Shown piece after piece: positions 1 through 64,000 of a stretch of 64,000 bases of DNA; within the stretch, counting starts at the first letter, position 1, and each line of letters opens with the position of its first letter. The stretch covers positions 2,304,001-2,368,000 of the forward strand of contig NZ_WIQK01000001.1 of the NCBI RefSeq assembly GCF_015732155.1, given 5' to 3'. The translations under genes were made by a program, and so were the position numbers. The stretch is from Pectinatus sottacetonis. GTDB lineage: Bacteria > Bacillota > Negativicutes > Selenomonadales > Selenomonadaceae. The notes beneath the pieces are model-generated. The model was given only the letters and a program-made list of their open reading frames with translations. It did not search any database and had not been told where the DNA came from.

Positions 1-300
1 TAATAACAAGAGAGTATAACGCAGTTCAAAATTATGGCAGTTTTATCCATGGTATGGTTGTGTGCGGGTATTATGTTTATGAGTCTTAGATATGAGCGTT
101 TAAATGGGAGCCGTATACTTGTGACTTTAGTCGTGAGTTAGGGTGTAAAAAACCATAGAAACTATGATGATAACCTGTGAGGTTAAGAGATTTATTATAA
201 TTATGGCAGATTAAAAAAACAAAATACTAGTATACGATGGCTATATATTAGGCATTAAAAGATGGTAATTTAATGATTATAAAACGAGGAGTGAGGCATC
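1..300. other. Intergenic region upstream of the lactate genes
   Basis: This 300-bp stretch has no convincing gene. A frame reading from an ATG at 34 to the TAG at 139-141 is about 35 codons, has no ribosome site, and ends inside a repeat that recurs at 61810-61896 (listed separately). The last 20 bases hold a strong ribosome binding site, GAGGAG, for the lutC-like gene. I could not identify a confident promoter or operator. Confidence 0.5.
103..178 (+). repeat. Dispersed repeat, copy A (second copy at 61810-61896)
   Basis: Seen directly: the block starting AATGGGAG, containing TTTAGTCGTGAGTTAGG and ending GATAACCTGT, occurs here and again at 61810-61896 between clpX and lon. The middle differs in length, 76 against 87 bases. 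Both copies also encode a similar short peptide end (NGSR-x-LV-x-LVVS) before the shared TAG, so the repeat could be the 3' end of a decayed coding gene or a structured RNA. The best guess is a relic of an IS200/IS605-type element end; no transposase frame is present. Confidence 0.5.
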
Positions 301-894
301 GTGAAAAAAATATGTCATGAATGGCAGAAATATTTGGATAAAGGTTTTATAGATAAAAAATATTGGGAAAGTTTTAAAGAAAATGCGCAGGCTGCTTCAG
401 TGGAATTAAAAGAAATAAAAAGCTATGATGAAGCATTACCGATAATAGAGGCTTTAATAGATGAAGTGAATGCACAGAAACTTGCCGGAGTTGGACAGGA
501 TGATTCAAAGGCTATAATGAACATATACCATGAGCTGGGGAAAAAACATCAGATTTATACGGATAAATTTGCTATAACTGAAAATGCCCCTATTCTTGAT
601 ATTGGTATTTCTACTGCTGAGTTTGGTGTTGGAGAAACAGGGAGTATTTGTGTTGATAATTATTCATACGAAGCTAGACTTGTAAGTATGCTGCCACCAA
701 TAAATATTGTTTTTATGAATAAAAACAATATTGTTGATACAATGACAGAAGCTTTTGAAATATTGGAACAAGTATTTGATAAAGGATATACTGGTTTTGT
801 AACGGGACCAAGCCGGACATCTGATATTGAAAGAGTTTTGACATTAGGAGTTCACGGACCAAGCAGATTGATATTATTTGCAGTAGATGAATAG
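301..894 (+). CDS. lutC: LutC/YkgG-family lactate utilisation protein (LUD domain)
   Basis: A 197-aa LUD-domain protein. In the LutABC system the LutC-type subunit supports oxidation of L-lactate to pyruvate together with iron-sulfur subunits LutA and LutB in the cytoplasm. The C-terminal part carries the family's glycine-rich features: GVGETGSICVDN around residue 110 and VTGPSRTSDIERVLTLGVHGP around 165-185, where the TGPSRTSDIE signature is typical. Translation starts at GTG 301 behind GAGGAG with 8-9 bases spacing. The next gene follows within 11 bases and encodes the LutB-LutA fusion, so the two form one operon. There is no lactate permease next door. The family assignment is firm; the substrate (L- or D-lactate, or another 2-hydroxyacid) is inferred. 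Confidence 0.88.
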   Translation: MKKICHEWQKYLDKGFIDKKYWESFKENAQAASVELKEIKSYDEALPIIEALIDEVNAQKLAGVGQDDSKAIMNIYHELGKKHQIYTDKFAITENAPILDIGISTAEFGVGETGSICVDNYSYEARLVSMLPPINIVFMNKNNIVDTMTEAFEILEQVFDKGYTGFVTGPSRTSDIERVLTLGVHGPSRLILFAVDE

Positions 895-905
895 GAGTGA
901 ATGAA

Positions 906-3071
906 ATGGTACAACGTAATATAAAAAGTGAAATAGATTCTAAACTGCATGATCCAATTTTACGTAGCAATTTGGAAAGATTTTCAGAACAGTATCCTAT
1001 TGCAAGAGCAAAAGCATATGCAAATGTTGATAGTATAGAAGACTTGCGTGATGATTTACGTGATATGAAACGTTATTCAGTGGCACATATTGAAAAATTA
1101 GCTGATGAGTTTCAAGCTTCCTTGGAAAAAAGAGGAGCTAAAGTTTTTCGGGCTAAAGACGGCGATGAATTAAAAGAACAACTTATGGCTATCTGCCGTG
1201 AAAATAATGTGCATAATATCGTTAAATCAAAATCGATGGCAACAGAAGAAATTCGCTTGAATGATTACTTGGAGGAAAAGGGACTTCATGTAAAGGAAAC
1301 TGATTTAGGCGAATGGATGCTTTCAGTTGCCGGGCAGCATCCTTCTCATATGGTAATGCCAGCAATACATTTAAATAGAAAACAGTGTGCTAAGTTTTTT
1401 TCTGATGAATTAAAGGAAGATATTCCCAGCGATATTCCTTTTATGGTGCAGACAGCTAGAAAAGTAATGCGTAAAGAGTTTTTAAAAGCAGATATGGGCA
1501 TATCAGGGGCAAATTTTGGTATTGCAGAAAATGGAGCGATTGGGCTTGTTACTAATGAGGGAAATGCCAGAATAGTTACGACTTTGCCGCCTGTTCATGT
1601 AATTATCATAGGATATGAAAAACTTATACCTAAAGTAAGCGATGCCTCTAAAATAATGCGTCTATTGCCCCGCAATGGTACTGGGCAGAGAATGGTAAGT
1701 TATCTGACTTTGGTTGATGGACCAACACCGATAATACATGAAAAAAATGGTAAATTGATTGAAGAAAATAAAAAAGTTTATGCTATTTTGCTAGACAATG
1801 GAAGACTAAAGGCAGCACATGATCCTGTTATGAAGGAAGTATATCAATGTGTTCGGTGTGCATCGTGTCTTAATGTTTGTCCGATATGGTCAACCGTAGG
1901 TGGAAATGTATACGGTCATATATATTCAGGTGGGATAGGAGCTATACTTACAGGTCTGCTGAACGGAATGGATGAGTTCGCTCAATTCAGTGATTTGTGC
2001 ATAGGCTGTCGTCGTTGTACAACAGTTTGTCCTGGTAAAATAAATATTCCAGATTTAATACAGGAACTGAGAAATAGGCGTGTAGCGCAAAAGGGATTGT
2101 CAACACCGGAAAAAATTATATTCAGAAGAATAATGACTAATCGAAAAATATTCCATTCTTTATTACGGGCTGCTTCTTTGGGGCAGAAACCTGTAAAATC
2201 AGGTAAATTTATTCGTAATCTGCCGCTGTTTTTTGCTAAAATGACTGAGGGAAGAAGCCTGCCAGCCATAGCTGATAAACCATTCCGCGATAGGGCAGAA
2301 GAATTATTTAAGAAAAACCCGACTAATCCTAAAATGCGCGTAGCATTTTTCAGCGGCTGTAATCTTGACTTTGTATTTCCGGAAACGGGGGAATCAGTAG
2401 TCAAAGTTCTTCAGGATATTGGTGCAGAAGTGGTATATCCACAAAAACAGAATTGCTGTGGCAAACCAGTTGTAGGCGCGGGAGATCTTGATACAGCACG
2501 TAAGCTGGCGAAACAAAATATTAAGGCTATGGAAGAAACAAATGCTGACTATATAGTGGCGGCATGTCCTACTTGTGCAGAAACATTAAAACAAACATAT
2601 AAAGAACTGTTTGCTTCTGATCCAGTATGGCTGAAACGTGCTGAAGCTATGAGTAAAAAAGTAGTAGAATTTACTGTATTTGTTGAAAAGGCATATGCAA
2701 AAGAAAATCGTTTAAAAGATGTGCAGGGAATGAAAAAAATTACTTATCATGATTCTTGCCACATGAAACGCAGCTTGGGAATTTATAAAGAGCCGCGTGA
2801 ATTACTAAATAGTGCTGCTGGATATAAGTTTGTGGAAATGCATGGCGCTGACCAATGCTGTGGAATGGCAGGATCATTTGGCATGAAATATGCAGATTTA
2901 TCAAAACAGCTATTGAATAGAAAAATAGATAATATTAAACAAAGTGGTGCGGATACAGTTGCTGTTGCTTGTCCTGCCTGTATGATGCAGATTGGCGGCG
3001 GATTGGATAAGAATGCACCTGAAATAAAAGTTAAACATATAGCTGATATTTTGGCTGAAAATCTCAAATAA
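906..3071 (+). CDS. Fused LutB-LutA type iron-sulfur lactate oxidation protein
   Basis: A 721-aa protein joining two normally separate subunits. Residues 1 to about 300 are a LutB-like LUD domain (NFGIAENGAIGLVTNEGNAR). Two 4Fe-4S motifs follow, CVRCASCLNVCP near residue 315 and CIGCRRCTTVCP near 364. The C-terminal third is LutA/GlpC-like, with two cysteine-rich CCG modules, NCCGKP near 516 and DQCCGMAG near 648, and the motif YHDSCH between them. It probably passes electrons from lactate to a membrane or flavoprotein acceptor. The open frame begins at GTG 897, but ATG 906 lies 8 bases after AGGAG, while 897 overlaps that site, so 906 is preferred. It is coupled to the LutC-like gene just upstream. 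Separate lutA and lutB genes are the rule in Bacillus; fused forms are known in other anaerobes. Confidence 0.88.
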   Translation: MVQRNIKSEIDSKLHDPILRSNLERFSEQYPIARAKAYANVDSIEDLRDDLRDMKRYSVAHIEKLADEFQASLEKRGAKVFRAKDGDELKEQLMAICRENNVHNIVKSKSMATEEIRLNDYLEEKGLHVKETDLGEWMLSVAGQHPSHMVMPAIHLNRKQCAKFFSDELKEDIPSDIPFMVQTARKVMRKEFLKADMGISGANFGIAENGAIGLVTNEGNARIVTTLPPVHVIIIGYEKLIPKVSDASKIMRLLPRNGTGQRMVSYLTLVDGPTPIIHEKNGKLIEENKKVYAILLDNGRLKAAHDPVMKEVYQCVRCASCLNVCPIWSTVGGNVYGHIYSGGIGAILTGLLNGMDEFAQFSDLCIGCRRCTTVCPGKINIPDLIQELRNRRVAQKGLSTPEKIIFRRIMTNRKIFHSLLRAASLGQKPVKSGKFIRNLPLFFAKMTEGRSLPAIADKPFRDRAEELFKKNPTNPKMRVAFFSGCNLDFVFPETGESVVKVLQDIGAEVVYPQKQNCCGKPVVGAGDLDTARKLAKQNIKAMEETNADYIVAACPTCAETLKQTYKELFASDPVWLKRAEAMSKKVVEFTVFVEKAYAKENRLKDVQGMKKITYHDSCHMKRSLGIYKEPRELLNSAAGYKFVEMHGADQCCGMAGSFGMKYADLSKQLLNRKIDNIKQSGADTVAVACPACMMQIGGGLDKNAPEIKVKHIADILAENLK

Positions 3072-3474
3072 TATTGTAATACAGTTGATTTTTGCTTAAT
3101 TATAGATTATAAGGAAGCGGTTTTATCCCCACCGCTGTTCTTATAGAATTGGAACTGCTGTATGAAAGTGTTTATAAATTTATAAGTGAAGGGTAGTTTA
3201 ACAAAAGGGTAGAAGTTTTTTGTATATGAGTAATAATATAGGTTTAGTCTGCTTATGCTTATGACAGTGGTTGTATTAAATAAAGATTTTCCTTAAATGC
3301 TGTTTGTTAGGTATTAAGTGGGAAGTGTATCAATTAATCAAATGGAATCATTGTTTTGAAAGTTATTAAGTAGGGGGTAGGAGAAACTACCAATAATTTT
3401 TTGGTAAATATATATTATACTTTTTTAATGCAGCAGTTTCACTAATACAGCCTCACTCAATATTTTATAATAGG
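3072..3474. other. Intergenic region between the lactate and copper operons
   Basis: About 400 bp with no gene. It contains a small inverted repeat, AGCGG at 3116-3120 with CCGCT at 3132-3136, too weak and without a T-run to call a terminator. It also contains a degenerate copy of the structured repeat found near 40.1 kb (listed separately). Confidence 0.5.
3241..3332 (+). repeat. Degenerate copy C of the 40.1-kb structured repeat
   Basis: Bases 3241-3286 match 40111-40156 at roughly three positions in four (shared core GTTGTATTAAA preceded by CTTATGACAG or CTTATAACAA). The match resumes at TGTTAG and continues through GTGGGA about 45 bases later. The hairpin arms seen in the 40-kb copy are lost here, so this looks like an older, decayed copy. 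Confidence 0.45.
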
Positions 3475-3515
3475 GTCATCTAATTGAATTTTAGTTAGAT
3501 GGCTCATTTTTTCTT
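3475..3515 (+). terminator. Rho-independent terminator before csoR
   Basis: GTCATCTAA pairs with TTAGATGGC through a short AT loop, about 9 bp with one G-T pair, followed by a T-rich tract. It sits between the lactate genes and the copper promoter. It may end leftover transcription from upstream. Confidence 0.65.
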
Positions 3516-3542
3516 TTATATATAACTCATTTGATAATATAT

Positions 3543-3595
3543 TTGACAAGCAATAAATAAAGTTGTATATTTTACATATACCCTATGGGGGTATA
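3543..3595 (+). promoter_or_regulatory. csoR-copA promoter with embedded CsoR operator
   Basis: TTGACA at 3543-3548, 17 bp, then TATATT at 3566-3571 make a near-consensus sigma-A promoter. The predicted start point near 3578 lies inside the imperfect palindrome TATACCCTATGGGGGTATA (3577-3595). This is the classic CsoR box (A/T flanks around CCC and GGGG). The repressor would block the promoter and be released by Cu(I), giving copper-induced autoregulation of csoR and copA. Confidence 0.85.
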
Positions 3596-3608
3596 TGGAG
3601 GAAATAAT

Positions 3609-3923
3609 ATGGCATGCGCATGTAAAGATATAAATAGTGATAAGATAAGGTATAAAAAAAGAGATGAACAGGAAAAAAAGAAACTTATAACCCGTTTGAA
3701 TAAAATAGAGGGACAGGTACGCGGCTTGAATTCAATGGTTAAGGATAATCGTTATTGTGTGGATATACTTATGCAGGTTTCAGCAGTGCAGGCAGCACTT
3801 AATAGTTTTAATAAAGAGTTGTTGGCACAGCATATAAAAACTTGTGTGGCGGATGATATCAGAAAGGGAAATGATAATGCCATTAATGAACTTTGTGATC
3901 TTTTAAAAAAGCAGATGAAATAG
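3609..3923 (+). CDS. csoR: CsoR-family copper-sensing repressor
   Basis: A 104-aa all-helical DUF156/CsoR protein that represses copper efflux genes and lets go of DNA on binding Cu(I). Visible features: the N-terminal helix LITRLNKIEGQVRGLNSMV, which is typical of the family, and ligand residues in YCVDIL, then a His-x3-Cys pair in AQHIKTCV that together form the Cys-His-Cys copper site. The longest open frame starts at ATG 3585, but that codon lies inside the CsoR operator. ATG 3609 has GGAGG 7 bases upstream and is the real start. The N-terminal CACK motif is extra. The copper ATPase follows within 12 bases. Confidence 0.93.
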   Translation: MACACKDINSDKIRYKKRDEQEKKKLITRLNKIEGQVRGLNSMVKDNRYCVDILMQVSAVQAALNSFNKELLAQHIKTCVADDIRKGNDNAINELCDLLKKQMK

Positions 3924-3935
3924 GTGGGTAACCAG

Positions 3936-6500
3936 ATGAAAGAAAAATTTGCTATTACGGGAATGTCCTGCTCAGCTTGTTCAGCACATGTGGAAAAAAG
4001 TGTTGCCAAAGTGATGGGAGTAAACAAGGTAAGCGTAAACTTACTGACTAACAGCATGCAGGTTTATTATGATGATAAGCAAACCAGCAGAGCTGAAATT
4101 ATTGCTGCTGTAAAAAATGCTGGATATGGAGCAGCCATTTATGGTGCGGCAGATAAAACAGCTGCTGAATCTACTGGAGAGAAAATTATAAAAAGTATAC
4201 GTAAAAGACTTTTGGTATCAATTATATTCTTACTCCCATTGTTGTATATTTCTATGGGACATATGATATATGAAATGTTTTCTCTTAATATGCCTGACTT
4301 TATGTCAGTTTATTTTATGGGTGATAAAAATGCACTTGTTTATTCTTTTACTCAGTTTTTGCTGACGATACCTATAATATTAGTTAATTACCAATATTTT
4401 GAAAATGGGTTTAAACTGTTATTTAAACGAAGTCCTAATATGGATACTCTTATTGCTATAGGGGCTGGTGCAGCTGCTATATATGGCATATTTTCTATTT
4501 ATCGAATAGGATATGGTTTGGGTTATAACGAAATGTCAATAGTTAGGCAGTATCGGCTTAATTTGTATTTTGAATCAGCCGGTATGATATTGACTTTAAT
4601 TACAGTGGGAAAATATCTAGAGGCAAAATCGAAGGGAAAAACCAGTGAAGCTATAAAAAAACTGGTGAAGCTCACTCCTAAAACAGCAACTGTTTTACGT
4701 AATGGAGTAGAACAGATAATCAAGGCAGAGGACATTATTGTCGGTGATGTTTTTATTGTAAAACCGGGTGAGACAGCAGCAGTAGATGGTATTGTTATTG
4801 AAGGAGAATCTTTTTTTGATGAATCAACGGTTACGGGGGAAAGTGTTCCTGTACGGAAAACTATTGGAGATAAATTAGTATCAGCCTCTATTAATAAAGC
4901 GGGATTTATACATGCCCGAGCCGTTAAAGTGGGGACAGATACGACTATTGCCCAGATAATTAAGTTGGTAGAGGAAGCTTCTGCGAGCAAAGCTCCTATT
5001 GCCAGACTTGCGGATAGGGCAGCTGGTGTATTTGTACCAGTAGTGATAATTGTGGCGGTAATTACGGGGGCCTTTTGGTTGTTGTCAGGAGCAGGCATGG
5101 AATTTTCCATATCAACGGCAATCGCAGTATTGGTAATTTCCTGTCCTTGCGCCCTGGGGTTGGCAACACCTGTTGCAATTATGGTGGGGACAGGTAAAGG
5201 AGCTCAAAATGGCATATTGATAAAATCAGGAGAGGCTTTGCAGGCGGCACAGGAAATAGATACGGTAGTGCTTGATAAAACAGGAACAATAACACAGGGA
5301 AAACCACAGGTTACTGATGTTATAAGTTTGTCAGATGTATCGGCAATAAATTTGCTGAAAATTGTCGGGTCGCTGGAAAAGGGCAGTGAACATCCGCTGG
5401 CTAGGGCAATTGTAAACAAATGTGCTGCTGATAATATTGAACTTATGAAAGTGAGTTCTTTTAAGGCTTTATTTGGCAAAGGCATTGAGGGTATAGTTGA
5501 CAATAAAATGTATTATGCCGGAAATCAACAGCTGATGCAGGAAAAAAAAATCATTATTTCACTAAAAGGCAGAAAGATAATAAAAAAGTTATCTGAAGCG
5601 GGTAAGACGCCCTTAATATTTGCTGTAGATAAAAAAATTATAGGTATTGTTGCAGTTGCAGATGTGGTGAAAACGACTAGTGGGCAGGCAGTTAAGCAGT
5701 TAAAGAAATACGGAATGCATGTAATAATGCTCACAGGTGATAATGAAATAACCGCTAATGCAATAAAGGCGCAAACTGGTATAGATGAAGTAATAGCCGG
5801 TGTACTGCCGGCGCAGAAGGAAGCTAAAGTAACTGCACTAAGGCATGACGGGCATAAAGTAGCTATGGTAGGCGATGGTATAAATGATGCTCCGGCTTTA
5901 GCTGCAGCTGATGTTGGAATTGCCATTGGAGCAGGAACCGATGTGGCTATTGAAAGTGCGGATGTAGTTTTAATGCGTAGTGATCTGCTGGATGTAGGCA
6001 GGACTATCAGGCTTAGTAAAGCAGTTATCAAAAACATAAAAGAAAATTTATTCTGGGCTTTTTTTTATAATATTATTGGTATACCATTGGCAGCAGGCGT
6101 ATTTTATCCAGCCTGGGGGATACATCTTAATCCTATGTTTGCAGCAGCTGCAATGAGTTTGAGCAGTGTATGCGTAGTGATGAATGCCCTGAGATTGAAA
6201 AGACTCCAGCTAAGACCTTTTGAAGATAAGGAAGATCTTATATTAGAGCACAGTAAGACAATAGATGAAGAAAAGGGAGATAATAATATGAAAAAAATAG
6301 TTATAATGATTGAAGGCATGAGTTGCGGACATTGTACTGCACGAGTCGAAACAGCTTTAAGAGCAGTGAATGGTGTAACTGATGTTAAAGTGAGTCTGGA
6401 AGAAAAGAATGCTGTAGTATCCGTAAAAGATGGCATAGCTGCTGAGGTCTTAAAAAATGCGGTAGTTGATGTTGGTTATGATGTGGTTGGAATAAAATAA
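3936..6500 (+). CDS. copA: Cu(I)-exporting P1B-type ATPase with C-terminal CopZ-like domain
   Basis: An 854-aa inner-membrane copper pump. In order: an N-terminal heavy-metal domain with GMSCSACSAHVEK; membrane helices; the actuator TGES near residue 299; the CPC metal-site helix (VISCPCALGLATP, near 401); the phosphorylation motif DKTGTITQG near 446; the SEHPLA nucleotide-site motif near 484; and the hinge GDGINDAP near 645. After the last helix comes a charged linker, then a second heavy-metal domain with GMSCGHCTARVE from about residue 785. Most CopA proteins keep such domains at the N-terminus, so this reads as a copZ gene joined in frame. ATG 3936 has AGGTGG 8 bases upstream; GTG 3924 is less likely. 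It is copper-induced from the csoR promoter. Confidence 0.94.
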   Translation: MKEKFAITGMSCSACSAHVEKSVAKVMGVNKVSVNLLTNSMQVYYDDKQTSRAEIIAAVKNAGYGAAIYGAADKTAAESTGEKIIKSIRKRLLVSIIFLLPLLYISMGHMIYEMFSLNMPDFMSVYFMGDKNALVYSFTQFLLTIPIILVNYQYFENGFKLLFKRSPNMDTLIAIGAGAAAIYGIFSIYRIGYGLGYNEMSIVRQYRLNLYFESAGMILTLITVGKYLEAKSKGKTSEAIKKLVKLTPKTATVLRNGVEQIIKAEDIIVGDVFIVKPGETAAVDGIVIEGESFFDESTVTGESVPVRKTIGDKLVSASINKAGFIHARAVKVGTDTTIAQIIKLVEEASASKAPIARLADRAAGVFVPVVIIVAVITGAFWLLSGAGMEFSISTAIAVLVISCPCALGLATPVAIMVGTGKGAQNGILIKSGEALQAAQEIDTVVLDKTGTITQGKPQVTDVISLSDVSAINLLKIVGSLEKGSEHPLARAIVNKCAADNIELMKVSSFKALFGKGIEGIVDNKMYYAGNQQLMQEKKIIISLKGRKIIKKLSEAGKTPLIFAVDKKIIGIVAVADVVKTTSGQAVKQLKKYGMHVIMLTGDNEITANAIKAQTGIDEVIAGVLPAQKEAKVTALRHDGHKVAMVGDGINDAPALAAADVGIAIGAGTDVAIESADVVLMRSDLLDVGRTIRLSKAVIKNIKENLFWAFFYNIIGIPLAAGVFYPAWGIHLNPMFAAAAMSLSSVCVVMNALRLKRLQLRPFEDKEDLILEHSKTIDEEKGDNNMKKIVIMIEGMSCGHCTARVETALRAVNGVTDVKVSLEEKNAVVSVKDGIAAEVLKNAVVDVGYDVVGIK
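6288..6500 (+). other. Possible internal start giving free CopZ-like chaperone
   Basis: Inside the copA frame, ATG 6288 is preceded by AAGGGAG with 8 bases spacing. It starts exactly at the heavy-metal domain (MKKIVIMIEGMSCGHC). Initiation here would give a 70-aa protein of normal CopZ length. In E. coli, copA also yields a small chaperone by frameshifting, so a dual product has a precedent by another mechanism. That this site is used is inference. Confidence 0.45.
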
Positions 6501-6520
6501 GACTTACTTTAATGCTTTAA

Positions 6521-6557
6521 AATAAATTCTCAGATATTATCTGGGAATTTATTTTTT
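6521..6557 (+). terminator. Rho-independent terminator of the copper operon
   Basis: AAATAAATTCTCAGA pairs with CTGGGAATTTATTT around a short loop and runs into a T-tract, 20 bp after the copA stop. Confidence 0.8.
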
Positions 6558-6617
6558 AGGAAAAATTAAAGGTGAAATTATATATTATAGAGAAATCATA
6601 ATATTAGGTTCATATTT

Positions 6618-6707
6618 GGAAAGCGTTTAATGTATTGTAGCAAAAAAATCATTGATTTTATCGTTATCATTAATGATAGAACTGTGGCTCACATAGGCTT
6701 GCCTATG
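6618..6707 (+). promoter_or_regulatory. Candidate regulatory sites upstream of the 2-oxoacid oxidoreductase
   Basis: Three dyads sit in the 240-bp gap before korA. GGAAAGCGTTTAAT (6618-6631) resembles a catabolite (cre) site at 11 of 14 positions. TATCATTAATGATA (6665-6678) is a perfect 14-bp palindrome. CATAGGCTTGCCTATG (6692-6707) has perfect 7-bp arms. Which protein binds is unknown; the cre reading is weak. Confidence 0.35.
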
Positions 6708-6794
6708 ACATTAGTTATATCGAACAGGAAGCCTTTGTTAAATGATTTTAAGTGGTTGTTATCTAGTTTATATGGAAAGGATGGAGGTAAATTT

Positions 6795-8453
6795 ATGTAT
6801 AATATATTAATTGGCGGAGCAGCAGGACAGGGTATAGATACAACAGCGGCAATTTTAGAAAAATTATTTAAAGTATCAGGATATAATGTTTTTAGTGTAA
6901 AAGATTTTATGTCACGTGTGCGCGGTGGTCATAATTTTTCTTTGATAAGATTCGGTGCTGAAGCGGTTTATTCATATAGTAATATTTTGGATGGAATAGT
7001 TGCTCTTGATGATACTACAGTAGAACTGCATAAAGAACAGTTAAAAGATGAAGGCTTTATTCTTTGTGATTCTAAACTAATTACTACAGATGAGCGGGCC
7101 ATAAAAATAGATATGAAGGAAATGGCAAAAAAAATAGGTAATCCAAGAGTTGCAGGTAGTATATCCATTGGTGCTGTTTTAAAACTGTTCAATGAATCGT
7201 TGGATAATGCTAGAAAAATTTTACCGCAGTTTATAAAAAAAGAATATATTGCTATGAATGTAGAAGCGATGGAAGATGGTTATGAATTTGTCTCAGCTAG
7301 ATTTCCCCGTATCACAGGAACTTATGCAGATCATATGCTTATTTCAGGAACTAATGCTGTTGCTATGGGAGCCATTGCTGCCGGAGTCAAATTTTATTCA
7401 GCTTATCCAATGTCACCTTCAACAGGAATAATGGAATCGATAGCAGCTAAAGCAGATGAAGCGCAGATAGTTGTTGAACAGGCGGAAGATGAAATAGCGG
7501 CAGTGAATATGGCTATAGGAGCTTCCTATGCTGGGGTGTGTGCTATGACTGGTACATCTGGTGGGGGATTTTCTCTGATGGTTGAAGCACTGGGATTCGC
7601 AGGAATTGCAGAAATTCCTTTAGTGGTGATCGATGTACAGCGGCCGGGGCCAGCTACAGGATTACCAACTCGTACTGAACAGTCAGATCTTGATTTTGTT
7701 CGTTCTGCTTCGCAAGGAGAATTTCCCAGGATGGTAATAGCTCTGCGTCACATAAATGATGCTTTTTATCAAACAATGCGGGCATTTGATATAGCTGAAA
7801 GATATCAGCTGCCGGTTATATTATTAAGTGATCAGTATCTGGGGGATTCATTGGCTACTGCAGTTCCTTTTGAGTGCAGTAAGATAAAGGTAGCTAGGCC
7901 GTTGAGTGATTATACAGGAAAATATTTGCGGTATAAATATACAGAAAATGGTATATCACCTCGTCTTATTCCAGGAAAATCAGATCAGGTTGTTATTGTA
8001 GATAGTGATGAACATGATGAATCAGGACATATAACAGAAGCAGCTGATGTAAGAACAAAAATGGTCAATAAAAGGATGAGAAAACTAACCGGTTTATGTG
8101 AAGAATTGCAGGAACCAGACTTTATCGGGGATGAGGGTTTTGATACGCTTTTAATTGGCTGGGGTTCGGTGTGGGGAGCATTAAAGGAAGCTGTAAATAC
8201 GTTGAGTAAAAAAAATAAGAAGAAATATGCGGCGTTGGTTTTTGGTGATATTTTTCCTCTTCCGCAAAAATTATTAAAAGAAAAAGCAGCTAAAGCTAAA
8301 TTTATTATAAATGTAGAACAAAATGCTACAGGTCAGCTGGGAAAACTTATCCGGGAAGAAACACAGATAAGATTTTCCGACAGTATTTTAAAATATGATG
8401 GAAGACAAATATCAGGTGAAGAAATTGTACAGCGGGTTATGGGAGGTAGATAA
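6795..8453 (+). CDS. korA: 2-oxoacid:ferredoxin oxidoreductase, fused gamma-alpha subunit
   Basis: A 552-aa subunit of a thiamine-diphosphate enzyme that oxidatively decarboxylates a 2-oxoacid to its acyl-CoA while reducing ferredoxin, or runs in reverse. Residues 1 to about 180 are the gamma domain (GGAAGQGIDTTAAILEKL at the start; MSRVRGGHNFS). The rest is the alpha domain, with the CoA/substrate region FYSAYPMSPSTGIME and the run EQAEDEIAAVNMAIGASYAG. ATG 6795 has GGAGG 7 bases upstream; the 55 extra codons of the longer frame run through the palindromes and do not look like protein. The beta subunit follows after 2 bases. Homologues act on 2-oxoglutarate, pyruvate or branched-chain oxoacids; sequence alone does not settle which. 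Confidence 0.88.
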   Translation: MYNILIGGAAGQGIDTTAAILEKLFKVSGYNVFSVKDFMSRVRGGHNFSLIRFGAEAVYSYSNILDGIVALDDTTVELHKEQLKDEGFILCDSKLITTDERAIKIDMKEMAKKIGNPRVAGSISIGAVLKLFNESLDNARKILPQFIKKEYIAMNVEAMEDGYEFVSARFPRITGTYADHMLISGTNAVAMGAIAAGVKFYSAYPMSPSTGIMESIAAKADEAQIVVEQAEDEIAAVNMAIGASYAGVCAMTGTSGGGFSLMVEALGFAGIAEIPLVVIDVQRPGPATGLPTRTEQSDLDFVRSASQGEFPRMVIALRHINDAFYQTMRAFDIAERYQLPVILLSDQYLGDSLATAVPFECSKIKVARPLSDYTGKYLRYKYTENGISPRLIPGKSDQVVIVDSDEHDESGHITEAADVRTKMVNKRMRKLTGLCEELQEPDFIGDEGFDTLLIGWGSVWGALKEAVNTLSKKNKKKYAALVFGDIFPLPQKLLKEKAAKAKFIINVEQNATGQLGKLIREETQIRFSDSILKYDGRQISGEEIVQRVMGGR

Positions 8454-8455
8454 TT

Positions 8456-9304
8456 ATGACAGATTCATTTTGTACGTATGAAACAGCCTGGTGCCCTGGA
8501 TGTGGTAATTTTGCTATAATTGATTGCCTTAAAACAGCATTGGAGGAGCTGGGCAAAAGTCCGTCTGAAGTTTTGGTAGCAGCTGGAATAGGACAGGCAG
8601 CAAAAACACCGCAATATATAAATACAAATGCTTTCTGTGGATTACATGGGCGGTCATTGCCAGCTGCTGTTGCAGCTAAAATAGCAAATGAAAAATTGAC
8701 AGTGGTTGTGAACACCGGCGACGGAGATTCCTATGGTGAAGGTGGAAATCATTTTATTCATAATATCAGGAGAAATGTTGATATAAGCCATTTTGTCCAT
8801 GATAACCAAATCTATGGACTTACTAAAGGGCAAGCTTCTCCTACGTCTATGCAGGGATTGATAACAGGTGTTCAAGTGGATGGAAATATAAACGAACCTT
8901 TGAATCCGGTGCTTGTGGCAATAGCTTCAGGAGCCGGGTTTGTAGCTCGGTCATTTTCTGGACGGAAAAAACATCTTATTGAAATGATGAAGCAGGCGAT
9001 AAATTATAAGGGCTATGCATTAGTGGATATCTTACAGCCATGCGTAAGCTTTAATAAGGTTAATACATTCGGCTGGTACAACAAGAGAGTGTATGAGCTT
9101 AGTAACGAATATGATACAGCTGATAAAATAGCTGCTATGAATATGGCAATGCAGTTTGGTGATAAAATTCCGCTTGGGGTAATTTATAAGCAGGAAAAAC
9201 CGGTATATCATAGAAAAAATAAAGTTTTGTCTGATGGGATTCCCTTAGTTGATAAAAAGACTAATCCACAGGTAGTTAGAAAACTTCTAAAGGCCTATAT
9301 TTAA
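8456..9304 (+). CDS. korB: 2-oxoacid:ferredoxin oxidoreductase, beta subunit
   Basis: A 282-aa TPP-binding subunit that pairs with the alpha subunit encoded just upstream. WCPGCGNFAIIDCL near the N-terminus supplies iron-sulfur ligand cysteines. GDGDSYGEGGNHFIHNIRRN, around residues 84-105, is the TPP/Mg2+ motif, followed by NQIYGLTKGQASPT, which is strongly conserved in this family. C-terminally, ILQPCVSFNK holds the family's last cysteine. The enzyme works without separate ferredoxin-like subunits, as in the two-subunit Kor type. Translation starts at ATG 8456 after GGGAGG, 2 bases beyond the korA stop. A bidirectional terminator follows. Confidence 0.9.
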   Translation: MTDSFCTYETAWCPGCGNFAIIDCLKTALEELGKSPSEVLVAAGIGQAAKTPQYINTNAFCGLHGRSLPAAVAAKIANEKLTVVVNTGDGDSYGEGGNHFIHNIRRNVDISHFVHDNQIYGLTKGQASPTSMQGLITGVQVDGNINEPLNPVLVAIASGAGFVARSFSGRKKHLIEMMKQAINYKGYALVDILQPCVSFNKVNTFGWYNKRVYELSNEYDTADKIAAMNMAMQFGDKIPLGVIYKQEKPVYHRKNKVLSDGIPLVDKKTNPQVVRKLLKAYI

Positions 9305-9430
9305 TATCTTTTTTTGCTAAGTTGCAGGTAAAAAGTATGTTAATATTTTGTAGTGGTTTTTGTAAAGTAAAATGAGCTAAAGTAGTTTTTTCTAGTTTGT
9401 TATTTATTACTATAATATGAGATTTTATCT

Positions 9431-9476
9431 AAAAAAAACGGAGATATCACATTAATGTGAATCTCCATTTTTTTTA
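9431..9476. terminator. Bidirectional terminator between korB and argH
   Basis: GGAGAT with CACATTAATGTG and ATCTCC form a long hairpin, flanked by eight A on the left and nine T on the right. It can therefore stop korB on the plus strand and argH on the minus strand. Confidence 0.85.
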
Positions 9477-9499
9477 TGATAATTATAAAAAGACATAAA

Positions 9500-10924
9500 T
9501 CAAATGATTATTTGTTTCTGGTTATAGCTATCAAGCAGCTGTTGTTCTTTATCCATTAATTCTCTGGCAATGTTAAGCTGGTTTTCTACTTGTTCATAGG
9601 AAGTACCACCGTATGAATTGCGGTTTTTTACGCAGTTTTCAGGGTTGATAGCAGCGTGAATATCAGTGTCAAATAGTTTGGAAAGCTTTTTGAATTCATC
9701 TATAGATAAGTCTTCCAGCCATTTCTTGTTTTTTATGCAGTAATGTACTGCCTTGCCAGCAACAGAGTGAGCCTGACGGAAAGGCATGCCTTTTTTGACT
9801 AGATAATCAGCAAGATCTGTAGCGTTGGAAAAATCTTCCTGGACAGCCTTTAGCATAACAGCTTTTTTTACAGTCATGCCGCGAAGAAGCTGGGTATATA
9901 CAGCCAGACTGAATTTTATCGTATCAATGGTATCAAACAGGCCTTCCTTATCTTCCTGCAGATCTTTATTATAGGCAAGCGGCAATCCTTTTACTGTTGT
10001 AAGTATTGCCATAAGATGGCCTATTACCCGGCCGGTTTTACCACGGACTAGTTCTGATACATCAGGATTTTTTTTCTGAGGCATCATGCTTGAACCTGTG
10101 CAATGGGCATCATCAAGTTCAATGAAGGAAAATTCACGTGAGCACCATAAGGTTATTTCTTCACTGATACGGCTTAAATGTACCATTAATATAGAAGCGG
10201 CAGATAAAAATTCCATTACATAATCTCTGTCGCTCACAGCGTCAAGACTATTGGAGTATATGTCAGCAAAGTTTAATTTGTCGGCAACAATTTTCCTGTT
10301 TATTGGAAAGGTGGTACCAGCAAGAGCTCCAGCACCAAGCGGCATGATATCACAACGTTCGTATACACCTTTAAAACGGGAAAAATCACGTGATAACATA
10401 GAAAAGTAAGCCAACATATGATGGGAAAATAAAATCGGCTGAGCACGCTGTAGGTGCGTATAACCAGGCATAATGACATCGCTGTATTTTTTTGCTGTTT
10501 CAACAAAAGCTTGTTGTAAATTTAGAATAAGTTTTTCGACTGCTGTTGTTTCTCGTCTTACATACATATGGGTGTCAAGTGCTACCTGATCATTACGGCT
10601 TCTGGCTGTATGTAAGCGGCCACCTGCTTCACCAATATTTTCAGTAAGACGTTTTTCAATATTCATATGTATATCTTCAAGATCAGTAGAGAAAGAAAAT
10701 GTACCATTTTCAATTTCTTGTAAAATGTTCTTTAAACCGGTGGTTATTTTTTTGCAGTCCTCAGCGGAGATGATATTGCATTGAGAAAGCATTTCTGCAT
10801 GGGCAATGCTGCCAGCAATATCTTCATGATACATTCGCTTGTCAAAATGGATAGAAGCTTGAAATTCATTTATCATTTCATCAGTAGATTTTGTAAATCT
10901 ACCGCCCCATAATTGTTCTGCCAT
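9500..10924 (-). CDS. argH: Argininosuccinate lyase
   Basis: A 474-aa enzyme that splits argininosuccinate into arginine and fumarate, the last arginine step. It belongs to the fumarase/aspartase superfamily and forms tetramers. Seen: the N-terminal LWGGRFTKSTDEMINEF, typical of ArgH; HTARSRNDQVALD near residue 107; and the superfamily signature GSSMMPQKKNPD near 280, whose flexible loop holds the catalytic serine. The length is normal. Only 1 base separates it from argG upstream, so the two are co-transcribed as the end of the arg cluster. It ends at the bidirectional terminator shared with korB. Confidence 0.97.
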   Translation of the reverse strand: MAEQLWGGRFTKSTDEMINEFQASIHFDKRMYHEDIAGSIAHAEMLSQCNIISAEDCKKITTGLKNILQEIENGTFSFSTDLEDIHMNIEKRLTENIGEAGGRLHTARSRNDQVALDTHMYVRRETTAVEKLILNLQQAFVETAKKYSDVIMPGYTHLQRAQPILFSHHMLAYFSMLSRDFSRFKGVYERCDIMPLGAGALAGTTFPINRKIVADKLNFADIYSNSLDAVSDRDYVMEFLSAASILMVHLSRISEEITLWCSREFSFIELDDAHCTGSSMMPQKKNPDVSELVRGKTGRVIGHLMAILTTVKGLPLAYNKDLQEDKEGLFDTIDTIKFSLAVYTQLLRGMTVKKAVMLKAVQEDFSNATDLADYLVKKGMPFRQAHSVAGKAVHYCIKNKKWLEDLSIDEFKKLSKLFDTDIHAAINPENCVKNRNSYGGTSYEQVENQLNIARELMDKEQQLLDSYNQKQIII

Positions 10925-10925
10925 A

Positions 10926-12140
10926 TTATTGTTTACCTGCTTTTTCCTGCATCATAGCACGAACTTTTAAGGGAAGACCGAATAGATTGATAAATCCGCT
11001 GGCATCAGCTTGATTGTATACATCGTCTGCTTCAAAGGTGACAAAATCGTGACTGTATAGGGAATACGGAGATTTAGTACCTGCTGATATAATATTTCCC
11101 TTGTAGAGTTTAAGTTTTACGGTACCAGTAACTGATGCTTGAGTGCTGTCTACAAAAGCTGCAAGTGCTTCACGCAGCTGGCTGAACCACATTCCATCGT
11201 ATACTAGTTCTCCATAACGGATAGCGACTGACTCTTTGTAGTGAAAAGTTTGACGGTCGAGACAAAGATATTCGAGTTCTCTGTGGGCATAATAAAGAAT
11301 GGCTCCACCAGGATTTTCATAAACACCCCGTGATTTCATACCAACTAAGCGGTTTTCAACTATATCGGTGATGCCAATGCCATTAGCAGCTCCAATATCA
11401 TTAAGTTTTTTTAATAGTGCCACGGCAGTAAGTTTTTCTCCGTTAACAGCGGTGGGAATTCCTTTAACAAAATCTACGGTAACATATTCTGGTTTGTCAG
11501 GAGCATCTTCGGGTGCTTTAGAGATAAGGTACATGCTGTTTTTAGGAGCATTCCATGGATCTTCAAGATCAGAACCCTCATGGCTTAAATGCCAGATATT
11601 CCTATCCATACTGTAGGTTTTGTTGCCGGTGGCAACAGGAATGTTGTGCTTATTAGCATAAACTATTGCTTCCTCGCGTGATTTTATAGTCCATTCGCGC
11701 CAGGGCGCAATTATTTTTATATTAGGGGCAAGTGCTTTTACGGTGAGTTCAAAACGAACCTGATCATTACCTTTACCAGTGGCTCCGTGGGCAATAGCAT
11801 CAGCATTTTCTTGTTTGGCTATTTCTACAAGACGCTTGGCTATCAAAGGACGGGCGAAAGATGTTCCTAAAAGATATTTGCCCTCATATACTGCACCAGC
11901 TTTTAATGTAGGCCATACATAATTTTCTAGAAAATCTTCGGTAAGGTGTTCGATAAATACTTTAGACGCACCAGATTTTAATGCTTTGTCGTGAACAATA
12001 TTCAGCTCATCGCCTTGGCCAATGTCGGCACAGACCGCAATAACCTCACATCCATCGTAATTTTCCTTTAACCAAGGGATAATTACGGAAGTATCAAGAC
12101 CGCCTGAATAGGCAAGCACAACTTTTTTTACTTTATTCAT
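10926..12140 (-). CDS. argG: Argininosuccinate synthase
   Basis: A 404-aa enzyme that joins citrulline and aspartate using ATP to give argininosuccinate, the seventh arginine step. The N-terminal ATP pyrophosphatase loop [19 protein letters not shown] is clear. [16 protein letters not shown] near residue 115 and [20 protein letters not shown] near 180 are typical substrate-binding blocks. The length matches the bacterial family. Its start ATG has a good AAGGAGCTG ribosome site. argF lies 44 bp upstream and argH follows after 1 bp, so it is part of the argF-G-H transcript. Confidence 0.97.
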
Positions 12141-12184
12141 TTATAAACAGCTCCTTAATTATTAATAATCAGTTGATATAAAGC

Positions 12185-13129
12185 TTAATGATGATATATG
12201 TCACCCATTAAAAGAGCCATAATGGCTTTTTGAGTATGAAGACGGTTTTCGGCTTCGTCAAATATTTCTTCAGCATGTTTTTCCAGAACAGAATCTGTTA
12301 TTTCTTCACCGCGATGGGCAGGCAGACAATGAAGGACCATAGCCCGTTTATCAGCAAGTTTTAAGATGGCATCATTTATTTGGTAGCCCTGGAAAATTTT
12401 AGTACGGGCAGTATGTTCTGCTTCCTGCCCCATGCTTGCCCAGACATCAGTATATAAAATATCAGCATCTTTGGCAGCTGCTGTTATATCGTTGGTAACA
12501 GTGATTGTGGCACCTGTTTCGGCAGCATCTGCCTTGGCATTTACCAGCACATCAGTATCTGGCTCATAATTTTTTGGTGTGGCAGCAACAAAATTTATTC
12601 CTGTTTTGGCACAGGCATACATCAGGGAATGGGCCATGTTGTTTCCATCCCCGATATAAGTCATTTTTAGTCCTTTTAAATTTTGTCCTTTATGTTCTTT
12701 TATAGTAAGTAAATCAGTAAGGGCTTGGCAGGGATGAAGTAGATCTGTTAAGGCATTTATAACAGGAATATCAGCATAATGGGCAAATTCTTCTACTTTA
12801 TCATGGGCAAAAGTACGGATCATAATTCCATCAAGATAGCGTGACAATACTCTGGCTGTATCTTTTATGGGTTCGCCGCGGCCGATCTGCAGATCTCGGT
12901 TGGAGAGAAAAAGAGCCTGCCCACCTAATTGGTACATTCCAGTTTCAAAAGAAACACGAGTACGGGTGGAGGATTTTTCAAAGATCATGCCCAAGGTCTT
13001 ACCTTCTAGTATATGATGTTCAATACCAGCTTTTTGCATGGTTTTTAATTCCTGCGCCAGACTCAATATTTCGTTCACTTCATCGGTCGTCAAATCATGT
13101 ATCGATAATAAATCTTTACATGAAAGCAT
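12185..13129 (-). CDS. argF: Ornithine carbamoyltransferase
   Basis: A 314-aa enzyme that makes citrulline from ornithine and carbamoyl phosphate. The carbamoyl-phosphate loop SSTRTRVSFETGM is at residue 53, HPCQALTDLL near 132, and the ornithine-site HCLPAHRGEEI near 268. All key residues are present and the length is normal. The anabolic role is inferred from its place in a complete arginine cluster; no arginine deiminase gene is nearby. A 241-bp gap separates it from argD upstream, the largest in the cluster, and holds a weak ArgR-like site, so argFGH may have its own promoter. Confidence 0.97.
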   Translation of the reverse strand: MLSCKDLLSIHDLTTDEVNEILSLAQELKTMQKAGIEHHILEGKTLGMIFEKSSTRTRVSFETGMYQLGGQALFLSNRDLQIGRGEPIKDTARVLSRYLDGIMIRTFAHDKVEEFAHYADIPVINALTDLLHPCQALTDLLTIKEHKGQNLKGLKMTYIGDGNNMAHSLMYACAKTGINFVAATPKNYEPDTDVLVNAKADAAETGATITVTNDITAAAKDADILYTDVWASMGQEAEHTARTKIFQGYQINDAILKLADKRAMVLHCLPAHRGEEITDSVLEKHAEEIFDEAENRLHTQKAIMALLMGDIYHH

Positions 13130-13370
13130 ATATAAAACCTCCTAAGTATAAATAAATGATTTATGAATTTTATAAGTTGTAAAGTTAGTAGTATAAGTCC
13201 ATCCTATGTTAATGTTGAGAGGTGGACGCTTTTTATTTAATGCAATTAATAAGCTATAAATGTAGCAAAATCTTATGTGTTTTACACTTTTATGCTTAAT
13301 GCTGGTGCTTTATGAGCCACTTTAAAGCTGAGAAAATAATTCGCTGCAATATGTCAATGTAATGCTTATA
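13130..13370 (-). promoter_or_regulatory. argD-argF gap with weak ArgR-like site
   Basis: A 241-bp gap inside the arg cluster. On the minus strand, 13281-13298 reads TAAGCATAAAAGTGTAAA, matching 12 of 18 positions of the Bacillus AhrC/ArgR box; the argC box matches 15. A hairpin formed by GTCCATCCT and AGGTGGAC (near 13197-13230) is also present, but its T-run lies on the plus strand, so it does not terminate argD. This supports a secondary, perhaps regulated, start for argFGH, but not strongly. Confidence 0.35.
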
Positions 13371-14564
13371 TTATACATGTTCAGCTAAAACTTTATCAAG
13401 TACTAAAATAAGACTGTCAATATGTTGTTTTTTTATTATGAGAGGAGGAACAAACCGTAAAACATTGCCTGCGGTACAATTTATTATAACATTTTTTTCC
13501 AGACACTCATCGACAATTTTTTTACCGGGTTTGTTTAATTCGGCACCTACCATTAGGCCTTTTCCCCGTACTTGTTTGATTAATGAAGGATATTTTTCTT
13601 TTAATGTTTGCAATCTTTCGATCAGGTATTTACCCATATTGGCAGCATTTTCCATTAATCCACCATTCTCCATGGCATCGAGAACTACATTGGCAGCAGC
13701 ACAGGCTAATGGATTGCCGCCGAATGTTGTTCCGTGGTCGCCGGGATGAAAGGCTCGGGCAATTTTATCATTGGTAATGAAAGCACCGATGGGGACTCCA
13801 CCGGCAAGACCTTTGGCAAGAGTGACTATATCAGCTTTAATACCAAATTGTTCAAAAGCAAAGAATGTTCCGGTTCGTCCCATCCCACATTGTATTTCGT
13901 CAAAAATGAGTAAAACATTGTATTTGTTGCACAAAGCACGGACTTTTTGTAAATAGTCTTTGTCAGGAACATGGATGCCTCCCTCTCCCTGAATAGCTTC
14001 CAGCATAACGGCGCATGTTTTGTCATTTATAATAGTTTCCAGCTGGGAAATATTATTATAATCAACATGGACAAAACCATCGGGCAAAGGTCCAAAGCCT
14101 TGATGATACTTAGGCTGTCCAGTAGCAGTAAGTGTAGCTATTGTACGGCCATGAAAGCTGTGATTAGCGCAAATTATTAAAGACTTGTCCTTATCGGTCA
14201 TATGGGCGTATTTCCTGGCTAATTTTATAGCACCTTCATTGGCTTCAGCTCCAGAGTTGCCAAAAAATACTTTATTCATTTTACTTAAATGACTTAATCG
14301 GCTAGCAGCTTCTACCTGTGGTTGAGTGTAATAAAGATTAGAACAATGTATCATTTTCCCAGCTTGATTTCTAATTGCCATTACTAAGGGTGGATAATTA
14401 TGTCCTAGTACATTAACGGCAATTCCTGCCAGAAAATCGAGGTATTTTTTCCCATTGATATCATATACATAAGGACCATCTCCATGATCCAATACTATTT
14501 TGTAACGATCAAAAACTGGTAAATAGTATTTTTGGTCTTTGGCAAAAATATCGGCATCTATCAT
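13371..14564 (-). CDS. argD: Acetylornithine aminotransferase
   Basis: A 397-aa PLP enzyme of class III aminotransferases that converts N-acetylglutamate semialdehyde to N-acetylornithine with glutamate as amino donor. The N-terminal block YVYDINGKKYLDFLAGIAVNVLGH is typical. FGNSGAEANEGAIKLARKY near residue 101 binds the cofactor phosphate. LIFDEIQCGMGRTG (about 220) holds the conserved Asp, and TLAKGLAGGVPIGAF (about 250) the Schiff-base lysine. In many bacteria it doubles as succinyldiaminopimelate aminotransferase. It is 21 bp downstream of argB in the same operon. Confidence 0.95.
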   Translation of the reverse strand: MIDADIFAKDQKYYLPVFDRYKIVLDHGDGPYVYDINGKKYLDFLAGIAVNVLGHNYPPLVMAIRNQAGKMIHCSNLYYTQPQVEAASRLSHLSKMNKVFFGNSGAEANEGAIKLARKYAHMTDKDKSLIICANHSFHGRTIATLTATGQPKYHQGFGPLPDGFVHVDYNNISQLETIINDKTCAVMLEAIQGEGGIHVPDKDYLQKVRALCNKYNVLLIFDEIQCGMGRTGTFFAFEQFGIKADIVTLAKGLAGGVPIGAFITNDKIARAFHPGDHGTTFGGNPLACAAANVVLDAMENGGLMENAANMGKYLIERLQTLKEKYPSLIKQVRGKGLMVGAELNKPGKKIVDECLEKNVIINCTAGNVLRFVPPLIIKKQHIDSLILVLDKVLAEHV

Positions 14565-14585
14565 AAAAATTTCCTTTCTAAATAA

Positions 14586-15482
14586 TTAATTTGCATTTAC
14601 TACTTCTGTCCCAATACCTTGGGAAGTAAATAGTTCTAAAATCAGTGAGTGGGCCTGTCTTCCATCAATGATGCTGGTTTTTTGCGCACCCTTGTCCAAA
14701 GCACGAAGACAAGCTTCTACTTTTGGAATCATACCGCCGTTTATACAGCCATTGTTAATCATTTTTTGGGCTTCACTCTTATTTAAAGTAGAGATAAAAG
14801 TATTCTTATCAGTATAATCGCGATATATGCCTTCTATATCTGTTAACAAAAGCAGTTTTTTGGCCCGCATTGCTCCAGCTACTTCGGCAGCTACATAATC
14901 GGCATTTATGTTATAGCTTGCATTGTCTGCACCTACACCAATTGGTGCTATGACAGGGACATAATCCCTATCGAGCAGGTCATTTAATAAAGTAGTATTG
15001 ATGGTTTTGACTTCACCTACAAAACCTATGTCTATTTTTTCAATGGTGCCATTTTTATTTTTTACTGAAGTGTGTTTTTGGGAAGCTGTAATGAGATTGG
15101 CATCTTTACCGCTTAATCCTACGGCTTTTAGATTGAGACTGTTTAAGCGGCTGACAATCTCGGAGTTTATTTTGCCGACAAGAACCATTTCGGCTATTTC
15201 GGCAGTTTCCCTGTCGGTAACGCGCAGTCCGTTGATAAACTTTGATGTTTTACCAATTTTTTTTAGATAATTTGTTATATCAGGACCGCCACCATGAATT
15301 ATTATTGGTCTTATACCAACATATTTCATAAGTACGATGTCATGCATTACCTTGTTTTTCAGATCATCATTTATCATAGCGTTGCCGCCATATTTTATAA
15401 TAATAGTTTCTCCGTAAAAATTCTGGATATAAGGTAATGCATCTACTAAAATAGAAGCCTTGACTTCAGCGGAAAATTTCAA
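14586..15482 (-). CDS. argB: N-acetylglutamate kinase
   Basis: A 298-aa amino acid kinase that phosphorylates N-acetylglutamate, the second arginine step. TIIIKYGGNAM near residue 27 holds the catalytic lysine and glycine loop; IIIHGGGPDITNYLKK near 60 binds substrate; and INADYVAAEVAGAMRAKKLLLLTDIEG near 190-215 is the nucleotide site. An N-terminal helix (about 20 residues before the first strand) is the feature associated with arginine-feedback hexameric forms, so inhibition by arginine is likely, by inference. It lies between argJ (13 bp) and argD (21 bp). Confidence 0.96.
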   Translation of the reverse strand: MKFSAEVKASILVDALPYIQNFYGETIIIKYGGNAMINDDLKNKVMHDIVLMKYVGIRPIIIHGGGPDITNYLKKIGKTSKFINGLRVTDRETAEIAEMVLVGKINSEIVSRLNSLNLKAVGLSGKDANLITASQKHTSVKNKNGTIEKIDIGFVGEVKTINTTLLNDLLDRDYVPVIAPIGVGADNASYNINADYVAAEVAGAMRAKKLLLLTDIEGIYRDYTDKNTFISTLNKSEAQKMINNGCINGGMIPKVEACLRALDKGAQKTSIIDGRQAHSLILELFTSQGIGTEVVNAN

Positions 15483-15495
15483 TAGTTACAACTCC

Positions 15496-16701
15496 TCAGG
15501 TATGATATTCACCATTTATTTTTACATATTCATAAGATAGGTCACAAGACCATACTGTAGCATTAGTTTTGCCCATATTAATGTCAATATCTATAGTAAT
15601 ATCATGCTCAGACATTACTTTGTGAAGCTTCTCTTTATCAAATTGAATTCCAGTGCCATTGGCATATATAAGAATATTGCCAAATTTTACAGTTGTTTTA
15701 TCGGGGTCAATATCTACACCAGAATAGCCTACGGCACAAAGAACACGGCCCCAGTTTGGATCTTCACCAAAAAAAGCTGTTTTTACTAGAGGTGAATTGG
15801 CAACAGACATACCGGCTTTTTTAGCTTCTTTAAAATTTTTGGCATTATGGATATTTATTGTAATAAATTTTGTCGCTCCCTCGCCATCAGCAGCGACTTT
15901 TTGTGCCATTTGGGTACATAATTCGGATAAAGCGTTATAAAATAGTTGAAAGTTTTCATCATTTTTGATGATCTTGTCATTGCCGGCCTGTCCATTAGCT
16001 AAAATTACGACCATATCATTGGTACTCATATCACCATCTACGGAGATCATATTAAAAGATTTTTCTACGATGCTTGACAGAGCCAGTTGCAGGCGAACTT
16101 GGTCTATATTGGCATCGGTGGTAATGAAACAAAGCATAGTGGCCATATTGGGCTGAATCATTCCAGCTCCTTTGGCTATGGCACCGATGCGAACTTCCTT
16201 ACCATTTATTTCTATCGTAGTAGTCAGAGATTTTATATAGGTATCTGTTGTTATAATAGCATTGGCAGCACTTTCACTGCCAGTGGAGCTTAGAGCAGCT
16301 ACGGCATTTTTTATACCGGATTCTATTTTTTCCATGGGTAGAGTGACACCGATAACGCCGGTCGAAGCAACAATAACATCATTTGGGTTAATATTCAATT
16401 CCCGGGCAGCTATTTGTGTAGTTTTATTGGCATCATTAAGACCCTGTTGTCCGGTGCAGGCATTAGCACAGCCGGAATTTGTCACTATGGCAGTTGCTGT
16501 ACCGGTGCTGATAACTTTTTTGGAAACATATACAGGAGCAGCAGCAACTTTATTTTGCGTGAAAGTGCCGGCAGCAACAGCATCTGTTTCACTTATAATG
16601 ACAGCCAGGTCAGGATTGCCACTTTTTTTTATGCCAGCTTTTACGCCAGCTGCTTTAAATCCTTTAGGAAAAGTTACGCCGGATTTATTTTCTTTTATCA
16701 T
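15496..16701 (-). CDS. argJ: Glutamate N-acetyltransferase (ArgJ)
   Basis: A 401-aa enzyme that transfers acetyl from N-acetylornithine to glutamate and so recycles the acetyl group. Many members also use acetyl-CoA to start the pathway. The precursor cleaves itself before the catalytic threonine in AKGAGMIQPNMATMLCF, near residue 185, giving alpha and beta chains. Other family blocks are TNSGCANACTG and the oxyanion-hole STGVIGVTLPM. No argA or argE is seen in the window, which fits a cyclic pathway run by this enzyme. It is 49 bp downstream of argC and 13 bp upstream of argB. Confidence 0.96.
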   Translation of the reverse strand: MIKENKSGVTFPKGFKAAGVKAGIKKSGNPDLAVIISETDAVAAGTFTQNKVAAAPVYVSKKVISTGTATAIVTNSGCANACTGQQGLNDANKTTQIAARELNINPNDVIVASTGVIGVTLPMEKIESGIKNAVAALSSTGSESAANAIITTDTYIKSLTTTIEINGKEVRIGAIAKGAGMIQPNMATMLCFITTDANIDQVRLQLALSSIVEKSFNMISVDGDMSTNDMVVILANGQAGNDKIIKNDENFQLFYNALSELCTQMAQKVAADGEGATKFITINIHNAKNFKEAKKAGMSVANSPLVKTAFFGEDPNWGRVLCAVGYSGVDIDPDKTTVKFGNILIYANGTGIQFDKEKLHKVMSEHDITIDIDINMGKTNATVWSCDLSYEYVKINGEYHT

Positions 16702-16750
16702 GGGAAGATCCTCCTAAGTAATAATTAGTTTATATAATATTGTAGAAATA

Positions 16751-17788
16751 TTAGGGATATACAGGAGAAAATAATAATCCTGTTTTTTCGTCAAAGCCGC
16801 AAGCTATATTAAAGTTTTGCACAGCCTGTCCAGCAGCACCTTTGACCAGATTGTCAATGGCCGATAGAATTATTATTATCCCAGTTCGTCGATCTATACA
16901 CCAACCTAGTTCACAGAAATTTGAACCGCGTACATTTTTAGTTGTCGGATAGGCTGTGGTACCAAGCAGACGGATAAAAAATTCCCTGTCATACATTTTT
17001 TTAAAAGCATTATTAATATTTTCATCAGATACATGGGGTAGAAGTTTAGCATAGCAGGTGCTTAAAATACCGCGTGACATAGGGACCAGATGCGGTGTAA
17101 AAGTCAGGGTGACTGGAATTTTATTATTTAAAAGAGATAGTTCTTGTTCAATTTCAGGAGTATGACGATGTGAAGCGACGCTGTATGCTTGAAAATTATC
17201 ATAAACTTCAGGAAAATGATTCGATTGTCTGGCCGATCTGCCAGAACCTGATATGCCTGATTTAGCGTCAATGATGATGGATTCGGTATCAATAAGATGT
17301 TCTTTTACCAGAGGAGCCAGTGCTAAAATACTGGCTGTGGTATAACAGCCGGCATTACCGATAAACTTGGCTGTTTTTATTTGCGCTCGATGGATTTCTG
17401 ACAATCCATAAACTCGCGATTCAGGTTGGTAGGTATGTTTTACTTTGTACCATTTTTCATAGACTGTTGTATCTGTAAAACGATAATCGGCACCGAGATC
17501 TATGACTCTTATAGATTTATTTTCTAAGTGTCTGCCTATTTCCATAGCATGACCATGTGGAAGACAAATGAACAGAAAATCACTATCATTAGCAATTCTA
17601 TCTATGTTTTTTAAGTTTAAAAGTTTATGTTCATAAATACCACGTAAGTGAGGAAATATATCAGAAATTTTTTTCCCCGTATTGCTCTCAGAAGTTAAAT
17701 GAATAACATTTATATTAGGATGGTTATAAAATATTCGTAGTAATTCAACTCCGGCATAACCAGTGGCACCAACTATGCTAACATTCAT
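16751..17788 (-). CDS. argC: N-acetyl-gamma-glutamyl-phosphate reductase
   Basis: A 345-aa NADPH-dependent reductase, third step of arginine synthesis. The N-terminal MNVSIVGATGYAGVELLRI is the dinucleotide fold, and FICLPHGHAMEIG a conserved strand. The catalytic cysteine sits in GNAGCYTTASILALAPL near residue 150; most relatives have GNPGCYPT, so Ala and Thr replace the usual prolines. SGISGSGRSA and SHRHTPEIEQEL with the catalytic His follow. It is the first gene of the arg cluster, with an ArgR-like box about 40-60 bp upstream. Confidence 0.95.
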   Translation of the reverse strand: MNVSIVGATGYAGVELLRIFYNHPNINVIHLTSESNTGKKISDIFPHLRGIYEHKLLNLKNIDRIANDSDFLFICLPHGHAMEIGRHLENKSIRVIDLGADYRFTDTTVYEKWYKVKHTYQPESRVYGLSEIHRAQIKTAKFIGNAGCYTTASILALAPLVKEHLIDTESIIIDAKSGISGSGRSARQSNHFPEVYDNFQAYSVASHRHTPEIEQELSLLNNKIPVTLTFTPHLVPMSRGILSTCYAKLLPHVSDENINNAFKKMYDREFFIRLLGTTAYPTTKNVRGSNFCELGWCIDRRTGIIIILSAIDNLVKGAAGQAVQNFNIACGFDEKTGLLFSPVYP

Positions 17789-17830
17789 TTTATATTTCCT
17801 CTCCTTTATTTTTTATAATTATACAACTTT

Positions 17831-17848
17831 TATGCATAAAATTGCAAG
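17831..17848 (-). promoter_or_regulatory. ArgR/AhrC-type operator before argC
   Basis: On the plus strand TATGCATAAAATTGCAAG matches the Bacillus AhrC consensus CATGAATAAAAATKCAAK at 15 of 18 positions. It overlaps a perfect palindrome, TTTTATGCATAAAA, at 17828-17841. It lies 43-60 bp upstream of the argC start, where it can block transcription of the whole cluster when arginine is plentiful. No argR gene is in the window. Confidence 0.65.
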
Positions 17849-17880
17849 ATGTTTCTTTGTAAAACTTATAAAATATATAC

Positions 17881-17927
17881 TTTAAGGGCCATTGCATAAA
17901 GTTTCATTATGTAATGGCCCCTTAAAA
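17881..17927 (-). terminator. Terminator downstream of the secreted-protein gene
   Basis: TTAAGGGCCATT and its near-perfect complement AATGGCCCCTTAA form a long hairpin between the 17969 gene and argC. The T-run is only moderate on the minus strand. Confidence 0.6.
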
Positions 17928-17968
17928 TAATAAATGTATTAGCTGAATAAATAATTATTGTTAACAAA

Positions 17969-18535
17969 TTATTTGTGCTGATCTTTTATTGTCTGGGCAA
18001 GTGTATCATAAAACATATCATTAAATACTTCGTATTTTTTTAAGTTATTATCACTTTGCCCACCACCAATAACTTTATAAGAATAAAGATAATCATTTGT
18101 TTTAGCGGAATAAAGATCATAGAATAAGACAACACGGCTGTTATTGGCGACAGTCAGTACAAGATAGGCATCAGCATATTTTTTTATATTTTTTTGAAAG
18201 ACACTTTCTGCGGTATGGCGATCAACTTTTTGTAAATCGATATTTGTATCTTTTTTGATACTGTTTGCAATAACTGAATAAGGGATGATTGTTATATTTT
18301 TTAGCCGTCTTGAATCAAAACCATTTTGGGCGAGAATAGCGGTTACATCACCTATTTTAGGACTATTATTAGTTTGGATATAGTTTGGCATGGCAATAGC
18401 AATAGTATGAATGGAAGATAAATCGAAGGAATCATCCATTATAACGGATTTTGTAGCAGGAGCGGCAAATGCAGTTGATATTATAGTTATAAACACAGCT
18501 GCCAAAATGAATGATATTCTGATTATGTGTTTCAA
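17969..18535 (-). CDS. Secreted protein of unknown function
   Basis: A 188-aa protein that I do not recognise. The first 24 residues are a clear Sec signal peptide (MKHIIRISFILAAVFITI, then STAFA before AP), with signal peptidase I cleavage expected after AFA. The mature part is about 165 residues with alternating strands and helices. It includes TIAIAMPNYIQ near the start and DAYLVLTVANNSRVVLFYDLYSAKT later, a pattern seen in small periplasmic or surface proteins that bind or process nothing known. No cysteines follow the signal, so it is not a lipoprotein. It stands alone on the minus strand between the argC promoter and tRNA-Cys. Ribosome site AAGGAGG precedes the start. Confidence 0.8.
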   Translation of the reverse strand: MKHIIRISFILAAVFITIISTAFAAPATKSVIMDDSFDLSSIHTIAIAMPNYIQTNNSPKIGDVTAILAQNGFDSRRLKNITIIPYSVIANSIKKDTNIDLQKVDRHTAESVFQKNIKKYADAYLVLTVANNSRVVLFYDLYSAKTNDYLYSYKVIGGGQSDNNLKKYEVFNDMFYDTLAQTIKDQHK

Positions 18536-18719
18536 AAGAAAACCTCCTTAAATAATATGTGAGTAAATGTTATTTATAGTATACCCATTAAGAGAAATAG
18601 AGTCAATTATGTTTGGATGTATTTAATGTTCTTAAATAGAAGAAGTATTTTTGTCAGGATATGATCATAAAAATATGTTACTATAAAAAGAGTTTTATAA
18701 ATATTTTTTATAAAAAATA

Positions 18720-18748
18720 TTGACAAGGCTTCTTTTAATGTATATAAT
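18720..18748 (+). promoter_or_regulatory. Promoter of tRNA-Cys
   Basis: TTGACA at 18720-18725 and TATAAT at 18743-18748 with exactly 17 bp between, a perfect sigma-A consensus, ending 15 bp before the tRNA gene. Confidence 0.85.
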
Positions 18749-18763
18749 AATATACGTTCCAAC

Positions 18764-18838
<75 letters not shown>

Positions 18839-19136
18839 ATAAAAGAATAGAAGTTTTTGTATAATAAAAGTCATTTTTCTATTTTATGGAAAAGATGGCT
18901 TTTTTATTATGCAGATTTAGCAAAAATAAATTTTATAATATGATATCATTTTTTAGCAGTATGTTTTTTCTTCAAATTATAAAACTAAACGAATAAACAA
19001 TAAAATATTAATTTTAAAGTTAATAAATAGCATTATTTATATACTATTATATGTAAATAATTAATAAATATCACTGATTTAATTTATTGACAAAATTTAT
19101 TTAATGATTTATACTATATTTCATACACAAGCAATG
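18839..19136. other. Intergenic region between tRNA-Cys and the ABC transporter
   Basis: This AT-rich stretch contains the tRNA terminator (18866-18904), then about 180 bp in which I see no gene or structure, and finally the transporter promoter at 19087-19115. Confidence 0.5.
18866..18905 (+). terminator. Terminator of tRNA-Cys
   Basis: AAAAGTCATTTTTC pairs with GAAAAGATGGCTTTT and ends in a T-run, 28 bp after the tRNA. Confidence 0.7.
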
Positions 19137-19173
19137 ACGCTATGGCCTACTAGAGGTCTAGGCGTTTTTTTTT
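19087..19173 (+). promoter_or_regulatory. Promoter and short leader with terminator, ABC transporter operon
   Basis: TTGACA (19087-19092), 17 bp, TATACT (19110-19115) predict transcription from about 19122. Only 15 bases later comes a hairpin, ACGC (19137) with GCGT (19165) enclosing GGCCT and AGGTC, followed by nine T. The ribosome site and ATG come after it. Transcripts would thus end unless the hairpin is prevented from forming, so this looks like an attenuator, though the outer stem is interrupted. No upstream antiterminator partner is evident and it matches no riboswitch I know. Confidence 0.5.
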
Positions 19174-19203
19174 ATAATTTTACAGAAGGGAGGTAAGACA
19201 TGT

Positions 19204-19926
19204 ATGATTCAATTACGCGGTGTCAATAAATATTTTGGGGATAATCATGTACTCAAAGATATAAATTTGCATGTCAAACCAGGGGAAAAAGTTGTTGTCA
19301 TAGGACCCAGTGGATCAGGAAAAAGTACCATGATACGCTGTATTAACCAGCTTGAAAAACCTGATACTGGCGAAGTTATTGTTGATGGTGTTGACTTAAT
19401 GGCAGCAAAAGCACAACTTAAGAAAATACGTCAGGAAGCAGCTATGGTTTTTCAACAATTTAATTTATATCCTCATAAAACTGTTTTGGAAAATTTAACT
19501 ATAGCACCGATACTGGTGCAGGGAAAAAAGAAAGACGAGGCCAGTCAGACTGGACTGGAATTTTTGGATAGAGTAGGTTTAAAAAATAAAGCTGATGCTT
19601 ATCCTTCACAGCTTTCAGGAGGTCAGCAGCAGCGTGTTGCCATAGCTAGAGCACTTAATATGCATCCTAAGATAATGTTGTTTGATGAACCAACTTCAGC
19701 CCTTGATCCAGAAATGATAAAAGAAGTTCTTGATGTAATGGTAGATCTTGCCCATAGTGGAATTACAATGGTTTGTGTTACACATGAAATGGGATTTGCC
19801 CGTGAGGTCGCTGATCATGTAATATTTATGGCTGATGGACAGATTTTGGAAACAGCTACACCAAAAGCTTTTTTTGATAGTCCACAAAATGAACGCGCTC
19901 AGCAATTTTTAAGTAAAATTTTATGA
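19204..19926 (+). CDS. Polar amino acid ABC transporter, ATP-binding protein
   Basis: A 240-aa ATPase that drives uptake through the two permeases encoded downstream. Walker A is GPSGSGKST near residue 35; Q-loop [19 protein letters not shown] signature [15 protein letters not shown] near 137; Walker [15 protein letters not shown] near 158; H-loop [18 protein letters not shown]. This is the GlnQ/HisP/GltL subfamily for polar amino acids. Start ATG 19204 follows GGGAGG. The ATG at 19200 is out of frame and hits an early stop. Genes downstream encode the binding protein and two permeases. Confidence 0.93.
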
Positions 19927-19999
19927 GCACATTTTTTTTATTTTTGTAATAATACTTATTTATATGATGCGTAATTTTATAATTCAGGAGGGTTCTATT

Positions 20000-20821
20000 A
20001 TGTTTTTATCAAGAAAAAAATTGATGACATTAGCATTGACGGCAGTGACAGTTTTTTCATTACTGGCAGCCGGATGTGGCAGTAACAACGACACTGGGAA
20101 GGCAGCTTCTAATGATATAATGAAGACAATTAAAGATCGGGGATATTTAAAAGTAGGTTGTAAGGTGGATGTGCCTTTATTCGGTTATAAAAATCCTGAT
20201 ACAGGAAAAATTGAAGGGTTTGAAATTGATCTAGCCAGGGCAGTAGCAAAAAAAATATTTAATGATCCATCCAAAGTTAAATTTACGCCAGTAGTGGCTA
20301 AAACCCGCGGACCGTTACTTGACAGCGGTGAACTGGATACAGTTATTGCAACATACACAATAAATGAACAGCGTAAAAAACAATATGATTTCAGTATTCC
20401 CTATTATACCGACCCAGTAGGTCTTTTAGTGAAAAAATCAGATAATATCAAATCTATCAAAGATCTTAATGGCAAGACAATTGCAGTACCACAGGGAGCA
20501 ACAACGAGAAAAGCTGTAGCTGATGCTGCTAAAAAAGCGGGTATCAAAGTAAAATTTGCTGAATTTCCTACTTATCCAGAATGTAAGGCTGCATTAATGG
20601 CGGGGCGTGCTGCGGCATATGCGATGGATACATCTAACCTGGCGGGATATGTTGATGATCAGACTATGATTCTTCCTGATAAGTTTGCGCCGCAGCAATA
20701 TGGTGCAGCTACAAAAAAAGGAAATGAAGCTTTAGCAAAAGTTATTAATGAAACCATTAAAGAAATGAAAGAATCCGGCGAAATGGATAAATTATTAACT
20801 AAATGGAAGCTTAATAAATAA
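20000..20821 (+). CDS. Amino acid ABC transporter, substrate-binding lipoprotein
   Basis: A 273-aa extracellular binding protein held by a lipid anchor. The signal peptide ends in the lipobox LLAAGC, with the cysteine near residue 26. Mature sequence shows the family-3 solute-binding fold: YLKVGCKVDVPLFGYKNPDTG, IEGFEIDLARAVAKK, then DLNGKTIAVPQGATTRKA. Overall it resembles the PEB1/GltI group (aspartate, glutamate), but the ligand is inferred. ATG 20000 has AGGAGG 8 bases upstream; 19964 has no ribosome site. Its stop overlaps the next start (TAATG). Confidence 0.9.
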   Translation: MFLSRKKLMTLALTAVTVFSLLAAGCGSNNDTGKAASNDIMKTIKDRGYLKVGCKVDVPLFGYKNPDTGKIEGFEIDLARAVAKKIFNDPSKVKFTPVVAKTRGPLLDSGELDTVIATYTINEQRKKQYDFSIPYYTDPVGLLVKKSDNIKSIKDLNGKTIAVPQGATTRKAVADAAKKAGIKVKFAEFPTYPECKAALMAGRAAAYAMDTSNLAGYVDDQTMILPDKFAPQQYGAATKKGNEALAKVINETIKEMKESGEMDKLLTKWKLNK

Positions 20822-21492
20822 TGGATGTAAATAATCCCTTTGCACTGTACAAATGGCAGGCTTTGTTTAATGCACGTGATATATTTATTGAAGGCTTGAC
20901 TACTACGCTGGAAGTGACTATAGGAGCGTTGATATTATCAATAATGCTGGGAATAATTTTTGGTATCGCCGGTGTATTTCCCAATAAATTTGTGCGTGCG
21001 ATAAACAGGGTTTATGTAGAATTTTTTCAAAATACACCTTTGGTAATCCAAGTAATTTTTATCTATAATGCATTGCCACATCTTCATATAATGATGCCTG
21101 TACTTCTTATTGGTATTATTGGTGTCGGGCTTTATACTGGAGCATATATGGCCGAAGTAGTCAGAGGCGGTATTATGGCAGTCTCCAAGGGCCAGTTAGA
21201 GGCAGCAGTTTCCCAGGGATTCAATTATTGGCAGGCCATGTGGTATATAGTTTTACCTCAGGCTAAAAAAGTAATGCTGCCCGCAATGGCTAATCAGGCA
21301 ATTAATCTGGTAAAAAATACATCCGTGCTGGCTATGATTGCCGGCGGTGATTTGATGTATCAGGCAGATTCATGGTCGGGAAATAATATGTATTATGGAC
21401 CAGCTTATCTTGTTACAGGACTTTGCTACTGGATTATTTGTTTTGCGATTAGCAAATATATAAATAGATTAGAAAAGAAAGCCGGGGTGTAA
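20821..21492 (+). CDS. Amino acid ABC transporter, permease 1
   Basis: A 223-aa membrane protein of the HisMQ/GlnP type. It has about five hydrophobic helices and the cytoplasmic ATPase-contact loop EVVRGGIMAVSKGQLEAAVSQGF near residue 110-135, the family EAA motif. VEFFQNTPLVIQVIFIYNALP is the conserved entry region. Its ATG shares an A with the stop of the binding-protein gene, so translation is coupled. The second permease follows after 4 bases, forming a heterodimer. Confidence 0.92.
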   Translation: MDVNNPFALYKWQALFNARDIFIEGLTTTLEVTIGALILSIMLGIIFGIAGVFPNKFVRAINRVYVEFFQNTPLVIQVIFIYNALPHLHIMMPVLLIGIIGVGLYTGAYMAEVVRGGIMAVSKGQLEAAVSQGFNYWQAMWYIVLPQAKKVMLPAMANQAINLVKNTSVLAMIAGGDLMYQADSWSGNNMYYGPAYLVTGLCYWIICFAISKYINRLEKKAGV

Positions 21493-21496
21493 TCTT

Positions 21497-22144
21497 ATGT
21501 CAGACTTATTTCAAATAAATAATTTTTTATTTCTAATGGGTGGCTTTAAAGTTACACTGGAAATAGGGTTTTTCTCGATAATTTTTAGTGTTATATTGGG
21601 AACGCTGATAGGAATAGTCCGTTATCTGCAGATCCCTGTTGTATCACAAGTAGGGGCTTTATATGTTGATGTTGTACGTAATATTCCCTGCCTGCTGTGC
21701 GTATTAATAGCGAGATTTATGACACCGCTGCCACCTACAATGTCAGGAATACTGGCAATGTCTGTTTTCACAGGTGCTATTATGGCGGAAATTGTACGCG
21801 GTGGGATTAATTCTGTGGGGAAAGGGCAGTTTGAAGCAGCTCTTTCTCAAGGGTTTAATAAGTGGCAGATAGTTTATCATATAATTTTACCGCAGGCCTA
21901 TCGTAATATTATTCCGGCAATGGTTTCTCAGTTTACGACGGTAATAAAGGATTCTTCTTTTGTTTGGGCAGTAGGAACGGAAGAATTAACAGGCAGAAGC
22001 ATGATTCTTATAGGTCGTTACAGTGATACAAGCCATTTGTTTATCATTATGGGATGCGTGGCACTGATTTATTTTGCATTGAATTATACGCTGTCGGTAA
22101 TGGCTAGATGGGAACACAGGCGATTAGCTGCTAAAAGCTATTAA
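21497..22144 (+). CDS. Amino acid ABC transporter, permease 2
   Basis: A 215-aa partner permease with the same fold. EAA loop: MAEIVRGGINSVGKGQFEAA then LSQGFNKWQIVYHIILPQA. VVRNIPCLLCVLIARFMTP replaces the usual entry motif. About five helices are visible. With permease 1, the GlnQ-like ATPase and the PEB1-like lipoprotein it makes a complete importer. A long bidirectional terminator follows. Confidence 0.92.
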   Translation: MSDLFQINNFLFLMGGFKVTLEIGFFSIIFSVILGTLIGIVRYLQIPVVSQVGALYVDVVRNIPCLLCVLIARFMTPLPPTMSGILAMSVFTGAIMAEIVRGGINSVGKGQFEAALSQGFNKWQIVYHIILPQAYRNIIPAMVSQFTTVIKDSSFVWAVGTEELTGRSMILIGRYSDTSHLFIIMGCVALIYFALNYTLSVMARWEHRRLAAKSY

Positions 22145-22184
22145 GTATGAAGTTTATGTGAATTGGACATAAAGTAATTTTTTT

Positions 22185-22234
22185 AAAACAAAAAGCATCA
22201 TAGCAGTTTGAACTGCTATGATGCTTTTTGTTTT
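22185..22234. terminator. Bidirectional terminator between ABC operon and smpB
   Basis: Perfect 24-bp arms (22185-22208 and 22211-22234) around TG, with A-rich left and T-rich right ends. It serves the plus-strand transporter and the minus-strand smpB, whose stop codon overlaps it. Confidence 0.9.
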
Positions 22235-22706
22235 AATATTTTTGTTGTTCTTTTAAAGCTCGTGCTATTTCGCGTTTAGCGGTTTTTTCGGCTATGATTT
22301 GGCGCTTGTCATAATTTTTCTTACCAGTGGCAAGAGCTATTTCTATTTTGGCCCGGCCTTTGGAAAAATAAATTTTTAAGGGAACGATAGTAAGACCCTT
22401 TTCCTTTGTCTTACTAAATAGTCTGGTGATTTCTGCTTTATGCAGTAAAAGCTTGCGGGGTCGCAGGGGATCGTGGTTAAATATATTACCATGTTCATAT
22501 GGACTTATATGAACATTTTCTAGGACAGCTTCACCATTTTTTATTAGTACAAAACTGTCTTTTAGGTTAGCTTTACCTTCGCGCAGAGATTTTACTTCGG
22601 TGCCTACAAGTACCAGACCGGCTTCATATGTTTCCTCAATAAAAAAATCATGCCGTGCTTTTCTATTTTCACAAACAATTTTAATTTTACTGCCTTTTTT
22701 TAGCAT
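22233..22706 (-). CDS. smpB: SsrA-binding protein SmpB
   Basis: A 157-aa RNA-binding protein that carries tmRNA to stalled ribosomes for trans-translation. Typical blocks are [38 protein letters not shown] and [20 protein letters not shown], and the basic C-terminal tail [20 protein letters not shown], which folds in the decoding centre. It is directly downstream of rnr, as in many Firmicutes; RNase R degrades the mRNAs freed by this system. No ssrA gene is seen here. Confidence 0.97.
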
Positions 22707-22765
22707 AATTATTAGTCCTTTCTATTAGTTAGTATAATTAGAAAAAGATATTTGGCAATAAAGCA

Positions 22766-25114
22766 CTATTTGTGCATTTTGACTTTTCGTTTTTTATTAT
22801 GATGTTTTTCCTTTGGAGCGGGATTATGACTAAATTTAGTGGCAACAAGACTGGTATTTTGCGGGAATGGTTTATTTTTCTTAGTATGAACAGGATGCTT
22901 GTTTGTTTTGATCCTAGCTTTTACAGGCTTTTTGTCATGGGATAGGACTGGTGTATTATGGACAAAATCATTGTAGACACCATTGTCCTTTAAGACAAAG
23001 TCAAGGATACGTTCTTTTATATCGGCTCGCATAAGAATAACTGTAACGCTGCCACCTATTTGATAGAGTGTATTTGTATGACGTCCTACCAGCGCATATT
23101 GTTCTTCTATATATTCGTAATAATCATTTGCCATACTGGAAACATGAACTAATCCTTCAACGCCGTTGTCAAGTTCGACAAAAATACCAAATGATGTAAC
23201 ACCGCTTATTACGGCATCAAATTCATTGCCGATAAATTGTGCCATGTATTCTATTTTTTTCATATCTATCGTATCACGTTCGGCGTCAGCGGCAATACGT
23301 TCACGTATGGATGAAGATAGTGCTATGCCTGGTAATATTTTCTTCAATTGTTCTTGACGGGTAATTGATATTTTTCCGGTTGGCAGTATAGCTGATAATA
23401 ATCTATGGACTATAAGATCAGGATAACGACGTATTGGGGAAGTGAAATGGGTGTAAAACTGGGCAGCAAGACCAAAATGTCCTAGGTTTTCTTCGCTGTA
23501 ACGAGCTTGCTGCATTGTCCGCAGTGCTACAGAAGATATTATTTTTTCCTCGGGAAGACCTTTAACGGAATGAAGGACTTTTTGTATAGAAAGGGGATCT
23601 ATGGTATTTGTTTTAGTATTTTTATTTATATGCAGATTAAAGGTCGCTAGTAAATTATTCAGTGTGCTTATTTTTTCTGAGTCAGGTTGTTCATGCACAC
23701 GGTAAATAAAAGGTGTTTTTTTCTTTGCCATATGTTGGGCAACAGTTTCATTGGCAATAAGCATACATTCTTCAATTATGGATTCACCTAAAGATCCTTC
23801 ACGTTTTAAAAGGGCAATAGGATATCCTTTTGAGTCAAGTTTTACTTTGATTTCTGGAATATTAAAATCTATGGAGCCATGTTTAATACGGCGTTCTTTC
23901 AGTATTTTACGCAGTTGCTTTAGATTATCCAGAAGTTCTAATATATCACGATTATTTTGTATTGTTTCTTGGTCTTTATTGACTAATATTTTATTCACAG
24001 TATTGTAGGTCAATCGTTTATGAACATGAATTATTGTGGGAAATATATTGTAAGATATTACATCACCATTAGAGTTTATTTCCATCTCAGCGGCCATGGA
24101 CAGTCTGTCTTCACCAGCATTTAAACTGCATATACCATTAGAAAGACAGGTGGGGAGCATAGGTATAACTCGATCAACCAGATATACACTGGTGCCTCTT
24201 TTTCGTGCTTCTAAATCAATTGCTGAATTTTCGCGTACATAGTGACTTACGTCGGCAATATAAACGCCTAAAAGAAAATGACCATTGACTTTCTGCGCAT
24301 AAACACCATCATCTAAATCCTTGGCATCATCACCATCAATAGTGACAATTGGTAGATTGCGTCTGTCTGTGCGCTCGGTATATTCATTGGACATGATGGA
24401 CATAGGAATTTTTTTGGCAGCCTTTTGTACTTCAATAGGAAAATCCATGGGTAGTTCATATTGATGGATTACAGATAATACATCAATACCAGGATCATTG
24501 GCTTTTCCTAATACCTTTATGATTTTTCCCTCTGGATTTTGTCGTTTTTTAGGCCAGCGGGTTATTTCTACTATGACTTTTGTACCAATAGCAGCTTTAT
24601 TAAAGTTACGCTTATGAATGAAAATATCCTGTGTTATTTTACTGTCATCGGGAGTAACAAAGCCGAAGGAAGTGTTTTTTTCAAAAGTACCGACAATTTG
24701 TTTGTTGGCCCGATGAAGAACGCGAATTATTTCACCTTCACGTGAACGTTTTTCTAAATCGGAATTGCTTACACGTGCTATGACAATATCATTGTTCATG
24801 GCAGAGTTTAACGTTGCAGCGGGGATGAAAATATCACCATGCTGTGCTTCTTTATTATCCTGTGGAATTACGAAGCCATATCCCTTACTATTCATGCTTA
24901 ATTTACCGGCAACAAGATTCATTTGTGAAGGCAAGCCGTATAGATCATTGCGGTTGCAGACAATTAATCCTTGTTTTTCTAAATCATCTAATGCTGAAAA
25001 TAATTCAATTAACTCTTCATTGGTTAATTTTAGCGCCTCAGCTATAGTTTCATCACTTACTGGTCCAGAAGCATTGTTTTTCATATAATATAAAATTCGT
25101 TGTTGTAGTTCCAT
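22766..25114 (-). CDS. rnr: Ribonuclease R
   Basis: A 782-aa 3'-5' exoribonuclease that digests structured RNA, including mRNA rescued by tmRNA. N-terminal helix-turn-helix-like region; two cold-shock/OB domains (GYGFVIPQDNKEAQHGDIFI near 75 and TSFGFVTPDDSKITQDIFI near 150); RNB catalytic domain with VTIDGDDAKDLDDGVYAQK near 255, whose aspartates bind Mg2+; HFTSPIRRYPDLIVHRLL near 560; S1 domain near 635-715 (GVTSFGIFVELDNGVEGLVH); and a lysine-rich tail. 59 bp upstream of smpB and 27 bp downstream of the esterase. Confidence 0.97.
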   Translation of the reverse strand: MELQQRILYYMKNNASGPVSDETIAEALKLTNEELIELFSALDDLEKQGLIVCNRNDLYGLPSQMNLVAGKLSMNSKGYGFVIPQDNKEAQHGDIFIPAATLNSAMNNDIVIARVSNSDLEKRSREGEIIRVLHRANKQIVGTFEKNTSFGFVTPDDSKITQDIFIHKRNFNKAAIGTKVIVEITRWPKKRQNPEGKIIKVLGKANDPGIDVLSVIHQYELPMDFPIEVQKAAKKIPMSIMSNEYTERTDRRNLPIVTIDGDDAKDLDDGVYAQKVNGHFLLGVYIADVSHYVRENSAIDLEARKRGTSVYLVDRVIPMLPTCLSNGICSLNAGEDRLSMAAEMEINSNGDVISYNIFPTIIHVHKRLTYNTVNKILVNKDQETIQNNRDILELLDNLKQLRKILKERRIKHGSIDFNIPEIKVKLDSKGYPIALLKREGSLGESIIEECMLIANETVAQHMAKKKTPFIYRVHEQPDSEKISTLNNLLATFNLHINKNTKTNTIDPLSIQKVLHSVKGLPEEKIISSVALRTMQQARYSEENLGHFGLAAQFYTHFTSPIRRYPDLIVHRLLSAILPTGKISITRQEQLKKILPGIALSSSIRERIAADAERDTIDMKKIEYMAQFIGNEFDAVISGVTSFGIFVELDNGVEGLVHVSSMANDYYEYIEEQYALVGRHTNTLYQIGGSVTVILMRADIKERILDFVLKDNGVYNDFVHNTPVLSHDKKPVKARIKTNKHPVHTKKNKPFPQNTSLVATKFSHNPAPKEKHHNKKRKVKMHK

Positions 25115-25141
25115 AATCTCTCCTGTTGGGGGTTAGTAAAA

Positions 25142-25867
25142 TTAATCAGTAGTTAAAAAAATTTTTATTTTGTCAAAAACAAATTCTTTTTCTATATCGA
25201 GAGTTACTAAATGACCAGATTTTTTTAATTGCAGTAATTGTTTATGATGACTTTTGATATTATCATAGATGTATTTACCACTTTCAGCATTGACAGTATG
25301 GTCATTATTACTTTGCACTATGAGTACAGGGAGCCGTATTTTATGTAAATTATTTTTTAAAGATTGTATACAGTCAAGTAGCTCGTGGACTGCTGCCAAA
25401 GACATTTTATTATAACCAATATTAGTAGCAAATTTGCGGTGTGCCTTGGGGATATAAAGGCCAGCTGAATATTTACGCGGCGGCAGTAAATCAAGGCCAC
25501 GTTCTGAAGATATAAAGACAGGTGTACTTAGCGAGACTACTTTTTGAATAGGAAAATCCAAACTCAATAATAAGGAAAGCGCACCTCCCATAGATAATCC
25601 GATGACACAAACATCCTCACATGAATCCTTTAATAAATAGTAGGCATCACATACAGAATGATACCAGTCTTTCCATGTAGTGCGTTCTATATCCTCAGGA
25701 GTTGTTCCGTGTCCGCATAAACGCACAGCCATAACGGTATAACCAAGATGATTGAGATATTTTCCTAGTAATGACATTTCAGAAGGTGAGCCGGTAAAAC
25801 CGTGTACAAGCAGGATACCATGTTTATTACCATTGAGCCAAAATGGTTCAGCTCCATTTAATATCAT
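25142..25867 (-). CDS. Alpha/beta-hydrolase, Est30-type carboxylesterase
   Basis: A 241-aa cytoplasmic esterase of the serine hydrolase fold. HGFTGSPSEMSLLGKYL is the oxyanion loop near residue 21; GLSMGGALSLLL near 94 holds the nucleophile serine; DHTVNAESGKYIYD the acid; and SGHLVTLD the histidine. It resembles the Geobacillus Est30 group of short-chain esterases. Lying between secG and rnr is a conserved Firmicute arrangement, though its cellular role is unknown. It has no signal peptide. Confidence 0.88.
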   Translation of the reverse strand: MILNGAEPFWLNGNKHGILLVHGFTGSPSEMSLLGKYLNHLGYTVMAVRLCGHGTTPEDIERTTWKDWYHSVCDAYYLLKDSCEDVCVIGLSMGGALSLLLSLDFPIQKVVSLSTPVFISSERGLDLLPPRKYSAGLYIPKAHRKFATNIGYNKMSLAAVHELLDCIQSLKNNLHKIRLPVLIVQSNNDHTVNAESGKYIYDNIKSHHKQLLQLKKSGHLVTLDIEKEFVFDKIKIFLTTD

Positions 25868-26087
25868 GAAATATATTTCCCCCTTTGTGATAAAAAGAAA
25901 ATATTTACTGTATTATATTATAAGCTGCATAATTGAATGCATAAACTGACATGTTTTCGCAGGACCTGAAAATCCTGCTATAATAAAACCCTACCTGTAG
26001 TAAAAGCAGTTTCAATTGCTGCAAAAGAAATAGGCAGAGCCGTAATAATATTGCTGTATGGACAAAAAAACGTTTTTAAAAAATAAA

Positions 26088-26121
26088 TTAAAAAAATGTC
26101 CTCTACCGTAATGATAGAGAA
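26088..26121 (-). terminator. Terminator after secG
   Basis: On the minus strand CTCTA-N9-TAGAG forms a hairpin followed by a seven-T run. This ends secG separately from the esterase-rnr-smpB genes, leaving a 220-bp gap (25868-26087) that contains another small dyad, GCAGGA/TCCTGC at 25959-25978. Confidence 0.65.
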
Positions 26122-26127
26122 CGTTTT

Positions 26128-26358
26128 TTATGCGGTCATTTTTGCTATTATTATGGTTATAATACCAAATAAAATTGCGAAAAGTACAGTTACCTTAGCC
26201 ATAAAAGCATCAAGTCCTCTGGCTTTGGAACTGAATACTGTATCGGTTTCACCGGAAAGACCCCCCATACCGGCATTTTTCCCCTCCTGCATGAGAACTG
26301 AAGCAATCAGGGCAATTGCGATAATGGCATCTAGTATCATTAAAATAGTTAATTTCAA
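26128..26358 (-). CDS. secG: Preprotein translocase subunit SecG
   Basis: A 76-aa membrane protein that assists SecYE/SecA protein export. Two hydrophobic helices, LTILMILDAIIAIALIASV and VTVLFAILFGIITIIIA, flank the conserved cytoplasmic loop VLMQEGKNAGMGGLSGE. Start and length are typical. The opposite strand carries an 88-codon open frame that is a shadow. Confidence 0.95.
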   Translation of the reverse strand: MKLTILMILDAIIAIALIASVLMQEGKNAGMGGLSGETDTVFSSKARGLDAFMAKVTVLFAILFGIITIIIAKMTA

Positions 26359-26561
26359 ATAATAACCCTCCTAATGAACAAAATTTTACATCTATCATAT
26401 AATTACTTTATATTCTATCATGTCACAGTATATTTGTCTATAAGAGGAAAATGAGAGAACATTTACTATATGTAAAATATTATTATATTTTGCATATGGG
26501 GAAATATTGTTATAAGATTATAGTATTATTTATATATTTGTGAAAAGTATGAGGGTTTATT

Positions 26562-27800
26562 ATGAGCAGAAAATTACAAGCCACAATAGTATTAATATTT
26601 ATGACGGCAGGGATGATATTGACAATAAATGAGGAAGGATTTATCCTAAATCTTATTCATAATGGTTTTTTAGCCGCCATGATCGGAGGATTGGCCGACT
26701 GGTTTGCAGTTACGGCAATTTTTAGAAAGCCATTGGGAATATCATGGCGTACGGCTGTTATACCTAAAAATCGTGAGCGCATAATGGATGAAATAATACA
26801 TTTTGTGGGTGAGGATTTGCTAAATACAGATAATATAATGAAGGATATAGAAAAATATGATTTAGCTAAAATGTTTTTAGATTACATGGACAAGAACGCT
26901 GGCAAATTAAAATTAAAGGAAACAGTACATCCTTTGATCATTAAAATAATACAGGAGATAAATATCGACAAAATAGCTACTCCTATAGCAAAGGTTATAG
27001 AGCAGGATAAACACGATGCTGTATATAAAGAAATTGCTATAAAATTATTATATAAAATTATCAATGGACCACAGTTTGACCTGATTATAGAATTATATAA
27101 TGTTTTTCTGCAGAAAATACTGGCAGATAAAAAAATTGAATTAATAATACAAGCGGTGCTTCATGATGTGAGAGAAGAATATAAGGAAGGATCAACATTC
27201 AGGGAAATGGCAATAAGTATGTTTGACCTGAACGATGAAAAGCTGGCAAAAAGTGTTAAGGAAAAGCTTTTGCTAAATGGAGAACAATTAAAGAACAGTA
27301 GCAATAAGCAGCGGATAAATTTGGAAAACTGGTGCAGATTATTTGTTGTAAATAATTTAGAACACAGCGATAAATACGACAGTATAATTAATGATATAGG
27401 TTATAAGCTGATAAAAACAGTGAATATCAGGCAAAAAATAGAAACTAATATAGATAAGTATAAGAGTACTGAGAATGTTTTAAAAATATTTATTGATATA
27501 AGTGATCTCGTCATAGACAGGCAGATAAACTGTCTGGCAGAAGATAAGGGTAGGCAAAAAAGACTTGACTGCTGGCTGAAAGAGAAATTGAATGTTATTG
27601 TGAAAAATAATATGCCGGTTTTATTGGAAATAGTGAAAGATAAATTAAATAGTTATTCTACGGAAAGTTTTGTAAAATTAGTCGAAGAACATGTTGATGA
27701 AGATTTGCAGATGATACGTATTAATGGTTCTTTGGTCGGTGGAATTGCAGGAATGGTATTGTACACTATATCATATATAGTAGAAAGGATTTGCAGTTGA
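26562..27800 (+). CDS. DUF445 family membrane-associated protein (copy 1)
   Basis: A 412-aa protein of the DUF445/YheB family. Function is unknown to me. N- and C-terminal hydrophobic segments (ATIVLIFMTAGMILTI; INGSLVGGIAGMVLYTISYI) bracket a long helical region. Signature GGLADWFAVTAIFRKPLGI sits near residue 45. It lies directly upstream of, and overlaps by 1 base, a second DUF445 gene with the same layout. The pair is probably a tandem duplication. Likely start ATG 26562 after TGAGGG. Confidence 0.85.
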   Translation: MSRKLQATIVLIFMTAGMILTINEEGFILNLIHNGFLAAMIGGLADWFAVTAIFRKPLGISWRTAVIPKNRERIMDEIIHFVGEDLLNTDNIMKDIEKYDLAKMFLDYMDKNAGKLKLKETVHPLIIKIIQEINIDKIATPIAKVIEQDKHDAVYKEIAIKLLYKIINGPQFDLIIELYNVFLQKILADKKIELIIQAVLHDVREEYKEGSTFREMAISMFDLNDEKLAKSVKEKLLLNGEQLKNSSNKQRINLENWCRLFVVNNLEHSDKYDSIINDIGYKLIKTVNIRQKIETNIDKYKSTENVLKIFIDISDLVIDRQINCLAEDKGRQKRLDCWLKEKLNVIVKNNMPVLLEIVKDKLNSYSTESFVKLVEEHVDEDLQMIRINGSLVGGIAGMVLYTISYIVERICS

Positions 27801-29065
27801 TGGAAAAACTTAATCGTGCTGATAAAACCTTGATTATTGCCGCATGCCTGTTTGTCATGGCTTTGGCTTTAAAAGTAAAATATGCTGATAATATTTTTTG
27901 CCAGGGTTTTTTGTTTTGTATCGAAGCGGCATTGGTTGGCGGAATTGCTGACTGGTTTGCAGTTACGGCACTTTTTAAGAAACCATTGGGGATCCCCTGG
28001 CATACAGCTATACTGCCTCGACGAAAAGAAGCCTTTGCAGAAGCTACTGTAAGACTAGTGCAGAGGCAATTCTTTTCAAGGAAAAATATTTTCCTGCGAT
28101 TAAAATCATTTAATATAATCGATAAAATTATTACTTGTCTGGATAATGATAAACTCAAGAAAACTATGGCTGGACAACTTATAAAAATATTACAAAAAAG
28201 ATTGTATGAACTTGATTTGACAGGTCTTTCGGAGCAATATGCATCAATATGGGAAAAAAATGCTGGCACTGAAGTTAGTGCTGTCCTGCGGAAAAGTTTA
28301 ACTGATTGTTTGAGAAATGAAGAATATCAACAAAGATTTCTGGGGAAAATAATGCAGGCTGCCCGTGATAAATTAAAGGATAAGGATACGGTAAAATATA
28401 TAAAAAATATATTGCAACAGCTACAACAGGAAAAAATGAGTTCAGGCATGTCATCATTTTTACTATCGCTGGGAAACATGTTTGATGTTATAAATAATGA
28501 GGAATGTGCGCAGCTTATTCAGCAAAAGATATTAAGTTTAATTGAACAGATTAGTGATAGTACAAGTGATATTAATAAAGATATCCGGCATATTATAAAT
28601 AATACGGTGGGAAATTTGCTGCAACAGGATATCTGGGAAAAAAATGTAACCCAGTTGGAAAAAGAAATTCTGTCTCGGGAGATTTTAACGAAACTTATAT
28701 TTGATTGGGGTACAGAGTTAAAACAAGAATGTTTGGCAGGAAAAGATAATCAATTAAAAGACAGTATAGAGAATTTTATAGTAGAACAATTTGATCGTTG
28801 TCTGTATATTATGCGTAATAACAGCACTATAAAAAACATAGTAAATAAATTCATTAGTGATATTGCAGGCCGTTCAGCTTTACAGGCTCAAAGCATGGTT
28901 GGTGATATCATCCGTAGTACCTTGAAGGGTATGAATGATACTCAGCTGAACAATATGGTTTATACAAAAATAGAAACGGATTTAGTATGGATAAGAATGA
29001 ATGGATCAATTGTAGGCAGCAGCATCGGTTTAGTGATTTTTCTTTTCATGCAGATAATAAAATAA
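27800..29065 (+). CDS. DUF445 family membrane-associated protein (copy 2)
   Basis: A 421-aa paralogue of the preceding gene. It carries the same signature, GGIADWFAVTALFKKPLGIP, and ends in the same hydrophobic turn (MNGSIVGSSIGLVIFLFMQI). The middle part is glutamine-, lysine- and isoleucine-rich and mainly helical, and differs strongly from copy 1. ATG 27800 overlaps the stop of copy 1 (TGATG) and follows AAAGGAT; the longer frame from TTG 27791 is less likely. Translational coupling and shared domain layout suggest the two proteins may work together. Confidence 0.83.
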   Translation: MEKLNRADKTLIIAACLFVMALALKVKYADNIFCQGFLFCIEAALVGGIADWFAVTALFKKPLGIPWHTAILPRRKEAFAEATVRLVQRQFFSRKNIFLRLKSFNIIDKIITCLDNDKLKKTMAGQLIKILQKRLYELDLTGLSEQYASIWEKNAGTEVSAVLRKSLTDCLRNEEYQQRFLGKIMQAARDKLKDKDTVKYIKNILQQLQQEKMSSGMSSFLLSLGNMFDVINNEECAQLIQQKILSLIEQISDSTSDINKDIRHIINNTVGNLLQQDIWEKNVTQLEKEILSREILTKLIFDWGTELKQECLAGKDNQLKDSIENFIVEQFDRCLYIMRNNSTIKNIVNKFISDIAGRSALQAQSMVGDIIRSTLKGMNDTQLNNMVYTKIETDLVWIRMNGSIVGSSIGLVIFLFMQIIK

Positions 29066-29160
29066 ACAAAATATTATTTATACGTGTAATTACATACAAA
29101 TAATATTTTTTTTGCTATACTGTATTATATTATTGATATTATACATGAGGAGGCTCTTTT

Positions 29161-30360
29161 ATGGGAAAAGCAATGATCATTGGCTGTGGTGGTGTAGCTG
29201 GAGTAGCTATACATAAATGTTGTCAGAACAGCACAGTTTTTAGTGATATCATGATTGCCAGCCGGACAAAAAGCAAATGTGATGCATTGAAGCAAAAGTT
29301 AGCTGGTGGAAAAACTAAAATAAGTACAGCACAGGTAGATGCTGACTCAACTGAACAGTTGGTAAATTTAATAAAAGAATACAAACCTGAAGTGGTATTG
29401 AATCTGGCTCTTCCCTATCAGGATTTATCTATAATGGATGCGTGTCTTGCAACTAAGACACACTATGTTGATACAGCAAATTATGAACCACCAGAAACGG
29501 CTAAATTTGAGTATAAATGGCAATGGGCTTATCGTGATAAGTTTAACAATGCTGGCATAACAGCATTGTTGGGAAGCGGCTTTGATCCTGGAGTGACAGG
29601 GGTATTCAGTGCATATGCATTAAAACATCAGTTCGATGAAATTAATTATATTGATATTCTTGATTGTAATGGCGGCGATCATGGGTATCCTTTTGCTACG
29701 AATTTCAATCCAGAAATAAATATTCGTGAAGTAACTGCTGAGGGAAGTTACTGGCAGGACGGTAGATGGATAATAACTAAACCCATGGAAATAAAAAGAG
29801 AATATGATTTTGAAGCGGTGGGGAAAAAAGATATGTATTTGCTCCATCACGAAGAACTTGAATCATTAGGTCTTAATATAAAAGGGATCAAACGTATTCG
29901 CTTTTTCATGACATTTGGAGAAAGTTATCTCACACATTTAAAATGTCTGCAGAATGTGGGGATGACTTCTATTGAACCTATTGATTTTGCAGGGAAAAAA
30001 ATAATACCGCTGCAGTTTTTGAAGGCCGTATTGCCTGATCCGGCAAGTTTGGGACCACGCACTAAAGGGAAGACCAATATTGGCTGCATATTTACTGGGA
30101 AAAAAGACGGCAGAGAAAAACATTATTATTTATATAATATCTGTGATCATCAGGAATGTTATAAAGAAGTTGGTTCACAGGCTGTTTCTTATACTACCGG
30201 GGTACCGGCTATGATAGGAACTATGTTGGTCATGGATGGAAGATGGCAAAAACCGGGGGTTTATAACGTGGAAGAATTTGATCCCGATCCGTTTATGGAA
30301 GCACTTAATAAATGGGGGTTGCCATGGAAGGAAAAATTTGATCCTGTACTGGTTGATTAG
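29161..30360 (+). CDS. Carboxynorspermidine dehydrogenase (saccharopine dehydrogenase family)
   Basis: A 399-aa NADPH enzyme. In the alternative polyamine route it condenses aspartate semialdehyde with a diamine (putrescine or diaminopropane) to carboxyspermidine or carboxynorspermidine. The N-terminal MIIGCGGVAGVAIHKC is the nucleotide fold. LDCNGGDHGYPFATNFNPE and GSGFDPGVTGVFSAYAL are typical of this branch rather than of lysine saccharopine enzymes. The decarboxylase that completes the route is the next gene, 140 bp downstream, which supports the call. Start ATG has GGAGG. Confidence 0.88.
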   Translation: MGKAMIIGCGGVAGVAIHKCCQNSTVFSDIMIASRTKSKCDALKQKLAGGKTKISTAQVDADSTEQLVNLIKEYKPEVVLNLALPYQDLSIMDACLATKTHYVDTANYEPPETAKFEYKWQWAYRDKFNNAGITALLGSGFDPGVTGVFSAYALKHQFDEINYIDILDCNGGDHGYPFATNFNPEINIREVTAEGSYWQDGRWIITKPMEIKREYDFEAVGKKDMYLLHHEELESLGLNIKGIKRIRFFMTFGESYLTHLKCLQNVGMTSIEPIDFAGKKIIPLQFLKAVLPDPASLGPRTKGKTNIGCIFTGKKDGREKHYYLYNICDHQECYKEVGSQAVSYTTGVPAMIGTMLVMDGRWQKPGVYNVEEFDPDPFMEALNKWGLPWKEKFDPVLVD

Positions 30361-30500
30361 AAAACTTGTGGCAGGCAAGAAAATAATGGAGCGCCGATTA
30401 TAGTATCAGCAATGAGTTTGGAGCTTATCTACTATCAGATAAGTGATGTATGACAGACACCCCATTTTTACTAAACATGTATTGGGAAGGAGAGATATTA

Positions 30501-31640
30501 GTGCATAAAGTATTAGATGTAATAGACAAGCTGCCTTCACCATGTTATATAATATATGAGGAATTGTTGGAAAAGAATTTAAAAATATTAGCAGATATTC
30601 AAAAAAAAACTGGCTGTAAGATATTATTGGCCCAAAAAGCTTTTTCCATGTTTTATTTTTATCCACTTATCGATAAATATTTATCTGGAGCAACGGCAAG
30701 TGGCCTATATGAAGCAAAACTGGCAAATGAATATTTAACAGGAGAAAACCATATATTCTCGCCTGCTTTTTCCGATAGAAGTTTCAATGAAATTACATCT
30801 ATATGCAAGCATATTGTATTTAATTCCTTTGGACAGTGGAAAAAGTTTAAAGATGTAGCTTTGGCAAATAATTGTGAGTGTGGATTACGTATTAATCCTG
30901 AATTTTCTACGCAAGATCATTCGATATATGATCCTTGTGCCGAAGACTCAAGATTGGGAATTACGCTGGAACATTTTGCTGGTGAGGATTTATCTGGTAT
31001 AACAGGTATCCATTTTCACACTCTTTGTGAACAAGGTGCCGAAGATTTGGCAAAAACGCTAAAGGTAGTTGAAGATAAATTTGGCAGATATTTATATAAT
31101 ATGAAATGGATTAATTTGGGCGGTGGACATTTAATTACTAAGCAAGGCTATGATATATCTCTGCTCATAAAGCTGATAAAACATTTACAGCAGGAATATA
31201 ACATGGAAGTTTATTTGGAACCGGGAGAAGCAGTGGCACTGAATACGGGGTTTTTAAGTGCGTCTGTTTTAGCAATGGTCAATAACAAAAAAAAGATTGC
31301 TATTTTAGATGCTTCGGCAGCATGTCATATGCCCGATGTAATAGAAATGCCATATAGACCGGATGTTATAAATGGATATGAGCCTAAGGTGAAACCATAT
31401 GATTATCTATTGGGAGGGGCAACCTGTCTTGCCGGTGATGTCATAGGAGAATATTCCTTTACCAGACAATTAGCAGTAGGTGATAAAATAGTTTTTTGTG
31501 ATATGGCGATTTATTCAATGGTAAAAAATAACACCTTTAATGGAATGCCACTTCCTGCAATAGCTGCTGTGCATAAAGATGGGACGATAAAAATAGTGAA
31601 GAGTTTTAACTATGATGATTTTAAAATGCGGCTTTCATAA
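30501..31640 (+). CDS. nspC: Carboxynorspermidine decarboxylase
   Basis: A 379-aa PLP enzyme of the alanine-racemase fold that decarboxylates carboxyspermidine or carboxynorspermidine to the triamine. LAQKAFSMFYFYPLI holds the Schiff-base lysine near residue 38. SGATASGLYEAKLANEY and GIHFHTLCEQGAEDL follow, and EPGEAVALNTGFLSASVL near 235 is an active-site strand. GTG 30501 has AAGGAG with 8 bases spacing and gives the family's usual length; the frame from 30450 adds 17 codons without a ribosome site. Polyamines such as spermidine are wall components in some Negativicutes, which fits by inference. Confidence 0.9.
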   Translation: MHKVLDVIDKLPSPCYIIYEELLEKNLKILADIQKKTGCKILLAQKAFSMFYFYPLIDKYLSGATASGLYEAKLANEYLTGENHIFSPAFSDRSFNEITSICKHIVFNSFGQWKKFKDVALANNCECGLRINPEFSTQDHSIYDPCAEDSRLGITLEHFAGEDLSGITGIHFHTLCEQGAEDLAKTLKVVEDKFGRYLYNMKWINLGGGHLITKQGYDISLLIKLIKHLQQEYNMEVYLEPGEAVALNTGFLSASVLAMVNNKKKIAILDASAACHMPDVIEMPYRPDVINGYEPKVKPYDYLLGGATCLAGDVIGEYSFTRQLAVGDKIVFCDMAIYSMVKNNTFNGMPLPAIAAVHKDGTIKIVKSFNYDDFKMRLS

Positions 31641-32412
31641 AAATACAAAGAATTATCATTACTTTATTATAATGATAATTCTTTGTATAGTTGTTTTATA
31701 TAAAAATAATAGTGTGTCTGCTGAAGTAAAATTGCCGAAGATTGAGCTGCCAAATATAGAGGTACCGGCTGTTCCTCAGGTACCCCAGCCTAAAATGCCT
31801 GAAATAAAGGGAATTGATACTGAAAAAATTGATCGGGAAATACAGGGTCATGCTGTTCAGCAGGAAAAAAATACTCATGGAAATGATAAAGCAGCAGCTG
31901 ATAAGCAAAAGTCCGGTTATGATAAAATACGGGATAATAAATATATTAAGCATGATTCCCCAACACAAAAAAACGTAGCTAATAACAAAAAACAGGCTGA
32001 ACCAGTAATGGCGAGCAATGAGAATAATAATGCGGCAGAAAAAAAGAAAGTAAAAATAGCGGCTAGTGAATTGTTAAAGACGTCTTTTGTTCCGGTCATG
32101 GCTTATATATTTAGTAAAACAGTTTTTGTTTCTATAGTAATATGGATGCTGATTTTACTTAAATGGAGAAAACTGTCTATAGCAATAGAAGCATTTACCT
32201 TTTTTTTATTAAATATCATAGTGGGATGTATTTATTTTCGGTTTTCTGCAGGGGCGGAAAAGGGAACATGGCAGTTCGCTGGGAAAATTTTGGCAGGTCG
32301 TGATATCTGGCTTGTGATGGGAACTTTCTCACTTTGTTTATTACTGATGGCAGCAGTAATAAGTTTTATTGTTGCCTTATGGCAACAAAATAGAACTGAA
32401 AGGAAGTTTTAA
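31612..32412 (+). CDS. Membrane protein of unknown function, proline-rich
   Basis: A 266-aa protein that I do not recognise. The N-terminal hydrophobic segment FIIMIILCIVVLYKNNSVSA looks like a signal peptide or anchor. A periodic segment follows (LPKIELPNIEVPAVPQVPQP), then a lysine/asparagine-rich low-complexity region to about residue 150. Three membrane helices fill the C-terminal 110 residues. The longest frame starts 29 bases inside nspC, suggesting coupling. An alternative start, ATG 31672, lacks a ribosome site. A perfect 19-bp inverted repeat lies in this region. Confidence 0.6.
   Translation: MMILKCGFHKNTKNYHYFIIMIILCIVVLYKNNSVSAEVKLPKIELPNIEVPAVPQVPQPKMPEIKGIDTEKIDREIQGHAVQQEKNTHGNDKAAADKQKSGYDKIRDNKYIKHDSPTQKNVANNKKQAEPVMASNENNNAAEKKKVKIAASELLKTSFVPVMAYIFSKTVFVSIVIWMLILLKWRKLSIAIEAFTFFLLNIIVGCIYFRFSAGAEKGTWQFAGKILAGRDIWLVMGTFSLCLLLMAAVISFIVALWQQNRTERKF
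31643..31688. repeat. Perfect 19-bp inverted repeat just after nspC
   Basis: Arms 31643-31661 and 31670-31688 are exact complements around an 8-base loop. The first arm begins 3 bases after the nspC stop and the whole lies inside the downstream membrane-protein frame. There is no clean T-run, so it may slow transcription, protect the nspC mRNA end, or hide the downstream start. Confidence 0.75.
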
Positions 32413-32413
32413 T

Positions 32414-32722
32414 ATGAACAAGATCCCCAAAAATTTATCAGATAAAGATATGTTTAAAGAATATAAGGAAGAAAAGAAAAACAGATCGTTATTTGACATA
32501 GCTAATGAATTCGATAAGCATATGAGTCGTGAAAATAAAAACAATGTTCAACAAGATCAAGGTTATATAAACAAAGAACTTGCTGACAGGCTGGAAAAAG
32601 AATTATTGAAATTAAAACTTGACTTATATAAAGAAGATATCGTTGACTATAAAATAAAAGTTCACAGAGAGGGTAAAAATATAATTCTAACTCCTGTGGT
32701 GAAATCAAAATATAAGTCATAA
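32414..32722 (+). CDS. Small protein of unknown function (102 aa)
   Basis: A 102-aa, highly charged, mostly helical protein: DMFKEYKEEKKNRSLFDIAN near the start and ELADRLEKELLKLKLDLYK in the middle, then a beta-like end with YKIKVHREGKNIILTPVVKS. No known domain is recognised. ATG 32414 has AAGGAAG 8 bases upstream and overlaps the stop of the membrane-protein gene (TAATATG, 2-base spacing). The frame could be read from 32369, but that part lies in the upstream gene. Probably the last gene of the polyamine operon. Confidence 0.75.
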   Translation: MNKIPKNLSDKDMFKEYKEEKKNRSLFDIANEFDKHMSRENKNNVQQDQGYINKELADRLEKELLKLKLDLYKEDIVDYKIKVHREGKNIILTPVVKSKYKS

Positions 32723-32736
32723 AAATAACATTAGTA

Positions 32737-32883
32737 TCAGGCAGATTTTATCTTATGCCAGGGACGGACTATATACTTGTTTTTCTTTAAACACGGTTTA
32801 ATACAGGCTTCAATAGCAGTGTAACGTGCTAAGACTCTGAGATCCTTTGCTTTTATGATACAACTGTAGCCTAAATGTTTCAT
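32737..32883 (-). CDS. 48-aa basic protein divergent from an S24 repressor (unrecorded small gene)
   Basis: An uncatalogued short frame. ATG at 32883 (minus strand) is preceded by TGGAGG with an ideal gap, and upstream lies a promoter, TTGCAA (32975-32980), 17 bp, TATTAT (32952-32957 on the plus strand reads ATAATA). The product (MKHLGYSCIIKAKDLRVLAR at the N-terminus, then a KPCLKKNKYIVRPWHK end) is basic with three cysteines (8, 27 and 31). It matches no family I recognise. It lies divergently from the repressor gene at 33075, so both may be controlled from the shared 190-bp region. The ribosome site and promoter together support it. Confidence 0.65.
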   Translation of the reverse strand: MKHLGYSCIIKAKDLRVLARYTAIEACIKPCLKKNKYIVRPWHKIKSA

Positions 32884-32951
32884 TTTATTTACCTCCAGAA
32901 AAATAAATTTAGCTTTCTTAAAAAATAAATTCGGTTTTCTTTATAAAGATA

Positions 32952-33050
32952 ATAATACAATACCATATAAAATTTTGCAAGTCGTTTTTCAACTTTATGA
33001 ATTTTTACATGGGGATTTTAGTTGATTTTTCCGAACGAATTAAGTATACT
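32952..33050. promoter_or_regulatory. Back-to-back promoters of the 48-aa gene and S24 repressor
   Basis: Minus strand: TTGCAA, 17 bp, TATTAT. Plus strand: TTGATT (33022-33027), 17 bp, TATACT (33045-33050). The plus spacer holds CCGAACGAATT. A dyad, AAGTCG-N5-CAACTT (32979-32995), borders the minus -35. These are the natural places for the S24 repressor to bind, but no operator is proven. Confidence 0.55.
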
Positions 33051-33074
33051 AAATAAAAACTGGAGGTTTAAGTT

Positions 33075-33689
33075 ATGACTGATTTTGCTAAAAAGTTACG
33101 AGAATATATGACAGAATCTGGAATGAATCAAACTAAACTGGCCAGATTGACAGGTATAAATAAATCTTCGATATGCGAATATTTATCTGGAAATTATGAG
33201 CCAAAACAAAAAAATGTCTTAAAAATAGCTGCTGTGTTAAATATTCCGCCAGATTATTTTTGGGGGATGAGTATTCCAGAAAAAAAAGGGAAAAAAAATG
33301 AGAATGAAATAAAGAAAGTTCCTCTAATTGGTAATATTGCTGCTGGGAAACCTATTCTTGCAGTGCAGGATTTTGAGGAATATATTCCCTGTGAGAAATC
33401 TATAAGAGCTGATTTTTGTCTACGTGTTTCTGGTGATAGTATGATAAATGCCAGAATATATGATGGCGATATCGTATTTATTCATGAACAGGCAGATGTA
33501 AATGACGGAGAAATTGCTGCGGTATTAGTTGATGATAGTGCCACGTTAAAACGTGTTTATAAGTATGGAAATATGGTGCAGCTGCGCGCAGAAAATCCTA
33601 AATATAAACCTATGGAGTTTAATAGAAATAACTGTAATGACATTCGTATCTTAGGTAAAGCTGTTGCTTTATTGGGAAATGTTTTTTAG
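33075..33689 (+). CDS. LexA/CI-like self-cleaving transcriptional repressor (XRE + S24)
   Basis: A 204-aa repressor. Residues 1-65 form an XRE helix-turn-helix (MNQTKLARLTGINKSSICEY). Residues 90-204 are an S24 peptidase domain with the predicted Ala-Gly cleavage site in NIAAGKPI, the serine of SGDSM near 128, and the lysine of ATLKRVYKY near 165. Such proteins cut themselves when RecA is activated by DNA damage and then release their operator. It is not LexA itself by length and layout. It sits divergent from a 48-aa gene. Start ATG follows TGGAGG. The phage-type origin is inferred; no other phage genes are near. Confidence 0.88.
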   Translation: MTDFAKKLREYMTESGMNQTKLARLTGINKSSICEYLSGNYEPKQKNVLKIAAVLNIPPDYFWGMSIPEKKGKKNENEIKKVPLIGNIAAGKPILAVQDFEEYIPCEKSIRADFCLRVSGDSMINARIYDGDIVFIHEQADVNDGEIAAVLVDDSATLKRVYKYGNMVQLRAENPKYKPMEFNRNNCNDIRILGKAVALLGNVF

Positions 33690-33707
33690 GGAAAAGAGGA
33701 AAATAGT

Positions 33708-34052
33708 TTGTCTGAAAATAAGGTTAAAACAGGGAACAAAATGTTTAAGCAGGCTGTAAATGCCTGTATTTGTAATGCAAAGGCAGCATTAAATGCCAGC
33801 AGGAATAATGATAATAAGAGTAATTCTGCGGCATTGGCATATTTGTGTCAGGCCCATAGCTGTGTAAAGCAAATTCAATTATTTTCAGTTATTGAAGGAA
33901 CCGTCAAATATGATAAGTTTTATGATGCCTTTATAGATTTTAATAATGTTTTTATTAGGATGGCAGCAAATAAAATAACATCGGATATTCTGGAAAAATA
34001 TAATGTGTTGCTTCAAGAATATGATAAATTGACTTTTGTGGAAAATGTATAA
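33708..34052 (+). CDS. Small helical protein of unknown function (114 aa)
   Basis: A 114-aa protein not recognised. The sequence is largely helical, with SAALAYLCQAHSCVKQI in the middle and a hydrophobic/aromatic end, YDKFYDAFIDFNNVFIRM. Two CxC or CxxC-like spacings (ACICNAK; CQAHSC) are visible but do not make a known metal site. It starts at TTG 33708 with AGAGG 8 bases upstream, 19 bases after the repressor stop, so it is probably co-transcribed and may be damage-inducible. A start at ATG 33741 is possible but poorly placed. Confidence 0.68.
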   Translation: MSENKVKTGNKMFKQAVNACICNAKAALNASRNNDNKSNSAALAYLCQAHSCVKQIQLFSVIEGTVKYDKFYDAFIDFNNVFIRMAANKITSDILEKYNVLLQEYDKLTFVENV

Positions 34053-34341
34053 TGTTGTTGTTATTTAGTCAGCAAACTCGTGTAACTATAAATATTTTTT
34101 ATGAATATAAAGACTGCTGTATGTAATATTTTCATTCATAATATACTGTATCCCGTCTATATTACCTGTGTATTATTTTGTAGTTGGTGGCACGGATGTG
34201 TTTTATGAGGTTAATGTTTCATGCGGTGGTCTCTTTTTTATTACAGTATGGAAGTTGACTATTGGTAAATATATTATTTGAGAAATATAAAATTTTTGAG
34301 TATAATATTATATAAAGCTATTTTAGAAATGGGGGTATTCT

Positions 34342-35556
34342 ATGCATAGATGCCCATATTGTGGAAAATTAATTGAAGAAGATGACGAATACTGTCGATT
34401 TTGTGGACAGCCATTGGTTCTCCAAAAATTTATCTGCCCTATTTGTGGTGAATTATTGTATACATCCATGCAGACTTGTCCGGGATGTGGGCATAAATTA
34501 AAAGAATTAATGCTTATAGACAGGATGTACGAAAAAAATAGTATATTTTCTTTTATAAAAAAAAGAAGAAATATTTTACTTATTTTTTTCTTTTTGCTGA
34601 CATGTGCTATAGGTTTATATATATATTCCAGTTATAAAAATACATATATTTATACAGCTAATGCGGCTAAGTGCATTAAGGAATTGAATTATCAGAATGA
34701 ATCATTGGCTAATGCATTTTCTACGAAAAATCTTACTAAAAATGATAAACAGGTATTATATAAAAAAATTGTTTCTACTAGAAAAAAAATTATGGACATA
34801 AATGAAGAATTTTCTAAATTACATACACCAAAACAATATAGTGCGGCTACTGATAAAATGAAAAAAATATTAACTGATGAGATTAGTTTACTGGATCATA
34901 TGGAAGAAGTTATAAAGGAGCCGCTTCGGCAAAGGGGAATACAGGATCTTGCTGAAATAAGGGAAAATACTGCTGACATAAAAAAAACAGCTTCGCAGCT
35001 GAGTTTTACTGGCAAGAAAGTAATTTTAGGGACTGATTTTACGGCTATTCCAGATAACTTGGCAGTATGGATAAATAACTTGGTATATGAATATGAAGAA
35101 AAAACCAAGAACTTAAGTGACAGGACAAGATTTTTTCAGAAAATGGATAAATATATACGACAATATGAAATAACAAAGGACAGTCTGCCTGATATATTGA
35201 ATAATCTGCGTAAAGGCGGGTATACTTGGTCAGAGTATTTTAGCGAACTTGATAATGCAGCCCTGGAAAGAAAAAATATATATGACAGCGTGGCTGGTAT
35301 AAATGCTGTTGTAAGTGATGATAAGGCATTGCTCCAAAGCTTTGTTGCGGTATTAAATGATTCACGCAGGTATGTGGAGTTGGTTAGGATGGCAGCATTA
35401 ATGGAATTTGAGAGTAACAGCTATCAACAGGCTGAAACATACTATGGTAAGGCAGAAGCTATGCATCAAAGGGAAATAAGTTCTTATAAATATTTTTTAA
35501 AAAAATATAATACGGCTAAGAATAAATTAAGTAAATTAAGGATGACATTAGAATAG
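34342..35556 (+). CDS. Zinc-ribbon membrane protein with extracytoplasmic helical domain
   Basis: A 404-aa protein. Two zinc ribbons lie in the first 55 residues: CPYCGK with CRFCGQ, then CPICGE with CPGCGH. A lysine-rich stretch and one membrane helix follow (ILLIFFFLLTCAIGLYIY, residues 77-97). The remaining 300 residues are helical and rich in Lys, Asp, Tyr and Asn, with a probable coiled coil. Topology predicts zinc ribbons inside and the long part outside. Ribbons in such proteins often bind partners. Start ATG follows GGGG. TetR regulator follows after 10 bases. Confidence 0.8.
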   Translation: MHRCPYCGKLIEEDDEYCRFCGQPLVLQKFICPICGELLYTSMQTCPGCGHKLKELMLIDRMYEKNSIFSFIKKRRNILLIFFFLLTCAIGLYIYSSYKNTYIYTANAAKCIKELNYQNESLANAFSTKNLTKNDKQVLYKKIVSTRKKIMDINEEFSKLHTPKQYSAATDKMKKILTDEISLLDHMEEVIKEPLRQRGIQDLAEIRENTADIKKTASQLSFTGKKVILGTDFTAIPDNLAVWINNLVYEYEEKTKNLSDRTRFFQKMDKYIRQYEITKDSLPDILNNLRKGGYTWSEYFSELDNAALERKNIYDSVAGINAVVSDDKALLQSFVAVLNDSRRYVELVRMAALMEFESNSYQQAETYYGKAEAMHQREISSYKYFLKKYNTAKNKLSKLRMTLE

Positions 35557-35566
35557 GGGCAGAAAA

Positions 35567-36169
35567 GTGCAGGAAAAGTTAACAAAGAGAGAAACTAAGA
35601 AAATTCAATCAAAGCAGGCTATTGTTACGTCAGCGACAAAGCTGTTTGCAGAAAAGGGTGTGGCGGAAACATCTATTGCTGACATAATGAAAGAATCTAA
35701 ATTGGGATTGGGGACTTTTTATAATTATTTTGAGTCCAAAGAGGCACTGCTGAAAGAATTATTAAATCAACTGGCAGAAGATATACGAGCATCGTTTTCT
35801 TTTATTTCTCAAACGAGAACAACATATAAAGAAATATTACAGGAAATAGTATTGGAAACGGCTAAGTTGCTTGATAAAAATAGATTTGTGCTGCCGCTGT
35901 TTATAAAAGCTGCTGATAAGAGTGCAATGCCGGCAGGTAGTGAGCATGGCAACAATGCAGCGCCATTATTTAAATACATTTTTGATGGAATAATAAGAAA
36001 TGGACAAAAGAATGGGGAATTTCGTGATGATATACCTGCTGGAGTTATTACGGAGATGTTTCATTCTATTTTTCAGGCAGCAGCTTTTAGCAGCTTGGAA
36101 ATATCATTTTGTGATAATATTCATTATAAGATAATATTGATAATAGATGGATTAGAAAAGAAAAATTAA
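35567..36169 (+). CDS. TetR-family transcriptional regulator
   Basis: A 200-aa regulator. The N-terminal helix-turn-helix is canonical: IVTSATKLFAEKGVAETSIA, followed by DIMKESKLGLGTFYNYFESK near residues 20-58. The C-terminal 130 residues are the ligand pocket and dimer region; no ligand can be assigned. Start GTG 35567 is preceded by AGGGG. Only 10 bases separate it from the zinc-ribbon gene, so it may regulate that gene. A strong bidirectional terminator follows. Confidence 0.88.
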   Translation: MQEKLTKRETKKIQSKQAIVTSATKLFAEKGVAETSIADIMKESKLGLGTFYNYFESKEALLKELLNQLAEDIRASFSFISQTRTTYKEILQEIVLETAKLLDKNRFVLPLFIKAADKSAMPAGSEHGNNAAPLFKYIFDGIIRNGQKNGEFRDDIPAGVITEMFHSIFQAAAFSSLEISFCDNIHYKIILIIDGLEKKN

Positions 36170-36180
36170 ATAATATTATA

Positions 36181-36221
36181 AAATAAACAAACGGCAAGTA
36201 TTACTTGCCGTTTGTTTATTT
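36181..36221. terminator. Bidirectional terminator between TetR gene and fruA
   Basis: Twenty-base complementary arms, containing ACGGCAAGTA and TACTTGCCGT, flanked by A and T runs. It serves the TetR gene on the plus strand and the fructose operon on the minus strand. Confidence 0.88.
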
Positions 36222-36228
36222 TATAATA

Positions 36229-38133
36229 TTATTTATCTGTATTTAGAGGTTTTTTTAAGAAAGCTAAAATTATCATGGCAGCTACGGAACCGATAAATAT
36301 AGAAAGTAAGTACATTATTGGATTTCCGATCGTTGGCACTACAAAGATACCACCATGCGGGGCGCGCAGTGTGCAATTGAAAGCCATTGATAAAGCTCCG
36401 GCAATGGCAGAGCCTACAATACATGAAGGAATTACACGCAATGGATCACTGGCAGCAAAAGGAATGGCTCCTTCTGTTATAAAGGACAGCCCCATGACAT
36501 AGTTACTAATACCCGATTTACGTTCACTGGCGGTGAAACGGTTTTTAAAGAAAGTAGTGCATAAAGCTATAGCAAGTGGCGGTACCATGCCACCGGCCAT
36601 TACAGAAGCCATTACACCATATTCACCATCGGCAAGCATTCCTGTTCCTATTACATAAGCGGCTTTGTTTACAGGACCGCCCATGTCAACTGACATCATT
36701 CCGCCAAGAATAGCACCAATTAATATACGGCTGCCTGTATCCATGTGCTTCAGTGTTGTAATAAGCCAGGAATTAATTCCACTTACAGGTGGATTTATAA
36801 CAAAATGTATGATAATGCCCATTATTAATACACCGAACAAGGGATAAATAAGAATAGTTTTTATTCCTTCTAATGATTGTGGTAATACGGTACATATTTT
36901 TTTTAAGCCAATGATTATATATCCGGCAGCAAAACCAGCAATAAGCGCTCCAAGAAATCCTGAACCACCTGTATTGGCCATTGCTCCACCGACAAAACCG
37001 GCTACAAGACCTGGGCGGTCAGCAATACTCATGGCAATAAATCCTGATAAAACTGGCAGCATAAAACCAAATGAAACACCGCCCACCTGTTTAAAGAAAG
37101 CAGCTAATGGTGTATTAGAACCAAAATTAGCCGGATGTGCGGGATCAAAAGGATCTACCAAAAAAGCTAAGGCAATTAGAATACCACCGCCAACAACAAA
37201 GGGAAGCATATGGGAAACGCCATTCATAAGATGCTTATATATCTGACGGCCGACTGATTCATTTTCTGTTGCGGTATTCTCTCCATCTGAACTATTATCA
37301 TGTTCATATACAGGGACACTGCTTTTTAAAGCTGTATCTAAAAGTTCATCAGCTTTATTAATTCCATCAGCAACTTTGGTTATTAGTACTGGGTGTCCAT
37401 TAAAACGTGCCATAGGTACATTTTTATCAGCCGCAACAATAATGCATTTGGCAGCGGCAATTTCTTTATCAGTGAGCTGGTTTTTAGTTCCGCCAGAACC
37501 ATTTGTTTCCACTTTTATAGAAATGTTTCTTTTTTTAGCGTGTTGTTCTAGACTTTCTGCGGCCATATAGGTGTGGGCAATACCTGTGGGGCATGCTGTT
37601 ACAGCTAAAATTTCATAGTTTTTTTCCGATGTACTATCAGTTGCAGAAGAGGTCGTTTGAGAATTCTTTTTGAATTTGTCATTTTCTTTTTCATCAATAA
37701 GTTTCATAAAGTCATCGATTGTTGCGGCATTTATTAAAGCTTCTTTGAAATCGCTGTCCATAAGCATTGTAGCTAAGGCACTAAGCATTTTTATATGTTC
37801 GTCATTGGCTGAATCAGGAGCTGCAATCAAGAAAAACAGGCGAGCAGGTTTATTGTCCATTGAAGCAAAATCTATACCATCTTTTACGACCATGGCAGCA
37901 AGACCAGCTTGTTTTACACCTGAACTTTTAGCGTGTGGTGTTGCTATTCCGTCACCTAGACCGGTTGTGCCGGAAGCTTCCCGTTTCAAAACGGCTTGTT
38001 TATATATTTCTTTGTCAGATAAGTTGCCAGTAGTATCCATTAGATCTATCAACATATTGATAGCGTCTTTTTTGTCAGCAGGGTGTGCATTTAGCATAAT
38101 GCTGCTTTTTTTTAATAAATCGGTAATATGCAT
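36229..38133 (-). CDS. fruA: Fructose-specific PTS permease EIIABC
   Basis: A 634-aa membrane transporter that imports fructose and phosphorylates it to fructose-1-phosphate. EIIA domain residues 1-150 with the phosphorylated histidine in IATPHAKSSGV near 66. EIIB residues 172-270 with the cysteine in AVTACPTGIAHTYMAAE near 180. EIIC from about 295 with the conserved SVDMGGPVNKAAYVIGTGM. Eight to ten membrane helices are visible. It is last in the fruR-fruK-fruA order, 12 bp after fruK. Confidence 0.95.
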   Translation of the reverse strand: MHITDLLKKSSIMLNAHPADKKDAINMLIDLMDTTGNLSDKEIYKQAVLKREASGTTGLGDGIATPHAKSSGVKQAGLAAMVVKDGIDFASMDNKPARLFFLIAAPDSANDEHIKMLSALATMLMDSDFKEALINAATIDDFMKLIDEKENDKFKKNSQTTSSATDSTSEKNYEILAVTACPTGIAHTYMAAESLEQHAKKRNISIKVETNGSGGTKNQLTDKEIAAAKCIIVAADKNVPMARFNGHPVLITKVADGINKADELLDTALKSSVPVYEHDNSSDGENTATENESVGRQIYKHLMNGVSHMLPFVVGGGILIALAFLVDPFDPAHPANFGSNTPLAAFFKQVGGVSFGFMLPVLSGFIAMSIADRPGLVAGFVGGAMANTGGSGFLGALIAGFAAGYIIIGLKKICTVLPQSLEGIKTILIYPLFGVLIMGIIIHFVINPPVSGINSWLITTLKHMDTGSRILIGAILGGMMSVDMGGPVNKAAYVIGTGMLADGEYGVMASVMAGGMVPPLAIALCTTFFKNRFTASERKSGISNYVMGLSFITEGAIPFAASDPLRVIPSCIVGSAIAGALSMAFNCTLRAPHGGIFVVPTIGNPIMYLLSIFIGSVAAMIILAFLKKPLNTDK

Positions 38134-38145
38134 AAAAATATCTCC

Positions 38146-39057
38146 TTAAAGTTTTATTTGTTTCATTAAATTAGTTACTTCTTCTTTTGTAGCAAGGTTT
38201 TCCGAAAAAGCAGAAGCAGAACCTGAGGCTATTCCAGTACAAAAAGCTGTTTCATAGTTTTTTGTAGTTATATAGCCGGCTGTAAAACCAGCTACCATGG
38301 AATCTCCGGCACCTACTGAGTTTATAAGTTTTCCTTTAGGGGCAGAACATTTAATGCATTGACCGTGTTCTGTTAATAGGATAGCACCATCACCTCCACG
38401 GGAAATCAAAATGTTGCGGGCCCCTTTTTCCTGAAGTATTCTGGCATGTTTAATAAGCTCGGCGGGAGTTGTCAGGTCTTTTTTAAATATACCGCTTAAT
38501 TCGTGATTATTCGGTTTTATTAAAAATGGTTTATATTTTAGAACATTTACTAGAAGATTTCCCTCAGCATCCACGATAAAATTAATACCTTTTTTGTAAA
38601 GCTGGCCCAATATTTTTTCATATATATCATTGGGAAGAGAGTTTGGTATACTGCCAGCAAGAATTAGAAAATCATTTTTTTGCAGTTTGCTGAGTTTATC
38701 AAAAAGTAGTGTAATGGCTACTGGTGTAATATTAGGCCCCTGCCCATTGATTTCTGTTTCCAGGTCAGCTTTTATTTTCATATTGATACGTGTATTGCCT
38801 TCTGATAGATAAATAAAATCGCTGGAACAATGGAAAATGTCATTCATCTGCCGTTCTATTTCTTTTCCGGTAAAACCGGCCAGAAAACCTAAAGCGGTAT
38901 TTTCAATACCTAGATTTTTTAAGACGATTGATACATTTATTCCTTTACCACCGCAGAGAAATTTTTCGTACTTCAGACGATTTATTGTGCCGGGTTTAAA
39001 TAAATCCAGTCGACCAATATAATCTAGCGATGGATTAAATGTTACTGTATATATCAT
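38146..39057 (-). CDS. fruK: 1-phosphofructokinase
   Basis: A 303-aa PfkB-family kinase that converts fructose-1-phosphate to fructose-1,6-bisphosphate. N-terminal IYTVTFNPSLDYIGRL and GGKGINVSIVLKNLGI are typical of this group. NSVGAGDSMVAGFTAGY near 245 holds the catalytic aspartate and anion hole. The fruA PTS gene lies 12 bp downstream and the DeoR-type regulator about 57 bp upstream. Related enzymes for tagatose-6-phosphate are less likely given the neighbours. Confidence 0.95.
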   Translation of the reverse strand: MIYTVTFNPSLDYIGRLDLFKPGTINRLKYEKFLCGGKGINVSIVLKNLGIENTALGFLAGFTGKEIERQMNDIFHCSSDFIYLSEGNTRINMKIKADLETEINGQGPNITPVAITLLFDKLSKLQKNDFLILAGSIPNSLPNDIYEKILGQLYKKGINFIVDAEGNLLVNVLKYKPFLIKPNNHELSGIFKKDLTTPAELIKHARILQEKGARNILISRGGDGAILLTEHGQCIKCSAPKGKLINSVGAGDSMVAGFTAGYITTKNYETAFCTGIASGSASAFSENLATKEEVTNLMKQIKL

Positions 39058-39113
39058 TTGAGTTAAACTCCCTTAATAAATTTAGTAAGTAAAAACAGCA
39101 TAATGGTGTGAAA

Positions 39114-39854
39114 TTATGTTGCAAGGATAATTTTATATTTCAAATAGGACTGCTCAGGGCATTTGTTGGTAATGATTGTAGCACCATCAAGAGAGGAAAA
39201 GGTAATGGGCGTAATTTTGCCAAATTTAGAATTATCTGCTAAAACATATGTTTCTCGCGCATGATTAATTACGGTTTCTTTTATAAAAGCTTCCTCTGTT
39301 GTAGGGGTGGTAAAACCAGCTTTTAGACTGATGCCATTGGTACCTAAAAAGGCTGTGGTAAAATTAAACCTTTTGATATTATCTATTGCCATTGAACCAA
39401 CAGCAGCATAGGTCACAGGTTTCATTGTTCCACCTATGATAATAGAGTTGAATCCCCGGCTAATCAATTGTGCAGCGTGGGAAACATCATTTGTTATATA
39501 AACCGCATTTTTTTCATGAATGTTCTTTACTAGGAAATCTGTTGTTGTGCCTGCGTCAATATAGACAACATCATTAGGCTTTATAAAATTTACGGCAAAT
39601 TTAGCGATTGATTGCTTTTGTGCTATATTGATTGCTTGCCTCGATTTAACATTGTCCTCTGTTGTTAAATAATTCTCACATGCCATGGCACCACCATATG
39701 TTTTTATCAGTAGGCCCTTTTTGTCAAGAATTGTTATATCACGGCGGATGGTTGCTTCAGATACAGCTAAATAGTTTACTAATTCACTAACACTTAACGA
39801 ATGATTTTTCTTTAATATTTGAATAATTTTATTGTGTCGCTGTGCCGCTAACAT
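39114..39854 (-). CDS. fruR: DeoR-family regulator of fructose utilisation
   Basis: A 246-aa regulator. N-terminal helix-turn-helix: SLSVSELVNYLAVSEATIRR, then DITILDKKGLLIKTYGGAM. The C-terminal DeoR sugar-phosphate sensor has IDAGTTTDFLVKNI and YVLADNSKFGKITPI. It probably represses the fru operon until fructose-1-phosphate (or a related ester) accumulates. The operon order fruR-fruK-fruA is typical. Four tandem 10-bp repeats upstream (39886-39925) are the likely operator. Confidence 0.92.
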   Translation of the reverse strand: MLAAQRHNKIIQILKKNHSLSVSELVNYLAVSEATIRRDITILDKKGLLIKTYGGAMACENYLTTEDNVKSRQAINIAQKQSIAKFAVNFIKPNDVVYIDAGTTTDFLVKNIHEKNAVYITNDVSHAAQLISRGFNSIIIGGTMKPVTYAAVGSMAIDNIKRFNFTTAFLGTNGISLKAGFTTPTTEEAFIKETVINHARETYVLADNSKFGKITPITFSSLDGATIITNKCPEQSYLKYKIILAT

Positions 39855-39885
39855 TATTTTACCCTCTTTTTAATTAAATTATATT

Positions 39886-39925
39886 ATCAAAGTAAATCAA
39901 AGTCAATCAAAATAAATCAAAATAA
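39886..39925 (-). promoter_or_regulatory. Four tandem 10-bp repeats, likely FruR operator
   Basis: Plus strand, four repeats: ATCAAAGTAA, ATCAAAGTCA, then ATCAAAATAA twice, with no gap. Exact helical spacing puts all ATCAAA units on one face of the DNA. On the coding (minus) strand they read TTTGAT, as in DeoR-type operators. They begin 32 bp before the fruR start. Confidence 0.72.
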
Positions 39926-40236
39926 AGAAATGATGTATAATTATGTAAATATAATGAAATAATTATATTTACATCTGTACAATAGTAAATATATGTTATA
40001 TAATATAAGAGATGATTTAATAGCTTTTATCGTACTGTGGCGAGAATTGTTCTACTCCTAAAATGGTAGGCTGATCGCTGCTGATAAAACATAAAACCCT
40101 GAGACACACGGGGTTAGCTTGTTTATACTTATAACAATAGTTGTATTAAACAAGAAACTCCCACCTTCTAAGTGTTAGCGTAGTGGGAGTATGTCGGAGC
40201 CTTTTATACCTGCTAAACATTAAATGAGGTGATTTG
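39926..40236. other. Intergenic region before the 79-aa gene
   Basis: About 310 bp. The first 90 are AT-rich and plain; the rest is the structured repeat 40020-40196. A ribosome site (GAGGTG) for the next gene ends it. Confidence 0.5.
40020..40196 (+). mobile_element. Structured solo element end (copy D), IS200/IS605-like or unknown RNA
   Basis: Seen: a nested fold GCGA/TCGC (40040-40043, 40075-40078) enclosing CTAC/GTAG; then AACCC (40095-40099) with GGGTT (40111-40115); then a region also present at 3241-3332; and a terminal hairpin ACTCCCAC/GTGGGAGT (40157-40164, 40183-40190) followed by ATGTC. The last feature resembles right ends of IS200/IS605 and tnpB-type elements, which often carry a guide-type RNA. 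No tnpA or tnpB exists here, so a solo end or a stand-alone structured RNA are both possible. Confidence 0.45.
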
Positions 40237-40476
40237 ATGGCTATTAGGCGAGTTGTGGTAGACCGAAGAGATAGTGTGATTTATCGAAATGTGTTAAAAA
40301 GAGGAGGGTTTATTTCGGCAAGTTACTTATCAATTAATGGTTTTGATGCTATGCGGCTAAAAAAATTAGCTTTGCAGGGAAGAGTTGACGCCATCCGATG
40401 TGCTATTGGAAAATCAGTTCGATGGTATTATGAGGAAAGTCAGGCTGAATTGGCTCATTTAAAGGGTGAAGTATAA
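40237..40476 (+). CDS. Small protein of unknown function (79 aa), possible winged-helix
   Basis: A 79-aa basic protein. The middle, FISASYLSINGFDAMRLKKL, then ALQGRVDAIRCAIGKSVRWY, resembles the layout of excisionase or MerR-like small DNA-binding modules (helix-turn-helix then a beta wing with I-R-x-G-x-x-x-R-W-x), but this is a visual likeness only. ATG 40237 has GAGGTG 5 bases upstream. It lies 40 bases after a structured repeat, so it could be linked to it. A terminator follows. Confidence 0.7.
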   Translation: MAIRRVVVDRRDSVIYRNVLKRGGFISASYLSINGFDAMRLKKLALQGRVDAIRCAIGKSVRWYYEESQAELAHLKGEV

Positions 40477-40496
40477 AAAACAAGGTGCTATTTTGC

Positions 40497-40526
40497 AGGT
40501 CGGAGTTATATGCCGGCCTTTTTTAT
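40497..40526 (+). terminator. Terminator of the 79-aa gene
   Basis: AGGTCGG pairs with CCGGCCT through an 8-base loop and runs into a T-tract (TTTTTTATTTT). Confidence 0.78.
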
Positions 40527-40769
40527 TTTACCATTTATATATAGATATGCTATAATATGCATATGTTATCGATGTGCATTTTATGAAAATAAGGATAATA
40601 ATATTATAGGGTATAATGTTATTATTTTAGCAGCAGATAGTTTAGTTTTAGTAAAATGCTGTTTATCAATAGCTAATCTATTTAATTTTATTAGTAAGAA
40701 CAGCTGAGTATTGCAGAGAAGAAAAAATTATGTTTTTAGATAGACAGTAGTATTATAATTTAATAATTT

Positions 40770-41555
40770 GTGGTGTTGCAAGTGAAAGATAAAGTTAATT
40801 TTGGACAGTTTTGGGAAGATATGTTTCAATGGATGGAAAAGTATATGGAGTCATTTTACAGTGATGACTCTGATGTTCAAAAAGGTATAGTAATAAAACA
40901 AAGGCATACAAGAAAAGTTGTAAATTTATGTCATTCTCTGGCAACACATTTAGGGCTTTCTACTCATGATGATTTTTTGGCGAGGCTTATCGGTCTTTTC
41001 CATGATGTGGGGAGATTTTCACAGTTTAGCATTTATAAAACATTTAATGATGCTAAGTCAGAAAATCATGCATTGATGGGATTGAAAGTTTTGGCTGATG
41101 AATCTTTGCTTGTTTCTTTGCCATTGAAAGATCAGGAAAATATTGAGTTTGCTATCAAAAATCATAATGCCAGAGAAATAGAATTTGTCAAAGATCCAAG
41201 GAAGATGATGTTTGCAAAGCTTATTCGTGATGCTGATAAACTGGATATTTTTCGTGTACTCAGACCATATTTAACTAGAAATGACAAGGAGCCATGCAGT
41301 GCTAACTTTATAGCACAATTCAAAAATGGCGGACAGTGTGATTATAGTATGATACGTACACAGAATGACAGAAAATTGGTTAGACTGTTGTGGATATATG
41401 ACATAAATTATTCATGGACATTGAAAAAAGTCATGGATAAAGGCTATGTTGAAGAAGTAATAGATAGTTTACCACAGACACCAGATATGAAAGAAGGTTT
41501 TGCTGTTTTAGATAAATATATAAAGGAAAAATTACAGCAGAAAGATTCAGCTTAG
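40770..41555 (+). CDS. HD-domain phosphohydrolase
   Basis: A 261-aa metal-dependent hydrolase. Metal ligands: RHTRKVVNLC near residue 46 (first His), FHDVGRFSQF near 77 (the HD pair), and IKNHNARE near 128, then IRDADKLDIFRV near 151. No partner domain exists, so the substrate (nucleotide, cyclic dinucleotide or other phosphoester) cannot be told. The start is unsure: GTG 40770 and in-frame GTGs have only weak ribosome sites. It stands alone between the 79-aa gene and glnS. Confidence 0.8.
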   Translation: MVLQVKDKVNFGQFWEDMFQWMEKYMESFYSDDSDVQKGIVIKQRHTRKVVNLCHSLATHLGLSTHDDFLARLIGLFHDVGRFSQFSIYKTFNDAKSENHALMGLKVLADESLLVSLPLKDQENIEFAIKNHNAREIEFVKDPRKMMFAKLIRDADKLDIFRVLRPYLTRNDKEPCSANFIAQFKNGGQCDYSMIRTQNDRKLVRLLWIYDINYSWTLKKVMDKGYVEEVIDSLPQTPDMKEGFAVLDKYIKEKLQQKDSA

Positions 41556-41663
41556 TTATGCCTGCTATGTCCAGTGTAAAAGGCAAGGGGCATTAGATGG
41601 AGCTGTATACTGCATTTTGCTGGACTGCTTTAAATATAAATAAATTTTAATGAGGGATATTTA

Positions 41664-43340
41664 ATGCCAGAAAACGTAAATTTTTTATCTAATTTTATTC
41701 ATAATGCTATTGATGAGGATCTTAAGAACGGAAAATATGCTGAAGGTATACATACTCGTTTTCCTCCTGAACCTAATGGATATTTACATATTGGACATGC
41801 AAAATCAATTTGTATAAATTTTGGTACGGCACAGAAATATAACGGCTTATGTAATTTGCGGTTTGATGATACAAATCCTACAAAAGAAGATGTTGAATAT
41901 GTTGATTCAATTAAGGAAGATGTAAAATGGCTTGGTTTTACATGGGATGATCGTATGTTTTATGCTTCAGATTACTTTGACAAATTGTATAATTTTGCAG
42001 TAGAGTTGATAAAAAGAGGTCGGGCCTATGTCTGTGATCTCACAGCTGAACAGATAAAGGAATATAGAGGAACATTGACACAGGCAGGCAAGAAAAGTCC
42101 TTATAGAGACAGAACTGTAGATGAGAATATTGCATTGTTCAGCCGGATGAAGGCAGGAGAATTTGCTGATGGCGAAAAAGTTTTGCGCGCTAAAATAGAT
42201 ATGGCTTCACCTAATATAACAATGCGTGATCCGATAATTTATCGTATATCACATACCCAGCATCATCGTACTGGTAATAAATGGTGTATTTATCCTATGT
42301 ATGATTTTGCCCATCCTTTGTCGGATGCTATAGAACATGTTACACATTCGATATGTACATTGGAATTTGAAGAACATCGGCCGTTGTATAATTGGCTGCT
42401 GGAAAGTCTGGGATTCGATGAAAGAACACGGCCCCGGCAGATAGAATTTGCTCGGCTTAATTTGACTAATACGGTCATGAGTAAACGAAAATTAAGACAA
42501 TTGGTGGAGGGCGGTTACGTGTCTGGATGGGATGATCCACGTATGCCGACAATATCAGGATTTAGAAGAAGGGGATATACAGCAGAAGCTATTCGTGATT
42601 TTTGCGAACAAATTGGAGTTGCAAAGAGTAATAGCTTAGTGGACGTTGCTATGCTGGAACACTGTGTGCGTGAAGATTTGAATAAGAAAACTGACAGAAT
42701 AATGGCTGTATTACAGCCAATTAAGGTAGTTATTACAAATTATCCTGCAGATAAGTGTGAATATCTGTCAGCTGAAAATCGACCTCAGGGTGGCGGAACA
42801 AGATATGTGCCTTTTACCAGGGAAATATATATTGAAAAACAGGATTTTATGGAAGAAGCACCGAGAAAATTTTTCCGTCTAAAACCAGGCGGAGAAGTTC
42901 GTCTTAAATATGCTTATATAATAAAATGTACGGATGTTATAAAGGATAGTTCGGGTAATATAACAGAAATTCATTGTACTTATGATCCTGACTCCAAGCG
43001 GGGTGGATTAACTGCCGGCAGGAAAGTAAAGGGAACCCTGCACTGGATATCTGTATCCGAATGTCTAAATGCTGAAGTAAGATTATATGATTATTTGTTG
43101 AAAAATGAAACGGATGCTGCACCAGTTGATTTTATTGCAGCATTAAATCCTGAATCATTAATAGTGTTGCATGGCTGTAAAATAGAGCCATCAGTAGCAT
43201 GGGCTGGCGCCGGGACAAAATATCAATTTTTACGGCAGGGTTATTTTTGTGTGGACAAGGATTCAAGCAAAGATCATTTGATTTTTAATCGAATTGTCGG
43301 TCTGCGCGATAGCTGGGCGAAAACTTCTAGGAAAAAATAA
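41664..43340 (+). CDS. glnS: Glutaminyl-tRNA synthetase
   Basis: A 558-aa class I synthetase that charges tRNA-Gln. HIGH motif in [20 protein letters not shown] near residue 34. KMSKS equivalent [11 protein letters not shown] near 270. Active-site blocks are [16 protein letters not shown] and [20 protein letters not shown]. The C-terminal anticodon-binding beta-barrels are present, and the length equals the E. coli enzyme. Most Firmicutes lack GlnRS and use misacylation plus GatCAB. A copy here therefore points to an older transfer or to lineage retention; the codon use looks like that of its neighbours. Start ATG follows GAGGG. Confidence 0.97.
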
Positions 43341-43342
43341 GG

Positions 43343-43380
43343 TATGGGTAATCTGTTGTTATAAAAGATAGATTACCCAT
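43343..43380 (+). terminator. Hairpin after glnS
   Basis: ATGGGTAATCT pairs with AGATTACCCAT, but the T-run after it is poor. A likely weak terminator or mRNA 3'-end stabiliser. Confidence 0.5.
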
Positions 43381-43506
43381 TAACACTTATATAACGATTA
43401 TTTTATATAGGCTTTAAACAAATTAAAAAAATTTAATGGTGTAGAGATATCAATATATTCTGATAAATATATTAATAGGCATTTTTATATGGGGAAGGTG
43501 TAGAAC

Positions 43507-44799
43507 ATGTTAGGAACCAAAGCAGTACTGGCAATAATAATTTTTATCTGTACTTATGCACTTATTATTACGGAAAAGGTACAGCGTACGATAATTGCCC
43601 TATTTGGTGCTATGCTTATGATAGTGCTGGGAATATTGACGCAGGAACAGGCAATTACACATATTGATTTTAATACGATCGGATTGCTGACAGGCATGAT
43701 GATAATAGTGAATATAACAGCAGAAACAGGTCTTTTTAATTATCTTGCCATATGGGCAGCAAAAAAAGTAAAAGCTGACCCGATAAGGCTGTTGGTAGTT
43801 TTATCAGCACTTACTGCAATTTGTTCGGCTTTTTTAGACAATGTGACAACAGTATTATTAACAGTTCCTGTAACTTTTAGTATTACAGCACAGTTAAAAT
43901 TGCCGGTATATCCATATCTGGTAGCACAAATATTAGCGGCAAATATTGGCGGGACAGCTACTCTTATAGGTGATCCGCCAAATATTATGATTGGCAGTGC
44001 TGTAAAACATCTTGACTTTATGTCATTTTTAACTAATCTGGCACCAATATGCCTGCTTATATTTGCGGTGACAATAGCAATATTGATATTGGTCTATCGT
44101 AAACAATTCCATACTTGTGCTGAGCTTAAGAAACAGGTAATGAATTTAGATGAACATACTCAGCTACGTCGGCCTGTGCTTATGAAAAAATGCTTGTTTG
44201 TATTGTTTGTTACCGTAGTCGGTTTTATGTTTCATTCCAAATTGGGACTTGAATCAGCCACTATTGCGATGAGTGGGGCATGCTTGTTAATGCTTATAAG
44301 TATGCACGCCAGAGAAAAAATTATAGCAAAAGTTTTAAGTCGTTTAGAATGGCTGGCAATTTTCTTTTTTGCTGGATTGTTCATGCTCGTAGGCGGATTA
44401 GTAGAAACGGGTGTAATTAAAATGCTGGCTGAAAAAGTTATGAGCTTTACGCAGGGAGATTTGAAAATGACGTCAATGCTTATAATCTGGATCAGTTCAT
44501 TGGCATCATCGTTTGTTGATAATATACCATTTGTTGCTACTATGATACCATTGATAAAGGATATGGGCAGCATGGGAATGACAAATTTAGATCCTTTGTG
44601 GTGGTCATTGTCCTTGGGGGCTTGTCTTGGCGGCAATGGGACAATAGTTGGGGCAAGTGCTAATGTTGTAGTTATAGGAATGGCATCACAACATGGCCGG
44701 CCCATTAAATTTTTGGAATTTATGAAATTAGCTTTTCCGCTGATGATTTTATCCATAATTATGAGTAGTATATATATATATATTCGTTATTTACTTTAA
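43507..44799 (+). CDS. Ion transporter of the ArsB/NhaD family (citrate-transporter superfamily)
   Basis: A 430-aa membrane protein with about eleven helices in two repeats. GGTATLIGDPPNIMIGSAV near residue 155 and its partner GGNGTIVGASANVVVIGMA near 375 are the two halves of the binding site in this superfamily. AFLDNVTTVLLTVPVT and SSFVDNIPFVATMIPL are the second pair of repeat elements. Relatives carry arsenite, sodium/proton or dicarboxylates. No arsenic or antiporter partner gene is adjacent, so the substrate is not assigned. Start ATG with GGGAAGG upstream. Confidence 0.85.
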   Translation: MLGTKAVLAIIIFICTYALIITEKVQRTIIALFGAMLMIVLGILTQEQAITHIDFNTIGLLTGMMIIVNITAETGLFNYLAIWAAKKVKADPIRLLVVLSALTAICSAFLDNVTTVLLTVPVTFSITAQLKLPVYPYLVAQILAANIGGTATLIGDPPNIMIGSAVKHLDFMSFLTNLAPICLLIFAVTIAILILVYRKQFHTCAELKKQVMNLDEHTQLRRPVLMKKCLFVLFVTVVGFMFHSKLGLESATIAMSGACLLMLISMHAREKIIAKVLSRLEWLAIFFFAGLFMLVGGLVETGVIKMLAEKVMSFTQGDLKMTSMLIIWISSLASSFVDNIPFVATMIPLIKDMGSMGMTNLDPLWWSLSLGACLGGNGTIVGASANVVVIGMASQHGRPIKFLEFMKLAFPLMILSIIMSSIYIYIRYLL

Positions 44800-44813
44800 G
44801 TTGTTTTACATAT

Positions 44814-44854
44814 AAAAAAGCTGTGGACCATAATAATTGTCCACAGCTTTTTTT
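44814..44854. terminator. Bidirectional terminator between transporter and putP
   Basis: AAAAAAGCTGTGGAC pairs with GTCCACAGCTTTTTTT around a 10-base loop. It serves the plus-strand transporter and minus-strand putP, whose stop overlaps it. Confidence 0.88.
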
Positions 44855-46331
44855 AAATATTGCTCTGTTTGACTGAATCAAAGATATCTGTGATTTCCTT
44901 TGATGGAGTTTTATCGAAGATACTTATAAGGTAAATAGCTATTAAGGAAAATATAAAACCGGGAATTATTTCATATAACCCCCAAAAAGCAAAATGTTTC
45001 CAAATAATAACAGTTACACCACCAGTGATGATGCCTGCTATTATGCCGCGGCTTGTAGCTCGGCGCCAAAATAAAGAGGCTAAAAGAGCTGGTCCAAAAC
45101 AAGCACCAAAACCGGCCCAGGCATAAGAGACCATATCTAGTATAAGATTGTTGGGATTTATGCCCATTAGTACAGCAAGAACAGCAATTATTATTACGGA
45201 TAAACGGCCAACCCATAATAGTTCTTTTTGGTTATCGGAACTATGTATGACAGTTTGGTAAAAATCCTGTGAAAAAGCTGATGCAGCTACTAGGAGCTGT
45301 GCTGAAGCTGTACTCATGATGGCTGCTAGGACAGCAGACAAAATGAGTCCGGCAATAAATGGAGGAAAAAGGCTGTGAGTTAATACAAGAAATACTGTTT
45401 CAGTATTGCTTTTTGTTAAGGTCGTGGTCAGAAATACTTTGCCGACCATACCCACTAAAACTGAGGCACTAAGGGATATAATGACCCATGTCATAGCTAT
45501 TTTGGAAGCTCTTGTTAGTTCGGAAGAAAATTTTATAGCCATGAAACGAACGAGAATATGGGGCTGACCAAAATAACCCAGCCCCCATCCCAGTAAGGAT
45601 ATTATTTCGATAAAATTCATTTGGGTGTGATCTGGTTTATAAAAAGGATTGAATACATTTGGATCTATGATATGCATGGCAGTAAAACTTGTAGAAAAAC
45701 CGCCTAATACTATTATTGCTGAGATAGGAACGATGATAATAGCAATAAACATCATAACACCTTGTATAAAATCGGTCCAGCATACTGCTAGAAAGCCGCC
45801 GGCAAAGGTATAAAATACGATTACAAAAGCACCTAAGAATAAAGCATAATGATAAGGAATGCCAAATACGGTATTAAATAATTTACCACCGGCAACAAAA
45901 CCTGATGAGGTGTAAATTATAAAAAATATCAGAATGAAAATTGCGGAGATTATTCTTAAAATATTATTTTGGCTGTGAAAACGGTTTTGAAAAAAATCCG
46001 GCAGGGTGAGAGAATTATTTGCAAGCTCGGTATATTTCCTCAGTCGTTTGGCTACAAAACGCCAGTTGGCCCATGTCCCCAGGGCGAGGCCTAAGGCAAT
46101 CCATGCGGCATTCAAACCAGCTATATAGGCAAATCCAGGTAATCCCATTAGCATCCATCCGCTCATATCAGAAGCTTCGGCACTCATAGAAGTAACCCAT
46201 GGGCCTAGTTTTCTTCCTCCTAAAATGTAATCAGACATATTATGGGTACGCCGGTAGTAATACATTCCGATAAACATCATTAATAAAAGATAACAGGCAA
46301 AAGCTAAAACAATAGCAATATTATTATACAA
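44853..46331 (-). CDS. putP: Sodium/proline symporter
   Basis: A 492-aa member of the sodium:solute symporter family, with thirteen helices and import of L-proline coupled to Na+. SDYILGGRKLGPWVTSMSAE near residue 33 and EASDMSGWMLMGLPGFAY near 52 are PutP-type blocks containing Na+/proline ligands (serine and glycine). GGFLAVCWTDFIQGVMM near 180 is the family signature. The length matches E. coli PutP. It is transcribed alone. Confidence 0.92.
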   Translation of the reverse strand: MYNNIAIVLAFACYLLLMMFIGMYYYRRTHNMSDYILGGRKLGPWVTSMSAEASDMSGWMLMGLPGFAYIAGLNAAWIALGLALGTWANWRFVAKRLRKYTELANNSLTLPDFFQNRFHSQNNILRIISAIFILIFFIIYTSSGFVAGGKLFNTVFGIPYHYALFLGAFVIVFYTFAGGFLAVCWTDFIQGVMMFIAIIIVPISAIIVLGGFSTSFTAMHIIDPNVFNPFYKPDHTQMNFIEIISLLGWGLGYFGQPHILVRFMAIKFSSELTRASKIAMTWVIISLSASVLVGMVGKVFLTTTLTKSNTETVFLVLTHSLFPPFIAGLILSAVLAAIMSTASAQLLVAASAFSQDFYQTVIHSSDNQKELLWVGRLSVIIIAVLAVLMGINPNNLILDMVSYAWAGFGACFGPALLASLFWRRATSRGIIAGIITGGVTVIIWKHFAFWGLYEIIPGFIFSLIAIYLISIFDKTPSKEITDIFDSVKQSNI

Positions 46332-46541
46332 ACAATCAACTCCTAAGTTGTAATGTTAGATAATACTATAGGTGATTTTATAATATTATCTGGTAGTTAT
46401 TATAATGTAATAATTATATTATTTTTTTGCTGGTTAATGCAAGAAAAAAATAACAGCATATATTTTGCTCATATATGTTGTTTTATCAATAAGAATGTTT
46501 TGCTATATAAACTTAGAAATATAAACTTTTTAATAAAAATA
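46332..46541. other. Divergent region between putP and amt
   Basis: AT-rich DNA with no credible gene; an 85-codon open frame here (46353-46610) is an AT-rich chance frame crossing the amt leader. Confidence 0.5.
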
Positions 46542-46640
46542 TTGACAAAAATAAAAAAACGTATTATTATATACTACATTAATATAGTTACGGCAAAGAA
46601 GCCTTGTTAAAGTGTTTACTTTAACAAGGCTTTTCTTTTT
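46542..46640 (+). promoter_or_regulatory. amt promoter and leader with hexaloop and terminator
   Basis: TTGACA (46542-46547), 17 bp, TATTAT (46565-46570) give a promoter; transcription begins near 46577. Then comes a small hairpin, GGC-AAAGAA-GCC (46592-46603), whose six-base loop has A at 1 and G at 4, the pattern recognised by ANTAR antiterminators. Its last three bases are also the first of a strong terminator: GCCTTGTTAAAGT pairs with ACTTTAACAAGGC (46601-46630), then a T-tract. The two structures exclude each other. A classic ANTAR target needs a second hexaloop upstream, which I do not see. Confidence 0.5.
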
Positions 46641-46710
46641 CCGTTTTATATTGATATAGCTGCATTAATAAGCGAAAAGCAGTTAAATTGTATCAGAAAG
46701 GATGATTTTG

Positions 46711-48519
46711 ATGAAGAAGATGAGTTTGACATTTGCGATGACCCTATGCAGCCTGATTGTATCAGTGCCGGTCGCTTTTGCAGCATCCCAGGGGCCGGCT
46801 AAATATGTTTCGGCAGATACTACATGGACACTTATAGGAGCCTTCTTAGTATTTGTTATGCAGCCAGGTTTTGCAATGGTAGAAACGGGTCTGACAAGAG
46901 CTAAAAATGCTGCAAATATCGTAATGAAAAATTTCATGGATTTCAGTATTGGCAGTGTTGTGTTTTGGTTTATTGGTTTTGGTCTGATGTTTGGACATGA
47001 TATATCTGGATTTATAGGGGCACCTGATTTTTTTGTACGCAATTATCAAGTTAGTTCTGGTGCAGGTTATCCACCATTTACTTATTTAATTTTTCAAACA
47101 GTTTTTTGTGCGACGGCAGCTACAATAGTTTCGGGTGCTATGGCTGAACGCACAAAATTTGCAGCTTACTGTGTTTATAGTCTTGTTATTAGTGCTTTTG
47201 TTTATCCTATATCAGGTCATTGGGCTTGGGGTGGTGGCTGGCTGACTACTTTGGCTGTACCATACCATGATTTTGCTGGTTCTTCTGTTGTGCATATGGT
47301 TGGCGGGATTGCTGCATTAATAGGAGCATGGATGTTAGGTCCACGTATTGGAAAATATAATTCTGACGGGACACCCAATGCTATATTAGGGCACAGCATG
47401 CCATTGGCAGCACTAGGAGTTTTCATTTTATGGTTTGGCTGGTTTGGCTTTAATGGAGGCTCGACGGTTAGTGCTACGGGTGATGCAACTCTGCTTTCTA
47501 TCAGCAATATTTATGTAACTACAAATCTTGCGGCTGCTGTTTCATCATGTACTGTCATGATTCTTACATGGATACGCTATGGCAAACCAGATGTATCTAT
47601 GACGCTCAATGGCGGGTTGGCCGGATTGGTCGGAATTACAGCTGGGTGTGATGCTGTTAATCCATTTGGTGCTTTTGCAATAGGCCTTATTTGTGGAATT
47701 GTTGTTGTGTTTTCGGTAGAATTTTTTGATAAGGTAGCCAAAATCGATGATCCAGTCGGAGCTATTTCTGTACATGGTGTATGTGGTGCATTAGGAACAA
47801 TTCTTACAGGACTGTTTGCTGTGGACGGGGGTCTCTTTTATGGCGGTGGAGCAGGACTTTTAGTCACGCAGTTAATAGGTGTTGCAGCAATAGCAGTATA
47901 TGTAGCTATTGTAATGTATGTGATTTTTAAAATTATTGATGCGGTAATTGGTCTTCGTGTAAGCAGGGAAGAAGAAATTGAAGGATTGGATATCCGTGAA
48001 CATGGATTATCATCAGCTTATGCCAGCTTTGAACCAGTTCATATTTCTACTACTCTTTCTCCAGTTTTGGGTGTTTCTACTACAAATACGGCAATAAAAT
48101 CAGCAGATACAGATGTTGAAGTAGAACACAGGCCTGCTGTGAAAACTTCAGATGGACATAAATTAACAAAAATTTCTATAGTTACATCAGAGGAACGGTT
48201 TGAAACATTAAAGGAAGCATTGGAACAGTTGGGTATTACAGGTATGACAGTCACAAAAGTTTTAGGCTTTGGTATACAGAAGGGACATAAAGAATTGTAT
48301 CGTGGAGCAGCGATTAAATCCCAGCTGCTGCCTAAGATTAAAATTGATTTGATAGTTTCGGCTGTTCCTGTTGATACTATTGTAAAAACAGCGAAAGCAG
48401 TTCTTTACACAGGTAAATACGGGGATGGAAAAATATTTGTTTATGATGTAGAAAATGTTGTTAAGATACGTACTGGTGAAGAAGGGTTTTCTGCTTTGCA
48501 GGATAAACCTATGGAATAA
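46711..48519 (+). CDS. amt: Ammonium channel Amt fused to a PII signalling domain
   Basis: A 602-aa protein. Residues 1-23 look like a signal sequence. An Amt channel of about eleven helices follows, with the family signature DFAGSSVVHMVGGIAALIGA. A hydrophilic linker from about 425 leads to a PII (GlnB/GlnK) domain from residue 482. In the PII part, GFGIQKGHKELYRGA is the T-loop base; TGKYGDGKIFVYDVENVVKI is the nucleotide-site end. The site of uridylylation, Tyr51, is replaced by Ile (YRGAAIKS), so this PII is probably not modified and senses only nucleotides and 2-oxoglutarate. ATG 46711 has AAAGGA 8 bases upstream; 46702 overlaps it. Confidence 0.94.
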   Translation: MKKMSLTFAMTLCSLIVSVPVAFAASQGPAKYVSADTTWTLIGAFLVFVMQPGFAMVETGLTRAKNAANIVMKNFMDFSIGSVVFWFIGFGLMFGHDISGFIGAPDFFVRNYQVSSGAGYPPFTYLIFQTVFCATAATIVSGAMAERTKFAAYCVYSLVISAFVYPISGHWAWGGGWLTTLAVPYHDFAGSSVVHMVGGIAALIGAWMLGPRIGKYNSDGTPNAILGHSMPLAALGVFILWFGWFGFNGGSTVSATGDATLLSISNIYVTTNLAAAVSSCTVMILTWIRYGKPDVSMTLNGGLAGLVGITAGCDAVNPFGAFAIGLICGIVVVFSVEFFDKVAKIDDPVGAISVHGVCGALGTILTGLFAVDGGLFYGGGAGLLVTQLIGVAAIAVYVAIVMYVIFKIIDAVIGLRVSREEEIEGLDIREHGLSSAYASFEPVHISTTLSPVLGVSTTNTAIKSADTDVEVEHRPAVKTSDGHKLTKISIVTSEERFETLKEALEQLGITGMTVTKVLGFGIQKGHKELYRGAAIKSQLLPKIKIDLIVSAVPVDTIVKTAKAVLYTGKYGDGKIFVYDVENVVKIRTGEEGFSALQDKPME

Positions 48520-48875
48520 TAGAATAGTATAAAACATCTATTTGTATGCGCCTGGAAAAATATTGTTGTTTTTCCAGGCGCATTATTAGATTTGCCGGAT
48601 CTTTATTTTTATGACAATAAATGAAATATTTATAAAACTAGGTTATCAATAAAATATTATTAATATATTATTGATACAGGAAAAATTTTGTTTTTAATTT
48701 AGTAATATGTAATGTAAATAATAAAAAATATTTGCATTATGTGGTTTTGTACGTTTCTTAGAAAAATAGACAAAAACTATAATTTTTATAAAATGAAAAA
48801 TAACGAAATAGTTATTTTAATTTATATTAACTAACACAATGCAAAATTACTTTGTAAAAAATATATAAAAAACAG
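48520..48875. other. Intergenic region between amt and the tRNA cluster
   Basis: AT-rich and geneless. It begins with a long hairpin, ATGCGCCTGGAAAAA with TTTTTCCAGGCGCAT (48546-48583), probably terminating amt although the T-run is short. Nothing else is evident. Confidence 0.5.
48546..48583 (+). terminator. Hairpin terminator after amt
   Basis: Fifteen-base exact complementary arms around an 8-base loop, 26 bp after the amt stop. There is no long T-run after it, so efficiency is uncertain. Confidence 0.6.
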
Positions 48876-48904
48876 TTGACAGTGGATGAGTATTTGAGTA
48901 TAAT
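48876..48904 (+). promoter_or_regulatory. Promoter of the tRNA-Asn/Ile cluster
   Basis: TTGACA (48876-48881), 17 bp, TATAAT (48899-48904): a perfect consensus, 32 bp before the first tRNA. Confidence 0.85.
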
Positions 48905-48936
48905 ATTCTTCGTTGGCAACATTAAATACATAATAT

Positions 48937-49012
48937 TCCTTGATAGCTCAGGTGGTAGAGCAATCGGCTGTTAACCGATCGGTCGTAGGTTCGAGTCCTA
49001 CTCAAGGAGCCA
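48937..49012 (+). tRNA. tRNA-Asn (GTT), copy 1
   Basis: A 76-base cloverleaf. Acceptor TCCTTGA pairs with TCAAGGA, the anticodon loop is CTGTTAA (anticodon GTT), and CCA is encoded. The D-loop differs by one base (GG in place of GT) from copies 2 and 3. Confidence 0.96.
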
Positions 49013-49019
49013 ATGATAT

Positions 49020-49095
49020 TCCTTGATAGCTCAGTTGGTAGAGCAATCGGCTGTTAACCGATCGGTCGTAGGTTCGAGTCCTACTCAAGGAGCCA
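49020..49095 (+). tRNA. tRNA-Asn (GTT), copy 2
   Basis: Identical to copy 1 except in the D-loop. It is 7 bp downstream, in the same transcript. Confidence 0.96.
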
Positions 49096-49102
49096 GTGAT
49101 AT

Positions 49103-49178
49103 TCCTCGATAGCTCAGTTGGTAGAGCAATCGGCTGTTAACCGATCGGTCGTAGGTTCGAGTCCTACTCGAGGAGCCA
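49103..49178 (+). tRNA. tRNA-Asn (GTT), copy 3
   Basis: Same body as copy 2, but the acceptor changed from TCCTTGA/TCAAGGA to TCCTCGA/TCGAGGA: a compensated base pair (T-A to C-G). The pair is kept, so the gene is functional. Confidence 0.96.
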
Positions 49179-49187
49179 TTTTATTTT

Positions 49188-49264
49188 GGGCCTCTAGCTC
49201 AGTTGGTTAGAGCCACCGGCTCATAACCGGTTGGTCGCAGGTTCGAGTCCTGCGGGGCCCACCA
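49188..49264 (+). tRNA. tRNA with CAT anticodon, probably tRNA-Ile2 (or tRNA-Met)
   Basis: A 77-base cloverleaf with acceptor GGGCCTC/GGGGCCC, anticodon loop CTCATAA (CAT) and encoded CCA. The anticodon stem CGGCTCATAACCG and D-arm resemble Bacillus tRNA-Ile(CAT), whose C34 is converted to lysidine, more than the elongator tRNA-Met. It is not initiator-like. The distinction needs a model. Confidence 0.9.
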
Positions 49265-49274
49265 ACCTAGTAAT

Positions 49275-49304
49275 AAATGCAAAGCGCGTGCTTTGCATTT
49301 TTTT
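49275..49304 (+). terminator. Terminator of the four-tRNA cluster
   Basis: AAATGCAAAGC pairs with GCTTTGCATTT around GCGT, then a run of seven T. Confidence 0.88.
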
Positions 49305-49542
49305 GTTGCGTAATTATCATATATGCAATTTGCGAATTTGAAGAATAACTGTTATAATACTTATCGGATAATAATTATTATAAAGGTTTGCTATTATATT
49401 TATTATTTTATTGAATAATGTTCTGTGCCCATATTGTGTTTATAATGGAAGCTAGCCATTGTTTTACGTGAATATGTAAGGATAATTTAGAAATGTTTGT
49501 TTAAATAAATAATAGAATAACTGATAACTACAGGAGGTTGTT

Positions 49543-50445
49543 ATTATCAATTTTAAAAAACTGCAAAAAGAAGATAAAGAGATATTTGATACTTTTTTTG
49601 AGGCAAGGTATTATGAAAATTCGCATTTTACTTTTACAAATTTGTTTATGTGGCGTAAACCTTATAATATGATGTGGTGTGTAGAAAATGGTATATTGTT
49701 TTTAAAGGCTCAGTGGGAAACAGATGAATTTGCTTTACAGCCTTTTGGACCGCAAGAAAAAATGCAGGAGGCAATAGCTAAATGGAAAGCTTATTTTGCA
49801 AGTAAGGGCAGGCCATTGATATTTTATGGTCTGGAAAAATCAATGGCTGATGAATTGGAAAAGTTTTCTGGGGCAGAATTTAATATTATAGCAGATGAGG
49901 AAAATTTTGATTATGTTTATAATAGTGAAGATCTGATTAATTTAAAGGGACGTAAATTTCATTCCAAGAAAAATCATTTGAATAATTTTCATAAAAATTA
50001 TCCTGATGCTAAATATATATCAATTAGTGATGAGGTTATTACATTATGTAAACTTACTGTTAATGGCTGGTATAAGACACGCAGTCAGGATCTGCCGGAT
50101 GATCCTTTCATTGCGTTAGAACGAGAAGCGATAATTGAAGTGCTGAATAATTTTAGCCAGTTGTCATTGAAAGGGGGAGCTGTTATTGATAATAATCGTA
50201 TAATAGCATTTACTTTTGGCGAAGCACTTAATACAGATACGGCGGTTATTCATGTGGAAAAAGCTGATCCTGATATCAATGGAGCATATACCTTTATCAA
50301 TCAGGCATTTATTATGAATGAGTGGGCTGATATGAAATTTATAAATAGGGAAGAAGATATGGGTATTGAGGGACTTAGAAAAGCTAAACAATCATATCGT
50401 CCAGTGAAAATGATAAAAAAATATAATGCTGAGATAAAAATCTGA
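49543..50445 (+). CDS. DUF2156-like protein with apparent ATT (or ATC) start
   Basis: A 300-aa protein related to the C-terminal domain of lysylphosphatidylglycerol synthases (DUF2156, a GNAT-like fold). The largest frame with a standard start begins at ATG 49642, but the sequence upstream continues the family's N-terminal pattern (INFKKLQKEDKEIF, then HFTFTNLFMWRKPY), back to an ideal AGGAGG at 49532-49537. Between that and an in-frame TAA at 49525 there is no ATG, GTG or TTG. Two rare codons remain: ATT 49543 (5-base spacer; product begins M-I-N-F) or ATC 49546 (8-base). A frameshift or sequence error is the alternative. Its biochemical role is unclear. Confidence 0.75.
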   Translation: MINFKKLQKEDKEIFDTFFEARYYENSHFTFTNLFMWRKPYNMMWCVENGILFLKAQWETDEFALQPFGPQEKMQEAIAKWKAYFASKGRPLIFYGLEKSMADELEKFSGAEFNIIADEENFDYVYNSEDLINLKGRKFHSKKNHLNNFHKNYPDAKYISISDEVITLCKLTVNGWYKTRSQDLPDDPFIALEREAIIEVLNNFSQLSLKGGAVIDNNRIIAFTFGEALNTDTAVIHVEKADPDINGAYTFINQAFIMNEWADMKFINREEDMGIEGLRKAKQSYRPVKMIKKYNAEIKI

Positions 50446-50481
50446 CAAAAATTAATTATAATAAAACGCAATAGATAATAA

Positions 50482-50512
50482 AAAGCTGATGCTGTCTGGC
50501 ATTGGCTTTTTT
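50482..50512 (+). terminator. Terminator of the DUF2156-like gene
   Basis: AAAGCTGATGC pairs with GCATTGGCTTT, then a T-run. Confidence 0.8.
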
Positions 50513-50710
50513 TGTTATGTTAGGAAGAATAAAGATATTTTATTATAATAGGATAGTTTCACAACAGAGATAAATTTTTAGTGAAAGTGGATAATACTGG
50601 AATTATTATAAAAAATAATGTTAAAAATCCTGATTTTGATAATTTGTTGTTGGCAATTAAGTGTCATTACGCTATAATAGCTTTATATGTTTGCAGAAAA
50701 GGGAGTCAAA

Positions 50711-51154
50711 ATGGACAAGGTTATTTTAACAGTAGAAGGCTCACAAATAGATATACTAGGGGATACAACAAGTATAGAGTTTATAGCTGAGGGACAATAT
50801 TGTCAAAAGAACGGAATAAGCTATATTTTGTATAATGAAACAAAATCTAGCGGTATGGAGGGAACGAAAACTCTTTTAAAAATTGCCGATAATACAGTTC
50901 ATCTTATACGCAAGGGGAATATATCGCAGCAGCAATTTTTTTCCGATGGAGTTAAAAGTGACAGTCAGTATCAGACGCCATATGGTAGTATGAAAATTGC
51001 CGTACTTACCAAGAAAATTACCATTGAAAAGGGGACTATTTCCAGTAGCGTCTACATAAATTATGATATGCTTATAAATGGTGCATGGCAGAGCAATAAT
51101 GAACTTCATATAGAGGTTACCGCAGCAGATAGGAAAAGTGAGTATTTAAATTAG
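50711..51154 (+). CDS. DUF1934 beta-barrel protein (YwiB-like)
   Basis: A 147-aa small beta-barrel of the DUF1934/YwiB family, lipocalin-like; function unknown. It shows alternating hydrophobic strands (KVILTVEGSQID, GISYILYNETKSSGMEGTKT, LHIEVTA). ATG 50711 has GGGAG 5 bases upstream; a longer frame from 50687 has none. It is directly upstream of argS, as ywiB is in Bacillus, which supports identity. The separation from argS is 15 bp. Confidence 0.85.
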   Translation: MDKVILTVEGSQIDILGDTTSIEFIAEGQYCQKNGISYILYNETKSSGMEGTKTLLKIADNTVHLIRKGNISQQQFFSDGVKSDSQYQTPYGSMKIAVLTKKITIEKGTISSSVYINYDMLINGAWQSNNELHIEVTAADRKSEYLN

Positions 51155-51169
51155 CAGGGAGGACGACTT

Positions 51170-52825
51170 TTGAATATACAGGAACTTATTAAAGATATAG
51201 TAAAAAAATCAGTTCAAAAAAATATGAGTGCTGGTGTTTTTCCGCAAGCGATTATACCGGATGTGATACTTGAAGTACCACCCCAAAAAGAATATGGTGA
51301 CTTTGCTACTAATTTCTCTATGCAATCGGCGCGCGTATTTCATATGCCACCTAAAAAAATTGCTGAAGAACTGGTAAAACAAATTGATAGTGATTATTTG
51401 GACAAGATAGAAATAGCTGGGCCGGGATTTATCAATTTTTATTTAAAACCGGAAATTATTTATAAACAACTTGCTGATGTAATGGAAAAGGACAATAAAT
51501 TTGGAAATCTTCCCTTAAAAAACAGCGGTAAAATTATGGTTGAATATGTCAGTGCTAATCCAACAGGGCCGCTTCATGTCGGACATGGGCGCGGAGCAGC
51601 ATATGGCAGTGCATTGGTAAATTTGCTGCGTGCAGCAGGATATTATGTAAGAAGCGAATATTATATTAATGATGCCGGCAATCAGATTGACAATCTTGCA
51701 GCATCGGTTAATGCTAGATATCTGGAATTACTGGGCAAAAAAACAGAGTTTCCGGAAAATGGTTATCATGGACAAGATATTATAGATACGGCAAAACGAA
51801 TAATAAATAAGACTGGGACTAAATATCTGGATATGCCGGATAAGGAACGTCTTTGTGTTTTCAAAGAATTAGCACTACAAGAAAAGCTGGCGGTACTAAA
51901 GGAAGATTTGAATGCGTTTAATGTGCATTTTGATAATTGGTTTAGTGAAAGAACTTTGCATCCAGATGCAGTTAATTCAGCTTGTGAAATACTTTTGCAA
52001 AATAAAGCAATGTATGAAAAAGAAGGGGCAAAATGGCTCCGGTCTACGCAATATGGCGATGACAAGGATCGAGTGGTAATCCGTGATAACGGGGTGCCAA
52101 CTTATTTAGCATCAGATATAGCTTATCACAAAAATAAATTTGACCGTGGGTTTGATAAACTTATAGACATTTGGGGAGCAGATCATCATGGATATGTTTG
52201 CCGGGTCAAGGCTTCAATTAAGGCATTGGGATTTGATCCCGATCGGTTAGATGTTCTTTTACTCCAGATGGTTAGTCTTTATCGCAATGGCGAATTGGTA
52301 AAAATGTCTAAAAGAACTGGACAGAGCGTAACTCTTGCAGAGCTTATAGAAGAAGTCGGTACGGATGCAGCCAGATATTTCTTTATAATGAGATCTTTGG
52401 ACAGTCAGCTGGATTTTGATTTAGATTTGGCTAAATCGGAGTCGAATGAAAATCCAGTTTATTATGTACAGTATGCACATGCTCGCATTTGTAGTATTTT
52501 TAGGCAGGCAGAAGAAGCAGGGATACATATATCTGAAAAAGTTGATTTAAGTTTATTGACAGATGATGCCGAAATTACCCTCATTAAAAAAATATTATCA
52601 TATCCAGATGAAATAGAATTAGCAGCAAGAGATTATGCTCCGCATCGCATTGCCAATTACTTGCATGATTTAGCAGCTGATTTTCACAGCTTCTATAATA
52701 AATGCCGGATAATTGGAGTGGATTTAAAACTGGGACAGTCGCGGTTGGCATTAGCTGGAGTTGTAAAAAATACAATTCATCATGCCCTTGATATTTTGGG
52801 AATAAGTTCGCCGGAAAAAATGTGA
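51170..52825 (+). CDS. argS: Arginyl-tRNA synthetase
   Basis: A 551-aa class I synthetase. The HIGH motif is in NPTGPLHVGHGRGAAYGSAL near residue 128. KMSKS equivalent VKMSKRTGQSVTL near 380. N-terminal tRNA-binding (Add-1) domain residues 1-95; C-terminal DALR anticodon domain. Start is TTG 51170 with GGGAGG upstream; TTG is the only reasonable start. It follows the DUF1934 gene and precedes rpoE in a conserved order. Confidence 0.97.
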   Translation: MNIQELIKDIVKKSVQKNMSAGVFPQAIIPDVILEVPPQKEYGDFATNFSMQSARVFHMPPKKIAEELVKQIDSDYLDKIEIAGPGFINFYLKPEIIYKQLADVMEKDNKFGNLPLKNSGKIMVEYVSANPTGPLHVGHGRGAAYGSALVNLLRAAGYYVRSEYYINDAGNQIDNLAASVNARYLELLGKKTEFPENGYHGQDIIDTAKRIINKTGTKYLDMPDKERLCVFKELALQEKLAVLKEDLNAFNVHFDNWFSERTLHPDAVNSACEILLQNKAMYEKEGAKWLRSTQYGDDKDRVVIRDNGVPTYLASDIAYHKNKFDRGFDKLIDIWGADHHGYVCRVKASIKALGFDPDRLDVLLLQMVSLYRNGELVKMSKRTGQSVTLAELIEEVGTDAARYFFIMRSLDSQLDFDLDLAKSESNENPVYYVQYAHARICSIFRQAEEAGIHISEKVDLSLLTDDAEITLIKKILSYPDEIELAARDYAPHRIANYLHDLAADFHSFYNKCRIIGVDLKLGQSRLALAGVVKNTIHHALDILGISSPEKM

Positions 52826-52855
52826 GATAATGAATAAAGTGAGAGGAAGATATTA

Positions 52856-53143
52856 ATGGATTTTACTAGCAAAACGGAGCCGGATATAGCTTATCATATT
52901 TTGACAAGAATGGGTGATGCCATGTTTTATAAAGATTTGATCATGCAAGTCATTGAAAAAAAGAATAAACCTGTGCAGTCACTGCCTGCAGCTATATCAG
53001 AAGTTTATACTTTTATAAATATGGATAGCCGCTTTTGCCATGTTGGCAATGGAATGTGGAAACTCAGGGAATGGATACCACAGGATGCTAAGGCAGCTGC
53101 CTCGACATCTGCACCTAAGACAGCAGGCAAGGCAAAAGCTTAG
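52856..53143 (+). CDS. rpoE: RNA polymerase delta subunit (HARE-HTH)
   Basis: A 95-aa protein of the RpoE delta family. The N-terminal HARE-type winged-helix spans residues 7-75 (PDIAYHILTRMGDAMFYKDL; VYTFINMDSRFCHVGNGMWKL). Most delta proteins end in a long acidic tail. Here the tail is short and basic to neutral (DAKAAASTSAPKTAGKAKA), so its effect on polymerase recycling may differ from Bacillus delta. Followed by pyrG after 156 bp, as in Bacillus. Start ATG has GAGAGG. Confidence 0.88.
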   Translation: MDFTSKTEPDIAYHILTRMGDAMFYKDLIMQVIEKKNKPVQSLPAAISEVYTFINMDSRFCHVGNGMWKLREWIPQDAKAAASTSAPKTAGKAKA

Positions 53144-53287
53144 TAATTATTAAAGGTTTTATGCGAATTTATATTTTAGGTTATATACAGCTCCTCAGAG
53201 TGCTGGCATATTCAATATCAGATTATTGTGAGTGCTGGTACGCTGGTTGTTTTATAAGATAACATGCTTTATTGAATAAATTTATAA

Positions 53288-54914
<1,627 letters not shown>

Positions 54915-54916
<2 letters not shown>

Positions 54917-54953
54917 ACAAAAAAAGAGCCATTTAACGGCTCTTTTTTTGTTC
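54915..54953. terminator. Bidirectional terminator between pyrG and the glycosyltransferase
   Basis: Hairpin AGAGCC/GGCTCT with GAACAAAAAA and TTTTTTGTTC extending it on both sides. It overlaps the last codons of the minus-strand gene. Confidence 0.85.
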
Positions 54954-56666
54954 GTTTTTTTGATTGTATAAATGGGAATCTATATATTTCTGCCAGATTT
55001 TTTTATATACTGTTTCAATATCTTTAATATATAATGTATTGTCCATGAGAGGTGAATTTTTCATTATAGTGCAAAGTGTATTGTGCAGATGGAGAAGATA
55101 ATTTTTGTTTTGAGCAAGTGAAATAGTTTTTTTTACATATTCCGTAGGACTATAGGTAATTAAATTCTTTAAGCGCAAGTTGCTTAAAATGCTGCACCCA
55201 AAACGTGAGCCATGCCGGTCACCAGATAGTGTGATCAAAGGAACTCCCATATACAATGCTTCACATGATGTCACACCACCGGTATAAGGATAAGTGTCCA
55301 GCGCAATATCAATATCATGATAGTCTTTAAGGTGATTAATGGTGAAATTTCTCATTTCAATTCGTTCTATGGGAAGATTTGCTTTTATTAAACGCATTTT
55401 TATATGATTTCTGTTTTCTGTAGTATTAAAAATGAAATTTTTTAATACTAATCTGGAATTAGGCAGTTGCAGTAAAATATCATGCCACATTGACAGAGTA
55501 ATATGATTGATCTTAGTAAAATTATTAAAGCAGCCAAATGTAATATAGTCATTTTTCAGATATGGCGGGGCCGTCGCATCTGGAACATTATCAGGAGGAG
55601 AGTAACAAATATGGCTATGAGGCAGACGTAGCAGTTGCTCAGTAAAATAGGGAGAAAAAATATTTGGGCTGCAATAAATATCAGATAAAAAATAATCAAC
55701 AGTATCAAGGCCGGTGCTGTTAAAATAGCCTATGCCGCAGATCTGTATAGGCGCGGGTTTATATGCCAAAACAGGTAGACAATTATTAGCAGTATGACCG
55801 GAAAAATCAAATAAAATGTTGATTCTTGCGTCATAAATAATGGCTGCAGATTCTTGGGAAGAAAGGCCATAGATATTATGCCAATGCAGACCGGGAAGTT
55901 TTTTTAATTTTAGCGTAGTATTGTCTTCCTTACAGGATGAAAAACAATGTATTTCGAATTTATCGTTTGAATACTTAGTTAGAAGAGTCAGACTCCATGC
56001 TATAACAGGATGACAGCGAAAGTCGGGTGATATATATCCTATTCGCAGACGCTGTTGTAAATGCTGGCAATTGTGATCATATGTTTTAATACTTTGGAAA
56101 AATTTTTGAAAATTTTTATATAAATGACAAGAGAGTTTGTTATTATTTGTAAAATAATTTGTAGTAAATATGGCATTGCTGTATTCTTGGATTTTCTGCC
56201 GGGGATTTTCTTCTGTTTTTGCAGATAACAGAAAATAGCGGCATGCTTGTCTCGTGCCGCCAATTTTAGTATAAGCAGAGGCTAACATGCTGTATACTTC
56301 GCTTAAATATTTATAATAATTATATTTTTTATTTTTCCACAGTAGTTTTATTAAAAAAATGATTTTTTTTAATAAAACTACTTCTGTAAAGAAGTGTTCG
56401 GTATTCTTTAAAATGTATGCCCGTTGAATATAAGCGGGAATATAATTTATATCAATACTGCAGATATAGTCAATTATAGCAATAGCTTTTTTATAATCAG
56501 CCAGGTTACGATAAGCAGAAGCCGATATATAAAGAGCTTCAAGCTGGGTATTATTTTCTTTTAAGATAGTTGCTACTACAGCTAGGGCTTTTTTATATTC
56601 TCCTTTATTATGGAAATATTGCCCGGATAATAAATAGAAATTTATTTGTTCTTGCGTAAGTGCCAT
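54933..56666 (-). CDS. TPR protein with OGT/SPINDLY-type (GT41) glycosyltransferase domain
   Basis: A 577-aa protein. Residues 1-190 are tetratricopeptide helices (GQYFHNKGEYKKALAVVATI; then ASAYTKIGGTRQACRYFLLS). The remainder matches GT41, the O-GlcNAc transferase family: RIGYISPDFRCHPV near 208, FDFSGHTANNCLPVLAYKPA near 290, YFLSDIYCSPN, and DTYPYTGGVTSCEALYMGVP near 465. The donor (UDP-GlcNAc or another nucleotide sugar) and the protein substrate are not shown by the sequence. Bacterial relatives modify flagellins or other surface proteins. No flagellin genes occur nearby. It lies alone between pyrG and a CBS-domain protein. Confidence 0.86.
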   Translation of the reverse strand: MALTQEQINFYLLSGQYFHNKGEYKKALAVVATILKENNTQLEALYISASAYRNLADYKKAIAIIDYICSIDINYIPAYIQRAYILKNTEHFFTEVVLLKKIIFLIKLLWKNKKYNYYKYLSEVYSMLASAYTKIGGTRQACRYFLLSAKTEENPRQKIQEYSNAIFTTNYFTNNNKLSCHLYKNFQKFFQSIKTYDHNCQHLQQRLRIGYISPDFRCHPVIAWSLTLLTKYSNDKFEIHCFSSCKEDNTTLKLKKLPGLHWHNIYGLSSQESAAIIYDARINILFDFSGHTANNCLPVLAYKPAPIQICGIGYFNSTGLDTVDYFLSDIYCSPNIFSPYFTEQLLRLPHSHICYSPPDNVPDATAPPYLKNDYITFGCFNNFTKINHITLSMWHDILLQLPNSRLVLKNFIFNTTENRNHIKMRLIKANLPIERIEMRNFTINHLKDYHDIDIALDTYPYTGGVTSCEALYMGVPLITLSGDRHGSRFGCSILSNLRLKNLITYSPTEYVKKTISLAQNKNYLLHLHNTLCTIMKNSPLMDNTLYIKDIETVYKKIWQKYIDSHLYNQKNEQKKSR

Positions 56667-56704
56667 GTTAAAGCCTCCAACCGGTATAATGAAAGTGGTG
56701 ATTT

Positions 56705-58009
56705 TTATTTGAGCTTCGTCACAAGAATTTTATCTATGCGGGTGCGATCCATATCAACTACTTCAAAACGTAAGTTATGCAGAATTTTATATTCCGCTGT
56801 TTTAGGGATATAACCAAAATATGATGTGAGAAATCCCCCTATGGTTTTATAATGTCCCCGTTCTTCTCCAGGTAGTGAAGTTATGTCAAATTTTTCTTTA
56901 AAATCATCTATAGGATATAAACCGTCTATATACCAAGAACTTTCATCACGCTGAATTATCTGTACTGATTCTTTTTCTTCTGTATTTGAGATATCACCGA
57001 TAATTTCTTCAATAATATCTTTCAAAGTTATCAGTCCGACAACGCCGCCAAATTCATCAACTACAACGGCTTCCTCAACATTATTGTTGCGGAATTTTTC
57101 CAGGACACGGAAAGTTTCCATAGAACGGGGAACGAAGATAGGCTTTTTGACAAATTTAGCTAAATCGCATAAGTTATTATCCAGAGAGGCATTAAGGATA
57201 TCACGAGCATATATAATACCTAAAAGGTTATCAAGATTATCCCGCCCGATGAGAAATGTATCGTCAGGACTGTTTTTTATCAGATGAAGATTAGTATTTA
57301 AGTCATCTTCAATATCAAGCCAGGTTATTTGTGTGCGCGGAGTCATTAAGGAATAGGCAATCTGATCGCTCATATGGAAAATACTGCCAACCATGTCTTG
57401 TTCAGCTTTTTCAAAGGTGCCTTCCTCAGTACCACGTTCAATAAGATCTTTCACTTCGTCTTCCGTTACAGTATCATTAGCCGGAGGATTCGTCCCAGTT
57501 ATCATCAGGATAATATTTGTTATGTGAGACAGGAATATTATTATGGGATTAGTGATTTTATGGAAAATGAGAAGAAATGCAAAGTGTTTTACCAGATAAT
57601 ATTCAGGTTTTATCTGAGCCAATTTTTTGGGCAGACAATTACTAAAAAGAATTGTTAGAAACAACGGTAAAATAACTGCAGCAATAAATGAAATTTCATA
57701 GATATAGGGAATACTGACGGATAATTTTCCTAAAGTGATATATATAGATGGGATCAGTATTATACCTGTTGACAATCCAATAGCAAAATAGCAGCAGATT
57801 GAGCAAATAAGCAATTCTGATAATAATTCATTTGGTTCATCGATAAAATCGCATATTTTTTCAAACTTATAATCCGTATCCGCCAGTATTTTGTCCAACT
57901 GGCTTTTGTGTGCTTCGATAAGTGCTGTCCTTAATAATATAAGAAAACAGTTACTTAAAAATAATAAAATGGTTAATATTAAAACAAAATTAGTCTCGGG
58001 AACATCCAC
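56705..58009 (-). CDS. CNNM/CBS-domain membrane protein (CorC/HlyC-type)
   Basis: A 434-aa membrane protein. An N-terminal DUF21 (CNNM) domain with about four helices is followed from residue 200 by two CBS domains (MTPRTQITWLDIEDDLNTNL; VDEFGGVVGLITLKDIIEEI). The C-terminal CorC_HlyC domain covers the last 80 residues (GLYPIDDFKEKFDITSLPGE). Relatives export or sense Mg2+, Co2+ or other divalent ions; the old name haemolysin is probably misleading. Transcribed alone, on the minus strand. Confidence 0.86.
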   Translation of the reverse strand: MDVPETNFVLILTILLFLSNCFLILLRTALIEAHKSQLDKILADTDYKFEKICDFIDEPNELLSELLICSICCYFAIGLSTGIILIPSIYITLGKLSVSIPYIYEISFIAAVILPLFLTILFSNCLPKKLAQIKPEYYLVKHFAFLLIFHKITNPIIIFLSHITNIILMITGTNPPANDTVTEDEVKDLIERGTEEGTFEKAEQDMVGSIFHMSDQIAYSLMTPRTQITWLDIEDDLNTNLHLIKNSPDDTFLIGRDNLDNLLGIIYARDILNASLDNNLCDLAKFVKKPIFVPRSMETFRVLEKFRNNNVEEAVVVDEFGGVVGLITLKDIIEEIIGDISNTEEKESVQIIQRDESSWYIDGLYPIDDFKEKFDITSLPGEERGHYKTIGGFLTSYFGYIPKTAEYKILHNLRFEVVDMDRTRIDKILVTKLK

Positions 58010-58086
58010 GAGTAAGTCACATCCTTATTCATAAAAGTTATTTTTATTATAACATAAAAAATATTAAATAAGCTTATTTTTTTCTA

Positions 58087-58114
58087 TTGACAATTGTTTT
58101 TTTTAGTGTATAAT
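58087..58114 (+). promoter_or_regulatory. Promoter of the tRNA-Gly cluster
   Basis: TTGACA (58087-58092), 16 bp, TATAAT (58109-58114), ending 31 bp before the first tRNA. Confidence 0.82.
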
Positions 58115-58145
58115 TATATCCGTTGCTGTGATTGTAATATTAAAT

Positions 58146-58220
58146 GCGGAAGTAGCTCAGTGGTAGAGCACCACCTTGCCAAGGTGGGGGTCGCGAGTTC
58201 GAGTCTCGTTTTCCGCTCCA
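58146..58220 (+). tRNA. tRNA-Gly (GCC), copy 1
   Basis: A 75-base cloverleaf. Acceptor GCGGAAG pairs with TTTCCGC, the loop is TTGCCAA (anticodon GCC), and CCA is encoded. Confidence 0.96.
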
Positions 58221-58225
58221 GTGAT

Positions 58226-58300
<75 letters not shown>

Positions 58301-58306
58301 TAAAAT

Positions 58307-58381
58307 GCGGAAGTAGCTCAGTGGTAGAGCACCACCTTGCCAAGGTGGGGGTCGCGAGTTCGAGTCTCGTTTTCCGCTCCA
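58307..58381 (+). tRNA. tRNA-Gly (GCC), copy 3
   Basis: Identical to copy 1. Spacers between the three genes are only 5-6 bp, so they are cut from one transcript. Confidence 0.96.
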
Positions 58382-58391
58382 TAAGAAGGCT

Positions 58392-58418
58392 ATCCCGGCT
58401 TTGTGCCGGGGTTTTTTA
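58392..58418 (+). terminator. Terminator of the tRNA-Gly cluster
   Basis: CCCGGC with GCCGGG around TTTGT, then TTTTTT. Confidence 0.85.
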
Positions 58419-58543
58419 TTATAAGCAGGCCTTGTATTTACAGGGTGTTTATGTTATTATTCTTATAGTATATTAGGTGTATTATAATCTATTAGCAATT
58501 TTTGATTATTTTACATTATAATTTTAGGAGGTTATTTTACAAG

Positions 58544-59833
58544 ATGAAAGTCAGTACAGAAAAAGCAGACAGCCAGAAATTGGTTCTAACTATAGAAATG
58601 CCGGTAGATGAGCTTAATAAAGCTGAAAATACTGCCTGCAAACAGTTAGCAAACCGCGTTAATATTCCTGGATTTAGAAAAGGACATGCACCTAAACAGA
58701 TTCTTGTACAGCATCTGGGAAAGAAAACCATTCTGGATGAAGCTTTTGAAATTCTTGCACCAAAGGCTTTCGATAATGCATTAACTGAACAAAAAATTGA
58801 ACCAGTTGATCGTCCGCAGATAGAAGTAGTCACATTAGAAGAAAACAAAAATGTTGTTTTTAAGGCTACTATTACTCCTAAACCAGAAGTGACTTTAGGA
58901 GATTATAAAGGGCTTAAGATTGAAATGCCTAAAGCGGAAGTATCAGAAGAAGAACTGGAAGAACAAATTAAAAACATGCGCAGCCATCATGCAAAAATGA
59001 TTGAAGCAGCAGAAGACAGCGCAGTTGAAAAAAATAATTTTATCACACTTGATTTTCTAGGAAAAATAGACGGAGAACCATTTGAAGGTGGAGAGGGTAA
59101 GGACTATCCTTTACAAATCGGTTCGGGACATTTTATTGCTGGGTTTGAAGATCAGCTCATTGGATTGAAAGTTGGACAAGAAAAAGATGTCAAGGTAAAA
59201 TTCCCAGAAGATTACGGACAAGAAAACTTGGCTGGCAAAGATGCTGTTTTTCATTGTAAAATCAACTCTATTAAGATTCAGGAACTGCCTGAACTGAATG
59301 ATGAGTTCGTAAAAAAATCTACTTCATATGAAAATGTCGAAAATTTGAAGAAAAATCTTCGCGAAAATATGCTGAAATCAGCTCAGATGCGTGCAGAAAG
59401 TGAACTGAGAAATAATGCGTTGAAACAGGCTGCTGAAAATGTTACTGTGGAAATTCCTGATGTTATGATAGATAATCGTGTAAATAGTATGCTGAATGAA
59501 CTTTCTGCTAATTTGGAAAGTCATGGCATGAATATGGAACAATATCTCAAATATGCTGGAACAGATATGGCAAAATTACGCGAAACATATCGTGAGGCAG
59601 CAGCAGATGCCGTTAAAACAGACTTAATGCTGGAAAAAGTTGCCCATGTGGAAAACATAACAATAGATCCTAAAGAAGTTGATGCAGAAATAGCAGCAAT
59701 GGCAGCACGTTATGGTACAACAGCAAAAGATGTTAAAAAAATTATAACTAAGAATGGTTATATAGCTAACCTCTATGATACAGTACGCCGCAAGAAAGCA
59801 GCACAACTTATTATAGACAATTTGGCAAAATAG
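58544..59833 (+). CDS. tig: Trigger factor
   Basis: A 429-aa ribosome-bound chaperone with prolyl isomerase activity. The N-terminal ribosome-binding domain has the signature [15 protein letters not shown] near 40. The FKBP-type isomerase domain covers 150-245 ([21 protein letters not shown]-type end in [20 protein letters not shown]). The C-terminal arms are helical. ATG 58544 has AGGAGG at a rather long 12-base spacing; the 14 extra codons of the longer frame are AT-rich noise. It is the first gene of the tig-clpP-clpX-lon block. Confidence 0.96.
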
Positions 59834-59870
59834 TTGTATAATTCTCCGAAAAGGGAGGAGTGTTTGTTAT

Positions 59871-60491
59871 ATGAATTATGTACCTATGGTCGTTGAACAA
59901 TCTGGCAGGTCTGAACGTGCATATGATATTTATTCACGTTTATTAAAGGACCGTATAGTTTTTTTAGGCGGTCAGATAGATGATAATGTTGCTAATGTAA
60001 TTATAGCACAGCTGTTGTTTTTGGAATCGGAAGATCCAGATAAGGATATACATTTGTATGTAAACAGTCCGGGTGGAGTTGTTACTGCCGGCCTGGCTAT
60101 TTATGATACGATGCAGTATATAAAGCCTGATGTTTCCACTATATGCATGGGGCAGGCAGCTAGCATGGGATCTTTGCTATTAACTGCGGGCGCCAAGGGT
60201 AAACGCTATGCTCTGCCTTATTCACGTATAATGATTCACCAGCCTTTAGGAGGAGCACAAGGACAATCTACAGATGTTCAGATCCAGGCTAAGGAATTAT
60301 TGCGGGCAAGAGAAATTTTAAATGAGATTCTGATGCGCCATACTGGACAGAAGAAAGAAAAAATTCTTCTTGATACAGAACGTGATAATTTTATGTCAGC
60401 AGTTGAAGCTAAAGAATATGGCCTTATTGATGATGTTATCGTCAGACCGGAAGATGCTGATAAAAATAAGAAATCTGATAGCAAAAAATAA
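59871..60491 (+). CDS. clpP: ATP-dependent Clp protease proteolytic subunit
   Basis: A 206-aa serine protease that forms a double heptameric chamber with ClpX or ClpC. Catalytic Ser in [14 protein letters not shown] near 98, His in [12 protein letters not shown] near 123, and Asp in [19 protein letters not shown] near 172. The N-terminal part is short, with no long propeptide. It starts at ATG 59871 after GGGAGG, 37 bp after tig; clpX follows after 35 bp. Confidence 0.97.
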
Positions 60492-60526
60492 GTGTTTTGG
60501 TTTATTTCCCAGGGAGAGGTGGTAAA

Positions 60527-61807
60527 ATGTTGAAGTTCGGTGACGATAAAGGACAGCTCAAATGTTCATTTTGTGGGAAACCGCAGAGTCAGGTTCGTAA
60601 GTTGGTAGCGGGCCCAGGTGTATATATATGCGATGAATGTATAGAATTATGCAATGAAATAATAGAAGAAGAGTTAACTGATGGAGTCGAAGTAGAACTG
60701 AAAGATGTACCAAAGCCTAAGGAAATAAAGGCAATTCTTGATCAGTATATTATTGGGCAGGAAGAAGCAAAAAAAATATTAGCTGTTGCTGTTTATAATC
60801 ATTATAAAAGAATAAATGCAGGATTAAAAAATGATGACACTGATTTGCAGAAATCCAATATTCTTATGCTTGGACCCACAGGAAGCGGTAAGACTTTATT
60901 GGCGCAGACTATGGCTCGTATTTTAAATGTTCCATTTGCTATTGCAGATGCAACTTCTTTGACTGAGGCCGGTTATGTAGGTGAGGATGTTGAAAATGTG
61001 CTGCTGAAGCTAATACAGTCAGCTGATTATGATATTGAAAAAGCAGAAAAGGGCATTATTTATATTGATGAAATAGATAAAATTGCCCGTAAGGCAGAAA
61101 ATCCTTCTATAACACGAGATGTTTCTGGAGAAGGGGTGCAGCAAGCCTTACTAAAGATTTTAGAAGGAACTGTTGCCAATGTTCCGCCACAGGGAGGAAG
61201 AAAGCACCCACATCAGGAGCTGATCCAGATAGATACTACTAATATTTTATTTATTTGCGGTGGTGCCTTTGACGGGCTAGAAAAAATAATAGAGAGTCGA
61301 CTGGGGCAAAAGAAAGTTGGTTTTGGTGCTGACATAGAAAGTCGTAAGGATAAAAATGCCGGCGAGTGGTTCAAAAGTGTTTTACCCGAAGATTTTTTAA
61401 AAAATGGGCTTATTCCTGAGTTTATTGGTAGACTTCCCATTATAGTTACGTTGGAAGCACTTGATGAAAATGCTCTTATTGATATATTGGTTAAGCCGAA
61501 AAATGCTCTTGTTAAGCAGTATAAAAAAATGCTTGAGATTGATGGGGTTTCACTTGAATTTGATAAAGAGGCCTTGTATCTTATTGCAAAGGAAGCACTG
61601 CAAAGAAAAACAGGCGCACGTGGTCTAAGATCAATAATTGAAAAAATAATGCGTAATGTTATGTATGAGATACCATCAGCTAAAGGTGTCACGAACTGCC
61701 GTATTACGAAAGAAGTTATTGAAAAGGGAATTGATCCATTATTGACATATGGAAACAAGAAAAAACAACCTGTTAAAAAATCAATAACAAGTGAAGAATC
61801 AGCTTGA
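60527..61807 (+). CDS. clpX: ATP-dependent Clp protease ATP-binding subunit
   Basis: A 426-aa AAA+ unfoldase that feeds proteins to ClpP. An N-terminal zinc-binding domain holds CSFCGK and CDECIELC (residues 12-40). Walker [13 protein letters not shown] near 120; Walker [12 protein letters not shown] near 185; pore and sensor regions include [30 protein letters not shown] is the sensor-1/IGF area; the IGF-type ClpP loop follows near 265. ATG 60527 has GAGAGG 8 bases upstream. After its stop a repeat copy and lon follow. Confidence 0.97.
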
Positions 61808-61809
61808 TG

Positions 61810-61896
61810 AATGGGAGTCGCACACTTGTGGTTTTAGTCGTGAGTTAGGTGACAGCCGGTATGCTAAGAACTGAAGAAACTACGGGGATAACCTGT
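61810..61896 (+). repeat. Dispersed repeat, copy B (first copy at 103-178)
   Basis: Begins 2 bases after the clpX stop. Matches copy A over the AATGGGAG to GAGTTAGG half (about 85 percent identical) and again over GAAACTA to GATAACCTGT. Between these it has an extra, more complete middle, ACAGCCGGTATGCTAAGAAC. It may be the fuller form. Its place right after clpX suggests insertion between two conserved neighbours. Confidence 0.55.
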
Positions 61897-62235
61897 ATGA
61901 AGATAATGTAGAACGCGACCTTTGCGTGACTATCTGTAAAATAGTAACCTTATGGTTTTAGTTAAAAGATGTTCAGCCGTAGCTTTACCTACATCGGGCA
62001 GATATAAATCACTATATGAAAAAAAGAGTTGTTGTATCTATAATGTGCAATAAAAAGATAGATGGTTGGCTTTTTATTGAGCTGTTTGATAAGAGGAATC
62101 TTTTGTAGTCAGATTGCTTATTATCGGTAGATATAATGGCTTTTTTTTATTTGCTTGATCAGTTTATAATTCTATATGGAGTTTGTTTTGTAATTAATGA
62201 ATTTTTCAGAATATTAGAGGGGAAGTGTAATAAAT
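61897..62235. other. Intergenic region upstream of lon
   Basis: About 340 bp with no gene. I see no CIRCE (TTAGCACTC) or CtsR heat-shock operator. Small inverted repeats occur, but no clear terminator for clpX. A GAGGGGAAG ribosome site precedes the lon start. Confidence 0.5.
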
Positions 62236-64000
62236 ATGCCGAAGGAAAAAGATATAAAGATCATGCCATTACTACCGCTTAGAGGAATAGTAGTTTTTCC
62301 TTATGTGATAGTAAATCTTGATGTTGGACGTGAAAAATCTATTGCAGCATTGGAAGAAGCAATGGTTCGTGATCATAAAATATTGCTGAGCGCACAAAAA
62401 GATCCAGCTGTTAATGATCCAGTGGAAGAAGATATTTATGATATAGGAACTGTATCCGAAATACGGCAACTGTTAAAATTGCCTGGTGGGACAGTGCGAG
62501 TTTTGGTTGAAGGTATGTATCGTGCTAAAATTAATAAAATAAACTTTTTGGATAAATATTGTGAAGCTCAGGTAACAGAATATAGGGAAGATAAAAAAGA
62601 TGTTTCCATAAATATGGAAGCGTTAATGCGTGCTGTAGTTAACCAATTTGAACAATGGGTAAAACTTAGTAAAAAAATCCCCCCCGAAACACTTGTTTCT
62701 GTAGTAATGATTGAAGATGGCGGGCGTCTATGTGACTTGATAGCAAGTCATATGAATATGAAACTGGAAGATAAACAGGAATTGTTGTCACTTATTGATG
62801 TAACTAAACGTTTGGAGAAATTATATGAAGTATTGTCACGTGAAATGGAGATACTTGGCATTGAGCAAAAAATAAGTGAACGGGTTCATAAGCAGATGAA
62901 TAGAATTCAGAAAGAATATTATCTGCGTGAACAGTTAAAAGCCATTCATAAGGAACTAGGGGATAAGGATCAGGTAGGAACGGAAATTGACAGCTATAGG
63001 ATTAAAATGGCAAGGAAAAAACCACCCACAGCAGTTATTGAGTGTATAGAAAATGAAATAAAACACCTATTGAATACACCGCCAGGCTCATCTGAATCAG
63101 GCGTTATCCGTACTTATATTGATTGGCTGCTGGCTCTTCCGTGGAAACATGTAAGCAGGGATAAGCTAAATATAAAAACAGCAGAACAAGTTTTGGAAAA
63201 AGACCATTATGGCTTGAAAAAAGTAAAAGAACGCATCTTGGAATATTTAGCAGTACGTAAATTGTCAAAAGGTACAAAAGCTCCTATTATTTGTCTGGTG
63301 GGGCCTCCCGGTGTAGGTAAAACATCTCTGGCAGCATCTATTGCTAAGGCTATAGGAAGAAAATTTGTCAGAGCATCATTGGGTGGTATTCGTGATGAAG
63401 CTGAAATACGTGGGCACAGGCGTACTTATATAGGGGCATTTCCTGGAAAAATAATAAGCGGAATAAAAAATGCTGAAACTAAAAATCCGGTATTTTTGCT
63501 TGATGAGATTGATAAAATGGCTTCGGATTTTAGAGGAGATCCTTTATCTGCATTGTTAGAAGTTCTTGATCCTGAACAAAACAGCACTTTTTCAGATCAC
63601 TATATTGAACTTCCTTTTGACTTATCACAAGTTTTCTGGATTGTTACAGCAAATAATCTGAGCAGGATTCCGCGGCCACTTAGAGATAGAATGGAAATAA
63701 TAACACTGCCAAGTTACACGGAAGAAGAAAAGTATCAGATAGCTAAACAATATCTTGTAAGTAAACAGCTGGCAGCGGCCGGATTAAAAAAAGCTCAATT
63801 ACAGTTTATGGCGGGATCATTGCAAAAAATTATTTCTGACTATACACGTGAATCGGGAGTTCGTGAACTAGAAAGACAAATTGGTGCCGTATGCCGTAAA
63901 GCAGCAAAACGGATAGTGGAAGAAGAAAAAAGTAAAATACGTGTCACTAGTAAAAATTTACATGAATTTCTGGGTCGGGAAAAATATGAGCGTACACATA
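62236..64000 (+). CDS. lon: ATP-dependent protease Lon, 5' part (runs off the window)
   Basis: The open frame from ATG 62236 reads 588 codons to the window end without a stop. Lon-type N-terminal substrate domain (LPLRGIVVFPYVIVNLDVGR); a helical middle; then AAA+ with Walker A VGPPGVGKTSLAASIAKAIG near residue 355 and Walker B FLLDEIDKMASD near 418; the sensor and C-terminal AAA helices follow. The serine-lysine protease domain would lie beyond 64000. Start ATG follows GGGAAG. The tig-clpP-clpX-lon order is typical of Firmicutes, where these genes handle misfolded proteins. Confidence 0.96.
   Translation, partial: MPKEKDIKIMPLLPLRGIVVFPYVIVNLDVGREKSIAALEEAMVRDHKILLSAQKDPAVNDPVEEDIYDIGTVSEIRQLLKLPGGTVRVLVEGMYRAKINKINFLDKYCEAQVTEYREDKKDVSINMEALMRAVVNQFEQWVKLSKKIPPETLVSVVMIEDGGRLCDLIASHMNMKLEDKQELLSLIDVTKRLEKLYEVLSREMEILGIEQKISERVHKQMNRIQKEYYLREQLKAIHKELGDKDQVGTEIDSYRIKMARKKPPTAVIECIENEIKHLLNTPPGSSESGVIRTYIDWLLALPWKHVSRDKLNIKTAEQVLEKDHYGLKKVKERILEYLAVRKLSKGTKAPIICLVGPPGVGKTSLAASIAKAIGRKFVRASLGGIRDEAEIRGHRRTYIGAFPGKIISGIKNAETKNPVFLLDEIDKMASDFRGDPLSALLEVLDPEQNSTFSDHYIELPFDLSQVFWIVTANNLSRIPRPLRDRMEIITLPSYTEEEKYQIAKQYLVSKQLAAAGLKKAQLQFMAGSLQKIISDYTRESGVRELERQIGAVCRKAAKRIVEEEKSKIRVTSKNLHEFLGREKYERTH

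Follow-up and report, generated by a model that had tools for sequence, protein, structure and literature searches.

A 48-codon open reading frame lying back to back with the gene for a phage-type repressor raises the question of whether so short a frame is a gene at all and, if it is, what kind of circuit the two genes form. The pair is found in a window of Pectinatus sottacetonis DNA, by which we mean the whole stretch of 64,000 nucleotides that was analysed, in a genome of 2.69 Mb assembled in two contigs. Comparisons within the genus were made on a set of five Pectinatus genomes, comprising the window's genome and those of P. haikarae, P. frisingensis, P. cerevisiiphilus and P. brassicae. 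The first-pass annotation of the window had suggested that the pair could be a small domesticated stress switch with the 48-aa protein as its output.

The small gene occupies positions 32737..32883 on the minus strand, begins with ATG and encodes a basic microprotein. It is preceded on the same strand by a GGAGG ribosome site at 32892..32896 (CCTCC on the plus strand), present in all five species, and by a promoter recognized from its sequence, TTGCAA-17-TATTAT at 32952..32980, whose -10 columns are kept in all five, as is the TTG of its -35 element; frame, start codon, ribosome site and promoter were each present where the first-pass annotation had put them. Homologues with 67-77% identity adjoin the repressor gene in all five genomes and are always divergent from it, with the start in register and the stop conserved as well. 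The sole gap in the alignment is one whole codon, variable columns at codon positions 1, 2 and 3 number 19, 14 and 39 of 48 each, and dN/dS is 0.07-0.15 in the six of ten pairs with computable dS, the other four being saturated. The 48-codon frame is a real gene under purifying selection. Constraint is strongest over residues 1-28 of the protein, and its conserved core reads MKHLGYSxIIKAxDLRVLARYxAI.

Across the five species the protein carries a net charge of +8 to +10 and lacks a membrane segment, its highest 19-residue Kyte-Doolittle mean being 0.6-1.0, and structure prediction returned one helix at low confidence (mean pLDDT 66). It had no match in Pfam, including the helix-turn-helix (HTH) families, in NCBIfam or in PHROGs, the last remaining empty even at E 10, and an Rfam scan of the 3.6-kb locus of the pair gave nothing at gathering scores. 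Searches of 100 relatives and of 189 genomes of the family each returned five matches, all in Pectinatus, with none in the 184 other family genomes. Conservation of the pair, proposed earlier as a check, was borne out within the genus by the frame and ribosome site kept beside the repressor in all five genomes. The first-pass annotation had also named what would count against the gene, namely relatives that keep the repressor without the frame or its ribosome site; no Pectinatus genome is of this kind, but two Megamonas genomes, described below, keep the repressor and have no small gene.

The surroundings of the pair are equally stable in the genus. Frames of 266, 102 (32414-32722) and 114 (33708-34052, downstream of the repressor) residues flank it in all five genomes, with 35-67% identity outside the window's genome. 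Neither of the latter two has a family over cut-off, and the 114-aa frame has weak matches to DUF6698 and phrog_20330 (for the latter, E 4e-4 and 21 bits). The neighbourhood also encodes a saccharopine dehydrogenase and a PTS protein. The absence of other phage genes nearby, as first described, held for the seven proteins examined with Pfam, the pair included, and for the two direct neighbours compared with PHROGs, with the exception of the weak phrog_20330 match.

The 204-aa repressor is encoded at 33075..33689 on the plus strand, with a promoter, TTGATT-17-TATACT, at 33022..33050 and a GGAGG ribosome site at 33062..33066 on that strand, both identified from sequence and alignment. The protein matches HTH_3 and Peptidase_S24 over the Pfam cut-offs, and the PHROG that fits it best is that of a phage transcriptional repressor. 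Against the TIGR00498 lexA family, whose cut-off is 110.95 bits, the S24 half reaches 121.6 bits, and the closest solved structures are LexA S24 domains. Ala90-Gly91, which we take to be the cleavage site, and Ser122 and Lys159, presumably the catalytic pair, with roles carried over from LexA, are invariant in all seven homologues (five Pectinatus and two Megamonas), in agreement with the cleavage motif and catalytic residues initially assigned to it. No match to the LexA_DNA_bind domain (PF01726) was found by Pfam; the repressor has the S24 domain, the Ala-Gly site and the Ser/Lys dyad of LexA and not its winged helix. It has two traits of a co-opted phage S24 repressor of the HdiR or FddR kind, joining an HTH_3/CI-type domain to S24 and being a resident chromosomal gene in all five Pectinatus genomes, which are without canonical LexA. 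Together with the Pfam, PHROG, NCBIfam and alignment evidence, a tree of repressor sequences points to a LexA substitute. In this 53-row tree, whose midpoint root serves for drawing only and whose bootstrap had not settled, the five Pectinatus rows group together as a clade, and a branch with support 98/98 separates them, the two Megamonas rows and LexA from 44 rows of phage, clostridial and other origin.

Two genomes outside Pectinatus, G010 and G038, we infer to be Megamonas. They carry a repressor 62-64% identical to that of Pectinatus, with a nearly identical recognition helix, and neither has a match to the 48-aa protein. The gene sits after a glycerol-3-phosphate dehydrogenase gene, whose family was scanned in G010 only, and no homologues of the 266-, 102- and 114-aa neighbours were found within the 12 kb surrounding the repressor gene in either genome.

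Pectinatus appears to have lost canonical LexA. PF01726 was found over cut-off in 41 of the 60 genomes searched as against none of the five Pectinatus, two of which have sub-threshold matches (21 bits against a cut-off of 23.7) in frames of 156 and 1237 residues. The Megamonas genome G010 likewise has only a match below cut-off, of 20.4 bits in a 351-aa frame. G038 lay outside the PF01726 survey, and there the repressor search gave three matches, all of them full-length HTH-S24 proteins. The absence is not peculiar to Pectinatus, since other genera (e.g. G007, G014, G015, G019, G021, G028, G029 and G031) are also without the domain over cut-off. As a separate observation, HTH-S24 repressors 52% identical to that of the window occur in G066 and G084, from another family of the class, where several GTTGATT-type repeats stand upstream of the gene; G066 is also without canonical LexA over cut-off. 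These repressors may be a parallel case with a different operator.

The intergenic region had been described as holding back-to-back promoters with dyads between them, and both promoters were recovered, with the dyad O3 between them and a near-dyad, O1. Site O1, GTTGATTTTTCCGAAC at 33021..33036, is a 16-base near-dyad overlapping the -35 element and spacer of the repressor promoter, and its sequence is the same in all five Pectinatus genomes. Site O2, ATTCGGTTTTCTTTAT at 32929..32944, covers approximately +1 to +16 of the 48-aa transcript if the start deduced from the promoter is correct. Two others are possible weak operators: the dyad O3, TTCAACTTTATGAA at 32988..33001 between the promoters, and O4, ATTTAGCTTTCTTAAA at 32907..32922 in the leader of the small gene, which has four mismatches to the palindrome described below and columns mostly kept in the five species.

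The motif of O2, RTTCRG-N4-CTTTAY in most species, reappears immediately upstream of the recA -35 element. This likeness was first spotted by eye and was therefore tested with a matrix built from the five O2 sites alone. With that matrix the recA promoter was the top place of the 3.8-kb recA locus in four of the five Pectinatus genomes, with scores of 15.6-19.5 and a position 117-118 bases before the domain match; only 1-2 of 127970 window positions reach such scores, O2 itself among them. P. sottacetonis, the species of the window, has a degenerate recA site (ATTCAGCTTTCCGTAT), and there the matrix scores another place of the locus higher. The matrix reached at best 7.5 on recA of four LexA-bearing relatives, and nothing comparable was found at recA of eight other genomes (best 9.5), all but one of which were shown to be without LexA over cut-off.

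Both Megamonas genomes have a related site beside the recA -35 element, GTTCGGTTTTCTGAAC in G010 and GTTCGGAAACCTGAAC in G038. The palindrome GTTCRG-N4-CYGAAC occurs once genome-wide in G010, where the sole exact copy is the recA site, and twice in G038, as against none and one for a control pattern. The second exact copy in G038 (L198:1501-1516) precedes a 112-aa frame that has a weak match to a phage-integrase domain, and it may mark the remains of a mobile element controlled by a repressor of this kind. The O2 matrix gives the G038 recA site only 9.3, a score that 18 window positions attain. In the reverse comparison, O1 fits the Megamonas palindrome at 10 of 12 fixed positions, a fit that two other places in the window equal, and by the Megamonas matrix O1 is not the best palindrome of the window, since position 63562 scores higher. 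Two good matrix matches elsewhere in the window (56396 and 63562) fall within coding frames. Autoregulation is not seen in Megamonas, because no palindrome with up to one mismatch occurs in the 12 kb around either repressor gene.

Beyond recA the regulon looks small. Among the matches listed for exact TTCRGNTTTCTTTA in the five Pectinatus genomes there are nine, of which four are O2 and three are recA sites; this pattern was derived from those very sites, so the count shows its rarity and not its independence. Allowing one mismatch gave 117 places against 114 for a control, and it is this lack of enrichment that makes the regulon appear limited. The contexts of the one-mismatch matches were compared across the four Pectinatus species other than that of the window, over 90 loci (89 listed matches in 88 loci, excluding the known G003 recA match, plus L140 and L152), and the six cross-species homologous pairs found included no shared intergenic site. 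When whole genomes were probed with O1, three mismatches being allowed, the counts were only modestly above control in each genome, for instance 53 against 35 in that of the window. A regulon including uvrB or dinB was considered and rejected, as the O2 matrix gave no comparable site in 10 uvrB and dinB upstream regions of Pectinatus (best 11.6). Operator-like sites are found at the repressor's own promoter and, in four of five species, at recA, the recA site of the window's species being degenerate, and none comparable is found at uvrB or dinB.

Evidence on the origin of the microprotein comes from P. haikarae. A profile of the five 48-aa proteins finds three near-identical loci there (E 1.7e-5 each) that carry a 36-aa open frame, MYRSTIIRAKDLRVLAKMELIEAWLKSLKRSKKLKK, matching the core of the 48-aa protein; in alignment with the chromosomal proteins, 13 columns are invariant. 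The first of these frames belongs to a prophage early region that also contains genes for a cro-like HTH protein, Lar, DUF2800, a phage ssDNA-binding protein and an HTH-S24 repressor. Copy two is flanked by the same frames, and copy three shares the one downstream. Because the core of the 48-aa protein matches this prophage frame, the small protein has phage relatives as the repressor does, and both halves of the switch look phage-derived. The repressor encoded about 2 kb from the prophage frame is of a different clade. Descent of the pair straight from the haikarae prophage was rejected, the prophage repressor falling in another part of the tree, as was the idea that the 48-aa protein is a Cro remnant, given its lack of an HTH, of any PHROG at E 10, and its single low-confidence helix. 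Phage records, plasmid records and viral contigs gave no match to the 48-aa protein, and neither phage records nor, by patterns or profile, viral contigs gave one to its 36-aa relative.

Taken as a whole, these comparisons indicate that the repressor is probably a phage-type substitute for LexA, an SOS regulator that controls its own gene, the 48-aa gene and recA. A repressor dimer would bind sites resembling GTTCRG-N4-CYGAAC in three places, namely the promoter of its own gene, the start of the 48-aa transcript and the stretch immediately before the recA -35 element, and would hold all three genes down. Upon DNA damage, RecA filaments would trigger cleavage at Ala90-Gly91, and the repressor gene, recA and the 48-aa gene would then be expressed together. 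The small protein, basic and presumably helical, could have nucleic acid, RecA or some other host protein as its target. As for its role, a damage-induced output of phage ancestry is the most likely reading, held with evenly balanced confidence, and it is favoured because the prophage relative belongs to a cluster of early genes and lies apart from the repressor. More tentative, and on balance doubtful, is the wider proposal that the damage response was rebuilt from phage parts, the repressor having replaced LexA at recA and an early microprotein having been kept as a dedicated damage-induced partner, from an undescribed family modulating RecA or host DNA transactions. The initial idea of a domesticated, damage-responsive switch appears well supported by the synteny in all five genomes, the intact S24 residues, the absence of canonical LexA over cut-off and the operator-like sites at recA. 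The switch seems to reach beyond the pair, as recA appears to belong to the same regulon, and the output role first suggested for the 48-aa protein is plausible, though it may instead be a co-regulator.

It is rather unlikely that the same LexA-substitute repressor has in the 48-aa protein a DdrR-like co-regulator, itself in the regulon, that aids operator binding. The arrangement of umuDAb and ddrR is matched, in that a small gene confined to one LexA-less genus is invariably divergent from the gene of an S24 repressor (PMC7273328, PMC11332147), and the strong constraint on residues 1-28 would suit such a function, yet Megamonas has the repressor and no 48-aa gene, and the prophage relative lies in its early gene cluster, some 2 kb away from a repressor that belongs to a different clade. 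Quite unlikely, too, is a self-contained domesticated phage switch controlling only itself and the 48-aa gene, with the recA sites belonging to another regulator or being fortuitous. The degenerate recA site of the window's species and the lack of genome-wide motif enrichment speak for this reading, and FddR has been presented as a switch of this kind (PMC13148647); the equal placement of the site in four of five Pectinatus recA promoters and the palindrome at recA in both Megamonas genomes speak against it.

Two remaining proposals concern the nature of the small gene. A role as an SOS-induced division inhibitor similar to YneA or SosA is suggested by the position of the gene, as in Bacillus subtilis yneA is divergent from lexA. 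We consider this very unlikely, as YneA-type inhibitors are small and membrane bound (PMC6051672) and the Kyte-Doolittle maxima of the 48-aa protein give no membrane segment. That the frame is untranslated, its conservation reflecting RNA or overlapping signals, is exceedingly improbable: its shortness and lack of a family match are set against the third-position excess, a dN/dS near 0.1, a single whole-codon gap, the conserved stop and ribosome site, and the empty Rfam scan of the 3.6-kb locus at gathering scores.

Co-opted S24 repressors in the place of LexA are already known, as in HdiR, FddR and UmuDAb-DdrR, and what is undescribed here is the microprotein. FddR of Francisella is likewise a co-opted phage repressor with HTH (PF01381) and S24 (PF00717) domains that is found genus-wide and has a divergent gene of unknown function; its motif is GTG-N11-CAC as against the GTTCRG-N4-CYGAAC-like sites of Pectinatus and Megamonas, and ciprofloxacin did not induce recA in Francisella, whereas recA is an apparent target in Pectinatus (PMC13148647). 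UmuDAb-DdrR of Acinetobacter resembles the present pair in being an S24 repressor with a small, genus-specific and always divergent gene in a LexA-less genus, but UmuDAb is a UmuD homologue that controls error-prone polymerases, while the Pectinatus repressor is phage-type with recA as its likely target (PMC7273328, PMC11332147). DdrR, compared here by layout and length, has 78-81 residues against 48 for the Pectinatus protein, which has a prophage relative (PMC7273328). The DdrR-type layout, a genus-restricted gene always divergent from an S24 repressor, was found in all five Pectinatus and in none of the 184 other family genomes.

HdiR of the Streptococcaceae is also a phage-like S24 repressor of LexA-less Gram-positives, and its site, tttATCAGtTtttCTGATaaa, resembles that of Pectinatus and Megamonas (PMC8565304, PMC1592510). 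Its reported targets are itself and umuC in Lactococcus (PMC8565304, PMC1592510) and the cinA-recA and umuC loci in S. thermophilus (PMC8565304), control of recA in the latter having been argued against (PMC1592510). Unlike in Pectinatus, no microprotein partner is described in the relevant portions of these two reports (PMC8565304, PMC1592510). The non-canonical SOS regulators of Bacteroidetes similarly combine a CI-like N-terminal domain with S24 in an SOS network without LexA, but they govern a larger network, form a phylum-specific clade and use a CTAA-N5-TTAG motif (PMC8565304). Among open-licence papers on LexA or SOS in Pectinatus, Megamonas or Negativicutes, or on S24 repressors and recA in Selenomonadaceae, none dealt with this system as judged by titles and the openings of abstracts. 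The locus adds a lineage, Pectinatus and, judging from its recA site, Megamonas, where LexA seems to have given way to a phage-type repressor that recruited recA; in Pectinatus a microprotein with a prophage relative also appears to be fixed in the circuit. Pectinatus, which has the small gene, and Megamonas, which lacks it, offer a natural comparison for the rebuilding of SOS networks.

A final observation concerns uvrB of the window's genome (G000:C1 ~373200-375000, outside the window), which is interrupted by an insert of ~1.8 kb and is uninterrupted in the other four Pectinatus and the two Megamonas genomes. Within the insert lie a group I intron (Rfam RF00028, 69 bits) and, with it, a 369-aa frame of the OrfB_IS605/TnpB type, an IStron-like combination, the IStron being a named kind of element (PMC4227781).
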